From positions 806,001 through 870,000 of the forward strand of contig NZ_CP017641.1 of the NCBI RefSeq assembly GCF_001983935.1: a stretch of DNA of 64,000 nucleotides, read 5' to 3'. This DNA is from Fuerstiella marisgermanici. GTDB taxonomy: Bacteria > Planctomycetota > Planctomycetia > Planctomycetales > Planctomycetaceae. Every line of letters begins with the position of its first letter. Positions within the stretch are counted from its first letter, which is position 1. Positions 1 to 64,000 of the stretch are shown here, one piece after another. The translations under genes were made by a program, and so were the position numbers. Below the pieces are notes generated by a model. The model saw only the letters and a list, made by a program, of their open reading frames with translations, was not told where the DNA came from and made no database searches.

Positions 1-76
1 TTCCTGCTACGGAGCAGTCGCTCATAGCCAGCAATGGAACTTTCGATCTCACACTTCCCCTGACGAATTGTCTGCG

Positions 77-1165
77 ATGATTATTCAATGCGAAGCCTGC
101 TCGAAGAAATTGAAGGTTCCGGACTCATCTGCAGGCAAGAAAGCCAAGTGCCCCGGCTGCGGCGAAGTCATCTATATTGGTTCGCCAGCAGCGAGCCCCG
201 ATGCGGCGCCCAAAAAGCGGCGTGCGGCTGGAGGTGGCAACGCCGAAAGACGGTCTGCTGACCGGCCAACCGCCAGAAAGCGGCGGTCGCAGTCAGGTGC
301 TGGTGAAGGCGGCGAGTCGCGTCGTCGATCGGCGTCCGGTCAGCAGGGCGCACCGCGTCGACCGAAACGGCGCCCAGCACGCCAGCGACCTGTTGAGCCC
401 GATCCATACGATGATGACTTGTTCGACGATCTTCCGTACGGCGACGACGATGTCGTCGAGGACTACGACGAGCTCGACAATCCGTATGCTGCTCCGAAAG
501 CGACTGGGCGAGCCAAAAAGAGATCATCTGGAAAGCGGTCTTCTGAGGGACTTCGGACCGTCGGAAAAGGCCTGATTCTTCAGGGGTCCTGTGTGATTGC
601 GATAATCGTGCTATTTGTCCTTCTGTTGTTCGCAGTGGCGGCCACCAGAAATACACCGGCTGCCCTGACGGTGGTCAACGGCTTTCGAGTACTACTGTAC
701 ATCGTGACAGCTGCGATGGTGGTGAGCGAATTCATGTGCCTGGCGGCTCCGGCTGAATCGGGCACCAAGGCGCTGATTTATGGTGCTGTTGCTGGGACCG
801 TCCTGAGTACCGCCAATCAGATTTATACTCAGTTTTTGGGGCCGCCGCCGTTTGTTCTGCAGATCGTCGCCAGCCTGGCCGTTCTTGCGCGAGCCATCCT
901 GTTTCCGCTGTTTCTGCGTTCGATTGCGAGTTACGCTGGGTACCACAATCATGCGAAGAGTGCGTTGACTATCATCATCGGGTTGCCAACGAGTGCGGTA
1001 CTGGTTTTCGCGGTCGCCCTGGCAATGCCTGGCTTGAGGGGGGCTGGAGCCATTTTTGCCATGATGGCGGTGCTATTGCTTCTGGCGGCCAGTGTCGCCA
1101 TGTTAGTCTTCGCGGTAATGTACGTATTCCTGCTGTTTCGCTTGGGGCGAGACCTTCGACGGTAG
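77..1165 (+). CDS. Zinc-ribbon multi-pass membrane protein, function unknown
   Basis: A 362-aa protein when started at the ATG at 77. An upstream in-frame TTG at 68 is possible, but the ATG gives the MIIQCEAC start that matches the next gene. Residues 5-28 hold a CxxC...CxxC zinc ribbon of the MJ0042 type (C5, C8, C25, C28). A basic, Arg-rich low-complexity stretch follows, then an acidic Asp-rich stretch ending in NPYAAP (about residues 135-140). The C-terminal half is hydrophobic, with about five predicted membrane segments. The ribbon is probably cytoplasmic and tethered to the membrane through a charged linker. The family is common in planctomycetes and its function is unknown to me. The next gene shares the same N-terminal design. 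Confidence 0.8.
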   Translation: MIIQCEACSKKLKVPDSSAGKKAKCPGCGEVIYIGSPAASPDAAPKKRRAAGGGNAERRSADRPTARKRRSQSGAGEGGESRRRSASGQQGAPRRPKRRPARQRPVEPDPYDDDLFDDLPYGDDDVVEDYDELDNPYAAPKATGRAKKRSSGKRSSEGLRTVGKGLILQGSCVIAIIVLFVLLLFAVAATRNTPAALTVVNGFRVLLYIVTAAMVVSEFMCLAAPAESGTKALIYGAVAGTVLSTANQIYTQFLGPPPFVLQIVASLAVLARAILFPLFLRSIASYAGYHNHAKSALTIIIGLPTSAVLVFAVALAMPGLRGAGAIFAMMAVLLLLAASVAMLVFAVMYVFLLFRLGRDLRR

Positions 1166-1426
1166 AAGAATCTCTCAAACCTGTTGCCGAATTTTGTGAC
1201 TCAAATGGTCGCTATGGATTTCGGCGGCGGTTCAGGTCCGAACGCAGCGTGGCCATGCCGATAGTCTGCGAAGGCAATCGCACGTAACATGACGGCCGGA
1301 AATACGCAGATAAATTTGGCGCAGGATGCACACGCCCACGAACTCAAAAAAACAAATCACACTAAGCCAAGCGTCGATCACAGACAGCCTGCGACCAACT
1401 AAGCTAGCGAGAACCGGAATCACATC

Positions 1427-3946
1427 ATGGCAACGATAATTCAGTGCCCCAACTGTTCAAAAAAACTGAAGGTTGGCGATATCGCTCCCGGCAAAAAGGT
1501 CCGCTGCCCAGCCTGCAAAGAGCCTTTCGTTCCTGTTGCCGCTGGAACTAAGCCAGCCGCCGCTAAACCGGCTGCAGCTGCTGCCGCGCCCAGTGCAAAG
1601 GCAGCGGCACCGAAGGCAGAAACAGCGAAGCCGACCGCTAAGAAGGCGGCACCTCAGGCAAAAGCAAAGCCGAAGGCAAAACCGGCAGCCAAGCCGAAAC
1701 CCAAACGCAAGCCAGCCCCGGTGACAGACGACTACGTCGATTTCGGCGACGACGAAATGTACGACGACGATGGATATGGGGACGACGGCTACGACGATGA
1801 TGGCTTCGATGACGGCGGCGGATTTGATGAGGCCCCTCGTCGGCCCAAATCGTCGAAAGGTGGCGGTAAAGGCGGCAAGGCGTCGGCGAAGAAAGGAAAA
1901 GGAAAGGCGAAGTCTGGAGAAAAATCTAAAGCACCGCTGTTTATCGGACTCGGCGTTTTAGCTGTGGCACTAATCGGTGGTGGTGTGTTCTTTCTGATGC
2001 AGGGCGGAGGTGACACGGCCACCGCGTCCGCCGACATGCCCGGTGACAGTGCTATGGGCATGGACGATATGGGCATGAACGACGCGGCTGGCATGGCGTT
2101 GTCTCCGGACTTGGGTCACGGGGCACAGGATTCAGGCGGCGGCGCGAATGCCGAACCGTCTGGGCACGATGCCGGTGGCGCAGCCGGCGGTATGACGGCA
2201 GCGGTGGCCGACAACGGAAATACTTCGGCGGCTGGCGCGAACCCTGTGGCATCGACTTTTGGGGCGCCGGGAAGCACGGCATCGGCTGGCGGGATGGATA
2301 CCGGCGGCACGGCCCCGAACGCGTTGCCACCCGTTTCCGGCACGCTGCCACCAATCGGAACACAAGACAGTGTTGTCAGTACTCAATGGCTGCCGGCAGG
2401 CTCCGAGGTTGTTGGCCAGTTAGACATTGGCAAACTGCTGGCCGGGCCGCTAGGCCAGCTCTTGCAAAACCCTTTGGTCGCTCCGCAGATTCAGGAACTT
2501 CAAGCTAAGGCCGGGTTCAGCCCAACCGACATTTCGTCAGTGACGATCGGCGTCGGCGGGATTTCGGGAGTCATCAAAAGTGGACAGAAGCCAACTCCGG
2601 ATGCTTTCCCGGCGACCGTCGTTATTCGTGCCACAAAAAATGTGGAAGCGTCACAGCTTGTCGAACTGATTCCGAAGGCGGAGATGGCCACGGACGGATC
2701 GGTTTCTTACGTCCGAATTCCAGAACAACCGCCGGTTGCTATCTGGCTTCCCGATTCGACCACAGCGGTGATGGGAGCGGAGAGTGTCGTGCTAAAAGTG
2801 GCAGGCGATTCGGCGTCACTAAGTGGATTCGACACGGCGCTATTGGACGGCAGTTCGACCATCCAGTTTGCCTTTTCTCCGTCAGACCCGGACGCGATTT
2901 TTCGGCATCCCAAGGCTAAGCTTCCGCCTCAGGTACGAGCTCAGGGGCAGACGACTCCGAAAGCATTTGAGATGATTGACACGTTTCTAAAGCACGCACG
3001 AGGTGCTTCAATCGGGTTGAACCTGACCAATGACCTTGGCGTCACAATGGGCGTGCGATCCATGGATGCTGCGGGAGCTCAGGCGTATTCAGCAGCAGCT
3101 CAGGCGGCTCAGGAAGAAAGCAAGGCTCAACCAGCTCAGCAGGTGCCGCCCATGATGGCTCCGTTTATGGCATTGGGCCAGAAGATGACGGATTCCTTCA
3201 AGCTGGAAACAGCGGGCGACCTGACCCGGACATCCATGAACGCAGAAGGCGGCGGCCAGCAGCTCGCGGCGTTTGCTCCGATGGTGATACCGTTTGTTAT
3301 GCAGGCCCAGCAGGCGGCTCAAAGAGCGGCTGCTCAGGCGGCGAGTCGAATGCCGCAGCCAGTCAACAATATGAAAGAAATCGCACTGGCGATGCACAAC
3401 TTTCACGACGTGTATCAACGGTTCCCGAATGCGGCTTCTGTGGACCCAACTGGAAAGAAGCTGTTAAGTTGGCGTGTCCACCTTCTGCCGTTCTTGAACC
3501 ACGAAGATCTTTACAACCAGTTCAAGCTGGACGAACCGTGGGACAGCCCAGCAAACCGACCGCTGGCCGATCAAATGCCGGATGTGTATCGTCCGATGAA
3601 CAAGAATGTGCCTTCGGGTAGGACCTTGTTGCAGGTGCCAGTCGGCCCTGGCACTTTGTTTGAAGGTGGGACGGGACGATCCATACGCGAATGCACGGAC
3701 GGTACTTCCAACACAATTCTGTTTGTCGAAACGGCTCCTGATCGAGCCGTCTACTGGACTCAGCCCGATGATTTGGCACTCGACGCTGCCAACCCGCTTG
3801 CTGGTTTGGTCGATCCGAGTGGAAAGAATTTCGAGGCGGTCCTTGCCGATGGTTCATTGCGATCGATCGAGGCAACAACGCCGCCAGACGTGATTAAGGC
3901 ACTCATGACTCGCAATGGCGGCGAAGCGGTTCCTGCCGATTTCTGA
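1427..3946 (+). CDS. Zinc-ribbon, charged-linker, single-TM protein with C-terminal DUF1559 domain
   Basis: An 839-aa protein. Residues 7-30 form a CxxC...CxxC zinc ribbon. Residues 40-98 are Ala/Lys/Pro-rich and resemble a histone-H1 tail. Residues 100-135 are strongly acidic (DDDGYGDD-like repeats) and 137-168 are Gly/Lys-rich. One membrane helix lies at about 169-191. A Gly/Met/Asp-rich spacer and a large presumably exterior domain follow. From about residue 647 to the end there is a DUF1559-like domain (NNMKEIALAMHNFHD, then LSWRVHLLPFL, EPWDSP and DGTSNTILFVE). DUF1559 is usually found in planctomycete pseudopilin-like proteins that start with a methylated prepilin helix, so its place after a zinc ribbon and TM is unusual. 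Function unknown. The charged linker suggests a disordered polyampholyte. Confidence 0.85.
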   Translation: MATIIQCPNCSKKLKVGDIAPGKKVRCPACKEPFVPVAAGTKPAAAKPAAAAAAPSAKAAAPKAETAKPTAKKAAPQAKAKPKAKPAAKPKPKRKPAPVTDDYVDFGDDEMYDDDGYGDDGYDDDGFDDGGGFDEAPRRPKSSKGGGKGGKASAKKGKGKAKSGEKSKAPLFIGLGVLAVALIGGGVFFLMQGGGDTATASADMPGDSAMGMDDMGMNDAAGMALSPDLGHGAQDSGGGANAEPSGHDAGGAAGGMTAAVADNGNTSAAGANPVASTFGAPGSTASAGGMDTGGTAPNALPPVSGTLPPIGTQDSVVSTQWLPAGSEVVGQLDIGKLLAGPLGQLLQNPLVAPQIQELQAKAGFSPTDISSVTIGVGGISGVIKSGQKPTPDAFPATVVIRATKNVEASQLVELIPKAEMATDGSVSYVRIPEQPPVAIWLPDSTTAVMGAESVVLKVAGDSASLSGFDTALLDGSSTIQFAFSPSDPDAIFRHPKAKLPPQVRAQGQTTPKAFEMIDTFLKHARGASIGLNLTNDLGVTMGVRSMDAAGAQAYSAAAQAAQEESKAQPAQQVPPMMAPFMALGQKMTDSFKLETAGDLTRTSMNAEGGGQQLAAFAPMVIPFVMQAQQAAQRAAAQAASRMPQPVNNMKEIALAMHNFHDVYQRFPNAASVDPTGKKLLSWRVHLLPFLNHEDLYNQFKLDEPWDSPANRPLADQMPDVYRPMNKNVPSGRTLLQVPVGPGTLFEGGTGRSIRECTDGTSNTILFVETAPDRAVYWTQPDDLALDAANPLAGLVDPSGKNFEAVLADGSLRSIEATTPPDVIKALMTRNGGEAVPADF

Positions 3947-3965
3947 TTTCACAGCAGCCGAAAGA

Positions 3966-4436
3966 ATGAATGCACCGAAGTTCACGGGCTACAACCCGTA
4001 TGCGGCGCCCGCTGTCAATGAGTTGCCTGAAAGAACTCGCGGCACTCGGTCCGTAAACTGGTTCCTGTGGGTGACGGCTGCCGTCGTCTTTGAATTTGGT
4101 TTGACAGCAACCTGTCTCTACAAAGGAATCCCCGGGCAGAAGTGTGCGATTGCGTCTGGAATAACGTTGGCGATCGCTGTTATCGTCGCCTCCCGAAAGT
4201 ACTCGCGCTGGCATGCCTTGATTCTTGTTCAATCCCTGAACCTTTGCGTTTGGGGATCGATGCTGCTGACCGTTTGGCTGATGCTGCCTTCTGTCAACGG
4301 CAGCGGGCTTTCCAGTAATGACGTTGAGATTTTTGCAAAGATCTGGTGTGGAGGTGCCGTTATGGTCACGCTGCTGACACTGGTCTTCGGAATTCGGAGT
4401 GGTTCGAACGATGCACACGTCGATGCGACAACATAG
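3966..4436 (+). CDS. Small membrane protein with N-terminal NPYAAP motif
   Basis: A 156-aa protein if started at the ATG at 3966. A longer start at 3915 would overlap the preceding gene by 32 bases and is less likely. The N-terminus reads MNAPKFTGYNPYAAP, followed by about four hydrophobic segments. I see no enzymatic motif. The NPYAAP motif also occurs just before the membrane region of the first gene in the window, so the motif may mark a class of planctomycete membrane proteins. It starts 20 bases after the preceding stop, so co-transcription is plausible. Confidence 0.65.
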   Translation: MNAPKFTGYNPYAAPAVNELPERTRGTRSVNWFLWVTAAVVFEFGLTATCLYKGIPGQKCAIASGITLAIAVIVASRKYSRWHALILVQSLNLCVWGSMLLTVWLMLPSVNGSGLSSNDVEIFAKIWCGGAVMVTLLTLVFGIRSGSNDAHVDATT

Positions 4437-4495
4437 CTGCAGTCTCGGGGGATGTCGATTTTATTACTGACGGATCTCGTATGGCGCGTCCATGA

Positions 4496-4618
4496 CATCG
4501 TTTAACCCGTAGCCGCAGGCGCAGGCGTCCTTTGATCGGGGGCCATAAGTCCTTAGCTTCCGCTGCAGCACAGCCGTCCCCGGCCACGCCTGCGCCTGCG
4601 GCTATGGGTTAAACGATG
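4496..4618. repeat. Palindromic intergenic repeat, copy 1 (33-nt arms)
   Basis: Left arm 4496-4528 and right arm 4586-4618 are inverted copies with one mismatch in 33 positions. The arms begin CATCGTTTAACCC and contain GCCGCAGGCGCAGGC. The centre contains AGCTTCCGCTGCA (4555-4567). A second element with related arms and the identical 13-nt centre lies at 61410-61526 in the same orientation. Two related copies argue for a dispersed REP- or MITE-like family and against a simple terminator. No ORF is contained. The rest of the 4437-4860 spacer shows nothing I can support. Confidence 0.8.
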
Positions 4619-4860
4619 GGAAGCAATGCGGTTCATAGGATGGCGCCCCCAGAAATCTGATCGTGAGGAGGTCGTTTTCGTGAGGGAAGACACCGTCACT
4701 TATTTAATTCACGTCCCGCGAGACTGCAGCATCAGTCTTGCGTCCGCCGAATTCAATAACACGTTTCTTCATCGCAGAAGCCTCAGGACAGAATGTCGTG
4801 TCTCGGCGAGACGCGAATACGTTGTTTGACGTTTTACTCCGACACCGTTGAGGTCACCGC

Positions 4861-5799
4861 ATGACGCTGCTGTACATGGACGACAAATTTCTGCTGCACA
4901 ATACCGGTCGCCACCCCGAATGCGCGGCGCGGTTGGAGCATGTGCATGCCAGGCTGAAGGCATCAGGCCTGCTGGACGAAGTCACGCAGGTCCCGATTCA
5001 TCGGGCAGCTGACGCCGATCTGCTGCGGATACATCCGGCTGAACACCTGCGGGACATTCAGCAACTTGCGGATGCGGGGGGCGGGCGAATTGAAGCAGAT
5101 ACCGTCGTCAGTCCGGATTCCGCAGATGTGGCGTGGTTGGCGGCAGGAACCGGTGTGGATGCTGTCACGCGAGTGATCAAAGGCGAAGACACTCAGACGC
5201 TGTGCCTGGTCAGACCGCCCGGGCATCATGCGGTGCCTGATTCTGCGATGGGTTTCTGTTTGCTAAGCAACGTCGCCATTGCGGCTCGCACGGCGGTTGA
5301 ACGATTGGGGGTTAACCGAGTTCTCATTGTCGACTGGGACGTTCACCACGGCAACGGGACTCAGGACGTTTTCTACGAAGACGAACAGGTGACCTTCTTT
5401 TCGGCTCACCGCTTTCCCTTTTATCCTGGCACGGGGCGGAAGTGGGAAACCGGGCGTGGCAAAGGACTTGGAACAACCGCGAACCTGCCGCTGGAATTCG
5501 GGGTCTCTCGAAAAGACTACCTGACTGCCTTCGAAATGGCCCTGACAGCAGCGGCCGACAAGTCAAAGCCGGAACTGGTGATTATCAGTGCTGGCTTCGA
5601 CGCTCATGTTCAGGATCCGGTTGGTTCTCTGGGCTTGGAAACCGAAGATTTCGAACCTCTTACGAAGCTCGTGCAGCAGGTCGCGGCGACTCACGCCAAT
5701 GGGCGTTTAATCAGTATGCTGGAGGGTGGATACCATGTCGAACGATTGGCCGACTGTGTAGAATTGCACCTCAGAACCCTTCTTTCGCCGCCGGCGTAG
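4861..5799 (+). CDS. Histone deacetylase family (acetoin-utilisation/acetylpolyamine-type) deacetylase
   Basis: A 312-aa protein matching the arginase/deacetylase fold of class II HDAC-like bacterial enzymes. These are Zn2+-dependent hydrolases that remove acetyl groups from lysines or polyamines. Visible motifs in order are HPECAARLEHV near the N-terminus, RPPGHHA with the catalytic His pair, the metal-binding VDWDVHHGNGTQ, FSAHRFPFYPGTG, ISAGFDAH with a second metal Asp, and LEGGYH near the C-terminus. Length is normal for the family. It stands alone on this strand between a palindromic repeat and the aceE region, so the substrate cannot be read from context. A later start at 4876 is possible. 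Confidence 0.9.
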   Translation: MTLLYMDDKFLLHNTGRHPECAARLEHVHARLKASGLLDEVTQVPIHRAADADLLRIHPAEHLRDIQQLADAGGGRIEADTVVSPDSADVAWLAAGTGVDAVTRVIKGEDTQTLCLVRPPGHHAVPDSAMGFCLLSNVAIAARTAVERLGVNRVLIVDWDVHHGNGTQDVFYEDEQVTFFSAHRFPFYPGTGRKWETGRGKGLGTTANLPLEFGVSRKDYLTAFEMALTAAADKSKPELVIISAGFDAHVQDPVGSLGLETEDFEPLTKLVQQVAATHANGRLISMLEGGYHVERLADCVELHLRTLLSPPA

Positions 5800-6277
5800 C
5801 CGCTGCTGACCAGGCGGTCTTCATTGCCAGTGCATGCTGGATTCGCTTTGGCCTTTCTTGAGCCAACAGCTCTGCGAATTCATGCTTTTTCCTGCTTTTT
5901 TGCTTCTCAGTGGCGGGATTCAAGCGGCTCAATTGCCTGTTTTAACGGGACGGATTGATTGTTTCCGCTTGAGGACTCTACAATCCGCCGCCGTGCGGGC
6001 GATTTATGTCGCTTGACGCTACAGAGTTAGACGCATTGCAGCCGACGATCGTTCCACAGGATCGCCGGTGTGCCGCAGGACTTCGCTAGGTGTAGGTACG
6101 AAGCACTTGCCGCAATGCACCGCAGTAATCTGCATCGAACTTTGTAGCCGGACTCGCCAAGGGTTCGGGAAAGACGTCTCAGGTTTTGGCAGCCATGAGT
6201 TCGTCAGGACGATTAGTTAAAACAAGCTGTTCACCGTCGAACCCGCGGTGGACTACACATAATTCGCGAGGACACAC
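5800..6277. other. 478-bp spacer upstream of aceE
   Basis: No convincing coding region. A 60-codon open frame at 5834-6016 has no homology that I recognise. The stretch probably carries the promoter of the pyruvate dehydrogenase operon, but I cannot point to reliable -35/-10 boxes or an operator. Confidence 0.5.
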
Positions 6278-8980
6278 ATGGTAGATCCAGCAGTTTTGGA
6301 GACGATTTCTGGCATTGAGACTGACGAGCTCAATGAATGGCTTGAATCTCTGGAAGACGTTCTGCATCGCTATGGCCCGGAAAAACTGGGCGAACTGCTG
6401 GTTCATCTGCAGGAACGCGCCTACCAGCGTGGCGTGAAGCTTCCATTCACCGCCAACACTCCGTACATCAACACGATTCATCACAGCGAACAGGCACGGT
6501 TTCCCGGCGATCTGGCCCTCGAACGACGCATCAAAAGCATCGTACGCTGGAACGCCATGGCAATGGTGGTTCGAGCCAACAAAAATTACGAAGGCGTTGG
6601 CGGCCACATTTCCACGTTTGCTTCGTCTGCCACGCTGTACGAAGTGGCTCAAAACCATTTCTTCCACGGCAAGACCGATGATCATCCGGGCGACATGGTC
6701 TATTTTCAGGGCCACGCGTCGCCGGGCATGTACGCTCGAGCCTATGTCGAAGGTCGACTGGACGATTCGCACCTGGAAAACTTCCGCCGCGAACTTCCCG
6801 CCGGCGTCGGACTCAGCAGTTATCCGCATCCGTGGCTGATGCCCAACTTCTGGCAGTTTCCCACCGTTTCAATGGGACTCGGCCCGATCTGTTCGATCTA
6901 TCACGCCCGGTTCCTGCGGTACATGGAACATCGCGGCCTGAAGGACACGTCACCATCCCGAGTCTGGGCATTTCTGGGCGACGGCGAATGCGACGAACCG
7001 GAATCACTGGGAGCGCTGACTCTGGCGGCTCGCGAGAATCTGGACAACCTCACGTGGGTCATCAACTGCAATCTGCAGCGACTGGATGGCCCGGTCCGAG
7101 GCAACGGAAAGATCATTCAGGAACTGGAAGCCGCGTTCCGTGGTGCCGGGTGGAATGTTATTAAGGTCATCTGGGGTGGCGATTGGGATCCGCTACTGGA
7201 CGACGATGTTGATGGCAAGCTTGTGAAGCGCATGGGTGAAGTCGTCGACGGGCAGTACCAGAAGTACACCGTAGAATCGGGCGAATACATTCGCAACCAC
7301 TTCTTCGGAGCCGACCCGGACGTGTTGAAGATGGTCGATCATCTGTCGGATGAAGTCATGCAGAAGATTCGTCGAGGCGGCCACGACCCGGAAAAAGTTT
7401 ACGCCGCTTATCACGAAGCCGTGAATCACAAAGGCGCGCCGACGGTGATTCTGGCCAAGACCGTGAAAGGGTACGGACTGGGCGAAGCCGGCGAAGGCCG
7501 CAACGTCGCTCACAACACCAAGAAAGTGAATGAGCAGGAACTGAAGAACTTCCGAACGCGATTTTCGATTCCGATCAGTGACGAGGAAGTCGACAAAGTT
7601 CCGTTTTACAAGCCAGCCGACGACAGCCCGGAAATGGTCTATCTGCGTCAGCAGCGTGAGAAACTGGGTGGCTATGTCCCTTCAAGGACGCCCACGGACG
7701 AACGTCTGGACATGCCCGCTCTGGATCACAAGATGTTCCAGGCGAAGGGCCTACTGCCAGGCAGCGACGGCGACGATGGTTCGACCACGGCTGCTCTTGG
7801 ACAGATTCTTCGCGGTCTGGTCCGGCACAAAGGGTGTGGCGACCGAGTCGTTCCGATCATCCCCGACGAAGCTCGTACCTTCGGCATGGAAGACCTGTTC
7901 AAACAGGTTGGTATCTACAGCAGCAAAGGCCAGCTGTACGAACCGGTCGACCGCAGCACGATGCAGTACTACAAGGAAGCCAAAGACGGTCAGCTTCTGG
8001 AAGAAGGCATCAACGAAGCGGGAGCAATGAGTTCCTTTATTGCCGCCGGAGCTGCCTACGCGAATCTCGGCAAGAACATGATTCCGTTCTACGTGTACTA
8101 CTCAATGTTCGGCTTTCAGCGAGTCGGCGATTTGATTTGGTGTGCGGCGGATACCCGCGTAAAGGGCTTCCTCTGCGGCGGAACTTCCGGACGCACCACT
8201 CTAAACGGCGAAGGTCTGCAGCACGAAGACGGGCATAGCCAGTTAATGGCCACAACGGTGCCGTCTTTGCGAGCGTACGATCCGGCTTACGGCTATGAAC
8301 TGGCCGTAATTGTGCAGGAAGGCCTGCGACGGATGTACGCGGAAGGTGAAGAAATCTTCTATTACCTCAGCGTGTACAACGAAAACTATCCGCAGCCTGC
8401 GATGCCGGAAACGAGCGGTCTGAACGACGGCATCATCAAAGGGATGTACAAGTACAGCAGCACCGACAGCGGCCAGGGGCAGACTCACCGCCCTCAGCTG
8501 TTTGGCAGTGGACCGATCCTGCGAAGTGCGTTGGACGCTCAGCAGATGCTGGCAGACAAGTACGGCATCGGCAGCGACGTTTGGAGCGTCACCAGTTACA
8601 GCGAACTGCGTCGCGACGCGATGGCGTGTCAGCACTACAACGATTTGAATCCAGGTGAAACCGCGAAGGTCAGCTACCTGGAAAAAGTGCTTGATGGAAT
8701 CAGCGGCCCGTTCATTTCGACCAGTGACAACGTGCGACTGGTGGCCGACCAGATTCGTGAATGGGTTCCCGGCGAATACATTGTCTTAGGAACCGACGGG
8801 TTTGGACGCAGCGAAACTCGACCGGAACTGCGACGACATTTCCGCATCGACGCCGAGAGCACGACTTACGCAGCGTTGCAGGGAATGTCCCGCATGGGGG
8901 CCTTCGATGCGGCAAAACTGCCGGGAGTGATTGCTGAGCTGGGTCTCGACCCGAACGCGTTGTTCCCGATTGATGCGTAG
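6278..8980 (+). CDS. aceE: Pyruvate dehydrogenase E1 component, homodimeric type
   Basis: A 900-aa thiamine-diphosphate enzyme that decarboxylates pyruvate and transfers the acetyl group to the E2 lipoyl arm. Length is close to the E. coli type (about 887 aa). The ThDP/Mg2+ motif is visible as FLGDGECDEPES followed by WVINCNLQRLDGPVRG. A transketolase-like pyrimidine-binding domain (INEAGAMSSFIAAGAAYA) and a C-terminal domain (LGTDGFGRSETRPELRRHF) follow. GAGG lies just upstream of the ATG. It is the first gene of an aceE-aceF-lpdA cluster, which supports assignment to pyruvate and not to another 2-oxo acid. Confidence 0.97.
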   Translation: MVDPAVLETISGIETDELNEWLESLEDVLHRYGPEKLGELLVHLQERAYQRGVKLPFTANTPYINTIHHSEQARFPGDLALERRIKSIVRWNAMAMVVRANKNYEGVGGHISTFASSATLYEVAQNHFFHGKTDDHPGDMVYFQGHASPGMYARAYVEGRLDDSHLENFRRELPAGVGLSSYPHPWLMPNFWQFPTVSMGLGPICSIYHARFLRYMEHRGLKDTSPSRVWAFLGDGECDEPESLGALTLAARENLDNLTWVINCNLQRLDGPVRGNGKIIQELEAAFRGAGWNVIKVIWGGDWDPLLDDDVDGKLVKRMGEVVDGQYQKYTVESGEYIRNHFFGADPDVLKMVDHLSDEVMQKIRRGGHDPEKVYAAYHEAVNHKGAPTVILAKTVKGYGLGEAGEGRNVAHNTKKVNEQELKNFRTRFSIPISDEEVDKVPFYKPADDSPEMVYLRQQREKLGGYVPSRTPTDERLDMPALDHKMFQAKGLLPGSDGDDGSTTAALGQILRGLVRHKGCGDRVVPIIPDEARTFGMEDLFKQVGIYSSKGQLYEPVDRSTMQYYKEAKDGQLLEEGINEAGAMSSFIAAGAAYANLGKNMIPFYVYYSMFGFQRVGDLIWCAADTRVKGFLCGGTSGRTTLNGEGLQHEDGHSQLMATTVPSLRAYDPAYGYELAVIVQEGLRRMYAEGEEIFYYLSVYNENYPQPAMPETSGLNDGIIKGMYKYSSTDSGQGQTHRPQLFGSGPILRSALDAQQMLADKYGIGSDVWSVTSYSELRRDAMACQHYNDLNPGETAKVSYLEKVLDGISGPFISTSDNVRLVADQIREWVPGEYIVLGTDGFGRSETRPELRRHFRIDAESTTYAALQGMSRMGAFDAAKLPGVIAELGLDPNALFPIDA

Positions 8981-9137
8981 TGGTCGCCTGGCTCTGGCGA
9001 GTCAGGCAATGTGTTTCAGGGGCAGCGATCAAACAAGAACGACAAGGGCCAATGCCTCTGCCATTCACGCGACTGGCAGGCGGCATGGAACAATCGGATC
9101 GACTCGGAGAGATCGATCTACGTTACGGAAACCAACC

Positions 9138-10784
9138 ATGACCATTGAATTCAAACTCCCGGCCGTTGCTGAAGGCATCGAATCTGTCGATATCGCAGAA
9201 ATCCTCGTGGCTGTCGGAGATACGATCGAAGCCAACGCCGTGATCTGCGAAGTCGAAACCGACAAGTCGGTGGCTGAAGTCGAGTGTCCGCATGCTGGCA
9301 AAGTCACGAAGATCATGGTCTCGGTCGGGCAGTCCGTGGATGTCGGAGCCACTTTGATCGAACTCGAAGAATCTTCGGATGCCGCCGCAGAAGCTCCGGC
9401 GAAACAGCCGGAAGCTCCCAAACAGGAAGCTGCTCCAGCTGCCGAAGGACCGGAAGCAGCCGAAGCGCCAGCGGAAGATGCTGCTCCGGCGGGAGAAGCC
9501 AAAGACGTCGAATTTAAGCTGCCGGTCGTGGCTGAGGGTGTCGATTCAGTCGATATCGCGGAGGTACTGGTCAAGGTCGGTGACACGATTGAGGCCAATG
9601 CCATCATCTGCGAGGCCGAAACCGATAAGTCTGTCGCGGAGATCGAATGTCCCCACGCGGGCGAAATTAAAACCGTCCACATTTCAGCCGGACAAACGGT
9701 GAAGGTTGGCGAACCGCTGATCACCATCGCCACAACGTCCGGCGCGCCTGCGAAATCGTCTGGTCCTGCAGAAAATCCGGCTGCTCAGAAATCTGCCCCC
9801 GCCAGCTCGCAGGCCAAAACCGCCCCGCAGAAAACTCAGGCACCGCCTGCCACAGCACCGACTTCCAGCGGAGGCGTGCCAGCTCCCGCCGGGCCGGCGA
9901 CTCGTCGGATGGCTCGCAAGCTTGGAGTCGACCTTCACCAGGTCAAAGGAACTGCCAACGGCGGACGCATTACCATCGAAGACATCGAAGGTTTTGTGCG
10001 TGATCGCATGAGCCAGCCGACCGGCGGCGGTGCCGGTGGTTCGATGAGCATTGGAACAGTCGCGGCGGCGCCTCTGCCGGACTTCAGCAAGTTCGGCCCA
10101 ATCACCAAGCAGCCGCTTAACAAGCTGTCGCGAACGGCCGCTGCTAATCTGCACGGAGCGTGGATCACCATTCCGCACGTGACTCAGCACAATCTGGCCG
10201 ACATCACGGAACTGGAAGCGGCTCGAAAACGCTACGTCAAAGACAATCCCAAGTCGCCGAAGATCACGATGACGGCCATCATGATTAAAGCTGTTGTGGG
10301 CGCGTTGCGAGCGTTCCCGAAAGTCAATTCCAGCATCGACATGGAAGCTGGCGAATTGATTCTGAAGGACTACTACAACATCGGTGTCGCCGTCGACACG
10401 CCCAACGGCCTGGTAGTCCCCGTGATCCGCAACTGCGATCAGAAAAATGTGCTTGAGGTCGCTTCCGAACTCACGCAAATGGCAATGAAGGCTCGCGATC
10501 GCAAGCTGAAGGCCGAAGACATGCAGGGAGCTTCCTTCACCATCACAAATCTGGGCGGTATCGGCGGTACTTATTTCACTCCGATCGTGAATCACCCTGA
10601 GGTCGCAATTTTGGGCATGTCTCGCGGCCAGAAAGAATTGCAGTTGGAAGACGATCAAATCGTCGAACGCCTGATGCTGCCTTTGTCTTTGTCTTACGAC
10701 CATCGAGCCATCAACGGAGCCGATGCGGCTCGGTTTATTGTGAAGCTGTCGAGCAGCCTGACAAATTTTTTCGAATTGTTCTGA
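9138..10784 (+). CDS. aceF: Dihydrolipoamide acetyltransferase (E2) with two lipoyl domains
   Basis: A 548-aa protein from the ATG at 9138. The frame is open upstream to 8931, but that would overlap aceE and add no domain. Two tandem lipoyl domains (about residues 1-78 and 120-198) both carry the lipoylated lysine in ETDKSVAE. They are separated by Ala/Pro/Glu-rich hinges. A peripheral-subunit-binding domain follows (ATRRMARKLGVDLHQVKG). The C-terminal acyltransferase domain ends in SYDHRAINGADAARF with the catalytic His. It forms the core of the pyruvate dehydrogenase complex with E1 upstream and E3 downstream. Confidence 0.96.
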   Translation: MTIEFKLPAVAEGIESVDIAEILVAVGDTIEANAVICEVETDKSVAEVECPHAGKVTKIMVSVGQSVDVGATLIELEESSDAAAEAPAKQPEAPKQEAAPAAEGPEAAEAPAEDAAPAGEAKDVEFKLPVVAEGVDSVDIAEVLVKVGDTIEANAIICEAETDKSVAEIECPHAGEIKTVHISAGQTVKVGEPLITIATTSGAPAKSSGPAENPAAQKSAPASSQAKTAPQKTQAPPATAPTSSGGVPAPAGPATRRMARKLGVDLHQVKGTANGGRITIEDIEGFVRDRMSQPTGGGAGGSMSIGTVAAAPLPDFSKFGPITKQPLNKLSRTAAANLHGAWITIPHVTQHNLADITELEAARKRYVKDNPKSPKITMTAIMIKAVVGALRAFPKVNSSIDMEAGELILKDYYNIGVAVDTPNGLVVPVIRNCDQKNVLEVASELTQMAMKARDRKLKAEDMQGASFTITNLGGIGGTYFTPIVNHPEVAILGMSRGQKELQLEDDQIVERLMLPLSLSYDHRAINGADAARFIVKLSSSLTNFFELF

Positions 10785-10888
10785 TGTGATTCGCTAGAGC
10801 GGAGGGCGGAAAGCGGAAGGCCGAAACCGCAAACGTCGATGCCGCTGTTTCTGGTTCCGCTTTCGGCATACCGTTCTCAGCTTTCAAA

Positions 10889-12307
10889 ATGAAACACACT
10901 CAACTGGTTGTTCTTGGTGGTGGTCCCGGTGGCTACCCAGCGGCGTTCGCAGCGGCCGATGCCGGCATGCAGGTGGTGCTCGTCGACGAAGGTAAGCAGC
11001 CCGGCGGAGTCTGCCTGAACCGAGGCTGCATTCCTTCCAAGGCACTGCTGCACGTCGCCAAACTGATCAACGAATCTCGCGAATCCAGCGAATGGGGAGT
11101 TACCTTTCAGCCGCCGGAAGTCGACCTCGACAAGCTGCGCGACTTCAAGAATGGAGTCGTTGGCAACCTGTGCGGTGGTATCGAAGGCCTGTGTAAAGCG
11201 AGAGGCGTGGAGCTAATCAAGGCGCGAGGAACCTTCAAGGATTCTTCAACGCTGGAACTGAAATCTGCCGACGGTGAAACGTCGACGCTGACGTTTGATA
11301 AAGCGATCGTGGCCATCGGTTCGATTCCAACCATGCCCGGCTTCTTCAACATTGGCGACGACCGAGTCATGGATTCCACCGGCGCGCTGGAATTGAAAGA
11401 TATTCCGGGCAAGCTGCTGGTCGTCGGTGGTGGCTATATCGGTCTTGAGATGGGATCGGTGTATGCGGCCCTGGGTTCTGAAGTCACAGTGGTGGAAATG
11501 TCGTCCGGCCTGCTTCCCGGAGCTGACCGCGATTTGGTGACTCCGCTGCAGAAGGTTCTGAAGCAACAATTTGCTGCGATTCATCTGGACACTAAAGTTG
11601 CCAAGTTGACGGCCACGGATGCTGGCATAGTCGCCAGTCTGGAAGGTGAAGGCGTCAACCCCGAAATGACATTCGATCGAGTGTTGATTTCCATTGGTCG
11701 CCGCCCCAACAGTGCGAATTGCGGGTTGGAGAACACGGGCGTCAAACTCGATGAACGCGGGTTCATTGAAGTCGACCGTAACATGAGAACCGCCGATCCG
11801 AAGCTGATGGCCATCGGCGACATCGCAGGCGAGCCGATGCTGGCTCACAAAGCGACGCGCGAAGCGAAAGTGGCGGTTGAAACGCTGCTCGGCGAGCCCG
11901 TTGAATTCGATAACGTGGCCATTCCCGCCGTCGTGTTTACCGATCCGGAAATTGCCTGGTGCGGCATTACCGAAACTGAGGCCAAAGCTCAGGGCATCGA
12001 ACACACAGCTCACCGTTTTCCATGGGCGGCATCCGGCAGAGCTCAAACGCTGGCTCGAACCGAAGGCGTGACGAAGCTGATTGTCGAACCGAAGCATCAG
12101 CGTGTGATCGGCGTCGGCATTTGCGGGCCAGGCGCGGGCGAAATGATTGCAGAGGCCGTGCTCGCCGTAGAAATGGGAGCGACCGCACGCGACCTTGCCG
12201 ATTCCATTCACGCTCACCCGACACTTTCCGAAACCGTGATGGAAGCGGCCGAAAGTGCGATCGGCCAACCCACTCACTTCTACAAGCCGACTCGGAAAAA
12301 GGCGTGA
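10889..12307 (+). CDS. lpdA: Dihydrolipoamide dehydrogenase (E3)
   Basis: A 472-aa FAD-dependent disulfide oxidoreductase that reoxidises the lipoyl arm and reduces NAD+. It shows an N-terminal FAD motif ([20 protein letters not shown]), the redox-active disulfide [17 protein letters not shown], an NAD-binding motif ([20 protein letters not shown]), a second FAD contact ([16 protein letters not shown]) and the C-terminal His-Glu dimer motif (HAHPTLSE). Length is normal. It lies about 100 bp after aceF. That spacer contains a degenerate purine-rich inverted repeat (GCGGAAAGCGGAA against TTCCGCTTTCGGC). Confidence 0.97.
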
Positions 12308-12339
12308 AGTCCCGGTTTGCTGCAAGTGTCAGGCGCGGA

Positions 12340-12516
12340 ATGGCCGAGAACCCTTTTTACGCCCCGGCCGGTTGGCAGGATGAGTCGTCTTTCCGAGACG
12401 ATTCACGCGAGAGACGGGATTGGAGTGAGGTCGTCCTGCGAACATGCATAGCGGTTGTGCTGGGTGTTTTTTGTGTTGGCCTGCTGGTTTTAGGGGTAGT
12501 CGCGTTCCTGGAATGA
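12340..12516 (+). CDS. Small 58-aa single-pass membrane protein with NPFYAP motif
   Basis: An ATG at 12340 opens a 58-aa frame. It starts MAENPFYAPAGWQDE, then has a charged stretch and a single C-terminal hydrophobic helix (about residues 33-57). It starts 32 bases after the lpdA stop on the same strand. The N-terminal NPFYAP resembles the NPYAAP motif of two membrane proteins earlier in this window, which supports a real gene of the same class. No function can be assigned. A longer frame overlapping lpdA exists, but it reads lpdA out of frame and is not believable. Confidence 0.55.
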   Translation: MAENPFYAPAGWQDESSFRDDSRERRDWSEVVLRTCIAVVLGVFCVGLLVLGVVAFLE

Positions 12517-12799
12517 ACGGTGGAACGCCCAAATCGCCAGAGTTTTCAGCAATGCGGTGCATTCGGCAGCGAAGATCGAGCCGCGTTTTGCCGGCAGTTT
12601 GCGGTTGAGCTTGAGCTACGGGCGGGAATTTCGATTCCTGCGGTCGAGAACCGTTGCCCGCGTTTTGCCCCCAGATTCACACGTGTCTGAAAGCCCTTCC
12701 AAAAGCTTCACCGCTGACTAAGATACGCGCGAATTCGAGGCATTCACTTTTTTGTATCCCGTCGCAGCGGGTTTTGAACTACTGGATTGAACCGGTCGC

Positions 12800-14143
12800 A
12801 TGCACCGTATAACTAAAGGGCTCGACATACCGATTACCGGTGAGCCGGATCAGGCCGTCATTGAGGGGCCGCCCATTCGGCGGGTTGCTCTGGTGGCGTC
12901 GGACTACGTCGGCATGAAGCCCACCATGCTGGTTGCCGTTGGCGATACCGTGAAGCTTGGCCAGCCAGTGTTCTCGGATAAAAAGACCGAGGGTGTGATT
13001 TATACCGCTCCTGCTGCGGGCAAAGTGCTGGAAGTGAACCGAGGTGCTCGGCGAGCCTTCCAGTCACTGGTGATCGAAGTGGATGGCGACGAAGCCGTTC
13101 AGTTTGATGCTCCCGGAGAACGCGACATCGAAGCAGTGTCCCGCGAAGCGATCACAAGCCTGCTGGCAGAAAGCGGAATGTGGCCTGTCCTGCGGACTCG
13201 CCCATTCAGCAAAGTTCCGGCTGTCGGCAGCGTTCCACATTCGATCTTTGTGCAGGCGATGGACACGAGCCCATTGGCTCCGGACGCGACTCCGATCATT
13301 CGCGAACGCGAACGTGACTTCCGCTTCGGCCTGGTCGCTCTCACTCGCTTAACAGACGGCAAGGTTTACGTTTGTCGCCGTCCTGCTGAACACCTGCCCG
13401 GTGAAGATCATGCTCAGGTGCAGGCCGAAGAGTTTGAAGGTCCTCATCCCGCTGGCTTGCCGGGGACTCATATTCATAACCTCGATCCCGTTGGTCTGAA
13501 TAAGACTGTCTGGACGATCAATTATCAGGATGTCATGGCCATCGGCCATCTGGTCGCCACAGGTCAGCTGTCTACAACTCGCGTAGTGTCCGTGGCCGGG
13601 CCGGCCGTTAAGACTCCGCAGCTAATTCGCACGCGAGTTGGTGCAAGTGTGTCAAAACTCGTGGAAGGACGCATTGCTGACGGGGAAGTGCGAGTTGTCA
13701 GCGGCAGCGTACTAAGTGGGCGCCGAGCTGAAGGGCCGTTCGACTATCTGGGGCGATACCACCTTCAGGTCTCAGCTGTGGCTGAAGGCAATGAGCGTGA
13801 ATTCCTCGGTTGGGTGTCGCCTGGGGCTGACCGGTTCTCTGTGCGGCGAGTGTTCTCGTCTGCGTTGAACTCGGCCAAGCGGTTTGCCTTCACGACTTCA
13901 ACGGGCGGAAGCAAGCGAGCAATGGTGCCGATTGGGATGTATGAGCAGGTGATGCCGCTGGACATCATTCCCACATTTCTGTTGCGGTCGCTGATCGTGG
14001 GCGATACGGAGCAGGCTCAGGCCCTTGGCTGCCTTGAGCTGGACGAAGAAGACCTGGCATTGTGTACCTTTGTGTGCCCCGGCAAATACGAATACGGCCC
14101 GATCCTGAGGGAACGGTTGACTCAGATTGAGCTTGAAGGCTGA
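12800..14143 (+). CDS. nqrA: Na+-translocating NADH:quinone reductase subunit A
   Basis: A 447-aa peripheral subunit of the Na+-pumping NADH:quinone oxidoreductase. It starts [14 protein letters not shown], the typical NqrA opening, and continues with a barrel-sandwich-like region ([21 protein letters not shown]) and the conserved core ([23 protein letters not shown]). Length is normal. It is the first gene of an intact nqrABCDEF operon with short or overlapping junctions. The 283-bp upstream spacer probably holds the promoter, but I cannot name the elements. Confidence 0.96.
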
Positions 14144-14144
14144 T

Positions 14145-15422
14145 ATGAAATTCCTGCGAGACAAGTTAGATCAGGTTGAGCCGTGGTTTCACAAAGGTGG
14201 AAAACTGGCGCGGCTGTATCCGATCTACGAAGCGATCGACACGTTTCTGTATACGCCCGGCGAAGTGACGAAAAATGCGTCACACGTGCGGGACGGCATG
14301 GACCTGAAGCGAATGATGATCTTCGTGGTCATCGCGCTGACGCCCTGCATTTTGATGGCTTGCTACAACACGGGTGCTCAAACGCACATCGTGGCCAAGG
14401 CGGCGGTCGACGCAGGTGATTCGTATTCCGACGTGATTTCCGAACTTGGCTGGCGTGCTTCCGTCGTTCGGATGTGCGGTTGGGATCCTGCTGCTGGCGG
14501 AAACCTTGTCTACAACTTCCTGCACGGTGCCTTGTATTTCATTCCTGTCTTCCTGGTGACCAACATGGTTGGCGGGGCGTGGGAAGTGCTGTTCGGCTGC
14601 ATCCGTAAGCACGATATTAACGAAGGCTTTCTGGTGACGGGGATGCTGTTCCCGCTGACGCTGCCTGCCACGATACCGCTCTGGCAAGTCGCACTGGGAA
14701 TCAGTTTCGGTGTTGTCATCGGAAAAGAAGTCTTTGGCGGAACCGGCAAGAACTTTCTAAACCCGGCTCTGACTGCTCGAGCCTTCTTGTACTTTGCCTA
14801 TCCCATTCAAATTACTGGTTCGACCGTATGGGCCGGAGCAATCGACGGAATCACTTGTCCAACGTTGCTGACAACAATGGGCAACGTGCAGGTGGCTGCC
14901 CCGGATGGTGGTTCATTTGCAGCCGTCATTAACAACGACCTCGGCGGACTCACACTGTGGCAGGCCTTTCTGGGGAACATTCCCGGTTCGATGGGCGAAA
15001 CGTCGACCCTCGCCTGCCTGCTGGGTGCGATCTTCCTGATTGTCACCGGCGTCGGATCCTGGCGAATCATGGCCGGCGTGCTGATTGGAGCCATGGGGCT
15101 GGCAACCGTGTTTCACGGAATTGAAACAACAACGAACGCGATGTATCAGGTTCCTCCTGCGTGGCACTTGTGTACGGGAGGCCTGGCGTTTGGGCTGGTG
15201 TTTATGGCGACCGATCCGGTCTCTGCCGCCATGACAAATGCTGGGCGTTGGGTGTACGGAATCCTGATTGGGATGATGACAATCACGGTGCGCGTTCTGA
15301 ACCCTGCGTTTCCGGAAGGCATTATGCTGGCGATTCTGCTGGGCAACGTATTTGCTCCTGTGATCGACTACGTGGTCGTACAAAAGAACATCAACAGGAG
15401 GCTCGCTCGCAATGAAGCCTGA
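14145..15422 (+). CDS. nqrB: Na+-translocating NADH:quinone reductase subunit B
   Basis: A 425-aa integral membrane subunit from the ATG at 14145, one base after the nqrA stop. It has about ten membrane segments. Conserved blocks include [56 protein letters not shown] and [17 protein letters not shown]. In characterised NqrB proteins an FMN is bound covalently to the Thr of a D-x-x-S-G-A-T motif. Here the equivalent segment reads DGITCPTLL: the Asp and the acceptor Thr are kept, but S-G-A is replaced by T-C-P. Whether it is still flavinylated is uncertain. The gene overlaps nqrC by 11 bases. Confidence 0.95.
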
Positions 15423-16245
15423 AACGATACGAACCTTTAAGGTTGCTGTAACTCTGTGTTTGGTCTGTTCTGTCGTGGTGTCTTCTCTGGCCGTGGGGCT
15501 GAAGGGCATTCAGGAAGAACAGAAGGAAGCCTTTCGTCAGCAGAGTATTCTGGAAGCGGCTGGACTGTGGGAAGAAGGCGGCGACCCTGGCAAGTTGTTC
15601 AAAGACAATATCAAAGCCATTGGTCTGGACCTGGAAGACCATAAGCCGGAAGGTGATGATCTTTCCGCCCCGAAGTTTGACATGGCAAAAGCTCTGCGGG
15701 ATCCAAAACTTCACGAGGAAATTCCGAAGCAGGAAGATGTCGCCGGTTTAAAGAACGTCGAAATCTACACCGTTGTCTACCGTGTCCCTAAAGAAGGCCC
15801 GATCAAGAAACTGATCCTTCCGATACGAGGCAAAGGTCTGTGGTCCACGCTGTACGGCTTTGTGGCTCTGGATGTCGAAGAAATCGAGGAAGGACCGACA
15901 CACGTTAAGGTGGCCGGACTAACCTACTACAAGCACGGTGAAACACCAGGCCTTGGTGGTGAGGTCGACAACCAGCTCTGGAAAGCCAAATGGCCAGGTA
16001 AGCTGGTATTCGATGAAAACTGGGACGTGCAGATTGAAGTCGCCAAGAATGCCACGACCGACTATCAGGTGGACGCACTATCGGGTGCGACTCTGACATC
16101 GAATGGTGTGACCAACATGCTGGAGTTCTGGCTGGGCGACAGCGGTTTCGGGCCATACCTGCAGAAGCTTGCAAAAAAAGACGCAGCCACCCAGAAAGAC
16201 GCAGCGACTCAGGAGGCGGCCGCACGACGGGCCGTCATCCAATAA
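15412..16245 (+). CDS. nqrC: Na+-translocating NADH:quinone reductase subunit C
   Basis: A 277-aa subunit with one N-terminal membrane helix (about residues 9-28) and a periplasmic FMN-binding domain. The canonical flavinylation motif is intact ([14 protein letters not shown]), so ApbE would attach FMN to that Thr. The conserved stretch [15 protein letters not shown] is also present. The last 23 residues carry a short repeat (KKDAATQ, QKDAATQ) that is probably disordered and not part of the family core. A good Shine-Dalgarno (AGGAGG, 15396-15401) lies inside nqrB, 10 bases before the start. Confidence 0.96.
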
Positions 16246-16257
16246 GGAAACGCAACT

Positions 16258-16884
16258 ATGGCTGAACCAAACCCCAAAAAGATCCTGCTGGATCCGCTGG
16301 TCAACAACAATCCCATTGCCTTGCAAATTCTGGGTTTGTGTAGTGCCCTTGCGGTCACAGTAAAGCTGGAAACATCGCTGGTGATGGCCATCGCTGTGAC
16401 TCTGGTCACGGGGTGTTCCAGTGCGGCGATTTCGTTTATTCGCCGAGAGATCCCGAGTAGCATCCGCATCATTGCTCAGATGACCATTATCGCTTCAATG
16501 GTGATTATGGTCGATCAGATCCTGCAGGCCTTTACCCCCGGCCTCAGTCGGCAGCTTTCTGTTTTCGTGGGCCTGATTATCACGAACTGCATTGTGATGG
16601 GGCGAGCAGAAGCATTCGCAATGAAGAATGGCCCGTGGCTGAGCTTCCTGGACGGCATTGGCAACGGCCTGGGTTATGGTTTTATTCTGCTGCTGGTTGG
16701 CTTTTTCAGAGAGCTGTTTGGTTCTGGGAAGTTATTCGGCGTCAACGTGATGGTGCCACAGACAGAAGGTGGCTGGTATCCGACCAACGGACTGATGCTG
16801 ATCGCACCAAGTGCATTCTTTCTCATTGGCCTGATTATCTGGGTGATTCGCACGTTCAAGCCAGAACAGGTGGAGGCTGAATAA
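16258..16884 (+). CDS. nqrD: Na+-translocating NADH:quinone reductase subunit D
   Basis: A 208-aa membrane protein with about six helices, of the NqrD/RnfE family. It begins with [20 protein letters not shown]. The two cysteines expected to bind the intramembrane Fe-S cluster with NqrE are present (GLCSALAV and [14 protein letters not shown]). It follows nqrC by 12 bases, and its stop codon overlaps the nqrE start by one base, so the two are probably translationally coupled. Confidence 0.96.
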
Positions 16885-17498
16885 TGGAAGAATACGTCAA
16901 TATCTTCATCGACGCTGTGTTTCCGGGAAACCTCGCATTGGCCCTGTTTCTGGGCATGTGTACGTTTCTCGCGATTTCCAAGAACGTCAAGACGGCCTGG
17001 GGCCTTGGCATCGCTGTCATTGTTATTCAGACGATCACAGTGCCGGTCAATAACCTCATCTACCAGTACCTGCTGCAGCCCGGTGGCCTTAGCTGGATCA
17101 GTAGTGACCTTGCCGACCAGGATCTCACATTCGTTGGCCTGATCTGCTACATCGGCGTGATTGCGGCGATGGTTCAGATTCTGGAAATGACACTCGATAA
17201 ATACTTCCCAGCGTTGTTTAACACACTGGGAATCTTTCTGCCGCTGATCACCGTGAACTGTGCGATCCTCGGCGGCACACTGCTCATGGTGGAAAAACAG
17301 CTGGATTTCACTGGCAGCGTCGTTTACGGATTCAGTTCCGGCTTTGGCTGGGCATTGGCAATTGTGTGTCTCGCCGGAATTCGCGAAAAGATGAAGTACA
17401 GCGATGTTCCGGCCGGTCTGCGAGGACTGGGCATCACGTTCATCACCGTCGGTCTGATGGCACTGGCCTTTCAGACATTCTCTGTGATCAAGTTCTGA
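16884..17498 (+). CDS. nqrE: Na+-translocating NADH:quinone reductase subunit E
   Basis: A 204-aa membrane protein with about six helices, homologous to NqrD but of inverted topology. It opens [20 protein letters not shown]. The Fe-S cysteines are present ([14 protein letters not shown] and [10 protein letters not shown]). It contributes the intramembrane cluster and probably part of the Na+ path. It starts within the TAATG junction at the end of nqrD. Confidence 0.96.
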
Positions 17499-17505
17499 GA
17501 AACCA

Positions 17506-18726
<1,221 letters not shown>

Positions 18727-18752
18727 GTATCGAGCCGCTTCACGAAATCGCA

Positions 18753-19454
18753 ATGATTACTGAACTGCGATCTGCCTGGCCTGAACAACCGGGCGATTGG
18801 CTGTCGTCGGCCGAACTGCAGCGGCTTAAACAGCTGTCACACGCTGGTCGTCGCACCCAGTGGCTGGCCGGACGTTGGCTAAGTCGCCGATTGATCGGCA
18901 ACGTATTGGCTGAGTCGAATGCGGAACCGGTTTCGCTGCATGAGATTGAAGTCCATTCTCACGACGACACGGGGCGTTCCAGCAGGCCTGAGATTCGGAT
19001 TCGAGACGTTCGGCAGTCATGGGACTTGTCGATCAGTCATACCGATCGGTGGGCGGCAGCCGCCCTTTCGACCGCAACTGGGTCTCGTGTTGGCATTGAT
19101 GTTGTCGAGTCGCAATCGGCCCGGTCAAGTGGCTTAAGTTTCTGGCTGACACCCGGCGAACAGGAATTGTTGGCCACATCGGCCAACACGAATGACGTGC
19201 CAACGGTGACAGTGCCTCTGCTGTGGAGCATCAAAGAGGCCACCTACAAAGCCGTCAACGGTGGCGAACCTTTCTCCCCCGCGATGTGGGATGTCTGTTA
19301 TTCTGACGATGGCCTGTTTCATTGTCGAAACGTCGACGACCCGGCTGCATCGCCTTCGATCACGATCATGCACCAGCAGGATGCAGTTGTCTCACTAGCG
19401 GTTGTTTCAGACTCAGAAGCTCAAGCCCCGAATACAGCAGCATCAGCTATGTAA
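18753..19454 (+). CDS. 4'-phosphopantetheinyl transferase, Sfp type
   Basis: A 233-aa protein that would transfer phosphopantetheine from CoA to a carrier protein. The Mg2+-binding core is visible as RVGIDVVE and, about 65 residues later, LLWSIKEATYKAVNGGEPF, which matches the WxxKEA(x)xK signature. It starts 26 bases after nqrF on the same strand, between nqrF and the flavin transferase gene. Nothing in Na+-NQR is known to need phosphopantetheine, and no carrier protein is encoded nearby, so the linkage may be incidental. Confidence 0.85.
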   Translation: MITELRSAWPEQPGDWLSSAELQRLKQLSHAGRRTQWLAGRWLSRRLIGNVLAESNAEPVSLHEIEVHSHDDTGRSSRPEIRIRDVRQSWDLSISHTDRWAAAALSTATGSRVGIDVVESQSARSSGLSFWLTPGEQELLATSANTNDVPTVTVPLLWSIKEATYKAVNGGEPFSPAMWDVCYSDDGLFHCRNVDDPAASPSITIMHQQDAVVSLAVVSDSEAQAPNTAASAM

Positions 19455-19693
19455 AGTCCGGTCGGTTAAGTCTGCGCAAGCGGGTCAGGTGACGGCCGAT
19501 TCGTTGGCAACGTCGTCGGGACGAGCCGGTTGAGTAGGGATGACACACCAGATTTGCATTCGTCGCCTTGCCCGTCCGCCCCCAACTCAACGACGGGAGA
19601 AGCGTGTCCTATTCCTGGCGTTTAGTGTCAATCCGCTTACGAAACATTCCGCACCGTGACTGTGAGTGAGCTGGCCGATACAATTGGCTGCTA

Positions 19694-20992
19694 ATGGGTT
19701 TTCGTTTTTTCTATTCTGCACGACGTGACTTCATGCGAACTGCGTTTCTGGTACTTCTAATCGTCCCCAATCTGGCGTTGGCGGAAACTGCTGCGACGGA
19801 ACCGTTAAAACTGTCGGGGGATACGATGGGGACGTACTACTCCATCGTCGTCGACACTCCAGCCGAATCGCTAAACGAAGGCGGGGCATTGCAGGAGAAG
19901 GTGGAAGCTCGCCTGACTGAAATCAACCGCCAAATGTCGACGTGGGATCCGGAATCCGAGATCTCAAAATTCAACCAAAGTGCATCGACCGACTGGTTCG
20001 AAGTGTCGGCCGAATTCGCCCGAGTTGTGGAAGAAGCTCAGCGAATCCACAAACTCAGCAAAGGTGCCTTCGATCCCACCGTCGCGCCGCTAATCGATTT
20101 ATGGGGGTTTGGAGCTCGTCAGCCGAAGAAGACTCCAGGTGAATCAGAAATCGAAATGGCGAAGAAGAAGACCGGGATGCAGCACATCAGCGTTCGTCGC
20201 CAGCCGCCCGCGATCCGCAAAGCGATTCCCGAACTTCAGCTAAACCTGTCCGCAATCGCCAAAGGCTATGGCGTTGATGCGATTGCTGAACTGTTGATCG
20301 CCGAAGGGCAGCAGTCGTTCGTGGTGGACATCGGTGGTGAAGACCGAGCGGGAATCGCCAAAGCGTCTGGTGATCCGTGGAAAATGGGGGTCGAGTCGCC
20401 GGTAGGCGGACTGCAGCGAGTGGTTCCGCTGACGGAAATGTCCATCGCCACGTCCGGGGACTATCGCAATAACTTTACGCTGGATGGTGTGGTGTATTCT
20501 CATGCCATCGATCCGTCCACTGGATGGCCTGTCAGGAATCCTCCTGCGTCAGTGTCTGTCCTACACGAATCGTGCATGACGGCCGATGCGTGGGCAACGA
20601 CGATGATGATTTTGGGCACAGAGAAGGGGCTGGCACTGGCAAACGCGGAAAACCTGTCAGTGCTGTTTCAGAATGTCACGGACGGCGCAGTGACTGAATC
20701 TGCGACGGGCACGTTGAAGGCCCCCGAAGACCAGAAAGATGCCTCACTGCCTTGGTTTCCATTTGCGGCAGCGGCCGTCGTCTTTCTGATCGCCGTCACC
20801 GGAATGGCGATCGGCACGATCCTGCAGAACAAGTCGATCAAAGGTAGTTGCGGTGGGCTGGCATCAATGCCTGGCACGGAAGGCAAGTCGATCTGCGAAC
20901 TGTGTACGATCCCGAAAGACGAATGCACCAACGCGGAACTTCGAGAAAAAATGCAACAAGCGGCGGCCGAACGATCTGAATGTGAAGTTTAG
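19694..20992 (+). CDS. apbE: FAD:protein FMN transferase (ApbE) fused to an NqrM-like maturation domain
   Basis: A 432-aa protein; an internal ATG at 19733 would put a signal peptide (MRTAFLVLLIVPNLALAETA) at the extreme N-terminus. Residues about 38-335 are ApbE, which attaches FMN from FAD to Thr in NqrB/NqrC. It shows DTMGTYYSIVVD, IAKGYGVDAIAE, VVDIGGEDRAG and HAIDPSTGWPV. Residues 352-432 form a second module: one membrane helix, then KSIKGSCGGLASM and three further cysteines (C401, C404, C411). This matches the NqrM/DUF539 family, normally a separate small protein needed for Fe-S assembly in NQR. No separate nqrM is seen here. The gene lies 239 bp after the transferase gene. Confidence 0.9.
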   Translation: MGFRFFYSARRDFMRTAFLVLLIVPNLALAETAATEPLKLSGDTMGTYYSIVVDTPAESLNEGGALQEKVEARLTEINRQMSTWDPESEISKFNQSASTDWFEVSAEFARVVEEAQRIHKLSKGAFDPTVAPLIDLWGFGARQPKKTPGESEIEMAKKKTGMQHISVRRQPPAIRKAIPELQLNLSAIAKGYGVDAIAELLIAEGQQSFVVDIGGEDRAGIAKASGDPWKMGVESPVGGLQRVVPLTEMSIATSGDYRNNFTLDGVVYSHAIDPSTGWPVRNPPASVSVLHESCMTADAWATTMMILGTEKGLALANAENLSVLFQNVTDGAVTESATGTLKAPEDQKDASLPWFPFAAAAVVFLIAVTGMAIGTILQNKSIKGSCGGLASMPGTEGKSICELCTIPKDECTNAELREKMQQAAAERSECEV

Positions 20993-21073
20993 AACCACGG
21001 ATTGGGCCTCCGTGGTTCCGATTCGCTGAACACGGTCACAGCACACGTAACCTATGCAAGGGAAAGAGCGTTG

Positions 21074-22894
21074 TTAACCAAGCTGCTGATCAGCCCATTC
21101 GCCCAGCGCATCCTGCACTTCTTTCATCACGCTGTCGCCCGCACCTTTTGCCTGATTTAGGTCTTCGCCGCCTGGCAGGTCCGACTGGCAGAAAAAGTAG
21201 AACTTGATCTTGGGTTCTGTTCCGGAGGGACGGCCAGCGATGTTGATGCGGACCGGCGCTGCTGGATCAGACTTATAGATCAGCAGGTCGCCGCGGGGAT
21301 TTTCGATGCTTCCCAGCGACTTGCCGTCTGGCAGCCCGGTGCGTTTGCCTGTGCTGTAGTCGGCGACTTCGACAAAGCGGATCGGTCCAAGTTGCGTTGG
21401 TGGATCGTCTCGCAGTGTCTGCATCAGGCCGTCGATTTTGGCCTTGCCGGTGGGGCCCGTGCAGTAAATTGATTTCTGGCCTTCGGCGTGAAAGCCGTGG
21501 CGTATGTAAAGTTCGTCCAGGTGATCGAGCAGCGTCTTGCCCTTCGCTTTCAGTTCGGCAGCCAGTTCCAAAATGAACAGCGCGCCGATCGCTCCGTCCT
21601 TGTCGCGGCAGTAGTCTCCTGCGAGGAATCCGATCGATTCTTCACAACCGAACACAAAATGATCGGCTCCGTTTTCTTCGATCGTTTTCGCAATCCACTT
21701 GAAGCCGACAAGCAGTTCGCTGAAGGCCTTCGCGCCATAGTGTTCAGCAACGGCCTGAACCAGCGGCGTTGTGACGAGTGTTTCCACAACGTAGTCGGAA
21801 TTCGAAAGCGTGCCGGCTGCTTTGCGTTTGAAAAGCAGGTAATCGGTAATCAGCGCGCCCGTTTGATTGCCGGAGATGGCCGTAAAGCCGCCTTCGCTGT
21901 TTCGCACCATCACGCCAAGTCGATCCGCGTCCGGGTCGGACGCCAAAATCAGATCTGCGTCGTGGTTGTTTTGCTTCACCCAATCAATAACCGGATCGAA
22001 GACTTCCAGCAGTTCGGGATTCGGCAGGTGCTTCGGCACATTTGGAAAATTGCCATCCTGCACTCGGTGGTCTTCAAAAATCGCAACTTTGTCGAAGTCG
22101 GCTTGCTGCAGAATTTTGTAGATCGATGTTTCACCGACACCGTGCAGCGGTGTGAAGACGGCCGAGATGTCTCGATTTTTCGTTTGGCTAAGAGCGACAA
22201 CTTCGTTGACGTATTCGGTGTCGATGTGCGGACCGATCAGTTCAATCTTTCCGGCCGCCATGGCCTGGTCGTAGTCCATGGCTGGAATGTCGCCTGCGTT
22301 TTCGACTTCCGTAATAATCCCTTTGTCGTGCGGTGGAATAACCTGAGCACCATTCGACCAGTACGCCTTGAAGCCGTTGTCGGCGGGAGGATTGTGCGAC
22401 GCGGAAATCATCACGCCGATGTCGCAGTTGAGCTTGCGGACCGCGTAAGAAAGTTCGGGTGTTGCTCGAGGTTCTTCGAACAAATAGACCTTCAATCCGT
22501 GCGCTGCAAACGTGGTTGCGGTGAGTCGCGCGAAGTGCGGCGAATTATTGCGTGTGTCCGAAGTGACGACGGCAGAGCCACCTTCAGTCACGCCCGACTT
22601 GCGCAGGTATGCCGCCAGGCCGTGGGCAGATTCTGCGATTGTGCGGTCGTTGATCGTCGCGGGGCCGAGTTCTCCCATTGGGCCACGGCGACCACCGGTA
22701 CCGAAGGGAATGGTGGTCCAAAAAAGTTCGTCCAGGATCGCCCATTCTTCAGCGTTGATCAGCTCCAGAATTCGGCCGTGATATTGGGAGACACAGTCCT
22801 TGGAAAGCCAGTCTTTGACATTGCCGGGCGTATCAGCAGTCAATTTCCCAGCGGCGGCAGCTTGTTCGACTTTGGTGATGGCTTCGGTTGACAT
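21074..22894 (-). CDS. Phosphoglucomutase/phosphomannomutase family protein
   Basis: A 606-aa alpha-D-phosphohexomutase from the ATG at 22894. The frame stays open to 23152, but those 86 residues have no family similarity and cross the divergent promoter region. Motifs in order are TTIPFGTGGRRGPMGELG, the phosphoserine loop MISASHNPPADNGFKAYW, TPLHGVGETS, the metal-binding loop ASDPDADRLGV, a substrate loop containing CEESIGF, and the phosphate-binding RPSGTEPKIKFYF. The length fits the long PgcA-like branch, which interconverts glucose-1-P and glucose-6-P, but mannose or pentose phosphates cannot be excluded. Confidence 0.92.
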   Translation of the reverse strand: MSTEAITKVEQAAAAGKLTADTPGNVKDWLSKDCVSQYHGRILELINAEEWAILDELFWTTIPFGTGGRRGPMGELGPATINDRTIAESAHGLAAYLRKSGVTEGGSAVVTSDTRNNSPHFARLTATTFAAHGLKVYLFEEPRATPELSYAVRKLNCDIGVMISASHNPPADNGFKAYWSNGAQVIPPHDKGIITEVENAGDIPAMDYDQAMAAGKIELIGPHIDTEYVNEVVALSQTKNRDISAVFTPLHGVGETSIYKILQQADFDKVAIFEDHRVQDGNFPNVPKHLPNPELLEVFDPVIDWVKQNNHDADLILASDPDADRLGVMVRNSEGGFTAISGNQTGALITDYLLFKRKAAGTLSNSDYVVETLVTTPLVQAVAEHYGAKAFSELLVGFKWIAKTIEENGADHFVFGCEESIGFLAGDYCRDKDGAIGALFILELAAELKAKGKTLLDHLDELYIRHGFHAEGQKSIYCTGPTGKAKIDGLMQTLRDDPPTQLGPIRFVEVADYSTGKRTGLPDGKSLGSIENPRGDLLIYKSDPAAPVRINIAGRPSGTEPKIKFYFFCQSDLPGGEDLNQAKGAGDSVMKEVQDALGEWADQQLG

Positions 22895-23052
22895 ATTCTG
22901 GCTTTGCGATGACCTGAGAGCGGCGGCGAGAGGAAAAACGACGGAATGTACGGGTAAAACAGTAGCGAAGACTACTTTTAATGTGAATGAAAACAAGGTC
23001 TCCAGCGTGCGAACCGTTTGACTTCCGCACATCGGAGTTCGCATAATTAGGT

Positions 23053-23835
23053 GTGCGTCGTCGGATCCCGTCCGCGAAATCGACGCCTCCCCATCGATCC
23101 AGTCACTCGTTCGCGACCGCGAATTCGAAACGCACACATTTCGACGTCTCAACTTCCCACAAATTCTTCCGTTCAGGCTTTGCGCTGACAGACCGTTTTC
23201 CCAATCCAGCTGCTTCCCGCCAGACTCCCGTTGTCGGAATATTGGGCGGCGTCGGTTCTGGTAAATCGTCTGTTATTCGTCAGGTCACAGGAATCCAATT
23301 CCACATTATTGATGCAGATAGGACCGGGCATGAACTGCTCGACAATCCCGAAATTCAGACGGCTCTTCGCTCTCGCTTCGGCGACGATGTGTTTAAGCAC
23401 GACGGAGCCGTCGACAGATCACAACTCGCGAAACGTGTCTTCGGCGATTCTCCGGAGCACGAAGAATCACGACTGGCGTTAAACGAGATCATTCACCCGG
23501 CGATTCGCCGTAATATAAACACTGAAATTGATTCCGCGTCCAGGGATGTCGACGCGGTGATTCTTGATGCGGCTTTGCTATTGGAAGGCGGCTGGGACGC
23601 AAAATGCGACTGGCTGATTTTTGTTGATACCCCTCTGGCCATCCGGCAGGAACGCGTGCGAGACAACCGAGGCTGGTCGGCTGAGGAACTTGCGAAGCGT
23701 GAAGCCAGTCAGTGGAGCATTGAAGCTAAGAAAGAACGAGCGGACTTTGTGGTGGATAACTCCGGTTCCATCGACCACGCGGCTGCTCAAATGAAACACG
23801 TCTTGAGTTCACTTCTCAGCACCGGTTCTCGGTGA
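23053..23835 (+). CDS. coaE: Dephospho-CoA kinase
   Basis: A 260-aa frame whose last ~200 residues match CoaE, the ATP-dependent kinase of the final step of CoA synthesis. It shows the P-loop GILGGVGSGKSS, IIDADRTGHELL, LNEIIHPAIRR, ILDAALLLEGGWDAKCDWLI and RVRDNRGWSAEE. The start is uncertain. The GTG at 23053 is the furthest upstream, and no ATG, GTG or TTG lies between it and the P-loop. The true start may be non-standard, or the first ~50 residues may be a genuine extension. It is divergent from the phosphohexomutase. Confidence 0.88.
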   Translation: MRRRIPSAKSTPPHRSSHSFATANSKRTHFDVSTSHKFFRSGFALTDRFPNPAASRQTPVVGILGGVGSGKSSVIRQVTGIQFHIIDADRTGHELLDNPEIQTALRSRFGDDVFKHDGAVDRSQLAKRVFGDSPEHEESRLALNEIIHPAIRRNINTEIDSASRDVDAVILDAALLLEGGWDAKCDWLIFVDTPLAIRQERVRDNRGWSAEELAKREASQWSIEAKKERADFVVDNSGSIDHAAAQMKHVLSSLLSTGSR

Positions 23836-23874
23836 CCCTTCCGGCAGTCTTCAAACTCTGCCCACCCCCTTATC

Positions 23875-23880
23875 AGGAGG
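23875..23880 (+). promoter_or_regulatory. Strong Shine-Dalgarno for rho
   Basis: AGGAGG ends 12 bases before the ATG at 23893. It supports that start, although the spacing is longer than usual. Confidence 0.6.
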
Positions 23881-23892
23881 CCCGCAGCGGCC

Positions 23893-25284
23893 ATGAAAAA
23901 CTCTCCACCACCGGGTGACAGCCCGCCCGCGACGGCAAAAGCACTTCGCCCTGACATCCCTCATCCAAAATCAGCAGCCGGGCAAAACACGTCCGAGGCC
24001 TTCGCTCCGTCCAAAGTGGCCGACTTCAACATCGCCGATCTGCAACGGATGTCGATGAAGGAATTGCTGGATATTGCTGAGCAGGAAAACCTAAGCGAAT
24101 ATCATGGCATGAAAAAACAGGATTTGATTTTCAAAATCCTGAAAGAACGCACTCGCCTTAGCGGCCTGATGTTTGGCGAAGGCACGCTTGAGATTCTGCC
24201 CGATGGCTTCGGTTTTCTCAGAAGTCCGGACTACCACTACCTTCCGTGTCCCGACGACATCTACGTCAGCCCCAGTCAAATTCGTCGGTTTGGCCTTCGC
24301 ACCGGCGCAACTGTGGCCGGGCAAATTCGGCCGCCGAAGGAGAATGAACGCTACTTCGCGTTGCTGCGAGTCGAAGCGATCAATGGACAGGATCCCAATC
24401 TGCTGACGGGGAAAGTCTTCTTCGACGACCTGACGCCTCTGCATCCTGAACACCGTTTGCGATTGGCCGACAAGGCTCCGCATTTGAGCACTCGCATCGT
24501 TGACCTGATCGCTCCGATTGGGCTGGGTCAACGAGGATTGATTGTGTCTCCGCCGCGAGCTGGCAAGACGATTCTGTTGCAGCAGATGGCTGACGCCGTG
24601 CGACAAAATCATCCGGACGCATACGTCATCGTGCTGCTGATTGACGAACGGCCTGAAGAAGTGACAGACATGGAACGTAAACTGAAAGCCGACAACTGTG
24701 AAGTCGTCAGCAGCACGTTTGACGAACCAACCTCGCGGCATATTCAGGTGTCGGAGATGGTGATCGAAAAAGCCAAGCGGATGGTCGAATACGGTCACGA
24801 TGTGATCATCTTTCTAGATTCGATCACGCGGCTGGCTCGAGCGTGGAATACTGAGATCCCGAACAGCGGCAAGACACTTTCCGGTGGCGTCGATGCAAAT
24901 GCATTGCAGAATCCCAAACGATTCTTTGGGGCCGCTCGATGCGTGGAAGAAGGCGGCAGTCTGACGATCATCGCAACGGCGCTGGTGGATACCGGCAGCC
25001 GAATGGACGAAGTGATCTTTGAAGAATTCAAAGGCACCGGCAACACAGAACTGCATCTCGATCGTCGCATGGTCGAAAAACGAATCTGGCCCGCCATCGA
25101 CGTCAATCGATCGGGCACGCGGCGCGAAGAGTTACTGATGAACGAAGAAGAGCTGAAGCTGGTCTGGGTGTTGCGGCGAGTTCTTAACGATATGAACCCG
25201 GTGGAAGCCATGGAACTGCTCGTCAATCGCATGGGCCGGACGAAGTCCAATGCTGAGTTCCTGATGAGTATGAATCTGGAGTAA
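23893..25284 (+). CDS. rho: Transcription termination factor Rho
   Basis: A 463-aa RNA-dependent ATPase that terminates transcription. After a Pro-rich N-terminal extension (about residues 1-45) come the Rho_N helical domain ([20 protein letters not shown]), the cold-shock-like RNA-binding domain ([38 protein letters not shown]), the P-loop [13 protein letters not shown], Walker [17 protein letters not shown] and the R-loop [12 protein letters not shown]. Length is slightly above the 419-aa E. coli protein because of the N-terminal tail. Confidence 0.97.
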
Positions 25285-25381
25285 CAAGGGCCAGACCCTC
25301 GGCTCAACGGAAGAAATACCACTCGGCAACGCGCACATTGGTCGGTCGAAGAATTCACCGGCAGGACAGTAAGAAAGCACG

Positions 25382-25855
25382 ATGAAAGACGCTAACAAAA
25401 TTCAGGGCTCATTGGTTTGTGCCGACGCATCGTTCGCGATTGTCGTTTCGCGATTCAACGACTTAATCACGTCACGGCTGGTTGACGGCGCGTGTGAAAC
25501 CATTGAACGCCATGGCGGTGACATTGGCAGAATTGACATTGTCTATGTGCCCGGTTCCTTCGAAATTCCGCTCGCCGCTCAAAAGCTGGCCGTCAGTGGG
25601 AAGTACGCTGCCGTCATTTGTGTTGGAGCCGTAATTCAGGGCTCGACGACTCATCACGAATACATCAACAGCCAGGTTGCCGCTGGCATTATGAATATTT
25701 CGCGTGAAACCGGTGTCCCGCTGACATTCGGGGTGATCACGTGCGAATCGATGGAGCAGGCGCTGGACCGGGCGGGCGGTAAAGTTGGCAATAAAGGCAC
25801 AGAAGCAGCGTTGGCGGCTATTGAAATGGTGAGTTTGCTTGCAAAGCTAGGATGA
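25382..25855 (+). CDS. ribH: 6,7-dimethyl-8-ribityllumazine synthase
   Basis: A 157-aa enzyme of the penultimate step of riboflavin synthesis. It shows [35 protein letters not shown], the catalytic [16 protein letters not shown] and [20 protein letters not shown]. It is the only riboflavin gene seen here and lies about 100 bp downstream of rho. I see no FMN-riboswitch-like leader. Confidence 0.96.
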
Positions 25856-25955
25856 TGGTGGCGATTGACGCTTCCACGCTATGCACCAATCGGTGAGAAT
25901 GCAGTGGCAACAGGGAATGATTGCCCCAACCAACCAGAAACAGGAGAACAAACCA

Positions 25956-26432
25956 ATGACTCATATTTTCAATCGCCTGACTGCCGTTGTCGGCTTGTCG
26001 ACAATGGCCTTGTTGTCCGGGTGCGTCGACAGCGAAGTTAACAGTGTTAGCGAAGTCGCCACTGGCGAGCCGGAACCATCCGAACCAGAACACTACTACA
26101 TCAACGTCGACGAAAGTAACTTCGAAGAAGTTGTGGTGAATGCCGGTAAGCCGGTATTGGTGGATTTCTGGGCTCCATGGTGTGGTCCGTGTCGCATGAT
26201 CGCCCCGTCCGTCGAAGAGATCGCAGCAGACTATAAGGACAGAGCTGTTGTCGTGAAAATCAACGTCGACGAAGCGCCGGAGTTGGCCCAAAGATACGAA
26301 GCAACCAGTATTCCGTTACTTGTCTACCTGCGTGACGGCGAAAAAGTCGACCAGCTGGTGGGCGCTGTGCCAAAGGATCAAATCGAAGCGAAACTCGCCG
26401 CACTTGTTTCGGATGGTGCTCCTGCTGAGTAA
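25956..26432 (+). CDS. Thioredoxin-like lipoprotein
   Basis: A 158-aa protein started at the ATG at 25956, preceded by AGGAG. Residues 1-22 form a signal peptide ending in a lipobox (ALLSGC, Cys23), so the mature protein should be lipid-anchored. The thioredoxin domain follows a short acidic spacer and has the standard active site FWAPWCGPCRM (C76, C79) and the cis-Pro loop EATSIPLLVYLRDGE. It probably acts as an exported thiol-disulfide reductase. The CGPC motif is that of classical thioredoxins. Confidence 0.9.
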   Translation: MTHIFNRLTAVVGLSTMALLSGCVDSEVNSVSEVATGEPEPSEPEHYYINVDESNFEEVVVNAGKPVLVDFWAPWCGPCRMIAPSVEEIAADYKDRAVVVKINVDEAPELAQRYEATSIPLLVYLRDGEKVDQLVGAVPKDQIEAKLAALVSDGAPAE

Positions 26433-26536
26433 TCTTGAACTTCGATACCCGCATTTCTCCGCAGCCCGGCTCCTGAAAAGCCGGGCTGCTCAATTTCAAT
26501 CTGCTGCGGTCCGCGGCAACATTCATAGCCCGACAC

Positions 26537-26974
26537 ATGCCCCGACGTTCTGACGCTCGCCGACAAGCCCTCCAGATGCTGTATCTCGTGGACCAAAACC
26601 CGGATGCCGACACACACTGGATTCGTACTTCGCTGCAGGAAGAGCTTAAAACAGAGCAACTGGTTGACCTGGCATGGTCGTTGTTCACTGGCGTTCGCGA
26701 GTACTGTTCACAGATCGACCAGCAGATCGTCGATGTCGCGGCGAACTGGCGCATCGAACGGATGGCTCCCACGGATCGAAACGTGATCCGGTTGGGGGTG
26801 TTTGAGATTCAGTACTTTGGCACGCCGGCCGCGGTTGTGCTGAATGAGTGCATCGAGTTGGCTCGCGAATACGGCACGGAAAACTCACCGTCGTTCGTTA
26901 ACGGAGTTCTGGACAAGCTGACGGCATCCGAAAGTAGTTCGCTGACCACGAAAGACGAATCCGGCACCGTCTAG
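26537..26974 (+). CDS. nusB: Transcription antitermination factor NusB
   Basis: A 145-aa all-helical RNA-binding protein of rRNA antitermination. It starts MPRRSDARRQALQMLYLVDQ, the typical Arg-rich NusB opening. Conserved blocks are ERMAPTDRNVIRLGVFEI, AVVLNECIELAREYGTENSP and FVNGVLDKL. Length is normal. It lies 53 bp before nadK on the same strand. Confidence 0.95.
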   Translation: MPRRSDARRQALQMLYLVDQNPDADTHWIRTSLQEELKTEQLVDLAWSLFTGVREYCSQIDQQIVDVAANWRIERMAPTDRNVIRLGVFEIQYFGTPAAVVLNECIELAREYGTENSPSFVNGVLDKLTASESSSLTTKDESGTV

Positions 26975-27027
26975 CTATTGCAGGATCTGACAACTTTAGC
27001 GACGCCCCATTTGTTCAAGCAGCCGCC

Positions 27028-27897
27028 ATGCCACCAGATCCGCTGAAAATCATTATCCTGACTGGCAGCGACCGACCGGAAGTCCTGGACGCATGGGCTG
27101 AGCTCATGCCTGGCCTGAAGGCAGCGATTGATGTCGACGTCGTCGGGGAATTCTCGCGTGGTGAACCAATCGCGGATGATCTGTCTGCAGACTTGTGCCT
27201 CGTCCTTGGCGGCGATGGATCGATTCTGCGAGGTTGCCGCCAGCTGGGCCGCCGCCAGATTCCAATCCTGGGCATCAATCTTGGGCGACTGGGTTTTCTG
27301 GCCGACCTCACGATGGAGGAGTTCCGTGAGAACCTGCAGCAACTGAAAGACGGCGACTACTCAGTTGCCGAACATCTGATGTTCGAATGCCAGCACCGTC
27401 TGGCAGACGGCTCCACGCTGACGGATCTGGGGCTGAATGAAGTCACCGTCACGTCAGGCGGGTCTCTGAAGATGCTCGATATCAACCTTGAGATCGATGC
27501 TCAACCAGTGACCACCTTTAGCTGCGACGGCCTGATCATCAGCACACCTGTCGGTTCGACAGCTCACAACCTCTCAGCAGGCGGCCCGATTCTCAGGCAG
27601 GACCTGCAGGCGTTCAGCATCACCCCGATCTGCCCGCATACCCTCACCGTGCGTCCCATCGTGGATAGTGCTGATCGGACCTACGCCCTGACCGTATCCG
27701 ATGCACCAGAAGGAGTGATGGTGGTGATCGACGGGCAGATCCGACGCCCCGTTGGGCCTGACGACCGGCTAGTCATCAAGCGGGCGACGCCGACGTTTAA
27801 GCTGGTCCGGTTTCCGGGACACAGCTACTACACCACGTTGCACCGGAAGCTTGGCTGGCGCGGCCAGCTGGACTATCGAGAACGAAAAGGGCATTGA
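27028..27897 (+). CDS. nadK: NAD kinase
   Basis: A 289-aa enzyme that phosphorylates NAD+ to NADP+. The signatures are visible: LVLGGDGSILRGCRQL (GGDG), LGINLGRLGFLADL, LNEVTVT and LIISTPVGSTAHNLSAGGP. Length is normal. It converges with the zinc-ribbon gene on the other strand, and the 96-bp spacer shows no clear terminator. Confidence 0.95.
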   Translation: MPPDPLKIIILTGSDRPEVLDAWAELMPGLKAAIDVDVVGEFSRGEPIADDLSADLCLVLGGDGSILRGCRQLGRRQIPILGINLGRLGFLADLTMEEFRENLQQLKDGDYSVAEHLMFECQHRLADGSTLTDLGLNEVTVTSGGSLKMLDINLEIDAQPVTTFSCDGLIISTPVGSTAHNLSAGGPILRQDLQAFSITPICPHTLTVRPIVDSADRTYALTVSDAPEGVMVVIDGQIRRPVGPDDRLVIKRATPTFKLVRFPGHSYYTTLHRKLGWRGQLDYRERKGH

Positions 27898-27993
27898 AAG
27901 CCCGTCCACGCGTCTTTACTGCGTTGCCGTAGACGTGAGCACGCTCCGTACCTGATAGTCGGCAGTTTCGATTCTGCCGACCGGTCGGCAAAC

Positions 27994-29877
27994 CTATTTG
28001 GCGTCGGTACCAGCCTCAGGCTTCTGTTCCGGCGCGGCCGCTTCCTTCGGTTTTGGCTTCAGCACTTCGCTGACGTCTTCTTCCTCTTCAGGCGCTTCGC
28101 TCTCAGGAGTCTTGCTCAGATTCCAGGCCTTTTGGTCGCCGAACTTGTTTGAACATTTCGGACATTTGGCTTTGGCGATCCCTTTACCGGCTGCCCCGCC
28201 GAGCTTCTTCTTTGCCCGAGCTTCCTCGGTTATTGCGATGCCGCAGGTGGCACAGATATGGCCAGCCAGTTCGACTTCGAATGCAGGGTCATTCTGGTAA
28301 TAGACCACGTTCTTAAGCGACTTCACGGGCAATTCGCTCAAGTGGCACTTCAGCGTTTCAAACTCTTCATCTGCCGGCACGCCATTTTCACTTGCGCCGA
28401 TGTCGACGTTGAAGTGCGACTTCAGCTCGGAAGACAGCTTGCGAGACACGGTCAAAGGCGACGACAGAAACGCCTGCTGATTGTCAGGCAGGTCGATAGG
28501 CAGGTACACCGCGATCTGACCTTCGCCAAACACGGGCACGCCAGCGAACATGCTGGCCGATGCTTCTGCGACTGGCTGAACCAGACGCACTTTTTCGACC
28601 TGTTCGGGCGATACAGTCTGAAGTTCTCCGAACGGAAGATTGGCAATCTTTCCGGTCTTCTGGATATGTTCGCGAACAAGCTTCCGCTGTTCTTCGACAG
28701 GCGGCGGGCCATCGGACGATTTACCAAACAGTCCTTTTTTGGCAGGCGGAGCGTACTTCAGAATATGCATTCCGGATTCATGAAACGCCACATCCACTAC
28801 CTCAAAAGTCTTCTGCAAGCTGCCGGGTTTTAATGTCACGTCTGTCGGTTTCACGACATGCTGATGAACATCGTCAATCCAGGTGACGTCGATCTTTGCG
28901 GCTGCTGGCTGACTTTTCTCTGCGCTCTTTTCTTTCTTCTTGATGAAGGGCACGACAATCGGTGCTTTACATTGCCGACAGCGAACGGTCTTTCCCGCTT
29001 GATCCTGATGCACACGAATCCACGCGCCGCAGGCTGTGCATGGCAATAGAACTCGTCGCTGCCGAGCTTCCTGAATTTTTTCGCGTTTGCGACGCTTGGT
29101 TTCTTTCTGGTCCTGCAACGCAATATTCAGCAGGTCGTCTGCGCCGATTTCGCTGTCAGGCTGTGCCTTTGAGGCATCATCCGACTTGTCACCATCAGCT
29201 TTCTTGTCGTCGGCTTCCTGGTCGCCTGCCGGAGCTTTTGCGGTGTCCGCCGATTCCGCGTCAGCAGTCTTCGCATCTTCTTTCGGTGCGGCGGCGTCCT
29301 TGGCGGCGTCGATTTTGTCCATTTCGGCCGCTGGTGTCTGCTGGGTTGCCGGGCGAGTTGTCGAGTCCAACTCGAATCCGTCGTCGGCATCATCGGCAGG
29401 CGGCTGAGGCGTGGCCGGAGCCGCGACGGGCGGGGCCGCCTGTACCGTGGTGGTTGTGCCTGAGCTGCCGCTGAGTGTGAATTCGTCGTCTTCCTCTTCG
29501 GCATCAAAAATCGGAGCTCGCGGTTCCCGGCGGTGGGCCTGATCGCCTCGAGCCGCCATGAACTCTGTGCGTTGTTCTTTGGGGATTTCGCTGAAAATGA
29601 TCTGCTGCGGCTGAGATGTCAGCTCGCGATACTTCTCTTCAACGTCCTTCCTCATAAACGAATTGCAGCTCCAGCAGCGGACCAGGCCACTGCGCACGGA
29701 TTCGCCGCATTCGGTGCAGGTATCGTACAGCTCATGATGGCTTTTCACGCCATCATGCTCGGCCCGTCCTGCCGACGCTCGATCTTCGTCGAATACATGC
29801 CCACACTCCGGACACTCAATGGTGTCGGACAGGACCATGGATTCACATTGTGGACAAGACTGAAAGTTAGCAGACAT
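27994..29877 (-). CDS. Large zinc-ribbon protein with four CxxC pairs, function unknown
   Basis: A 627-aa protein from the ATG at 29877; the upstream open frame to 30030 shows no domain. N-terminal ribbons are SCPQC...CPEC (C8, C11, C22, C25) and DTCTEC...CWSC. A long acidic/Ala-rich low-complexity region follows. Then comes an MJ0042-like ribbon (LPCTACGAWIRVHQDQAGKT, then VRCRQC) and a globular region. A final pair is ICATCG...CPKC near the C-terminus, before an acidic/Pro tail. No membrane helix or catalytic motif is seen. The ribbons suggest a structural or nucleic-acid/protein-binding role, but that is only inference. Confidence 0.75.
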   Translation of the reverse strand: MSANFQSCPQCESMVLSDTIECPECGHVFDEDRASAGRAEHDGVKSHHELYDTCTECGESVRSGLVRCWSCNSFMRKDVEEKYRELTSQPQQIIFSEIPKEQRTEFMAARGDQAHRREPRAPIFDAEEEDDEFTLSGSSGTTTTVQAAPPVAAPATPQPPADDADDGFELDSTTRPATQQTPAAEMDKIDAAKDAAAPKEDAKTADAESADTAKAPAGDQEADDKKADGDKSDDASKAQPDSEIGADDLLNIALQDQKETKRRKREKIQEARQRRVLLPCTACGAWIRVHQDQAGKTVRCRQCKAPIVVPFIKKKEKSAEKSQPAAAKIDVTWIDDVHQHVVKPTDVTLKPGSLQKTFEVVDVAFHESGMHILKYAPPAKKGLFGKSSDGPPPVEEQRKLVREHIQKTGKIANLPFGELQTVSPEQVEKVRLVQPVAEASASMFAGVPVFGEGQIAVYLPIDLPDNQQAFLSSPLTVSRKLSSELKSHFNVDIGASENGVPADEEFETLKCHLSELPVKSLKNVVYYQNDPAFEVELAGHICATCGIAITEEARAKKKLGGAAGKGIAKAKCPKCSNKFGDQKAWNLSKTPESEAPEEEEDVSEVLKPKPKEAAAPEQKPEAGTDAK

Positions 29878-30195
29878 GCGTTTATGAGGGCAGAGGGGGC
29901 GGGATCTGTCCCGCGCTCTGACCTGATCAATGTAAGGATTTTCAGCGACGGGCAGAATCGGACCAGCGTTATACATCTTGGCCAGAAACCGCCGTTGATG
30001 CAAACGGTCTATCCCCGTAACGGCGGCCAACAGCAGATTCGACAGCCAGTTGAAGCAATAATGCTGCGTCGTGGGGGTCAGGAGGGCGCAAGCACCCGCC
30101 CCGACGTGAACAACCGTTCCGATCGAAATTGCTCGTGTAAACCGCAGCCGGCCATACTCTGAGGCGAATTGCTGCCTCAGAGGGCATCGTCGCCG
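29878..30195. other. 318-bp spacer with a hairpin after the yceH-like gene
   Basis: No gene is supported. At 30157-30182 a perfect 9-bp stem (CTCTGAGGC / GCCTCAGAG) with an 8-nt loop lies just past the stop of the minus-strand gene ending at 30196. No T-run follows on the minus strand, so it is at most a weak or Rho-assisted terminator. Confidence 0.5.
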
Positions 30196-30975
30196 CTACA
30201 CGCCCAAATCCCGTTCCAGCCGTTGCAGCCGGTCATCAAGCTCCGAGACCAGCGAATGCAGCTCGCGGATAGTGTCCGCCTGTTCAGACACAACCGTTTC
30301 CAGTCGAGCGACCAACGCTTCGGAAACACCGGAGGCCGCGGCGGCAACCGCTGGCGCATTTGCTGCGACTGGGGCTGACGGAGCCGCTGCCGCTGGTGCT
30401 GGAGAGGCGGGCGACGCCGCAGGTTCGGGCTGCTCCGGAGCGGCATTGCCGATTTCCATGCCTTCTTTCGGCAGGTAGAACGTATGATCGACCTCGATGC
30501 CGCGACGTTCGAGAGGCCCATTCGCCTGCAGGTAGCCCATTTTCTTCAAACCGTCGAGCTCTTCGCGCAGCTGATCCTGACTTTCGATTCGTACCATCCG
30601 GCTGGCGCGAGTTCTTAGTTCGCCTAACTGCTGGCGTCCGCGTAGCAGCAGTTCTGCGATGATGGCAAATTGAGCTTCCGAAAAGTCGAATTTGTGTCGC
30701 ATGTAGTGGCGGTAGCGAGCGGTCCGGCCGCCGCCCATGAAGACTTCGGCCACCAGCAGATCTGACCTCAGATCATCCAGTGCCTGCTGCACTTGATCTT
30801 CAGAATATCCAACCACCGGATCACGGTTACTTTTCTGATTGCACGCGGTGGCGGTCGCCTTCAGCGTCAACGGGTACTGTTCCGGCGTCGTAAACGCCTT
30901 CTCCATCAGCGCGCCCAGAACTCGGCGCTGAATTTTGGGCAGTTCGCGAATCTGATTCTTGGGTTCTTCAGTCAT
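30196..30975 (-). CDS. YceH/DUF480 family winged-helix protein
   Basis: A 259-aa protein of the UPF0502/YceH family. The conserved core is at the N-terminus: RRVLGALMEKAFTTPEQYP, LKATATACNQKSNRDPV, then FMGGGRTARYRHYM and RGRQQLGELRTRASRM. The family has two winged-helix domains, and its function is unknown to me. An Ala/Pro-rich linker (about residues 185-215) and a C-terminal predicted coiled coil (about 225-258) follow. Its ATG overlaps the stop of the upstream methyltransferase-like gene (ATGA), suggesting coupling. Confidence 0.88.
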   Translation of the reverse strand: MTEEPKNQIRELPKIQRRVLGALMEKAFTTPEQYPLTLKATATACNQKSNRDPVVGYSEDQVQQALDDLRSDLLVAEVFMGGGRTARYRHYMRHKFDFSEAQFAIIAELLLRGRQQLGELRTRASRMVRIESQDQLREELDGLKKMGYLQANGPLERRGIEVDHTFYLPKEGMEIGNAAPEQPEPAASPASPAPAAAAPSAPVAANAPAVAAAASGVSEALVARLETVVSEQADTIRELHSLVSELDDRLQRLERDLGV

Positions 30976-31868
30976 ACCTGGGCCTCATCGGCTTCCTGAA
31001 TGGGTGGTTTCTTCTGAATTCGCAATCCGTACACGGCGAAGGTTCGATCGGCCATTTGCCACAACCACGGATCAATGGTGTGAACCGTGTCTGGACCGCC
31101 GGGCAGCCGTGACAGCATGTTCAGATCTTCCAGCACCAGAGCCGGGTTGGTCCCGCTAAAGAAGTTGCGTTCGTTGATCAGCTTCTTCACGGTTGCCGCG
31201 ATCGTGTCGTCGGTGGCTGCTTTCAACTCTGGAGCAGTGTCGGAAGACACAATGTCGGTGACAAAAATCGCCACGCCACCGGGACGCAGCATGTTGAGCA
31301 TGCGACGCAGGTGCCCGACCCGCAGCGATCGCACGGCATTGGTGAACGCGGGACTGTCTTCTGCGACCACGTGCCGCAGCGAATCGAGCATCTGCGAAAA
31401 CACGCACAGCGAAACCACGACGTCAGATTCCGGGATGTCGGCCAATCCGTTTTCTGACGCCAGTTGCTGCAGGACGAAGGTGCAGTGTTCAATGTTGTCT
31501 TCTGTGGGTTCAAAGTCGCGTGATGTCAGCGATAGAAGCGGTTCGGCGATGTCGGCCGGGCCGTGCAGACGCAGCTTTTCACCCGGTACACCGCTGGCTT
31601 CACTGGCCGTGCTGATCGCTTCAGCGTCCACGTCGACGAGGTGAATCGTCTGGAACAGTTCGCTGAGTCTCGGCAGCTCCACGTCCAGACAATTACCGGC
31701 TCCCAACAGAACAAGGGACGACAGTTCAGCACTGTCAGGCCCGCTCAAGTCCTTAAAGGTTGCCTCGATCAGTCGCATCACCATTTCGCGGTGCGGCTGA
31801 TACGAATCCGTCAGTGATGCGGTCTGTTGATTCCGCTTCTGGTTGTTGTCAACGAGATCTTTACGCAC
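30972..31868 (-). CDS. SAM-dependent methyltransferase-like protein
   Basis: A 298-aa protein with a Rossmann-type SAM-binding pattern: motif I SLVLLGAGNCLDVELPRLSE, an acidic motif II IHLVDVDAEAIS, and a motif-IV-like VVVSLCVFSQML. A long insert and GGVAIFVTDIVS follow. The substrate cannot be inferred. It is the first gene of a two-gene unit with the yceH-like gene and is divergent from the peroxiredoxin gene. Confidence 0.65.
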   Translation of the reverse strand: MRKDLVDNNQKRNQQTASLTDSYQPHREMVMRLIEATFKDLSGPDSAELSSLVLLGAGNCLDVELPRLSELFQTIHLVDVDAEAISTASEASGVPGEKLRLHGPADIAEPLLSLTSRDFEPTEDNIEHCTFVLQQLASENGLADIPESDVVVSLCVFSQMLDSLRHVVAEDSPAFTNAVRSLRVGHLRRMLNMLRPGGVAIFVTDIVSSDTAPELKAATDDTIAATVKKLINERNFFSGTNPALVLEDLNMLSRLPGGPDTVHTIDPWLWQMADRTFAVYGLRIQKKPPIQEADEAQV

Positions 31869-32179
31869 GTTTTACCTTTTCAAGGTTCGGCGAAATTGTG
31901 TTTAGCAGAAGATTTACAACGAATGGTAGCGAATCGACCGGAATGATGGTTCTGCGACACCGTTGACTCTGGCGAATTCCTGTCCATTTTGGCAACAATG
32001 GGAGTCGCGCCTACTACGGCAATTTCCGTTGCGGTAGATTTGGTGAATGGCAAAGCGCCGGCCGTCAGTGAATTTAAGAAACGAACCGGCGACCAGTGCC
32101 TAACTACTTAAGAAACAGAAACCAGGTCCACGGCAAATGCAGCGGCGTCTGCTGTCAATTTTCACAACGGGAGAGTTTG
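31869..32179. other. Divergent promoter region (311 bp)
   Basis: The spacer between the minus-strand methyltransferase-like gene and the plus-strand peroxiredoxin should hold both promoters. I find no box pair convincing enough to call and no operator-like palindrome. Confidence 0.4.
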
Positions 32180-32719
32180 ATGACGAAACGAATTTTCGCA
32201 GTTGCAGCTGCCGGTCTTTTACTGGCAGGAGGAACGCAGATGGCTCAGGCAGAACTGAAAGTGGGCGACGACGCACCCGCGTTTGAACTCAAGGGAAGCG
32301 ATGGAAAGACCTACAAACTGGCAGACTTCAAAGGTAAGTCGGCTGTCGTAGTCGCGTGGTTCCCCAAAGCCTTCACCGGCGGTTGCACCAAAGAATGCAA
32401 ATCGTTCCGCGAAAACGGCGAAGCGATCCGCGAATTCCAGGTGAAGTATTTCACCGCAAGCTGCGACACGGTGGAAAAGAATACGGCGTTCGCAAAGTCA
32501 CTGGAACTCGACTACCCGATCCTCAGCGATCCGGAAAAGAAAGTCGCAGAGGCCTATGGCGTTGTCCATGAAGGACGTGCCGTGCCGGAACGCTGGACTT
32601 ACTTTATCGGGATGGACGGTAAGATTCTGCACATCGACAAAAAGGTGAAAACCGCAAGCCACGGCGAAGACATTGCCGCTCAGCTGAAGGAACTGGAAGT
32701 GCCCCAGAAGAAGGGCTGA
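32180..32719 (+). CDS. Exported peroxiredoxin (AhpC/TSA, BCP-like)
   Basis: A 179-aa protein from the ATG at 32180, preceded by GGGAG. The first 24 residues are a cleavable signal peptide ending AQA, so the enzyme should be periplasmic. The thioredoxin-fold core shows VGDDAPAFELKGSDGKTY, the peroxidatic site FPKAFTGGCTKECKS (C69, second Cys C73) and a conserved Arg in AVPERWTYFIG. It would reduce hydroperoxides using an exported thiol donor. The thioredoxin lipoprotein at 25956 is a possible partner, which is inference only. Confidence 0.9.
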   Translation: MTKRIFAVAAAGLLLAGGTQMAQAELKVGDDAPAFELKGSDGKTYKLADFKGKSAVVVAWFPKAFTGGCTKECKSFRENGEAIREFQVKYFTASCDTVEKNTAFAKSLELDYPILSDPEKKVAEAYGVVHEGRAVPERWTYFIGMDGKILHIDKKVKTASHGEDIAAQLKELEVPQKKG

Positions 32720-32763
32720 TCGGAACTCCGACTTATACCGTCGACAAATCCGAAGTTACACTG

Positions 32764-32790
32764 CACAGCATGGCGTTCAGCCATGCTGTG
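32764..32790. terminator. Hairpin between convergent genes
   Basis: A perfect 11-bp stem (CACAGCATGGC / GCCATGCTGTG) with a 5-nt loop lies between the peroxiredoxin stop and the convergent amidohydrolase, and spans the latter's stop codon. No clear U-tract follows on either strand, so the terminator call is tentative. Confidence 0.5.
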
Positions 32791-34003
32791 TCATATTACA
32801 GACCTGAAACCGATTCGTGGCAGTGTCACTCAGCCGCGTGTTCAGTTGAGCTTCTGATTCGGCAACGCAGTTTAGCATGGCGGCTCGAAACGGCGTGCCC
32901 TCGCGGATGGTATGGTCATCTGGCGATAGTCCAAGTGCCGCCGCAGCGGTTGTGGTGATCATCGGCAGCAAGTCCCACACGGGCTCGGTTGTTTGCCGAG
33001 CCACCGTCTGCAGTTCTTTCCAGACGGACAAATCCGGATTCGACGAACGTCCGTCGGTTCCCAGCACGACAGTCGCGCCGGCCGCGCGCAGCTTTTTCCA
33101 CGGGTGCGCTGGATGCTGAAACCATGCGTGCGTCCGCGGGCAATAGACGACCGCGATGTTCGGGTGCCGTCCCAGAAATTCGATCTCTCGATCGCCAAAA
33201 TAGTTGCCGTGAATCGCCAGCGCGTGAGGCACCTTTGCCAGCTTTTCCAGATAGGCCAGCGGAGTAGTGCCGGGCGGAATCGCGACGTCGTCCCACAGCT
33301 CCAGCGACTTCAGGAAGTCGGCGAACGGGCCGGTTTGTTGATCGAGTAACTGCAGTTCGGCGGTTGTTTCGGCCAGGTGCAAGGCTAGTGGAACTCGGTG
33401 ATCAATCGCCATTTCTACCATGCTGTCAAACAGGTTCGGATGCACGCTGTACGGAGCATGAGGACTCAGCCCCCGAACGATTGACGCGTCGTTAAGTTGG
33501 CCATCGGCTGCGACGTGCTCCGTGGCAACCGCGAGCTGTTCGGCGATGCGTTCAGCGCTCCACCCAATCACCTCACGAAAGCTCACGCCGCTGCATCCGG
33601 TATCACGGCAAGCCATCTCGAATGCGGCCCGGCCATCAGCAGACGTTGTGATTTCGCCGAGCACTCCGACGCCAGCGGTCACTGATTCTGCCACGCCCGC
33701 CTTCACGTCGTCCGCGACTTCCGCCGCGCGGCTGGTTCGGTAATCGATGACGCTGCGAATCCACTCGGTGAAAGGATTCGGCGGGGGCAATGGCTGAGCG
33801 CATCGGGAAAATTCCAGATGCGTATGAGCGTTCACCAGCACCGGCATCACGACAACCTGGGCCGCAAGGCGCTGTTCGTCGAGCGGCAGCGGGCGGATTT
33901 CCTGAACAATGCCGTCGACAATGGACAGTCGCATATTCTGCTGCGGCGGCTGGCCGGGATTCATCAGCCAGCCGCAGCGCAGAATTTCGGTGTGTGACGC
34001 CAT
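32777..34003 (-). CDS. Amidohydrolase-superfamily (TRZ/ATZ-type) deaminase/hydrolase
   Basis: A 408-aa metal-dependent hydrolase. It shows the metal-binding HTH in PVLVNAHTHLEF (H60, H62), a central His in LALHLAETTAELQ, another in ALAIHGNYF, and the catalytic Asp in VVLGTDGRSSNPD. A small beta-sandwich domain frames the barrel. The family includes cytosine, guanine, S-adenosylhomocysteine and aminodeoxyfutalosine deaminases. The sequence alone does not tell which substrate is used, and no neighbour belongs to such a pathway. Confidence 0.82.
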   Translation of the reverse strand: MASHTEILRCGWLMNPGQPPQQNMRLSIVDGIVQEIRPLPLDEQRLAAQVVVMPVLVNAHTHLEFSRCAQPLPPPNPFTEWIRSVIDYRTSRAAEVADDVKAGVAESVTAGVGVLGEITTSADGRAAFEMACRDTGCSGVSFREVIGWSAERIAEQLAVATEHVAADGQLNDASIVRGLSPHAPYSVHPNLFDSMVEMAIDHRVPLALHLAETTAELQLLDQQTGPFADFLKSLELWDDVAIPPGTTPLAYLEKLAKVPHALAIHGNYFGDREIEFLGRHPNIAVVYCPRTHAWFQHPAHPWKKLRAAGATVVLGTDGRSSNPDLSVWKELQTVARQTTEPVWDLLPMITTTAAAALGLSPDDHTIREGTPFRAAMLNCVAESEAQLNTRLSDTATNRFQVCNMTQHG

Positions 34004-34027
34004 GAGGTCTTATTCGGAGGCCTGGTC

Positions 34028-35338
34028 TCAGGAAACCGCTTCGATATTCCAGCCGTCACGGTAATCACGTCGCAGCCATTGATTGGCGTCTTCGTGGTTG
34101 GTGATCTTCATCGCTTCCGGATCCCAGGTCAGCTTTGTCCCGCGGTACCGCGCCGCGATGTTCCCCAGCAACACAGCTTCGGTCAACGGTCCGCCGTATG
34201 CGAATCCGTCGCTCGGCTGTTCGGCACTTAAGCAACCATCCACCCAGCCATGATAGTGGTCCTTGCCTTCCACCTTTTCAATTTTTGCGTCGGGATAAAC
34301 CTTCGGAGCACCCACGTGCGGCAGTACCAGGCTCCCTTTTTCGCCGATGAACAACGATCCACTGCGCGGCAGGCCTTCGCCGGCAGGCAAGTGGGAACCT
34401 CGAGTCGCAGGCAGGCGTCCGCCATCGTACCAGGTGATTTGAAGCTGCTCGCCCGCGGTGAATTCCGTGCCTGGGAAGGTGTAGTCGACGGTTGTCTGAG
34501 CTGGCCAGACTTCGTCGTTCATTCCTGTATGATCAGCCTTAAAGTCCATCGGCGCTTTGTCGATCTTCAGAGCCGTGAAGACCGGATCGAGGATGTGGCA
34601 GCCGAAGTCACCCAACGCTCCGTTACCAAAGTCCTGCCAGTCGCGCCAGCCCCATGGGTGGTAAACGTTCCAACCGCCGTATGGTCGTTCCGGAGCGACG
34701 CCCAGCCATAGGTTCCATGCCAGCGTTTCCGGCTTGGCTTCGGGAGCCTTGGGGCGGCTAATGTGAAACGACTTCCCGTGTCCGGTGGCTGCGCACCAAC
34801 TGTGGACTCGATTCACTTTGCCGATGCTTCCGCCCTGAATTGCATGGACGGCGGTACGATAAAATTCGTGCGAATGAATCTGGTTGCCTAAACGAGTGAT
34901 CACGTCAGACTTCTTTGCCTGTTTCGCCATCTGCCGAGCTTCCCACACGTTATGAGTCAACGGCTTCTGGCAGTAGATGTGCTTGCCACGTCGCATGACG
35001 TCCAGGCCAATAAACGCGTGCATATGGTCCGGCGTAGACACGGTGGCCGCATCGACTTTGTCGCCGAGATCTTCCAGCAGTTCGCGGAAATCCTGCTTGA
35101 CCGGTGCATCGGGATTCAGCTTGCGGACTTTTTCTGTCCGCGACAGGTCCACATCGCAGAACCCGACAAACGCTGTTTGATCGTGACTCGCCATCGCGTT
35201 GATGTCTGACCAACCCTTGCCTTCACAGCCGATGCCGACAAGTTGCAGTTTTGAATTCAGGTTTTGGCCACGAACAATGGCAGGAGCAGCGACGGAAGCG
35301 ACAGCGGCGGTTTTCAGAAACGTGCGGCGATCGAGCAT
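34028..35338 (-). CDS. Tat-exported Gfo/Idh/MocA family oxidoreductase
   Basis: A 436-aa protein. The N-terminus has a twin-arginine signal (LDRRTFLKTAAVASVAAPA). A Rossmann NAD(P)-binding domain follows (LVGIGCEGKGWSDI, FVGFCDVD, ATVSTPDHMHAFIGLDVM). The family's usual E-K-P appears as IYCQKPLTH. The C-terminal alpha/beta domain includes DFGCHILDPVF. Such Tat-exported members are numerous in planctomycetes and are thought to act on sugars or glycosides. The substrate is unknown. Confidence 0.9.
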   Translation of the reverse strand: MLDRRTFLKTAAVASVAAPAIVRGQNLNSKLQLVGIGCEGKGWSDINAMASHDQTAFVGFCDVDLSRTEKVRKLNPDAPVKQDFRELLEDLGDKVDAATVSTPDHMHAFIGLDVMRRGKHIYCQKPLTHNVWEARQMAKQAKKSDVITRLGNQIHSHEFYRTAVHAIQGGSIGKVNRVHSWCAATGHGKSFHISRPKAPEAKPETLAWNLWLGVAPERPYGGWNVYHPWGWRDWQDFGNGALGDFGCHILDPVFTALKIDKAPMDFKADHTGMNDEVWPAQTTVDYTFPGTEFTAGEQLQITWYDGGRLPATRGSHLPAGEGLPRSGSLFIGEKGSLVLPHVGAPKVYPDAKIEKVEGKDHYHGWVDGCLSAEQPSDGFAYGGPLTEAVLLGNIAARYRGTKLTWDPEAMKITNHEDANQWLRRDYRDGWNIEAVS

Positions 35339-35533
35339 GAGGTTTTTCTCCGATAGGCAGGATTTGGCGGGACATCAGCCCGTCAGAATAGCACCGCCAC
35401 CACGCCGCATCAAGGAGCGGCGATCGCTCACGCTGCCGGGACGCTCCGGTCACTGGAAGAAAACCAACGGCGAAGATCGTAGCGCTGTTTCCGTGACTCG
35501 CAGCCAGCGACAACTGCCCGCGTCCCGAAGTGA

Positions 35534-35820
35534 TGGCGACATGCTCGCACCAGCAGTCGACAGCTCGTGCGTTTAGGAGTTCCCCGTCGTCAGGCGATTC
35601 GTCATGCGAAAAGTCGCAAGAGCTACTGGAACATGGCCGAGACCATCGCCAGTGGTGTCGGCTTTACGAACGCGGTGCTCGCGGAACAGGGTCTCCTGAG
35701 CCTGAAACATCTCTGGAACGAACTGGCTCCACTTCGTCGAACCGCCTGATGCGGTCCCGCATGTCAGGTGGTGTGGGGAGGGTCGCTGGAAACGGTGATC
35801 CTTACCCGATTTATGCCCCT
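35534..35820 (+). pseudogene. Group II intron-like 3' remnant: maturase C-terminal tail plus domain V/VI-like hairpins
   Basis: An open stretch lacks a proper start and encodes RLGVPRRQAIRHAKSRKSYW, then MAETIASG and LAEQGLLSLKHLWNELAPLR. This resembles the extreme C-terminus of group II intron reverse transcriptase/maturases. The stop at 35747-35749 runs straight into a hairpin (CCTGATGCGG / CCGCATGTCAGG, 35745-35768). GGTGGTGTGGGGAGGG and a second imperfect stem then end in TACCCGATTTAT, an arrangement like intron domains V and VI. The rest of the reverse transcriptase is missing upstream. Only remembered family patterns support this. The rest of the 35339-35818 spacer shows nothing supportable. 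Confidence 0.5.
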
Positions 35821-36724
35821 ACCATTCATTCTCCATTATTTGTGGCAAGAGGGATTCGACACGGTCCAATTCAGCGCAGTAGTCATCGACATTCGGTGTT
35901 CCGTCAAACGTGATTGTAAACGCGAGGTTTGAGTCAGTCTTTGGATCTGCGTCACATACAGCCTGAAGCAACTCAAATAGCTGATGCACGGCATCGCGAA
36001 TTGGCTCTGCCCAGCCTATTTGGAGTTCGTGGACGGTCTCCATTTCGTCAGGTGGGATGATCGCTAGCGATGTCTTTTCGAACGCGACTGATTCCCGATA
36101 AAGGTCGACTATCGTTTGAGTCCGATCGAGGATGCGTTTGGGATCTGCTGGCGTCTCCTCCGTGGAAGTCAACGCCTGCGGAAACTCGAACAGCATCGTC
36201 TTCTTTGCCACCCGCAGCATTCTGAAGCAGTTTTCCGGCCGTCCGGCCAGCCATTGAAAATAGGACCGGAAGTCGCGCGGCCGTGATGCCACGACGTAAA
36301 CGTTGTCGTTACGAATGTCTTGCCATTCGCGATCTATCGGAGAGACCAAGTGGGCCAGAACGGACTTGGCGAATCGAAATTCCCATTTTGGCCGCTGGAG
36401 ATGCGCAAGACGACGGGCATGCGGAAGTAGGTCTTCCAGACCGTCAGGTACTGTGTTCACGTATGCCCAGAGACGTGCAACGACAGATGAGATGGCCGCG
36501 AACGCGAGTATCCATGTGTACGCGACTGGGCGATTTGCCTCTAGCCCCAGTGAACTCACGGACGCTTCATAAATCGACCATAGTCCACCGAATGACGCAG
36601 ACGCAAAGGTGAGCAGTGGAAGCGGACGTGAGAAAATGCCTTTCACGTGATCCCAAACGGTCTTATACGAGAACGCGAAAGTTGCAGTGTTATTCGTGAT
36701 CGGATTGTCGAGCTCGCTTGACAT
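35819..36724 (-). CDS. Hypothetical protein with two membrane helices and a soluble domain
   Basis: A 301-aa protein that I do not recognise. After a short N-terminus come two hydrophobic segments (about residues 36-56 and 66-90). A mostly helical soluble domain with no known catalytic motif follows (NVYVVASRPRDFRSYFQWLA is a distinctive stretch). It lies between two group II intron-like remnants and opposite to them, and its stop codon abuts the 3' remnant, so it may have arrived by transfer. The context does not suggest a function. Confidence 0.6.
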   Translation of the reverse strand: MSSELDNPITNNTATFAFSYKTVWDHVKGIFSRPLPLLTFASASFGGLWSIYEASVSSLGLEANRPVAYTWILAFAAISSVVARLWAYVNTVPDGLEDLLPHARRLAHLQRPKWEFRFAKSVLAHLVSPIDREWQDIRNDNVYVVASRPRDFRSYFQWLAGRPENCFRMLRVAKKTMLFEFPQALTSTEETPADPKRILDRTQTIVDLYRESVAFEKTSLAIIPPDEMETVHELQIGWAEPIRDAVHQLFELLQAVCDADPKTDSNLAFTITFDGTPNVDDYCAELDRVESLLPQIMENEW

Positions 36725-36842
36725 CTGCGTTCATTCGTGAGGGGAACATCTATTCGGGCATAACGTCTGTGATCAGCGGGTTGCGGCAAGTGATCACCAA
36801 AGACAGAAAACCAGCGGCCCACAACTCCACTGCATCACTTTG

Positions 36843-37060
36843 GTGCGCCAGGCATGGCGTGTGTTCTATGGGCGTAAGTCCCCTGTACGACAATGGAGGT
36901 CTTGCAGACTGATGGTACATCCATTGAGCTGCAGGAATCAAGTACGAGACGAGGGCAACTGCGGGGAGATAACGAACCGTGGGGAAAAAGCCTGCGAGTG
37001 CGCGCTTTTGTGGGCCTGTTTTTCGCCACCGATCACACTCTCGTCAAAGCTGCGTGGTTA
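36843..37060 (+). mobile_element. Group II intron-like 5' remnant (domain I-like)
   Basis: The segment starts GTGCGCCAGGCATGGCGTG, matching the GTGYG-type 5' end of bacterial group II introns. It continues with a structured purine-rich region (GGGCGTAAGTCCCCTGTACG, GGAATCAAGTACGAGACG, GGGGAGATAACGAACCGTGG) like intron domain I. No intact reverse transcriptase follows. The 3' end of the remnant is not defined. It lies downstream of the 3'-type remnant on the same strand, so the parts are in permuted order. The rest of the 36725-37325 spacer holds only the inverted repeat listed next. Confidence 0.45.
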
Positions 37061-37105
37061 CGAGCAGAAATCGGATACAAGGGCAGGTGCGGACAGCCAA
37101 CGTAG

Positions 37106-37163
37106 GTCAGGCTCCTGCCTGACTTCCTGTCTTGTTGTGAATCGCGGCAGGCGGGAGCCTGCC
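37106..37163. repeat. Paired inverted repeats upstream of the sulfatase
   Basis: GTCAGGC-TCCT-GCCTGAC (37106-37123) and GGCAGGC-GGGA-GCCTGCC (37146-37163) are each perfect hairpins. They also pair with each other at 15 of 18 positions. This looks like a short dispersed intergenic repeat. It lies about 160 bp before the sulfatase start. Confidence 0.6.
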
Positions 37164-37325
37164 CTTCCAGGCTTGAATTTCGCGGCCGGCACCGGCTCCC
37201 AAGATTGTACCGGCTTTGCTTGGTCGCAGATGTTTTCGCGTGGAGCTAGACTGAGCGGCAGCGAAACCTGTCCAGGCGTTCGCAGCCTTCGGTGTGTGTT
37301 CCTTTTACTTTCTGAGTTGCAAACT

Positions 37326-38912
37326 ATGAGAAATAGACTCGTCCCGTTCCTGTTGGTGCTCGCAGTCGCAAGCAGTCGTGCGGCTGCAGATCGGCCCAAC
37401 ATTATCTTTATCTTCTCAGACGACCATGCGGAGCATGCGATTTCCGCTTACGGGTCGAAAGTGAATCAAACGCCGCATCTGGATCGGCTGGCGTCGGCCG
37501 GTGCTCGGTTTACGAATTCGTTCGTGACGAATTCCATTTGCACACCCAGTCGAGCCACACTGCTGACGGGGCAGTATTCTCATCTGAACGGCGTGCCCGT
37601 TTTTAATCGCTTCGATCCGTCGCGCGATACGGTTGCCAAACATTTGCAGGCTGGTGGTTATCACACGGGGATGATTGGCAAATGGCATCTGGGTTCTGAC
37701 CCCGTTGGCTTTGACCGCTGGTGCGTGTTGCCTGGTCAGGGCGCCTATCGGAATCCTTCGTTTCTAACGCCTGGTGGCAGGCTGCGAATTGAAGGCCACT
37801 GTACCGATGTCACGACCGATCTCGGCATTGAGTTTCTGAAGACTCGGCCAGCCGACAAGCCGTTCTTTCTGATGCTGCATCAGAAAGCCCCTCATCGGAA
37901 CTGGGAACCCGACGATCGCAACAAGGCTCGTTTTAAAGACAAAGTTATCCCGGAACCCGACACGCTGTGGGACGACTACGCGACGCGGCCCGCCGCTCTG
38001 CCGGAAAACGAACAAACGGTGGCTCACGATTTGACCCGGCGTGACTTAAAGTTTGAACCGCCGAGTGAACTAAAAGGACGTGAACGCAACCAATGGCTGG
38101 GCACGAAGCCAACGGAAATCACGGTCGATGGCAAAGTGCTGACGGGGGATGAACTGACCAAATGGAAGTACCAACACTACATGCGGGACTACCTGGCATG
38201 TGTGCAGGGCGTTGATGATGGCGTTGGTCGAGTGCTCGATTTTCTGGACGAAGCCGATTTGGCAAAAAACACGATCGTGATCTACTCAGCGGACAACGGC
38301 TGGTACCTTGGCGACATGGGAATGTACGACAAACGCTTCATGTACGAACCGGGTTTGCGAGTTCCTTTGATCGCCAGCGGACCGGGGATCACCGCCAGCA
38401 GCACGCCTGATCAGTTTGTGGCCAACATCGATCTCGCGCCCACCTTTCTTGACCTGACGGGACTGCCGATTCCGGAATTCATGCAGGGCCGATCGTTGGC
38501 TCCGCTGCTGAAAGGAGAATCTCCGGCTGATTGGCGCGAGTCAGTGTATTACCGCTATTACCACGATCCCGGTCATCACAATACGCGAGCCCACTATGGC
38601 GTCCGCACGAAGACTCATAAGCTGATCTACTATTGGACCAAGGATGCGTATGAAATGTTCGATCTGGTGAATGATCCGGCCGAACAACACAACCTTTTGT
38701 TCGAAAAGCAGGAAGCCAGCCAGCCGGATATTGTGGCGAAGTTCGCGGAATTGAAGGCCGAGATTGTTCGGCTGCAGAAACAATTCAAAGACGACGGTCA
38801 GTACGCATCACCGTCGACATGGCCCAAAGGCAGTGCCGACGGTCCATTCCGGCAGAAGGCACTCGGCGACAAAAAAGTGAGTGATGCGATTGAACTGAGT
38901 GCGGTGAACTGA
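37326..38912 (+). CDS. Exported sulfatase
   Basis: A 528-aa protein from the ATG at 37326. The frame extends to 36840, but the extra part reads through intron-like sequence. A signal peptide (about residues 1-21) precedes the alkaline-phosphatase-fold sulfatase domain. It shows NIIFIFSDDHAEHAISAYGS with metal-binding Asps, the formylglycine site ICTPSRATLLTGQ (Cys72, C-x-P-S-R), GKWHLG and YSADNGWYLGDMGMYDKR. It should hydrolyse sulfate esters, probably of marine polysaccharides. It needs a formylglycine-generating enzyme encoded elsewhere. Confidence 0.93.
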   Translation: MRNRLVPFLLVLAVASSRAAADRPNIIFIFSDDHAEHAISAYGSKVNQTPHLDRLASAGARFTNSFVTNSICTPSRATLLTGQYSHLNGVPVFNRFDPSRDTVAKHLQAGGYHTGMIGKWHLGSDPVGFDRWCVLPGQGAYRNPSFLTPGGRLRIEGHCTDVTTDLGIEFLKTRPADKPFFLMLHQKAPHRNWEPDDRNKARFKDKVIPEPDTLWDDYATRPAALPENEQTVAHDLTRRDLKFEPPSELKGRERNQWLGTKPTEITVDGKVLTGDELTKWKYQHYMRDYLACVQGVDDGVGRVLDFLDEADLAKNTIVIYSADNGWYLGDMGMYDKRFMYEPGLRVPLIASGPGITASSTPDQFVANIDLAPTFLDLTGLPIPEFMQGRSLAPLLKGESPADWRESVYYRYYHDPGHHNTRAHYGVRTKTHKLIYYWTKDAYEMFDLVNDPAEQHNLLFEKQEASQPDIVAKFAELKAEIVRLQKQFKDDGQYASPSTWPKGSADGPFRQKALGDKKVSDAIELSAVN

Positions 38913-38964
38913 CGCAGGGCCAGAGCCACGATCGATGCATCGGCGCTGGAATGCATCGGTCGGG

Positions 38965-40278
38965 CTACTTTAATTCGTGCACCCTGATCGCTCGGAAGTC
39001 GAGATCCGTGGTGGGGTCATGTCCCTGCAGGCTTAGATGTCCTGCCTCCAGACGCAGCCCCTTCCGCGGATTCGGGTCGGGTCGACGGTCGTCCGTCCAG
39101 TCCAGCACCTGATAGCCATTCACAAAGCTGGCGAAGCGGTTGCCCTGAGCGATCAGCGTTTGGACAACCCATTCGTTGTTGTTGGCCACAATGTAGCGAG
39201 CTGCCTGGCGACGGTAGATCGCTCCACTGCCGAAGTCCAGTGGCTGAGTTCGGTCGCCATCTTTGAAGTCGTGTTGAATCTGCATTTCGTAGCCGTGCGA
39301 CGGTGCTTCTTCCGTGCCCGCGATGGTCCGAAAGAACACGCCGCTGTTGGCGGGCCGTTTGTCGGCGATCGCTTTTTCGTCAGCGATGTTGGATTCGACA
39401 TGTAGAATGAAGTCGCCGAATGTCGCTTCCGTTTCCAGAAACCCGGGACCGTCTTCGGCATGCAGCATGCCGGCAACCACCGTGAATTCGCTCTTACTGC
39501 CCGGCACTTTTCGGAAACCGGTCAGATCTGTTCCGTTGAAGATGTCTTTCAGGTTTAGCGGTTTAAGAAACACGTTGCGGAACGCGATGCGTCCGGCATT
39601 CATCTGCAAACCAATGCGACCTGATGTTCGCACGTGATCAGATGCGTCCGTGAAGTCGACGATCTGCTTGTCATCAAGCTGCACTTTGATGTTGGTCCCT
39701 TCGCAGCGAACGTGAAACGTGTGCCATTCGTCTTCGACCTCGGGAACATCCTTCGCCACATGGCGACCGACGAAGCTGCCGGTTTTGTGAGTTTCATGGC
39801 TGTCGCAGATGTTCAGTTCGTAAGTGTCGGTGGTCGCGTCGGCGACGTCGTCGGCTGATCGTAGAAAGACGCCGCTGTTGCCACCTTTAGCGAGGTGGAA
39901 GTCACATCGGAATTCAAAGTCGTCGAATGCGAATGGCGTCATCAGCAAACTGCGATCGCCACTGTCCGCGACGATCGATCCGTCTTCGACGTGCCAGTTC
40001 GATTCGGTCGGAACGTCCCAGCCAAACAGCGTGGTGCCGTCGAACAGACTGATCCAGCCGTCGCGAAATTCTTCTTCCGACAGCTGTGGCTTAACGAAGA
40101 CAAGCTTTGCCTCGGCCTGGTCCTGCTGCGTGGCGGTGCTGTCTGCAGCGTCTGACTTTGGTGCGTCGGCATTTTCCGTCGTGCCGGACGGCGTCTGAAC
40201 GGCTTGCTCACCATCGCCGCAACCAGGCAGGCAAACGCAAAACAGCAGAACGGAGGCCAAATTTATTCTGAAGCTCAT
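38965..40278 (-). CDS. Lipoprotein with two DUF1080 domains
   Basis: A 437-aa protein with a signal peptide and lipobox (VCLPGCGDG, Cys about residue 20), so it is probably lipid-anchored. Two concanavalin-like DUF1080 (3-keto-disaccharide hydrolase) domains follow. The first begins [17 protein letters not shown] and contains NSGVFLRS. The second begins [19 protein letters not shown] and contains [17 protein letters not shown]1080 proteins are abundant in planctomycetes and linked to carbohydrate breakdown. The stop region overlaps nothing, while the start overlaps the end of prfB by 4 bases (40275-40278). Confidence 0.9.
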
Positions 40279-41385
40279 TTATTCTTCTCAGTTAGAGTCC
40301 AGCGTAAAAACGATTCCAGAAACACGTCAATGTCGCCATCCAGTACCGGCTGTGGATTGCCGACCTTGGTCGCTGTTCGAGCGTCTTTCACATACTGGTC
40401 AGGGTGCAGCACATAGTTGCGAACGGTCGCGCCGCCGAAGCCGATTTTCGACTTCGCACCTCGCTTCGCCGCCAGTTCTTCGTCCCGCTTTTCCATTTCC
40501 ATTTGGTAAAGCTTGGCCTGCAGCATCTTTCTCGCGGTCGCTCGGTTCTTATGCTGGCTGCGTTCGTTTTGACACTGCACCACCACGCCGGTTGGTCCGT
40601 GAGTCAGCCGGACGGCAGAATCGGTCTTATTCACGTGCTGACCGCCCGCTCCGCCCGCACGATAGGTGTCTTCGCGAACGTCGCTATCCCAGTTAATGTC
40701 CACCTCGAAGTTATCGTCCAGTTCGGGACTAATATCGACGGCGGCAAAGGCTGTGTGACGACGACCGGCCGAATCAAACGGGCTGATGCGAATCAGACGA
40801 TGGTTGCCGGTTTCGCCCTTCAGATAGCCGAACACATAGTCGCCTCGAATCGCAATCGTGGCGTTGCGAATGCCGGCTTCTTCACCTTCTGAAATATCGA
40901 TTTCTTCCAGTTTAAAACCGTGACGTTCGGCCCAGCGGATATACATGCGAAGCAGCATCTGAGCCCAGTCGGCCGAATCCGTTCCGCCTTCGCCCGCCTG
41001 CACCTGCACGTACGCGGCGCACACATCTTCAGGTTCTGACATGGTGGCCTGCAGTTCGACTTTGTCGACGTCGCTTTCAAGCTTCGTGACGGTCGACTGC
41101 AGTTCGGCTTCGCTGGCCGGGTCTTCTTCGGCGAATTCGATCAGGACCTGAAGGTCGTCGCCGGACGAAACGAGATCTTCCAGAGGACCAACGACGCTTC
41201 TGAGTCGCTGCATTTCTGCAACGGTTGCCTGAGCCGCTTCTGGTGAATCCCAGAAGTCCGGCGCGTTCATTTTCTCGCTGACTTCGGCTAGTTGTTTTTG
41301 TTTGCTCTCGAGGTCAAAGACACCCTCGAAGGTGAACGATGCGCTGCATCAGTTCCTCACACTTGTCTCGCAGTTCGGCTTCCAT
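40275..41385 (-). CDS. prfB: Peptide chain release factor 2 with programmed +1 frameshift
   Basis: RF2 reads UGA/UAA stop codons. The main frame (start 41270 if read alone) carries [18 protein letters not shown] with the catalytic GGQ. The true product begins at the ATG at 41385 in another frame: 23 codons ([12 protein letters not shown]...) run to CTT-TGA-C at 41313-41319. That heptamer, preceded by AGGGTG, is the classic RF2 autoregulatory frameshift site. Skipping one base (41316) joins the frames and gives about 369 aa, close to the E. coli protein. When RF2 is scarce, the slow UGA favours the shift. The natural form is 41385-41317 joined to 41315-40275. Confidence 0.95.
41313..41319 (-). 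promoter_or_regulatory. prfB +1 programmed frameshift site
   Basis: On the minus strand the sequence is CGAGGGTGTCTTTGACC. It contains the slippery CTT codon, the in-frame TGA stop followed by C, and an internal Shine-Dalgarno-like AGGG three bases upstream of CTT. These are the hallmarks of the conserved RF2 site. Confidence 0.93.
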
Positions 41386-41538
41386 GAACGTTGCTTCCAC
41401 GCTTTCTGAATTTAGATTCGGATCGAAGATTCACTGCGGATTTCACCAGAGCGTAGCGTCAGTTACAACACGTGGGACCATCAGGTTTCAGAATTGTGTG
41501 GGGTTGTGGGTCGGAACCGCAGAACATCGGAGAATGTG

Positions 41539-42675
41539 ATGCCGAAATCCGTGAAATACGTTTTGAACGCGATCCCGCTCGCACTATTGGCGGCGTTCGG
41601 ATGGTGGTTTGCGAATGGTGCCGTTCGGCAGAAGGGCGTGGGACTGCTGGACCGCCAGCCCTTTCCGATCAACAACATGTACGCATGTGCTGCAATCGTT
41701 GGCGGTCTTGCCATCGCGTCTTTCATTCTTGCAGACGTGTTCGTGACAAGGCGTCGCCAGCGAATGGAGACAGTCGCCGGCTATCTGGGCTTCAGCTTTC
41801 GCGAGAAACTCGGACGCAACGGCTTGAAGCTGAGCGGACGGATGCAGCTGTTCGACGACTGGGAATCCGGTCGGAACCTGATTGCCGGGACGACTGATGA
41901 AACGGAAATTCGAGTCTTCGATTTTGTGAAATGCTGTCGGTCTCGCAGCCACACAACCTCCGGCGGTGACGACACGACGACTCGCTATGAGCAGACGGTT
42001 TTCCTGATTGACTTGCCGGACCACGTGAGGCTGTCGGTGCAGATTCTGCATTCAAGGTCGACGTTGATGCTGAGAACAGTCTTCGGCTTTTCCGGGATTG
42101 AATTTAGCAGTGGCGACGCATTTCTGTCAGACGATGACCAACAAGCGCTGGAGACCTTCAACAAAAAGTACATGGTCGCGCGTTCACTGGTGCCCACAGC
42201 GAACTCCACGAAGAGCAGCCCTGACTCTGACGACCTGCTGCGAAAACTGGAACATACGATTGGCTTGCCATTGATTCGAGAACTTGTCAATGGGCCTGGC
42301 TGGTCCGTTGAACTTTGTGAATCCCACATGGCGATTTGGATTCACAACAAACTCATACGCCCTCAGGATATTCCGGATCGCATGAATCAAGTTCTGGCGA
42401 TCGTGAAACAACTGGTCGACGGTGTTGGGGCATCTTCGGCTTTGAAGCTGACAGCGACCGGTGAGACGTCACTGAATCCAGAGCTGCCCTTTCGACAGTT
42501 CGGGTTGCTGGCCGGCAGCGGCTGTCTGGGCATGTTTTTGGCCGCTGCGTTGTTTGCCCCTATCTTCTTTCTGTTTGTCGACCAAGCGCCTTGGCTCGTT
42601 TTCATATGGCCAATTTTCGGAGCGGCCGTGGTGGCCGCAACGGTGTGGGCGGCGTTCAAAATCGCCGGCCGCTGA
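41539..42675 (+). CDS. Hypothetical membrane protein
   Basis: A 378-aa protein started at the ATG at 41539, with a longer possible start at 41494. Two hydrophobic helices near the N-terminus (about residues 8-25 and 51-73) are followed by a ~230-residue soluble region. Two more helices lie at the C-terminus (about 325-350 and 355-375). I recognise no family or catalytic motif. It is divergent from prfB and converges with purD. Function unknown. Confidence 0.7.
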   Translation: MPKSVKYVLNAIPLALLAAFGWWFANGAVRQKGVGLLDRQPFPINNMYACAAIVGGLAIASFILADVFVTRRRQRMETVAGYLGFSFREKLGRNGLKLSGRMQLFDDWESGRNLIAGTTDETEIRVFDFVKCCRSRSHTTSGGDDTTTRYEQTVFLIDLPDHVRLSVQILHSRSTLMLRTVFGFSGIEFSSGDAFLSDDDQQALETFNKKYMVARSLVPTANSTKSSPDSDDLLRKLEHTIGLPLIRELVNGPGWSVELCESHMAIWIHNKLIRPQDIPDRMNQVLAIVKQLVDGVGASSALKLTATGETSLNPELPFRQFGLLAGSGCLGMFLAAALFAPIFFLFVDQAPWLVFIWPIFGAAVVAATVWAAFKIAGR

Positions 42676-42734
42676 CTGAACGGGATCGTTTCCCGCGCGG
42701 CTGAAAAAGATTCTTGTGGAATCGGGAGCGAGCC

Positions 42735-42810
42735 GTGTGGCCGGGGTTGGACTGAGCGAAGCCAAGGAAACCCCGGGGGCACTCGTGCCTCGCTCCAACC
42801 CCGACCACAC
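42735..42810. repeat. Inverted repeat between convergent genes
   Basis: GTGTGGCCGGGGTTGGA (42735-42751) and TCCAACCCCGACCACAC (42794-42810) pair at 16 of 17 positions around a 42-nt spacer. It lies between the convergent membrane-protein and purD genes. The spacer is long for a terminator, so a dispersed intergenic repeat is more likely. Confidence 0.6.
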
Positions 42811-42847
42811 TCGATGAAACCGTGTGCCCATTTTGCTGGCGAGTTAT

Positions 42848-44116
42848 TCACGCCTTGTCCGAAATGTCGGTTCGGTACCAGGCACCGTCCCACGTGATTT
42901 TCGTGACGGCTCGATACGCTGCCTCTTTGGCTTCCGGGATGGAAGCTCCCAATGCGGTCACGCCCAGAACGCGGCCACCGTCGCTCAGCACCTGCATTTC
43001 TTTATTTTTGGTTCCCGCATGAAACACTTTCGTGTCGTTTAACGCATCGGCCGTACTGATGCCTTCGATCACTTTGCCCTTTGCATAACTTTCGGGATAA
43101 CCTTCCGACGCCATCACGACACACACAGCTGCGCGGTCGTCCCATTCCAGACCGTCCAGTTCAGACAAGCGTCCGGACGCGGCCAGCGACAGCACTTGAG
43201 CCAGGTCTGACTTCAGACGCATCAGCACCGGTTGAGCTTCCGGGTCGCCGAAGCGGACGTTGTATTCCAGAACCTTCGGGCCGTTGGCAGTTAGCATCAA
43301 ACCGGCGTACAGCACGCCAGAAAACGGGTAGCCTTCCACCTTCATCGTGTGAACAGTCGGCACCAGAATGCGGCGAATAATGTCGTCCATAACTTCGTCC
43401 GTAACGGACGTCGCCGGACTGTACGCTCCCATGCCGCCGGTGTTTGGGCCGAGGTCTCCGTCGAGGGCTCGCTTGTGATCCTGCGACGTTTCCAGCGGGA
43501 TGATCGTGTCGCCATCGACGATGGCCAGAATGCTGACTTCCTGACCTTCCAGACATTCTTCAATCACCACTTTACGGCCGGCCACGCCGAAGTTGTCGTC
43601 TCGCAGCATCCCTTTGACGGCGGCTTTGGCTGCCGCTGAGTTACTGCAAACGCTCACGCCTTTGCCGGCTGCGAGCCCATCGGCTTTCACGACCAGCGGG
43701 CCATCCTCCAAAGCGTCGATGTAGGCGTCGGCTTCTTCCTGCCGCGTAAATGTCTTGTACGCGGCCGTTGGAACGCCTGCCTTCTTCATGATTTCTTTGA
43801 AGAACGACTTACTGCCTTCCAGTCGAGCGGCGGCTTTGGAGGGGCCGAAGATATTCAAGCCGTGAGATTTGAATTCGTCTACGATGCCCGCCACCAATGG
43901 GACTTCCGGGCCGACAACGGTGAGTCCAATGTCGTTGTGCTTGGCAAACGACATCAGCTGTCCGATGGCGTCGGCGGCGATGTTGACGTTTTCGCCGTCT
44001 GCTGCCGTGCCTGCGTTACCTGGAGCGCAATAAACTTTTTCGACGCCGTCGCACTGCGACAGTTTCCATACCAGAGCGTGTTCGCGACCGCCCTGTCCGA
44101 CTACCAGAATCTTCAT
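42848..44116 (-). CDS. purD: Phosphoribosylamine-glycine ligase
   Basis: A 422-aa ATP-grasp enzyme that makes glycinamide ribonucleotide in purine synthesis. It starts MKILVVGQGGREHALVWKL, the typical PurD opening. ATP-grasp motifs are VVKADGLAAGKGVSVC and EECLEGQEVSILAIVDG. The signature NVRFGDPEAQPVL is present near residue 290. Length is normal. No other pur gene is nearby. Confidence 0.97.
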   Translation of the reverse strand: MKILVVGQGGREHALVWKLSQCDGVEKVYCAPGNAGTAADGENVNIAADAIGQLMSFAKHNDIGLTVVGPEVPLVAGIVDEFKSHGLNIFGPSKAAARLEGSKSFFKEIMKKAGVPTAAYKTFTRQEEADAYIDALEDGPLVVKADGLAAGKGVSVCSNSAAAKAAVKGMLRDDNFGVAGRKVVIEECLEGQEVSILAIVDGDTIIPLETSQDHKRALDGDLGPNTGGMGAYSPATSVTDEVMDDIIRRILVPTVHTMKVEGYPFSGVLYAGLMLTANGPKVLEYNVRFGDPEAQPVLMRLKSDLAQVLSLAASGRLSELDGLEWDDRAAVCVVMASEGYPESYAKGKVIEGISTADALNDTKVFHAGTKNKEMQVLSDGGRVLGVTALGASIPEAKEAAYRAVTKITWDGAWYRTDISDKA

Positions 44117-44140
44117 CGTGTTTCCGCTTTAAGACATAAA

Positions 44141-44170
44141 AAGAGCTCGCGGAGAATACCGCGAGCTCTT
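44141..44170 (-). terminator. Rho-independent terminator after the DUF309 gene
   Basis: A perfect 12-bp stem (AAGAGCTCGCGG / CCGCGAGCTCTT) with a 6-nt loop. On the minus strand it is followed by TTTTTATG. It lies between the DUF309 stop (44227) and the purD start (44116), so it should end the DUF309 transcript. On the plus strand TTTTT follows after GCG, so it could act weakly in both directions. Confidence 0.8.
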
Positions 44171-44226
44171 GCGTTTTTCGAACCTGTCACGTGCATTGCT
44201 CGTTCTGAGAATGCAATGCCGTTCGG

Positions 44227-44805
44227 TTACGGGTTGGTGGAAGGAGGCGACATGTCCGGCTGAAGCAGAAACGGAAACACTCGCACAGCCTGGCCAGGAG
44301 CGTGTTCTTTCTTGTAAGCCAATTGAGCCGCTCGGTCGGCCGCGAACTGCAGTCGGGTGAAATCCAGACCGCAGTAGCTGTCGGCATCGGCTTCAGCTGC
44401 AACATCGGCAAACATTTCGCCAGCCGAAGCTGCGTGACGTCGAACGCCGTGGATGCTGCGTTCGCGAACTTTCACGCCCGCTGCGGACAGCTTGATCAGC
44501 CCTTTGAGAAAACGGCCTGAGGTCGTGTCCGCACCGGAAACGCGCCACAGGCGTTCCCATTCTTCGTGAGCTTCCCAGTAGTAGCCGAGGTTGAAGAAAT
44601 CGACAGCCAGCAGATAGTTACGGTTGTCAATCCAGTTCTCGGGGCTTAACGCCTTTGGGCCCTGGCCAGGAGCATGTTTGCGGCCGTAGCTATGGCCCTT
44701 GGGGTCGCGTATTGGGTGAGGTAAGCCGGATCCTGGAAAAAAAGCATATTCAGGAACAGGGATGGACGGAAGTAGTCGTGGGCATTCCGCATCAGCCGTG
44801 AGCAT
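44227..44805 (-). CDS. DUF309 domain protein
   Basis: A 192-aa protein. The core around residues 60-130 shows [20 protein letters not shown] and [16 protein letters not shown], the signature of the small helical DUF309 family (the E-A-H-E-x-W-E motif). The biochemical role is not known to me. The N-terminal ~55 residues are Pro-rich and outside the domain. A terminator follows at 44141-44170, so it is probably transcribed separately from purD. Confidence 0.85.
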
Positions 44806-45830
44806 ATTCTGTGGGCCTTAAAAAAGTTCATTGCCTGCTGCGGCCAAAACCGCAGTCCGTTGTGATTCCCCAAAAGATACGGCCTCCCGCCGTTCACAAT
44901 CGTTGTGCAAACCTGTTCGGCAATCCGTCATTTCACTTCGGTTCCGCATCATCGTTCGTCTTTGCCATTCGAAAAACCACCGGAAACTGAATGCATCCCC
45001 TCCAGATCACTGAAAAATCACACGCTGAGCGCAGAAATCCTGATCGGAGAATTTGGGATAGATCGTGTTTTGGGGGAAGAATGCGGCGAATGGGAAGACG
45101 TGTTTTGAGTCTTCAATGCTGTGCTGCGGGTGGGAAGGTGGTGACAGGTCGCACGTTGAGGTTTTGCGCCTTTTCGGGAACTAATTGCGACTTTACACGC
45201 ATTTTTCAGGACAGCCAGCACTTATTGCTCGATTTCGCATAGATTCCGAACGTTCAAAAGATGGTGCATGTCCTTGGGAATACTGGCCCGCGGGAAAATG
45301 GCAGAATGGTGCGAAGGGGCAATTTTTGACCTTGAAAATGTGCCCGATCCACTTACGCCTGAGGAAAGGCTGTAACAGTGATGAATCGTATGCGGGTGTT
45401 GTGTTGCACACTAACAGGTTGTCGCGCGCACTCGCATGGCAAAAGACGGTGTGTCAAAAAGGTTTTAGCCCGAGGTTCGTGCCGTGGCGCTCAGAAAGCC
45501 CGAAACGGGCGACAGCGAAAGGAGTTACAGAAAACCGCTGTCACCCCTTTCGGGGCTTCCTCAATTTTGTTTGACCGTGACCTTGGGCTTACGCCCAAGG
45601 CTACGTGCTGCCGCCCTCCAGGCTCAACGCAGAAATGAAGCACATCCCACAACCCTACGGTGTGCACCTGCCAACACGAGATTCTTGACACCCCAGCCTA
45701 AACGTGGTGCTCGGCGCTCGAATCCCGAATAACCGGTCGGCCGCTTTGAGGGCTCTGCGGCCTGACTTTACATTCACGTGCGATACAATACAGCGAACTT
45801 AGCCACCCGTGTTTCAATCGCATTGCCGCT
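44806..45830. other. 1-kb non-coding spacer with repeat-like 3' half
   Basis: No convincing gene. Several open frames of 60-129 codons overlap on both strands and show no recognisable domain. The 3' half holds the repeat-like block listed at 45483-45640. The last ~130 bases should contain the promoter of the large PSD1 gene, but I cannot name its boxes. Confidence 0.5.
45483..45640. repeat. Dispersed intergenic repeat-like block
   Basis: Consecutive small palindromes: GCCCGAAACGGGC (from about 45498), CACCCCTTTCGGGGCTT (about 45542) and CCTTGGGCTTACGCCCAAGG (45581-45600), followed by CTACGTGCTGCCGCCC. The arrangement resembles REP-like blocks I associate with planctomycete intergenic regions. 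Only one copy is present in this window, so the repeat status is from memory and not shown here. Confidence 0.45.
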
Positions 45831-48800
45831 ATGCCTCAGTTCCCTCGCTGCCGTCCGTTCGCCGTTTTTGCTGTCGTCTGCGTCGCGTTGCTGCCTGGTG
45901 AACGCGTTCAGGCTCAAGTGGACTTCGCGACTCAAATTAAGCCGCTGTTGTCAGACCGCTGCTTCCTGTGTCATGGGCCGGATGCTGAAAACCGTCAGGC
46001 TGGCCTGAGGCTGGATTCGGAAGAAGGCGTCAAGGCTCCGCTGGAATCAGACGGCGATCTGTTTGCGGTCGTACCGGGCAAGCCGGAAGCCAGCGAACTA
46101 GTCGCTCGCATCACAACGAACGACGCCGATCTGAAAATGCCTCCCGCCGATTCCGGGCTCTTGCTTAGTAAAAGCGAACAGGATCTTTTGACGGAGTGGG
46201 TGAAGCAGGGAGCCGAGTGGAAGGGGCATTGGGCGTTCGAACCGATCGTTTCGCCGCCTCTGCCCGACGTCAAAAACGCGGAATGGTGCCGGAACCCGAT
46301 CGACCGATTCATCGTGGCAAAGCAGGAAGCCGCCGGGTTTGCTCAAAATTCGATGGCGTCGAAGGAACGGTTGATCCGTCGAGCGACCTTCGATTTGACG
46401 GGGCTGCCGCCGTCTGTGGAAGAGATTGACGAGTTTTTGGCGGACAAATCGGAAGGTGCCTTCGAACACGTTGTTGATCGCTTGCTGGCGTCCGAAAATT
46501 TTGGAGAACGCATGACGGCTGACTGGCTCGACGCCGCTCGGTATAGCGACACCTACGGCTATCAGGTGGATCGCGATCGCTTTGTCTGGCCGTGGCGCGA
46601 TTGGGTGGTCAACGCCGTCAACAGTAACATGACATACGATCGGTTTATCGTAGAGCAACTGGCGGGCGATATGTTGCCCAATGCGACTCGCGAACAAAAA
46701 CTGGCCACGACCTTCAACCGACTGCATCCGCAAAAGGTGGAAGGCGGCAGTGTGCCGGAGGAATTCCGAGTCGAGTACGTGGCCGACCGAGCTCAAACGG
46801 TGGCGACGGCGTTCATGGGATTGACTTTCGAATGTGCTCGCTGCCACGACCACAAGTACGACCCGATCTCGCAGCGCGAATATTTTCAGCTGTATTCCTT
46901 CTTCAACAACATCGACGAAGCGGGGTTGTATTCGTTCTTTACCAGTTCTGTTCCGACGCCAACGTTGCGGCTGCCGACGGACGATCAAAGCAAGCAGCTT
47001 GCCGATGCGTCTTCCAAGGTCGCGGCCGCCGAACAAGCTTTGCAGCAGCGATGGGAACAGTTGCAACAGCCGGACGTACAAAGTCAGTTGCTTAAATCTG
47101 TTGCGATGTCACCGCCGAGTCTGGAATCATTGGGCCAAGTCGCGTCATTCGATTTTGATTCCGGCAACTACGGAGCCAACAAGCTGGTCGATTCTCCTCG
47201 CGGAAAAGCCGTGAAGTTGACGGGCGATCACGCCGTGCATGTGAAGGTCGGCAATTTTGCCAGGTGGCAGCCGTTTACTGTCGCGACGTGGTTGAAGGTA
47301 CCTCAGAAGTTTGAACGCAGCGTCGTGTTTCATCGTTCACGAGCGTGGACGGATGCGGCCAGTCGCGGTTACGAATTGCTGATCGAAGATGGCAAACTTA
47401 GCGCGGCACTGATTCACTTCTGGCCAGGTAACGCCATTCGAATTGTCGCGAAGAACGAGCTGCCGATTAACGAATGGGTTCATGTTGCGATCACGTACGA
47501 TGGTTCCAGCAAGGCGGCCGGGCTAGAAATTTGGGTGAATGGGCAGGCCATCGAAACGGAGGTCGTGCGAGACAAGCTGTACAAAAACATCACAGGCGGT
47601 GGTGGCGATAACATCAATATCGGCGAACGCTTCCGCGATAAGGGCTTCGCGAAGGGGCAGGTTGACGACTTCAAAGTGTTCGACCGGGAACTCACGGCGC
47701 TGGAAGTGCAGCATCTGTTTACCGGTCAAGCAGCTAGTGAAGCGTTGTCTGCAGCTGTTGATTCGGCCACTCCTGCGGAGCCCGAACTTGTGCGATTTGC
47801 CATGGCGGTGTCGGACCCCGTCTACAAAGGACGACTCAATAATTTGCAATCGGCTCGCGAAGCTTTCGCCAAACTGCAGGACAGCGTTCAGGAAATCATG
47901 GCAATGAACGAATTGCCAACACCTCGACAGGCATACGTGCTGACTCGAGGCGCCTACGATGCTCATGGTGACCCGGTATCGTCGGATGTGCCTGCCGCGT
48001 TGCCGCCGCGAAGAGAAAACATGCCGCCGAATCGATTAGGCTTAGCAAGATGGCTCACGTCGGACGAACATCCGCTGACTGCGCGAGTTGCCGTTAACCG
48101 CTTTTGGCAGGCGTGCTTTGGGAACGGCCTGGTCCGCACTCCGGAAGACTTCGGCAGTCAGGGAATGGCGCCAACGCATCCCGAGCTTTTGGATTGGTTG
48201 GCGGACGATTTTCGTCGCCACGGTTGGGACGTAAAGCGTCTGTTGAAGCAGATGTTGATGTCAGCCACGTACCAGCAAAGCAGCGACGTTGACGCGGAGC
48301 AGCACCGCAAGGATCCGGAAAACCTGTTGCTGTCGCATGCACCCGTGTATCGGCTGACAGCGGAAATGCTGCGAGACAACGCTCTGGCCTCCAGTGGACT
48401 ATTAAAGAATCAGCTCGGCGGCGCTCCAGTGCGGCCGTACGAATTGGCAGCGTCGTTCAAGCCTTCGACTCCCGACAAAGGGGCTGGCTTGTATCGCCGC
48501 AGCCTGTACACGTACTGGAAACGAACCGCGCCCGCTCCGATGATGATGACGCTGGACGCGAACAAGCGTGAAGTTTGTCGAGTCAAACGAGAACGCACGG
48601 CGTCGCCGCTGCAGTCATTGGTCGTCATGAACGGGCCTCAGTTTGTCGAAGCAGCCCGCGCACTGGCAGACACGCTGATGCAGAAGCACGATGACGACAA
48701 TAATGCAATTTTGACGGACATGTTCCGCCGCCTTACGAGTCGTCAACCGTCAGATCACGAACGCGACGTCCTGCTGCAATTGCAGAAGTCGCAACAGGCT

Positions 48801-48947
48801 CATTTCGCCAACAACGCGGAAGAGGCGGACAAATATCTGTCCGTCGGCGACGCAAAACCTACTTCGATAGACAAAGCTCGACTGGCCGCGTGGGCCAGTG
48901 TGGCCAATACTCTGTATGCCTTTGACGAATGCATGATGAAACGATGA
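45831..48947 (+). CDS. PSCyt1-LamG-PSD1 (DUF1549/DUF1553) exported haem protein
   Basis: A 1038-aa protein. After a signal peptide (about residues 1-28) comes a planctomycete-type cytochrome c domain with one haem site, RCFLCHGPD (C44, C47, H48). A DUF1549 domain (FIVAKQEAAG, RRATFDLTGLPPSVEEID, ERMTADWLDAARYSDTYGYQ) and a conserved CARCHDHKYDPI follow. A LamG/concanavalin-like insert lies at about 435-625 (FTVATWLKVPQ, WVHVAITYDGSSKAAGLEIW). The DUF1553 domain (NRFWQACFGNGLVRTPEDFG) closes the protein. CARCH is a further C-x-x-C-H. The role is unknown but probably periplasmic carbohydrate metabolism. It is coupled to the DUF1501 gene by an ATGA overlap. Confidence 0.93.
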   Translation: MPQFPRCRPFAVFAVVCVALLPGERVQAQVDFATQIKPLLSDRCFLCHGPDAENRQAGLRLDSEEGVKAPLESDGDLFAVVPGKPEASELVARITTNDADLKMPPADSGLLLSKSEQDLLTEWVKQGAEWKGHWAFEPIVSPPLPDVKNAEWCRNPIDRFIVAKQEAAGFAQNSMASKERLIRRATFDLTGLPPSVEEIDEFLADKSEGAFEHVVDRLLASENFGERMTADWLDAARYSDTYGYQVDRDRFVWPWRDWVVNAVNSNMTYDRFIVEQLAGDMLPNATREQKLATTFNRLHPQKVEGGSVPEEFRVEYVADRAQTVATAFMGLTFECARCHDHKYDPISQREYFQLYSFFNNIDEAGLYSFFTSSVPTPTLRLPTDDQSKQLADASSKVAAAEQALQQRWEQLQQPDVQSQLLKSVAMSPPSLESLGQVASFDFDSGNYGANKLVDSPRGKAVKLTGDHAVHVKVGNFARWQPFTVATWLKVPQKFERSVVFHRSRAWTDAASRGYELLIEDGKLSAALIHFWPGNAIRIVAKNELPINEWVHVAITYDGSSKAAGLEIWVNGQAIETEVVRDKLYKNITGGGGDNINIGERFRDKGFAKGQVDDFKVFDRELTALEVQHLFTGQAASEALSAAVDSATPAEPELVRFAMAVSDPVYKGRLNNLQSAREAFAKLQDSVQEIMAMNELPTPRQAYVLTRGAYDAHGDPVSSDVPAALPPRRENMPPNRLGLARWLTSDEHPLTARVAVNRFWQACFGNGLVRTPEDFGSQGMAPTHPELLDWLADDFRRHGWDVKRLLKQMLMSATYQQSSDVDAEQHRKDPENLLLSHAPVYRLTAEMLRDNALASSGLLKNQLGGAPVRPYELAASFKPSTPDKGAGLYRRSLYTYWKRTAPAPMMMTLDANKREVCRVKRERTASPLQSLVVMNGPQFVEAARALADTLMQKHDDDNNAILTDMFRRLTSRQPSDHERDVLLQLQKSQQAHFANNAEEADKYLSVGDAKPTSIDKARLAAWASVANTLYAFDECMMKR

Positions 48948-50389
48948 ATAATCTGTCAACAAACCTTTGCACCGGATTCGCCAATGGCCGTTCCATGTCG
49001 CGCCGCGACGTGCTGCAGAACTTCGGCATGGGACTGGGGGGTATCGCGCTGGCAGATATGCTGACGTCGCAGGCTGGCGGGTCGGAGACGGCGACCAACG
49101 TTCAGTTGCCGCGGAAAGCCAAGCGAGTCATCTACTTATTCCAGAGTGGCGGGCCGTCACAAATGGATCTGTACGATTACAAGCCGTTGCTGAATCAGAA
49201 GCAGGGTGAAGAGCTTCCGGAAGAAGTCAGGAAAGGGCAGCGTCTAACGGGGATGAGCGGCAATCAGTCGTCGTTGCCGCTGGTTGGGTCGCCTTTCAAA
49301 TTTGAGCAGCATGGTGACAGCGGTGCATGGTTCAGTGACCGGCTGCCTCACCTTGCGGAGATCGCCGACGATCTGTGCTTTGTGAAGTCTATGCACACTC
49401 CGGCGATCAACCACGGCCCCGGCGTGACGTTTATGCAAACGGGTAGTCAGTTTCCCGGTCGGCCCAGCATGGGAGCCTGGCTGGACTACGGTTTGGGCAC
49501 CGAGAATAACAATCTGCCTTCGTTTGTTGTGATGGTCACGAAGGATAAAGGCGGCCAGCCGCTGGTGTCTCGCCTGTGGGGCAGCGGCTTTCTGCCGTCA
49601 CGTCATCAAGGCGTTCGGTTCCGAGCGGGCGACGAACCGGTGCTGTATGTCAACAACCCGGCGGGCCTGAGTTCCGGCAGCAAACGAAGAATGCTGGACG
49701 CGCTGAACGAACTGCACACAGCTCAAACCGCCAACCGAGTGGACCCGGTCCTGGAAACAGAGATCGCTCAACACGAACTCGCGTTTCGCATGCAGACATC
49801 GATTCCTCAAGTGACCGACGTGTCGTCCGAGCCGGACCACATTTTCAAGATGTATGGCGACGACGCGAAGACGCCCGGAACGTTCGCCGCCAACTGTCTG
49901 TTGGCTCGACGACTGTGCGAACAGGGAGTGCGTTTTATTCAGTTGTACCATCCGGGCTGGGACCAGCATGGCGGACTGCCCGGCGGAATCAGCAATCAGT
50001 GCAAACAAACCGATCAGGCATCGGCCGCGTTGGTGATGGATCTCAAACATCGAGGCCTTCTGGACGACACGCTGGTGTTTTGGGGCGGTGAATTCGGCCG
50101 CACAAATTATTGTCAGGGCCACTTATCGAAGAACTTTGGCCGTGATCATCATCCTCGCTGCTTCACCATGTGGTTCGCAGGCGGCGGCATCCGTCCCGGG
50201 ACAACATACGGCGAAACTGACGACTGGTGCTACAACGTGGCAACGAACCCAGTATCCGTTCACGACCTACACGCGACGTTGCTGCATTTGCTGGGCATCG
50301 ACCACAAAAAGCTAACCTACCGCTATCAGGGCCGCCGCTTCAGACTGACGGACGTGCACGGCGAAGTGATTGAAGACGTGCTCGCGTAG
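48944..50389 (+). CDS. DUF1501 protein with Tat-like signal
   Basis: A 481-aa protein from the ATG at 48944, whose ATGA overlaps the stop of the preceding gene. An earlier in-frame ATG at 48929 is less likely. The N-terminus has a twin-arginine-type motif (MSRRDVLQNFGMGLGGIALA). DUF1501 is a sulfatase/alkaline-phosphatase-fold family: VIYLFQSGGPSQMDLYDYKP, HTPAINHGPGVTFMQTGSQF, LYHPGWDQHGGLPGG, VFWGGEFGRTNYC and GRDHHPRCFTMW. PSD1-DUF1501 pairs are a hallmark of planctomycetes. Their reaction is not known to me. Confidence 0.93.
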   Translation: MNNLSTNLCTGFANGRSMSRRDVLQNFGMGLGGIALADMLTSQAGGSETATNVQLPRKAKRVIYLFQSGGPSQMDLYDYKPLLNQKQGEELPEEVRKGQRLTGMSGNQSSLPLVGSPFKFEQHGDSGAWFSDRLPHLAEIADDLCFVKSMHTPAINHGPGVTFMQTGSQFPGRPSMGAWLDYGLGTENNNLPSFVVMVTKDKGGQPLVSRLWGSGFLPSRHQGVRFRAGDEPVLYVNNPAGLSSGSKRRMLDALNELHTAQTANRVDPVLETEIAQHELAFRMQTSIPQVTDVSSEPDHIFKMYGDDAKTPGTFAANCLLARRLCEQGVRFIQLYHPGWDQHGGLPGGISNQCKQTDQASAALVMDLKHRGLLDDTLVFWGGEFGRTNYCQGHLSKNFGRDHHPRCFTMWFAGGGIRPGTTYGETDDWCYNVATNPVSVHDLHATLLHLLGIDHKKLTYRYQGRRFRLTDVHGEVIEDVLA

Positions 50390-50545
50390 AAACAGTCTGA
50401 TGAACGGTGCCGGTTGTATCTCAACACCGCACCGATTTCGTGGGTGGCTCGGTAGTTTGATGCTGAACCACAGCCACACGCAAGTTTGCAACAAGCCGGG
50501 CTCGTCGCGATCAGTAGATCCTGTTGCTTTTCTGCTTCACGCGCC

Positions 50546-51712
50546 TCACGACGGCTTAGCAGAGTTGGCTTCGGTATCGATTGGCAGTACGGCGATAAAG
50601 CGATTGCCGGTGTCCAGGGTTTCCTGAGTCAGGATGCCATTATGCATTCGGACAATTTGCCAGCAGTGACACAGGCCGAAACCCAGGCCGCGTCCCGCCT
50701 GGCGGCCGGAATAGAACGGATCAAACAGATGTCGACGGATTTCCACCGGGATCTCAGGCCCATTGTCCGTCACAGAAACGCTGGCCGCGTAGGACGCTTC
50801 ACGCCGAATTTCCACCGTCACGTGACCACCGCCTTCAAGATTCTGCACGGCCTCACAAGCGTTGCGGATGAGGTGTGCAATTAGCGTTGAAAGCTGAGCC
50901 TGGTCGCCGAAGGCCAGAATGTCTTCGTGAGAGGCCGTTACCGTGATGATGCGACCGAATGTTGCATTCAGGTTGGATACGATTTTCTTCGTGATGCCGA
51001 CCAGACCGCACTGAGAAAATTCAGGCTGTGGCGGGCGAGCGAACAGCATGGTGTCGCCGATCATGTCGCGGATTCGCCAGGCCTGAGCTCCGATGGTTTC
51101 GAGCGCCTGCCGATGGTCGGCTCGATCTTCACGTTTCAGCAGCAGCTGAGTCTGGCCGATAATGCTGCCCAGCGGGTTGTTGATTTCATGGCCGGCACCG
51201 GCAGCGAACTCCGCCATGGCTTCCATGTGTTCGGGATTCGCGAAGGACGTGATCGGCGTCGTCCAGCGAGACAGCAGCTTGCGGCTAAGATCCTGGATTA
51301 ATTCGATGCGTTCTTCGTCAACGGTCGCTTCGTCGACATTCACCAGCACCACCGAAAAGTGTTCCGGCCAGCACAGGATCAGGTTCGGATCTTCAATCGA
51401 ACACGGACCGCCCTTTGAGTACAGCCGCTCCGGCCGCATCAGCATGGCGAAACCGGCGGTCTCACGCCCAACGTAGATCGTCAGGTGACTGTCTTCGCGC
51501 TGGCCATGAGCCACGATGCAGGAGGTCGTGGAATCGAAAACGGCCACAGAAACGCGGTCGGCTCCGACGAAATTCATCCACGCCGCCGCGCAGGCCAGCG
51601 CGGCGTCTTCAGCGGTCGAAGGAGAGACCAGAGCCTGCAGGATCTCCAGATCCCAGTCTTCCTGGTCACTGTCATCCGGCCCTGTGAACGAGCTTCGATT
51701 GTTGGCGCTCAT
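50546..51712 (-). CDS. Sensor histidine kinase
   Basis: A 388-aa protein from the ATG at 51712, with a possible GTG at 51730. The N-terminal ~170 residues look like a GAF-type sensor without membrane helices. A HisKA box follows (FAAGAGHEINNPLGSIIGQ, with the phospho-accepting His in GHEINNPL). An HATPase_c domain has the N box LIRNACEAVQ, G1 VTDNGPEIP, F box FDPFYSG and G2 GRGLGFGLCHCW. It is a soluble kinase, located after an HTH-REC gene on the same strand. A terminator separates the two, so they may not be co-transcribed. Confidence 0.92.
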   Translation of the reverse strand: MSANNRSSFTGPDDSDQEDWDLEILQALVSPSTAEDAALACAAAWMNFVGADRVSVAVFDSTTSCIVAHGQREDSHLTIYVGRETAGFAMLMRPERLYSKGGPCSIEDPNLILCWPEHFSVVLVNVDEATVDEERIELIQDLSRKLLSRWTTPITSFANPEHMEAMAEFAAGAGHEINNPLGSIIGQTQLLLKREDRADHRQALETIGAQAWRIRDMIGDTMLFARPPQPEFSQCGLVGITKKIVSNLNATFGRIITVTASHEDILAFGDQAQLSTLIAHLIRNACEAVQNLEGGGHVTVEIRREASYAASVSVTDNGPEIPVEIRRHLFDPFYSGRQAGRGLGFGLCHCWQIVRMHNGILTQETLDTGNRFIAVLPIDTEANSAKPS

Positions 51713-51745
51713 ACAAGCCGGACTCGACACATACCTAAATAAAAA

Positions 51746-51771
51746 CAGCGGTCACCCCAAGGCGACCGCTG
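51746..51771 (-). terminator. Rho-independent terminator after the HTH-REC gene
   Basis: An 8-bp stem (CAGCGGTC / GACCGCTG) with a partly paired 10-nt loop. On the minus strand it is followed by TTTTTATTTA. It lies 30 bases past the HTH-REC stop (51801) and before the kinase start. Confidence 0.75.
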
Positions 51772-51800
51772 GAAAATCCGTACTGCTTCTGTACCAAATC

Positions 51801-52379
51801 CTATGCCGTCAGTTGCTCGATGTCCAGCAGACGACAGATCCGCTCGATCAACGCATCGACCTCAAACGGCTTCTGCATGAAATGATCGGCTCCGGAATCC
51901 TTCAGGTCCTGGATCTTGTCCTGTTCAACCATTCCACTGATGCAAATGATACGGACGTCATCCAATGCTGAATCGCTGCGGACTCGCTGACACACTTCTT
52001 TACCGTTGATGTCCGGCAGCATCACATCCAGAACGATAATGTCCGGATGATACTCTTTTACCATCATGCCCGCGTCAAAGCCGTTGTTGGCCATTCGCGT
52101 TTCGAACCGACCGTCCGCCTCAAGGGCGTCGACGATCAATTCCACCAATTCTTCATCGTCGTCCACAATCAGCGCCTTGCGTTTACCGCTTTCCAGCGCG
52201 TCTGTGGGGATCCCGTTATCCTTCATAAACTTATAAAGAATGTCGCGAGGAATGCGACGAAAACGAGAACCTGGTACCCGAAATCCTTTGAGCTGACCGG
52301 AGTCAAAGCAGCGAATAATAGTCTGCTGGCTTACCTTGCAGATTTTCGCGGCTTCTCCTGTCGTAAAGACTGTCTTCAT
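51801..52379 (-). CDS. Excisionase-type HTH fused to a response-regulator receiver domain
   Basis: A 192-aa protein. Residues 1-55 are a MerR/excisionase-like DNA-binding domain (TTGEAAKICKVSQQTIIRCF, then SGQLKGFRVPGSRFRRI). Residues 68-188 are a receiver domain with the acidic pair in LIVDDDEE, the phospho-acceptor Asp118 in IIVLDVMLP, the switch Ser in CISGM and the conserved Lys in FMQKPF. The DNA-binding part is N-terminal, the reverse of the usual response-regulator order. The kinase gene downstream is the likely partner by position, though not proven. Confidence 0.92.
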   Translation of the reverse strand: MKTVFTTGEAAKICKVSQQTIIRCFDSGQLKGFRVPGSRFRRIPRDILYKFMKDNGIPTDALESGKRKALIVDDDEELVELIVDALEADGRFETRMANNGFDAGMMVKEYHPDIIVLDVMLPDINGKEVCQRVRSDSALDDVRIICISGMVEQDKIQDLKDSGADHFMQKPFEVDALIERICRLLDIEQLTA

Positions 52380-52781
52380 GCTTCACAATCCGTTCTGTGA
52401 TGAGCGATGACCTGCCTTGCGGCAGTTGTGCAAATCCGACCCCGGTCGGATACCATCCGTGTATCGCCAGGAACAAAAAAAGTTCGACCCAAAGTAACAG
52501 CTAGTCCAACACCCGGACGTCACTGCTCGTGTGGACAATCAAACTGTCGAACCTCGCCAGACCAACTGACTCATGGTAGTCCCCCTAGCTTTCTTGTTCC
52601 TCAACACCGCCGATTGTATCTAAACCGGGAAGTCGGTCAACGGCAGTTTGGTGCTGTAGTCCACCCGGTTTAACTCACTTGCAGAAACTGCTGAAAGTCG
52701 CCCATTTGGAGTTTGGCAAGACGGGCAGCTTCGGCGATTCCCGCGTCTGGGGCGAACCTCAACCGCTTTCTGTAAAACAGG
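52380..52781. other. 402-bp spacer between mnmG and the HTH-REC gene
   Basis: No gene is supported. It should contain the minus-strand promoter of the HTH-REC gene and the 3' end region of mnmG. I find no clear terminator or operator. Confidence 0.45.
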
Positions 52782-54626
52782 TTACGGCGAGACCGAAGTC
52801 GCACGGTCGGACGGGTCGCTGTTCTTCAGATACATCATCAAAACTGCGATGTCCGCCGGAGTGATGCCGCTTACCCGGCTCGCCTGACCAACGGTGGACG
52901 GACTTATTTTGCTTAATTTCTCACGCGCTTCGTGGCGAAGTTGTGGCACGCCGGTGAATTGGAACGAATCAGGGATCCGAATACTGTCGACTTTCTGCAG
53001 CTTCGCAATTTCGCCCTCCTGCCGCCGGATATAGCCCGCATATTTGACTTCTATCTCCGCGTGCTGCGTGCAGCGTTCGGGCAGCCCCATTTCGGCAAGC
53101 TGCGGACAGTATTCTTCCAACGTGTGCCACGTTGTTTCCGGGCGACGTAACCATTCGCTCAGCGATTTGCCACGATAGCGGAGCGTTTCGACGGCAGCGA
53201 GCGCTCGCTGAACTTCGGCTTCGTACGTAAGAAAGGCCTGCTTTCGCGTTTCGTCGACGGTGCCGAGTTCGATTCCGAGTGGCGTGAGTCGCCGGTCTGC
53301 GTTGTCCTGCCTTAACAGCATCCGGTATTCGGCTCGAGACGTGAACATCCGATACGGTTCATCCACGCCTTTGGTGACGAGGTCGTCAATGAGCACTCCC
53401 AGATACGCCTGGTTTCTGTCCAGTACGAATTCGCTGCCGTCGCGGATTTTGAGAGCTGCGTTGATCCCGGCCAGTAAGCCCTGTCCGGCCGCTTCTTCGT
53501 AACCCGTCGTGCCATTTAATTGGCCGGCAAAGTACAAGCCTTCAACCTTGCGAGTTTCCATCGTAGGGAACAGTTGCGTTGGCGGTGCAAAGTCGTATTC
53601 GACGGCGTAACCGAATCGCATGATGTCGGCGTTTTCCAAGCCGGGGATTAATCGGATCATGCCGTCCTGAACGTCGCGCGGAAGGCTGGTCGAAATCCCG
53701 TTGCAGTAGTATTCCAGAGTGTTCCGGCCTTCTGGTTCCAGAAAAATCTGGTGCGATTGCTTTTCGGCGAAACGAACCACCTTGTCTTCAATGGACGGGC
53801 AGTATCGTGGACCGGTCGATTCGATCTGACCGGAATACATGGGAGACCGCGACAGGTTGGCTTTGATCAAATCGTGTACTGCGGGCGTCGTTTCTGTCAG
53901 GTGACAGGGGATTTGTTCCTGTTCGATCCGTTCAGTCATGTACGAAAACGGCTGAGGTATTTCGTCGCCCGGCTGTTCTTCGCATTTCGAAAAATCGATC
54001 GTGCGACCGTTGATACGAGCTGGAGTGCCGGTCTTGAATCGCTGGAGTTCGAAGCCGAGTTGCAGCAATTCGCCCGACATACCGTGAGCCGCTTTTTCGC
54101 CCGCTCGCCCACCTTCCGTTTGCGTTTCGCCCGTGTGCATGATCGCTTTCAGGAAGGTGCCGGTTGTCAGGATGACGGCCTTCGCAGAATACACGACGCC
54201 TCCGGCAGCTCGCACGCCGACCACTTTGCCGTCGGCCGTTTCCAGCCCTTCGATCAATTCCTGACGCAGACTCAGATTCGGCTGCTGCTCGACTCGCCAC
54301 TTCATTTCGAACTGGTAGCCCTTTTTGTCCGCCTGAGCTCGCGGGCTGTGCATCGCCGGGCCTTTGCCGCTGTTCAGCATTCGAAACTGAATGCCGGTGG
54401 CGTCGATGACCTTTCCCATTTCGCCGCCCAAAGCGTCGATTTCACGGACAATCTGCCCCTTTGCGACGCCGCCAATCGCAGGATTGCAGCTCATTTGAGC
54501 CACCGTATCGCAGCTCATCGTCAGCAAGGCCGTCTTGGCGCCAAGTCGAGCCGCCGCCAGGGCAGCCTCCACTCCGGCATGGCCGGCACCGACGACAACA
54601 ACGTCAAATTCGTAGGGGGAATTCAT
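52782..54626 (-). CDS. mnmG: tRNA uridine-5-carboxymethylaminomethyl modification enzyme MnmG
   Basis: A 614-aa FAD-dependent enzyme that modifies the wobble uridine of certain tRNAs together with MnmE. It shows VVVVGAGHAGVEAALAAARL, CNPAIGGVAKGQIVREIDAL, the GidA signature GTPARINGRTIDFS, PRYCPSIEDKVVRF and the C-terminal TSRAEYRMLLRQDNADRRLT. The helical C-terminal domain ends in GITPADIAVLMMYL. Length is normal. MnmE is not encoded nearby. Confidence 0.97.
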   Translation of the reverse strand: MNSPYEFDVVVVGAGHAGVEAALAAARLGAKTALLTMSCDTVAQMSCNPAIGGVAKGQIVREIDALGGEMGKVIDATGIQFRMLNSGKGPAMHSPRAQADKKGYQFEMKWRVEQQPNLSLRQELIEGLETADGKVVGVRAAGGVVYSAKAVILTTGTFLKAIMHTGETQTEGGRAGEKAAHGMSGELLQLGFELQRFKTGTPARINGRTIDFSKCEEQPGDEIPQPFSYMTERIEQEQIPCHLTETTPAVHDLIKANLSRSPMYSGQIESTGPRYCPSIEDKVVRFAEKQSHQIFLEPEGRNTLEYYCNGISTSLPRDVQDGMIRLIPGLENADIMRFGYAVEYDFAPPTQLFPTMETRKVEGLYFAGQLNGTTGYEEAAGQGLLAGINAALKIRDGSEFVLDRNQAYLGVLIDDLVTKGVDEPYRMFTSRAEYRMLLRQDNADRRLTPLGIELGTVDETRKQAFLTYEAEVQRALAAVETLRYRGKSLSEWLRRPETTWHTLEEYCPQLAEMGLPERCTQHAEIEVKYAGYIRRQEGEIAKLQKVDSIRIPDSFQFTGVPQLRHEAREKLSKISPSTVGQASRVSGITPADIAVLMMYLKNSDPSDRATSVSP

Positions 54627-54781
54627 TAGGCAAACAGTTTTCGTAGTTCAGACGTTCAATCACTGCGGGCGGACAGGCCGTCCCATCGCGCAGAGTGAGA
54701 TCATACGGATCTGCGAAATGAGTTACCGATGCGTAAGCCTGACTTTTCGCAGAACCCGCCTTCTTTTGCACCAACTTACCA

Positions 54782-55996
54782 TTACCACGAAATCGTCGGT
54801 ACGGTTTGGCCCGCGCGGTAGGTTTCTGCCTGCGGTTGCAGGACGCTCATCGCATTGGCCTGAGCGGTCGATCGCAGGTCGGCGGATCCGCCCCACGGAA
54901 CGGGGGTTACCGTCAGGCCGTCGTCGGTCTGCTCCAGGCGACTCGGGAAATAAGTCGGGCGATCGCCTTTGACGGTGACATCTTCGGTCAGCCGCCCCAG
55001 CACGGTTTGAGGCATCGGGTTGGCGTGCCCGGCAAACTGCCTCATGGCCGCTCGCACGAACAGTTCAAAACACACCATGCTGCTGACCGGGTTGCCTGGC
55101 AAACCGAATACCCAGCAATGACGGTCAGCCGTTTTCAATTGGCCAAACCAAAGTGGTTTGCCGGGCTTCATCTGAATTTTGTGGAACACCTGCTCAACGC
55201 CCGCTGCCTGAAGTTCGGCGGGCACAAGGTCCAGCGTCCCGGCGGAGACGCCTCCTGACAACAGCAGAAAATCGCATTCCAGGCCCTGCTGAATTTTCGG
55301 TCGAAGGTCGTCCTGAGTGTCTCGGGCAACTCCGAGTGGGACCGGCGTTCCGTGGGCTCTTTGAATCTGGCTAACCAGCATCGGTTCATTGGAATTGCGA
55401 ATCCGCCCCGGCGTAAGCGGCTGATCGATCGGCAGCAATTCGTCACCCGTCGCAAGAACGCTTATCGTCGGACGGCGGAAAGTTGGCACGTTTGCAACTC
55501 CGAATTCCGCCAGCACAGCAATGTGCTGAGGCTGCAGCAACGTCCCGGCCGCCATCAATGGCTCACCTGTCTTCGCCGCGGAACCCTGCCGCAGGACGTT
55601 TCGTTCCGCCGCAACATCGCCGCCGTTGACAACGACTGAGTCTGGCATAGCTTCGTCGAACTGAACACGTTCGATCGGTACAACGCAATCAGCGCCCAGT
55701 GGAATCGGAGCGCCCGTCATGATCCTCGCCGCATCGTCTTTCGCGGTATGGCTCGGAACGGTGCCAGCTGTGATCGTTTCCAGCACTCCCAGCGTTCGTT
55801 CAACGCCTTCTTCGAACGCGGCGCTGTTGACGGCGAAGCCATCCATCATCGCTTTATCGAAAGGCGGCGAATCGTGCGGCGTTTTTAGATCTTCCGCGAG
55901 CACAAGGTTAAGGCAGTCCTGCAACGGGACGGCAGCCGCAGGACCGGGCTGCACATGCTTAAGGATTTGTTGAAGAGCTTCGTCGACAGTGAGCAT
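54782..55996 (-). CDS. moeA: Molybdopterin molybdenumtransferase
   Basis: A 404-aa protein from the ATG at 55996 (MLTVDEALQQIL), a typical MoeA start; the upstream frame to 56098 adds no domain. It inserts molybdate into adenylated molybdopterin. Visible blocks are DSPPFDKAMMDGFAVN, RIMTGAPIPLGADCVVPIE, RPTISVLATGDELL, SGGVSAGTLDLV and VFGLPGNPVSSMVCFELFV. Length is normal. No other molybdenum-cofactor gene is nearby. Confidence 0.95.
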   Translation of the reverse strand: MLTVDEALQQILKHVQPGPAAAVPLQDCLNLVLAEDLKTPHDSPPFDKAMMDGFAVNSAAFEEGVERTLGVLETITAGTVPSHTAKDDAARIMTGAPIPLGADCVVPIERVQFDEAMPDSVVVNGGDVAAERNVLRQGSAAKTGEPLMAAGTLLQPQHIAVLAEFGVANVPTFRRPTISVLATGDELLPIDQPLTPGRIRNSNEPMLVSQIQRAHGTPVPLGVARDTQDDLRPKIQQGLECDFLLLSGGVSAGTLDLVPAELQAAGVEQVFHKIQMKPGKPLWFGQLKTADRHCWVFGLPGNPVSSMVCFELFVRAAMRQFAGHANPMPQTVLGRLTEDVTVKGDRPTYFPSRLEQTDDGLTVTPVPWGGSADLRSTAQANAMSVLQPQAETYRAGQTVPTISW

Positions 55997-56144
55997 GATG
56001 AATGAGTGTATTGTTGAATAGGTGACGAACTGCGGCGCGGGAGCTTCAAATTCAAACAAGATCGAAGCCCGACGAAAGTGAACCGGACGCAAACGCACGC
56101 GGATGAAACACGCTTCATCGATGTCAGGTTTGGTTTGTCGTGGC

Positions 56145-57986
56145 TTACGCTTGACCTTCTGTGACTTTAACCACGCGGTCTGTGTCCGGGACGTTCACTT
56201 GCTGAGTTTCGCCGCCGGGCCATGTGATTTCTACCGACTTCACAGTGTCAAATTCTCCCAGCCCGAAGGTTAGAGGTAATTCGACCTGTGACTGGTAACT
56301 ACATGTTGGCATCACAGTTCTGGTTAGCACGGTGTCGTCCGGCAACGTTACCTTCACGGTTGCACCGATGGCATCTCGGTTCGACGAAGTGCCTGTCAAT
56401 TGAAATCGCAGCCAGTGATGGCCGGTGCTCTGATCATTTCGCAGAAGTCTGGGTTTGTTACCGGATGCGAACAATAAGAGGTCCACATCGCCATCACCGT
56501 CGATGTCCGCTCGCGTTGCCCCACGGCCCACCATCCGCTTCACAAATTCCGGTCCCAGAATGTCGTCCGGCACCACCATGAATTCGTTGTCGTACTCGCT
56601 GCCGCAATTCCACAAAACCTGAGGCGGTTGTTCGTAGTGTTGGCTGGACTGCACTTTTTGAATGTCGTCTTCCAGATGCCCGTTGCAGGCGAAGATGTCC
56701 AGCCGCGTGTCCAGGTCAAGGTCTGCAAACATCACGCCGAACGTCAATTCAACCCGCGTCACCGGGCCAATCCCGTTACTGACCGCTTCGTCACGAAACA
56801 CGGGCAGCGGCAAACCAGGCGTTTGGCACACGTACAACGCCGTCATTTCGTTGGCAAAGTTGCCGATCGTGATGCCGACCGCATCGGTATTGCGAAAGTA
56901 TCCAGCATCGATGCCCATCGCGCCGCGAGCTCCCCCGCTGTTGTCGAAGGCGATGCCGGACGTGGCCGCGTTTTCTGCGAATGAGCCGTTTGGTTGATTG
57001 ATCAGCAGCAGATTTTGAACAGTATCGTTCGCGATGATCACGTCCAGGCGACCGTCGGCCGTTACGTCTGCGAAGGTCAGGCCGAGGGACTTGGCCAGCG
57101 GCTCGCCGGTATCAGCATTGGCAATCTGGATGCCCGCTTCCTGCGATACGTCGCTAAACTTGCCATCGCCGTCGTTGCGGTACAGCACCGGAAACGCGCC
57201 GCGAAAGTCGGTCGGACGTCCGTACGCTCGCAAGCTTCCATCAAGAGTGAACTCCATCGATCGGTCTTTTTCCGGCGACCACTCCAAATAGTTTGCCACC
57301 ATCAAATCCAGATCGCCGTCGAGATCGTAGTCGAACCACCCGCAGCTCGTTCCCCACTGGTCGTCTGCCCCAGCAACACCGGCCTTTTCGGTCACGTCGA
57401 CAAACTTTCCAGCTCCCTGGTTGTGGAACAGGCGATTCTTTCCCACAGCCGTGAAGTACAGATCGACTTTGCCATCGTTATCGAAATCGCCGCAGGCGAC
57501 TCCGTTGCCGTAAAAGGAAACGTCCAGCCCAGAACCGGGCGTGACGTTTGTGAAGTTTCCTTTTCCGTCGTTTTCATACAACGCCTGAGTCGGTAACTCA
57601 GTTGGTTGAGGCGTCGTCCACGGCCAGACGGTGGAGTTCACGCAGACGATGTCCTGATCGCCGTCACCGTCGAAGTCGAAGAACGCTCCTCCGCCGCTCA
57701 TCGTTTCCGGCAGCAGCTTTTCACCCGCCGCGCCGTTTTTGTGAACGAAGTCGATGCCGGCCGCCTGGGTAATGTCCGTAAATCGGATCTCAGGAATTTG
57801 CAGTTCCGGCAGTTCCCGTTCCTGTGGCAGAGCACTTTGTTCTTCTTTTTCGGGCGCAGCAATTTCTTCGGTCTGCTGCATCACGTAGGCGATCCCTGCC
57901 ACGCTTGCCAACAGGGCCAGCACAACCACTGAGAACTTCATCGCCTTGCCGACGACGTCATCGTTTTCTGGTATATCGTTGCTCAT
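56145..57986 (-). CDS. CRTAC1-type VCBS/FG-GAP repeat protein with ASPIC/UnbV domain
   Basis: A 613-aa protein. An N-terminal membrane anchor (about residues 13-32) is followed by an exported beta-propeller. At least six calcium-binding FG-GAP/VCBS repeats are seen (FFDFDGDGDQDIVCVN, DFDNDGKVDLYFT, DYDLDGDLDLMVAN, DLDLDTRLDIFACNG, DIDGDGDVDLLLF). The C-terminal ASPIC/UnbV module has RDAIGATVKVTLPDDT and VEITWPGGETQQV. Its ATG overlaps the stop of the upstream multihaem cytochrome gene (ATGA), so the two are probably made together. The role is unknown, possibly adhesion or a partner of the cytochrome. Confidence 0.9.
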   Translation of the reverse strand: MSNDIPENDDVVGKAMKFSVVVLALLASVAGIAYVMQQTEEIAAPEKEEQSALPQERELPELQIPEIRFTDITQAAGIDFVHKNGAAGEKLLPETMSGGGAFFDFDGDGDQDIVCVNSTVWPWTTPQPTELPTQALYENDGKGNFTNVTPGSGLDVSFYGNGVACGDFDNDGKVDLYFTAVGKNRLFHNQGAGKFVDVTEKAGVAGADDQWGTSCGWFDYDLDGDLDLMVANYLEWSPEKDRSMEFTLDGSLRAYGRPTDFRGAFPVLYRNDGDGKFSDVSQEAGIQIANADTGEPLAKSLGLTFADVTADGRLDVIIANDTVQNLLLINQPNGSFAENAATSGIAFDNSGGARGAMGIDAGYFRNTDAVGITIGNFANEMTALYVCQTPGLPLPVFRDEAVSNGIGPVTRVELTFGVMFADLDLDTRLDIFACNGHLEDDIQKVQSSQHYEQPPQVLWNCGSEYDNEFMVVPDDILGPEFVKRMVGRGATRADIDGDGDVDLLLFASGNKPRLLRNDQSTGHHWLRFQLTGTSSNRDAIGATVKVTLPDDTVLTRTVMPTCSYQSQVELPLTFGLGEFDTVKSVEITWPGGETQQVNVPDTDRVVKVTEGQA

Positions 57987-60820
57987 TGAACCTTCAATTC
58001 GTAAATCACCAGCGGTTCCGCGGCCGCGTTGGCCGCCGGGTATTTCTTTCGAGCGATTCCGACCGCCTGGCCGCGAGCCGTGTCATCGGGCTTGTACTTG
58101 GTGTGCAAGCGGCGATGTTCGGCCGATAGTTCGGTGTCGCCAAGAAGGCTGTACAGCTGAGCGAGGTTGTGATGTGCGTCGACGTTTTCGCTGTCATCTT
58201 TCAGCGTCCGCCGAAATACCGCCACTGCTTCTTCCAGCCGACTTCGACGTTCATCCGCCCGCCGTTCGCCTCGAATATTTGTTGCCTGCGTGAAGATCGC
58301 CTGCCCCAGCAAATTGTTAACCACGTAGTCGCGGCTGAAATCGAAGCCGCGACGAACCGTATCCGCCGTGCGATAGTTCAACACCTGTCGGAAATTTTCT
58401 TCGGCCTGCTTGTGGTAGCCTTGCTGAGTGTTCAACACGCCGCTTAGCCACGCCAGCGTCCATGGTGGAGCCGCGGGATCGGTGTGTTCGGACGCTCGCT
58501 TCACGGCAGCGACGGCTTCATCCAGTTGGCCGTCGCCTGCTTCCTGCAGCAATACTCGAGCCAAATTCAGAGGCCCGTCATAGCGGCCCAGTTCTTCAAC
58601 CTTCCGGAACGCTTCCGCCGCCTGTTTAAGTTCTGCCTTCCCTTTTAGCAGCATGCCGATGCCGTAATCGTTCCACCGCTGCCATTCCGGAAAGCCGTCG
58701 TCCGCTTCAGGAGTCGCTGCGACGTCCGCAACGCCCTGCACCGGAAATGTGACGTGGTCCTCAGCCAATACGGTGATTGGAAGTTCGTTACGGTACGGTT
58801 CCCCGTCGACGTGTCCACGGATCGGTTCCGCCTTCATTGCTGTTAGCGATTTGTCCACGATCTCCATGTACGTCGAATCGAACTTGCGATACAGCAACCG
58901 CACGGTGACATCGATCGGCGCGTTGACATCGTCTGGAACCTGAAGCGAATAGTGCACGGTCTGGCCCGCTCCGGGCGGAATCTGATGACTATACAGCGGC
59001 ACAAAAATGTCTTGTGCGTTTCGGCGGTCGATGCGGTTGCCAAAGCGATCCAGCATGAATGTGTTCACGAAATGTGACCACGGATCGACGCTGTTGTCGT
59101 CATGCATTTGCCCGCTGACACCGACGATTCGATCGCCGGATTTCGCCGTCACTTCAAGCCAGATTTCGTTCGAATCCGACGTGCCCTGAGTGAAGTGATG
59201 CCCCATCTTTAGCGTGCGAATTACGGTTTCCAGCAGGTATCGTTCGCCCGGCTGCAGCGTTGGCACGTTGGCGCCGATGGGAGCCACCAGTTCGCCATCG
59301 ATTGTGCCGCCTTTGCGAATTCCAAACAGATCGACTCGCATCACGCCGTTCAGGAAGTCCTGATGCGCCTTCACGATGTCTTCGCGATCACGCAGCCAGG
59401 CCATCGCGGTGTTGGCCGATGGGAACAGATGATTGTGAATTTTCAATTCCCCCGATTCGTCAAAGACCTGAGCACCAAAATCGTCCGACGCATGAGTCGG
59501 CATGTGGCATTCGTTGCAATTGTTTTGCGCTTCGGGCGGATAGTAAAAACTGCGAGCTCCATGCCCCGACACGCCGCTTAGCAACCAGCTGTCATGATGA
59601 TTCTGCCCACGCAGCCATTCGCGGTAGTGGTTCAGTTCGTACGGCAGATTGACTTTGTGGCAACTGCTGCAGAATTCCGCCGACTTGTGAAGCGGCTTCA
59701 GAAACGTTTTCTTGTGAAACGATGGCTTCGCCTTCACCAGTTGATTGTTAACCCACTGCAGCAGTTCGTTGTCACTGTGAGCAAACGGGTAATGCTGAGG
59801 TTCCTCAATCGTGAAGTCAGCATTTCCTTCGCTGCTATTCACATGCGTGACCGCGTGACAAACGGTGCAGGTGATGCCTGACTGCGATGTCGGATGGTTG
59901 AGCATGTCGAAGTCAGGGTCATCGAACGCACCGCTGAAAAACGGCACGGGGTCGTGACAGCCGGCGCACCAGCGAGACGCCTTGACGCTGCCATCTCGTT
60001 TTAACGACAGCTCGCGAGTTTCTGCCACGCTGGCCAGATACATCGGGTTGTTAAACGAACTGAAACGATGAACGCTGTCGGACCATTCTTTATGAGAATC
60101 CTGATGGCACTTCAGGCAGTATTGGTTCATGTCCAGTGTCTTTGCCGGAATGAATTTGCCCGAAGACGTTCGCGCCAGCGAAGGTTTGAAATACTCAGTA
60201 CCGGATTCCGGGCCGACGGCGTTCCACTGTCGAGGATCCTGAGACTGCAGGACGATCATCATCAACGCCGCTGCGCTTGCCAGGCCACCAAATGCCAAGC
60301 CTTGCTTCCATCTCATTTTGGGACCAACCAGCCGATGCAGCCAGTACAGCCACAGGCCAACAATCGGACAGGCCACATGAGCCCAGTACATCGTTGCCCT
60401 TGCCGCCGGGTGCTTCAGGTCGAGGACGCCTTCGATACGCACAAGTGCAAAGCCACTTAGCAGGATCACAATGCAAACGGCAAACAGGGCGTAGCCGATA
60501 TTGACCGTGCGGCGGATTTTGCGGTCTTTGGTGTTTCGCATGTGCAGGATGCCGAATGCCAGAAACGGCACAACGATCATCAGCCCGACGATGATGTGCA
60601 TCAGGAACATGCAGATGTAGAAGTAGTCCTGATACGTTTGATGCGTCCACCATTCCAGCGTCTTCACGCCGATCAGGTACGCGCTGTTTGCGGCGATCAG
60701 CGCCAGCAGTACCAGCATGATGTTGAAGACAATGCGCAGACGCGGTCCAATCGCCTTGCGAACGATTTTCTTTTCCGCTGGCGCACGATCAGGCGCAGCG
60801 GATGCAGTTTCAGAAGTCAT
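57983..60820 (-). CDS. Membrane-bound pentahaem cytochrome c with C-terminal helical repeats
   Basis: A 945-aa protein. About five membrane helices lie in the first ~190 residues, some with His that could bind haem. A periplasmic region (about 215-480) has five C-x-x-C-H sites: CLKCH, CAGCH, CTVCH, CSSCH and CNECH. A beta-rich middle part follows. A TPR-like C-terminal region (about 690-925) includes AEENFRQVLNYRTAD and DAHHNLAQLYSLLGDTELSA. It resembles multihaem cytochromes that pass electrons between the quinone pool and periplasmic partners. The exact reaction is not known to me. It is translationally coupled to the CRTAC1 gene. Confidence 0.9.
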   Translation of the reverse strand: MTSETASAAPDRAPAEKKIVRKAIGPRLRIVFNIMLVLLALIAANSAYLIGVKTLEWWTHQTYQDYFYICMFLMHIIVGLMIVVPFLAFGILHMRNTKDRKIRRTVNIGYALFAVCIVILLSGFALVRIEGVLDLKHPAARATMYWAHVACPIVGLWLYWLHRLVGPKMRWKQGLAFGGLASAAALMMIVLQSQDPRQWNAVGPESGTEYFKPSLARTSSGKFIPAKTLDMNQYCLKCHQDSHKEWSDSVHRFSSFNNPMYLASVAETRELSLKRDGSVKASRWCAGCHDPVPFFSGAFDDPDFDMLNHPTSQSGITCTVCHAVTHVNSSEGNADFTIEEPQHYPFAHSDNELLQWVNNQLVKAKPSFHKKTFLKPLHKSAEFCSSCHKVNLPYELNHYREWLRGQNHHDSWLLSGVSGHGARSFYYPPEAQNNCNECHMPTHASDDFGAQVFDESGELKIHNHLFPSANTAMAWLRDREDIVKAHQDFLNGVMRVDLFGIRKGGTIDGELVAPIGANVPTLQPGERYLLETVIRTLKMGHHFTQGTSDSNEIWLEVTAKSGDRIVGVSGQMHDDNSVDPWSHFVNTFMLDRFGNRIDRRNAQDIFVPLYSHQIPPGAGQTVHYSLQVPDDVNAPIDVTVRLLYRKFDSTYMEIVDKSLTAMKAEPIRGHVDGEPYRNELPITVLAEDHVTFPVQGVADVAATPEADDGFPEWQRWNDYGIGMLLKGKAELKQAAEAFRKVEELGRYDGPLNLARVLLQEAGDGQLDEAVAAVKRASEHTDPAAPPWTLAWLSGVLNTQQGYHKQAEENFRQVLNYRTADTVRRGFDFSRDYVVNNLLGQAIFTQATNIRGERRADERRSRLEEAVAVFRRTLKDDSENVDAHHNLAQLYSLLGDTELSAEHRRLHTKYKPDDTARGQAVGIARKKYPAANAAAEPLVIYELKVQ

Positions 60821-60920
60821 GGAAGATGCAATTCACCATGCGGCCAGTTTCAAATGGCCACAGACATTGAAGCGTACGGATCAGCGCAGAACGAACTCGC
60901 ACTGATCAACGAAGGGAACT

Positions 60921-61307
60921 TCAAACGGTGAATTCTGGTGGACGAAGCATTCGCAGAGGGAACCCTCGTCGCTGCGTTGGCGCGATTTCTCGCACACGCA
61001 TGGCTGAGCGATTTGCGACTGGTGCCGTCGTCTTTGCAGGCGTCAGGCCATCATTGACACTCACGCTCGAACCGATCACTGGCAGGTCTCGCTGCGGAAA
61101 ATCCTGCTTCTGGCGGCAATGCGGCCCGGAACAGGGCTGCGGCTTCGATTCCGTTGCGGGGGCGGCTTCTGTTTTGTCGTGTACCGAAGCATGCATCGGC
61201 TTGCTGTGCTTCGTGTACAAATATTCGCCACACGAAGCCTGAGCGAACGATGTCGCAAACATCGCCAGGCAGATTATCGTCAGAGTTTTGACAGAATTCT
61301 GAATCAT
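60921..61307 (-). CDS. Small secreted Cys-containing protein
   Basis: A 128-aa protein from the ATG at 61307 (MIQNSVKTLTIICLAMFATS), which gives a clean signal peptide ending AQA; a start at 61349 would bury it. The mature part begins SCGEYLYTKHSKPMHA and holds a second Cys pair in PCSGPHCRQ, then a Pro/Arg-rich tail. It lies 100 bp upstream of the pentahaem cytochrome gene on the same strand, so it may belong with it. Family function unknown. Confidence 0.65.
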   Translation of the reverse strand: MIQNSVKTLTIICLAMFATSFAQASCGEYLYTKHSKPMHASVHDKTEAAPATESKPQPCSGPHCRQKQDFPQRDLPVIGSSVSVNDGLTPAKTTAPVANRSAMRVREIAPTQRRGFPLRMLRPPEFTV

Positions 61308-61409
61308 CCGGGCTGCCGTCGGAGCAAAAATACAAGCCGCTCTCAGCATGTTACGCTATCGCACGCTGTTTTGTGAGTTGGAATTCGTCAAAAATCACTG
61401 ATACAACTT

Positions 61410-61526
61410 GTTTTAACCCGCAGCCGCGGGCGCAGGCAGTGCCGTCACGCGTGTTTATGAGTTGGCAGCTTCCGCTGCAATTCCACTCCCTTCAACGACA
61501 CCTGTGCCTGCGGCTACCGGTTAAAC
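61410..61526. repeat. Palindromic intergenic repeat, copy 2
   Basis: The arms begin GTTTTAACCCGCAGCCGC on the left and end GCGGCTACCGGTTAAAC on the right, with about five mismatches in 26 positions. The central AGCTTCCGCTGCA (61467-61479) is identical to that in the element at 4496-4618. This copy is more decayed than copy 1. It ends 36 bp before the start of the interrupted DUF1559 gene. Confidence 0.75.
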
Positions 61527-61561
61527 GACTAGCCGCGGACACACTTCGCAAGGCATTTGAG

Positions 61562-62317
61562 ATGACGGGAAAGAAGAAATGGTTTGCCCTGGGATGTTTG
61601 CCGATCGCGATCGGCGCGGCCGTCATGTTGGGCGGTGCCGTACAGCAGGCTCGGAATGCCGCGAAGAAGACAGCCGACAAGTGAAACCTGAAAACAATTA
61701 GTCTCGCGCTCGCGAACTACCATGATCAATACGGCTGCTATCCGCCGCCGTATATTGCTGATGAAAACGGAAAGCCGATGCATAGTTGGCGAGTCCTGTT
61801 GCTCCCGTATTTGGATCAACGCCAACTGTACGAGCAATACGATTTTTCGAAACCGTGGGACAGCCCAGGTAACTTGCAGCTCGCGGCGAGACGCCCTCGC
61901 ACCTACCTGTTGCACGGCGTCGATGATGATGGCGGAATCGCGACGAATTATCTTGCCGTCGTCGGGGAAGGCACGCCGTGGCCAGCTGGTCGTATGATGA
62001 CTCACGAAATGATGGAAGAAACGGCTGGCCGGACAATCCGCGTCGTCGAGAATGTGGGCAGCGGAATTTTGTGGACGGAGCCGCGTGACCTGGATTTCAG
62101 CACGATGCCGATGACGTTGAAGGATTATCCGGCCGACGGAATCAGCAGTTGGCTGCAGCCTCCCGCCGTAGCGATGGTGGACGGCAGCACCGTCACGCTA
62201 AGCATGGAATTGACCGAAGACGAAGTCCGCAACATGCTGCTGATAGACAGTGATCAGGAACTCCCGGGTGGCGCACAAGAGATTGAAGACGGGCGTGATC
62301 GGCCAATTAAGGAGTGA
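61562..62317 (+). pseudogene. DUF1559-like gene interrupted by an in-frame TGA
   Basis: One reading frame encodes MTGKKKWFALGCLPIAIGA (a membrane helix) and ARNAAKKTADK, then a TGA at 61682-61684. It continues without shift as NLKTISLALANYHDQYGCYP, SWRVLLLPYLDQRQLYEQYD and KPWDSP to a stop at 62317. The part after the TGA aligns with the DUF1559 domain of the 839-aa protein at 1427-3946 (NNMKEIALAMHNFHD, LSWRVHLLPFLN, EPWDSP). The TGA falls at the second residue before the L-K/M-K pair. A single CGA-to-TGA change would explain it. It could be a recent pseudogene, a sequencing error or, less likely, readthrough. Confidence 0.8.
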
Positions 62318-62392
62318 GCGTCGATGGCAGTCGTTTGCCGTCATCGCAAAACCTGCGTAGAGTTTCGTCAAAAGTCGGCGCGACTTTGACTA

Positions 62393-62649
62393 AGAACCCC
62401 TAACCAAACCTGTGTGAGCCGCGACGTTTGTGGTTTCGTTTCAGGCAAGAAGTGAGGAGGCGGCGACAAATGTCGTCGACGACGAACGCCGCCGCCTGAG
62501 GCGGAACCACAAGCGGCCGGAGGGTTGTGACGACAGTAGCCGATCTGCGGCGTCAGCGCTCCTCGACGACATCTGTCGCCTCGTCACTATTCCTTGCATC
62601 TCGACCACTGTCGTCACAACGCGGCCACACAGGTTTTGTTAGGGGTTCT
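62393..62649. mobile_element. 257-bp element with 24-bp terminal inverted repeats (MITE-like)
   Basis: AGAACCCCTAACCAAACCTG... (62393-62416) and its inverse at 62626-62649 match at 23 of 24 positions. Inside, further segments pair imperfectly (GGCGGCGACAAATGTCGTCG with CGACGACATCTGTCGCC), so the whole element can fold as a long hairpin. TA flanks the left end and overlaps the right end, a possible dinucleotide duplication. No credible ORF or transposase is present. It fills most of the 62318-62698 spacer. Confidence 0.7.
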
Positions 62650-62698
62650 AAAACCGAATCGTCACGACAACTCCACTTTCTGAACGGGACAGTTCGCC

Positions 62699-63946
62699 AT
62701 GCGTACCCTTCCACTTGCATTCGCCCTTTGTCTTTCCAGCCACGTGGCGTTCGCTCAGGAGCCGTTTCACGAAACGCTCACGTCGACCGCCGAATCCGTG
62801 AACGATGAAATCTGGTCTGCCGACAGCCGACAAGTCACGCCCAACTGCGAACACGATTGGTCAATCACGAAAGAAACGTTGCGAGGCGGACGGCAGGAAG
62901 GCGTGGATATCATCACCGTCGACAACGGGGTGATGCAGATTGTCCTGTGCCCGACTCGCGGCATGGGCATCCTGAAAGTCACATCGGGTGACCTGCAACT
63001 AAAATGGGATAGTCCGGTCAAAGAGGTGGTGAACCCTCAGTTCGTGAATCTCGCCAGTCGAGGTGGGCTTGGCTGGTTGGAAGGCTTCAACGAATTTCTG
63101 TGCCGTTGCGGTTTGGAAAACAACGGGCACCCCGGCACAGATAAATTCATCAACAACGTCGGCGACGAAGCCGAGATGGAACTGACTCTGCACGGCAAAA
63201 TTGCCAACATTCCTGCCAGCAAGGTGGAAGTCGTCGTTGATCGGAAACCACCGTTTGCGTTGCGAGTGAAGGGGCAGGTGTATGAATCGTTTCTGTTTGG
63301 TCCGAAGCTACAGCTTCAGACAGAATTGGTTGTGTTGCCCGGCGAAAACACCTTCCAGCTGAACGATACGATCACAAATAAGGGAGCTCAGGAACAGGAA
63401 TTCCAGCTGTTATACCACGCGAATTTCGGCAGTCCGCTGCTGGCCGCAGGAGCGGAAGTGCTGGTGCCGACTCACAACGTGACGCCGTTTAATGATCACG
63501 CCGCTGCTGGCATGAAAAACTGGTCGAAATATGAGGGCCCGACGGCCGGATTTGTTGAGCAGGTTTATCTGTTGAAACCGAAGGCCGATCACAATGGCCA
63601 CACGATGGCGCTACTGGTCAACCGCGCAACGGCTCAGGCGGCTTCGATCGGCTGGTCAATAAAGCAGCTTCCGTATCTAACTGTCTGGAAGAACACCGGC
63701 GCGGCGGCCGACGGCTACGTGACTGGTATCGAGCCCGGTACTAACTACCCCAACAACCGAAGCGTGGAACGGGAAGCGGGACGCGTCCCCAAACTGGCCC
63801 CGGGTGAAAGTCGCGAAATGACGCTGACGTTTGGTCTTCATTCGGGAGGGAATGCAGTCGAGGCAGCGATCAACCAGATAACGGTTTTGCAGATGTCCGG
63901 GCAGGGGATCGACAGTCCGAATTCAACAACCACACCACGACAATGA
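62699..63946 (+). CDS. Exported DUF4432 (aldose-epimerase-like) protein
   Basis: A 415-aa protein with a signal peptide (MRTLPLAFALCLSSHVAFA). The galactose-mutarotase-like fold of DUF4432 is suggested by MQIVLCPTRGMGILKV, GGLGWLEGFNEFLCRCGLE, ELLYHANFGSPLL-like FQLLYHANFGSPLL, and a C-terminal GTNYPNNRS. The substrate is unknown but probably a sugar. The 3' end overlaps the start of the next gene (ATGA at 63943-63946), suggesting an operon. Confidence 0.88.
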   Translation: MRTLPLAFALCLSSHVAFAQEPFHETLTSTAESVNDEIWSADSRQVTPNCEHDWSITKETLRGGRQEGVDIITVDNGVMQIVLCPTRGMGILKVTSGDLQLKWDSPVKEVVNPQFVNLASRGGLGWLEGFNEFLCRCGLENNGHPGTDKFINNVGDEAEMELTLHGKIANIPASKVEVVVDRKPPFALRVKGQVYESFLFGPKLQLQTELVVLPGENTFQLNDTITNKGAQEQEFQLLYHANFGSPLLAAGAEVLVPTHNVTPFNDHAAAGMKNWSKYEGPTAGFVEQVYLLKPKADHNGHTMALLVNRATAQAASIGWSIKQLPYLTVWKNTGAAADGYVTGIEPGTNYPNNRSVEREAGRVPKLAPGESREMTLTFGLHSGGNAVEAAINQITVLQMSGQGIDSPNSTTTPRQ

Positions 63947-64000
63947 CGCCAGCACCCACGGTCGCTTCACCGCCGGTCAGCCGCTGGTTCGCGTGCAAAT
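63943..64000 (+). CDS. Start of a further gene, cut by the window end
   Basis: An ATG at 63943 overlaps the stop of the DUF4432 gene and opens a frame reading MTPAPTVASPPVSRWFACK to the window edge. Only 19 residues are visible, so no family can be named. Confidence 0.5.
   Translation, partial: MTPAPTVASPPVSRWFACK

Follow-up and report, generated by a model that had tools for sequence, protein, structure and literature searches.

An apbE–nqrM fusion gene downstream of nqrABCDEF in a planctomycete encodes a putative single-span, two-headed maturation factor for Na+-NQR

NqrM (DUF539, PF04400), described from Vibrio and others, is a separate small protein with one helix, a KGSCGG motif and four cysteines that occurs together with NQR. 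The fusion described here bears on how it helps to build the membrane iron-sulfur centre, including the face of the membrane from which it works. The protein was reportedly named by Kostyrko et al. in 2016. In the accessible text of PMC12174285, PMC6209661 and PMC12052999, ApbE is described as the enzyme that links FMN to NqrB and NqrC, with NqrM apparently needed for the membrane iron-sulfur centre. As far as the accessible text of PMC12052999 describes it, the trypanosomatid ApbE-fumarate reductase likewise holds ApbE as a domain within a longer polypeptide; however, that fusion joins ApbE to its substrate, whereas the planctomycete fusion reported here joins it to a second maturation factor. 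The accessible text of the same ApbE review uses "fused" twice, both times for the fumarate reductase, and "fused" and "fusion" are absent from a flavinylation survey (PMC8238504). No mention of an apbE–nqrM fusion was found in searches of open PMC papers, in part by title and abstract; a prior mention may stand in the paper of Kostyrko et al. or in Agarwal et al. 2020, both outside that scope.

The window is a stretch of 64,000 nucleotides of the Fuerstiella marisgermanici genome. The features relevant here are as follows.

12800–14143, plus strand: nqrA (NCBIfam PRK05352.1-2, 695 bits, cut-off 505)
14127–15422, plus strand: nqrB, with the flavinylation-site region DGITCPTLL (NCBIfam PRK05349.1, 569 bits, cut-off 414)
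15412–16245, plus strand: nqrC, with an SGATLTS flavinylation-type motif (NCBIfam PRK05346.1-5, 281.8 bits, cut-off 255)
16258–16884, plus strand: nqrD, C28 and C111 conserved in the three relatives compared (NCBIfam PRK09292.1, over its cut-off)
16884–17498, plus strand: nqrE, C26 and C126 conserved in the three relatives compared (TIGR01940, over its cut-off)
17506–18726, plus strand: nqrF (TIGR01941, 646 bits)
18753–19454, plus strand: 4'-phosphopantetheinyl transferase-like ORF of 233 residues (Pfam ACPS PF01648, 46 bits, cut-off 25; TIGR00556 below its cut-off)
19694–20992, plus strand: apbE–nqrM fusion gene, entire ORF (translation probably starts at 19733, judged by eye from relatives)
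19733–19783, plus strand: predicted signal peptide, residues 14–30, ending in ALA before E, no lipobox cysteine (by eye; lipobox rule negative, row L039)
19826–20668, plus strand: ApbE FMN-transferase domain, residues 45–325, with catalytic-type H270, D298 and T302 (Pfam, 6nxi/6nxj alignment, AlphaFold/Foldseek, invariant columns)
20669–20752, plus strand: variable linker, residues 326–353 (residues 326–352 are 16–39% identical to genus relatives)
20753–20827, plus strand: transmembrane helix, residues 354–378 (hydropathy peak 2.38 at 359–377; confident model helix)
20828–20965, plus strand: NqrM cysteine domain, residues 379–424, KGSCGGL with C386, C401, C404 and C411 (Pfam PF04400 at 376–424; alignments)

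The fusion is encoded by an uninterrupted frame of 432 residues. The ApbE profile PF02424 matched residues 45–325 over its full length (positions 1–266 of 266; 290 bits, E 2.2e-86; curated cut-off 25.6 bits). The NqrM profile PF04400 (curated cut-off 22 bits) matched residues 376–424 with 31 bits (E 2.2e-7) in the whole protein and with 35.3 bits (E 9.8e-9) when the last 81 residues were searched alone. A preliminary description, made from the letters of the window, had proposed a complete ApbE at about residues 38–335 followed in the same frame by a membrane helix and an NqrM signature. The full-profile match bears out the former and Pfam, hydropathy and the model helix the latter; the four cysteines lie where they had been placed, and the match of the C-terminal stretch of about 80 residues to DUF539 is significant. 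With NCBIfam, the ApbE equivalog PRK10461.1 scored 240 bits, under the cut-off of 498 set for that full-length model, and no match was obtained for the C-terminal part.

H270 aligns with H257 of Vibrio cholerae ApbE, at the column that holds glycine in the H257G structure (6nxi/6nxj alignment). Among 28 aligned fused proteins, H270, D298, T302, C386, C401, C404 and the glycines flanking these three cysteines are invariant, and C411 is conserved in at least 90%. The AlphaFold2 model of the fusion had a mean pLDDT of 86.9, with the ApbE domain and helix 354–378 confident; blocks within residues 381–410 of the cysteine domain, at pLDDT 55 to 62, are of low confidence, so that the geometry of the cysteine site cannot be read. 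Foldseek ranked 6nxi, the V. cholerae ApbE structure, first (TM to target 0.87, E 9.3e-33); together with other matches, this confirmed the ApbE fold. When the protein was set against six fused relatives from its genus (gaps counted as differences; a seventh relative, cut by a contig end, was left out), the NqrM part was the best conserved region (72–85% identity), against 59–72% for ApbE and 16–39% for the linker, which varies in both length and sequence among fused proteins. Read by eye, the second methionine (residue 14, position 19733, "MRT") is more likely the true start, since it matches the MRT of relatives L084 and L086 and gives a normal signal peptide.

The locus resembles the V. cholerae-type ApbE in its full domain, catalytic-type histidine, N terminus of putative export type, nqr neighbours and the SGATLTS motif of the local NqrC, but differs from it by lacking a lipobox and by adding a C-terminal helix and NqrM domain. 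The NqrM part in turn has the single helix, KGSCGG, four cysteines and co-occurrence with NQR of its namesake; however, it resides within the ApbE frame rather than in a separate small protein, and its cysteine spacing after GSCGG is longer than in the Vibrio-type NqrM rows compared. The gene had been placed just after nqrABCDEF: nqrA to nqrF do lie upstream, but the 233-residue phosphopantetheinyl transferase-like ORF (18753–19454) intervenes after nqrF.

Only the fusion was found when the single-contig genome (8,920,478 bases) was searched for nqrM with the Pfam model and with a planctomycete NqrM profile. A hidden second nqrM, which would have spoken against the preliminary description, was detected by neither search. 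The genome encodes two ApbE proteins, the fusion and a distant one (L131, G000 C1:7074240-7075028) with 27% identity, and no NqrM was present within the 16 kb examined around the latter at 7.07 Mb. From these sequence comparisons, we conclude that one predicted chain supplies both maturation factors.

The same planctomycete NqrM profile was used for family searches, and NqrF was counted when over its cut-off. In the source family, NqrM was found in 79 of 170 genomes and NqrF in 78, with both in 75 (tables compared by eye). The preliminary description had suggested a survey of planctomycetes for the fusion and for separate nqrM, and the fusion proved to recur. It is carried by 47 of the 79 NqrM-bearing genomes, namely 44 whose frames are complete or almost so (the window and 43 further loci that were read) and three cut by contig ends (G403, G418 and G440). 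Another 31 of the 79 are split, comprising 25 read with apbE beside nqrM, three assigned from frame lengths only (G238, G411 and G415) and three without an adjacent apbE in the stretches examined (1.4 kb in G394 and G419, 9 kb in G357). All eight searched genomes of the source genus carry the fusion, as do many other genera and the single-contig genomes G000, G291 and G519. The remaining genome, G427 (L100), is undecided: its ApbE and NqrM frames overlap without being the same, probably through a sequencing slip or a true frame shift, and the four other NqrM-bearing genomes of its genus (g275) are fused.

In a second planctomycete family, NqrM was found in 129 of 199 genomes, and the tables place ApbE and NqrM in one frame in 74 of the 129 (the listed frame lengths agree in 71 and differ in three, G274, G673 and G693; the sequence of G274 reads as fused). 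Among loci of this family checked by sequence, 20 of 20 fused calls were confirmed and 20 of 20 split loci had no NqrM in the ApbE frame. An even sample of the phylum held NqrM in 57 of 392 genomes (19 from the source family, 8 from the second family and 30 elsewhere). For those 30, none of the eight loci read was fused, and the listed frames of the other 22 (61–195 residues) are too short. Furthermore, named loci among the best 80 of at least 596 stretches comprised 10 fused, 50 split and 20 with ApbE alone; the fused ones were nine planctomycetes, at least six of them genomes already counted, and one Nitrosomonas MAG (L164), whose NqrM part has no start methionine, which argues against a mere sequencing slip. 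Presence in two planctomycete families and in this MAG rejects a single-lineage oddity. Domain databases presumably show the ApbE and NqrM pairing implicitly.

On ApbE-domain trees, 14 changes between fused and split states were counted with 99 rows, and 15 and 13 changes with 137 rows and two methods; three changes are forced by well-supported branches (five on the FastTree tree). Direction and exact count aside, these sequence-based trees support repeated fusion or splitting. In 31 of the 50 split loci from the best 80 of at least 596 stretches (within L138–L210), the nqrM frame opens directly after the apbE stop in the same frame, a biased set because the ranking favours in-frame continuations. 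Where this arrangement holds, a single stop loss would fuse both genes. The expected NqrM start stretch contains no methionine in 33 of 52 fused proteins, a count that speaks against a retained, usable internal NqrM start (only methionine was considered).

The N terminus of the fusion reaches a hydropathy of 1.4 to 1.8 in 19-residue spans starting at residues 12–18, and the signal peptide predicted by eye has an SPase-I-type end (ALA before E) after its hydrophobic stretch. For signal peptides and lipoboxes alike, the calls come from a simple rule and visual inspection rather than from a trained predictor, and by this rule the fusion has no lipobox for a lipoprotein anchor. Across all 171 rows, in which duplicates and non-NQR ApbEs are included, the plain rule detected a lipobox in 91 of 113 untruncated split proteins versus 5 of 53 fused ones. 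The tree rows are a subset that we chose from the 171, made up of the own-family rows and a varied selection of others. Among the combined 137 rows, a lipobox is present in 60 of the 69 split ApbEs, compared to 5 of 65 scored fused proteins (60 without); seven of the split ones owe this call to inspection by eye, and three further fused rows, two of them rule-positive, received no score. By the rule alone, the counts are 53 of 69 and 7 of 68. In the nine split ApbEs without a lipobox, a hydrophobic segment seen by eye at the N terminus may provide anchorage; in L154 it could be cleavable.

A Fisher test of lipobox against fused or split state, uncorrected for kinship, gave a P value of 3e-22. 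In a purpose-written Pagel-type test (chi-square approximation, midpoint root), the likelihood ratios for the 137 rows were 54.2 with the IQ-TREE tree (P = 5e-11) and 46.9 with the FastTree one (P = 2e-9); with the rule-alone calls, the values were 45.9 (P = 3e-9) and 37.5 (P = 1e-7), respectively. The first 99 rows gave 42.9 (P = 1e-8), and a partial replicate, the 38 second-family rows that completed the set, showed a lipobox in 1 of 18 scored fused and 15 of 19 split proteins. A strict pair test on well-supported branches had three usable pairs only and no power (P = 0.5); averaged over random pairings, 0 pairs went the same way, 1.8 went the opposite way, as expected, and 1.2 showed no difference. 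Altogether, correlated evolution of fusion state and lipobox is supported on both trees as judged from these sequences, and the lipid anchor of ApbE has probably been replaced by the NqrM helix in the fused form. A protein helix that seemingly took over from a lipid anchor makes a clear pattern of evolution. The fitted rates of the two trees differ on the order of lipobox loss and fusion. At least five fused proteins retain a lipobox; they include a fused clade of genus g306 (L059, L075 and L076), in which L075 and L076 also still have a methionine where NqrM is joined on, a trait to be expected of a recent fusion.

The charges around the helix bear on orientation. In the 52 fused proteins, the mean number of lysines and arginines is 0.81 over the 14 residues preceding the helix and 2.23 over the 8 that follow, and acidic residues average 1.46 before and 0.04 after. 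K/R after exceeds K/R before in 42 of the 52 proteins and equals it in 8. Stand-alone NqrM (38 proteins) has 0.08 K/R before the helix and 2.24 after, where the stretch before was counted from the nearest upstream methionine and is short by construction; two rows had none. From this charge bias, we predict that NqrM, stand-alone and fused alike, is N-out/C-in, which would put ApbE in the periplasm and the cysteine domain in the cytosol. The preliminary description had seen a topology puzzle in a helix that would hold ApbE on the periplasmic side; with more positive charges after the helix than before it in 42 of 52 fused proteins, no conflict arises. Moreover, an exported ApbE would require N-out/C-in, so the fusion may serve as independent evidence for the orientation of NqrM generally.

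These data make it likely that the protein is a single-span, two-headed Na+-NQR maturation factor in which the NqrM helix takes the place of a lipid anchor, its activities and compartments being read from homology and charge. The signal peptide would export the ApbE domain, which would transfer FMN from FAD to periplasmic threonines of NqrC and NqrB. The NqrM helix would span the membrane N-out/C-in and substitute for the lipid anchor usual in separate ApbE, and the four-cysteine domain in the cytosol would help to assemble the iron-sulfur centre between NqrD and NqrE. We infer that both activities are retained and that coupling them may bring a gain; coordinated maturation at the membrane, as first suggested for this locus, is a reasonable inference. 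More tentatively, and with some doubt on our part, the chain might act as a trans-membrane platform that docks once on nascent NqrDE/NqrBC, serving the iron-sulfur site on the cytosolic side and flavinylation on the periplasmic side and so tying flavinylation to insertion of the iron centre. If so, NqrM would everywhere be N-out/C-in and act from the cytosolic face.

A benefit from coupling is denied by a neutral account, in which occasional stop-codon loss joins neighbours whose halves then act as if separate. This account is compatible with the same anatomy, and we regard it as a substantial, though minority, possibility. It fits the 31 of 50 split loci (best 80 of at least 596, a biased set) in which the apbE stop codon is followed at once by the nqrM frame, the alternation of fused and split states on the tree (13 to 15 changes, 3 to 5 of them forced) and the variation of the linkers in length and sequence. 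However, 33 of 52 fused proteins have no methionine where NqrM would be expected to start, which speaks against it, and the scarcity of lipoboxes among fused proteins points to an altered anchoring of the ApbE half and thus to consequences of the join. That same replacement of an anchor could also mean that the NqrM part is now a mere C-terminal anchor for ApbE, its iron-sulfur role lost. This is very unlikely, because 28 fused proteins share C386, C401, C404 and the glycines flanking them without exception, the NqrM part is the best conserved portion in the genus, and the genome has NQR with conserved NqrD and NqrE cysteines and no other NqrM that we could find.

The variable linker of about 28 residues would also suit a cut after synthesis that frees an ApbE, soluble or loosely bound, from an NqrM of ordinary small size. 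We consider such processing unlikely, since it would leave the fused ApbE without an anchor, unlike the mostly lipobox-bearing separate ApbEs, and no conserved cleavage motif was seen by eye in the linker columns of the fused alignment. An assembly artefact or pseudogene could point to one source-family MAG with overlapping frames (G427, L100), but its probability is negligible and we reject it: single-contig G000, G291 and G519, all eight genus genomes and many genera carry the fusion, the fusion recurs, and its parts are under constraint. The preferred reading remains the two-headed factor. Because its natural partner in the fusion is a periplasmic enzyme, NqrM would have one orientation rather than the other, and two maturation steps are linked in one protein; fused and split forms in related genomes offer ready-made pairs for asking whether coupling matters.

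NqrM and NqrF did not coincide everywhere in the source family. Four genomes have NqrM without NqrF over cut-off (G403, G439, G443 and G490), and three have NqrF without NqrM (G024, G525 and G526); in the latter, all candidates were scored and NqrM was not found, the best E value being 0.04 and three weak places being unlike NqrM. G024 (L130, single contig), G525 and G526 belong to one genus (g2), whose sister species G137, G194 and G524 carry the fusion. In G024, the one of the three checked, the NqrD and NqrE cysteines are conserved though NqrM is undetected. NqrM is either replaced or dispensable in these three genomes, and it may not be indispensable everywhere.

The region around NqrB residues 243–246 (14853–14864) reads DGITCPTLL here, DGYTAPTSL in G291 and DGYSGATSL in G024, with the threonine kept; we take the local form to be a variant of the usual SGAT flavinylation motif. 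An obligatory position of the fusion beside the operon is rejected by single-contig G291, in which the two lie about 3.1 Mb apart (C1:3125767-3126978 and C1:6258976-6260139); they are likewise distant in G194 and G137. The fusion can therefore travel as one unit. In G357, a stand-alone nqrM lies far from nqrF and from the apbE next to nqrF.
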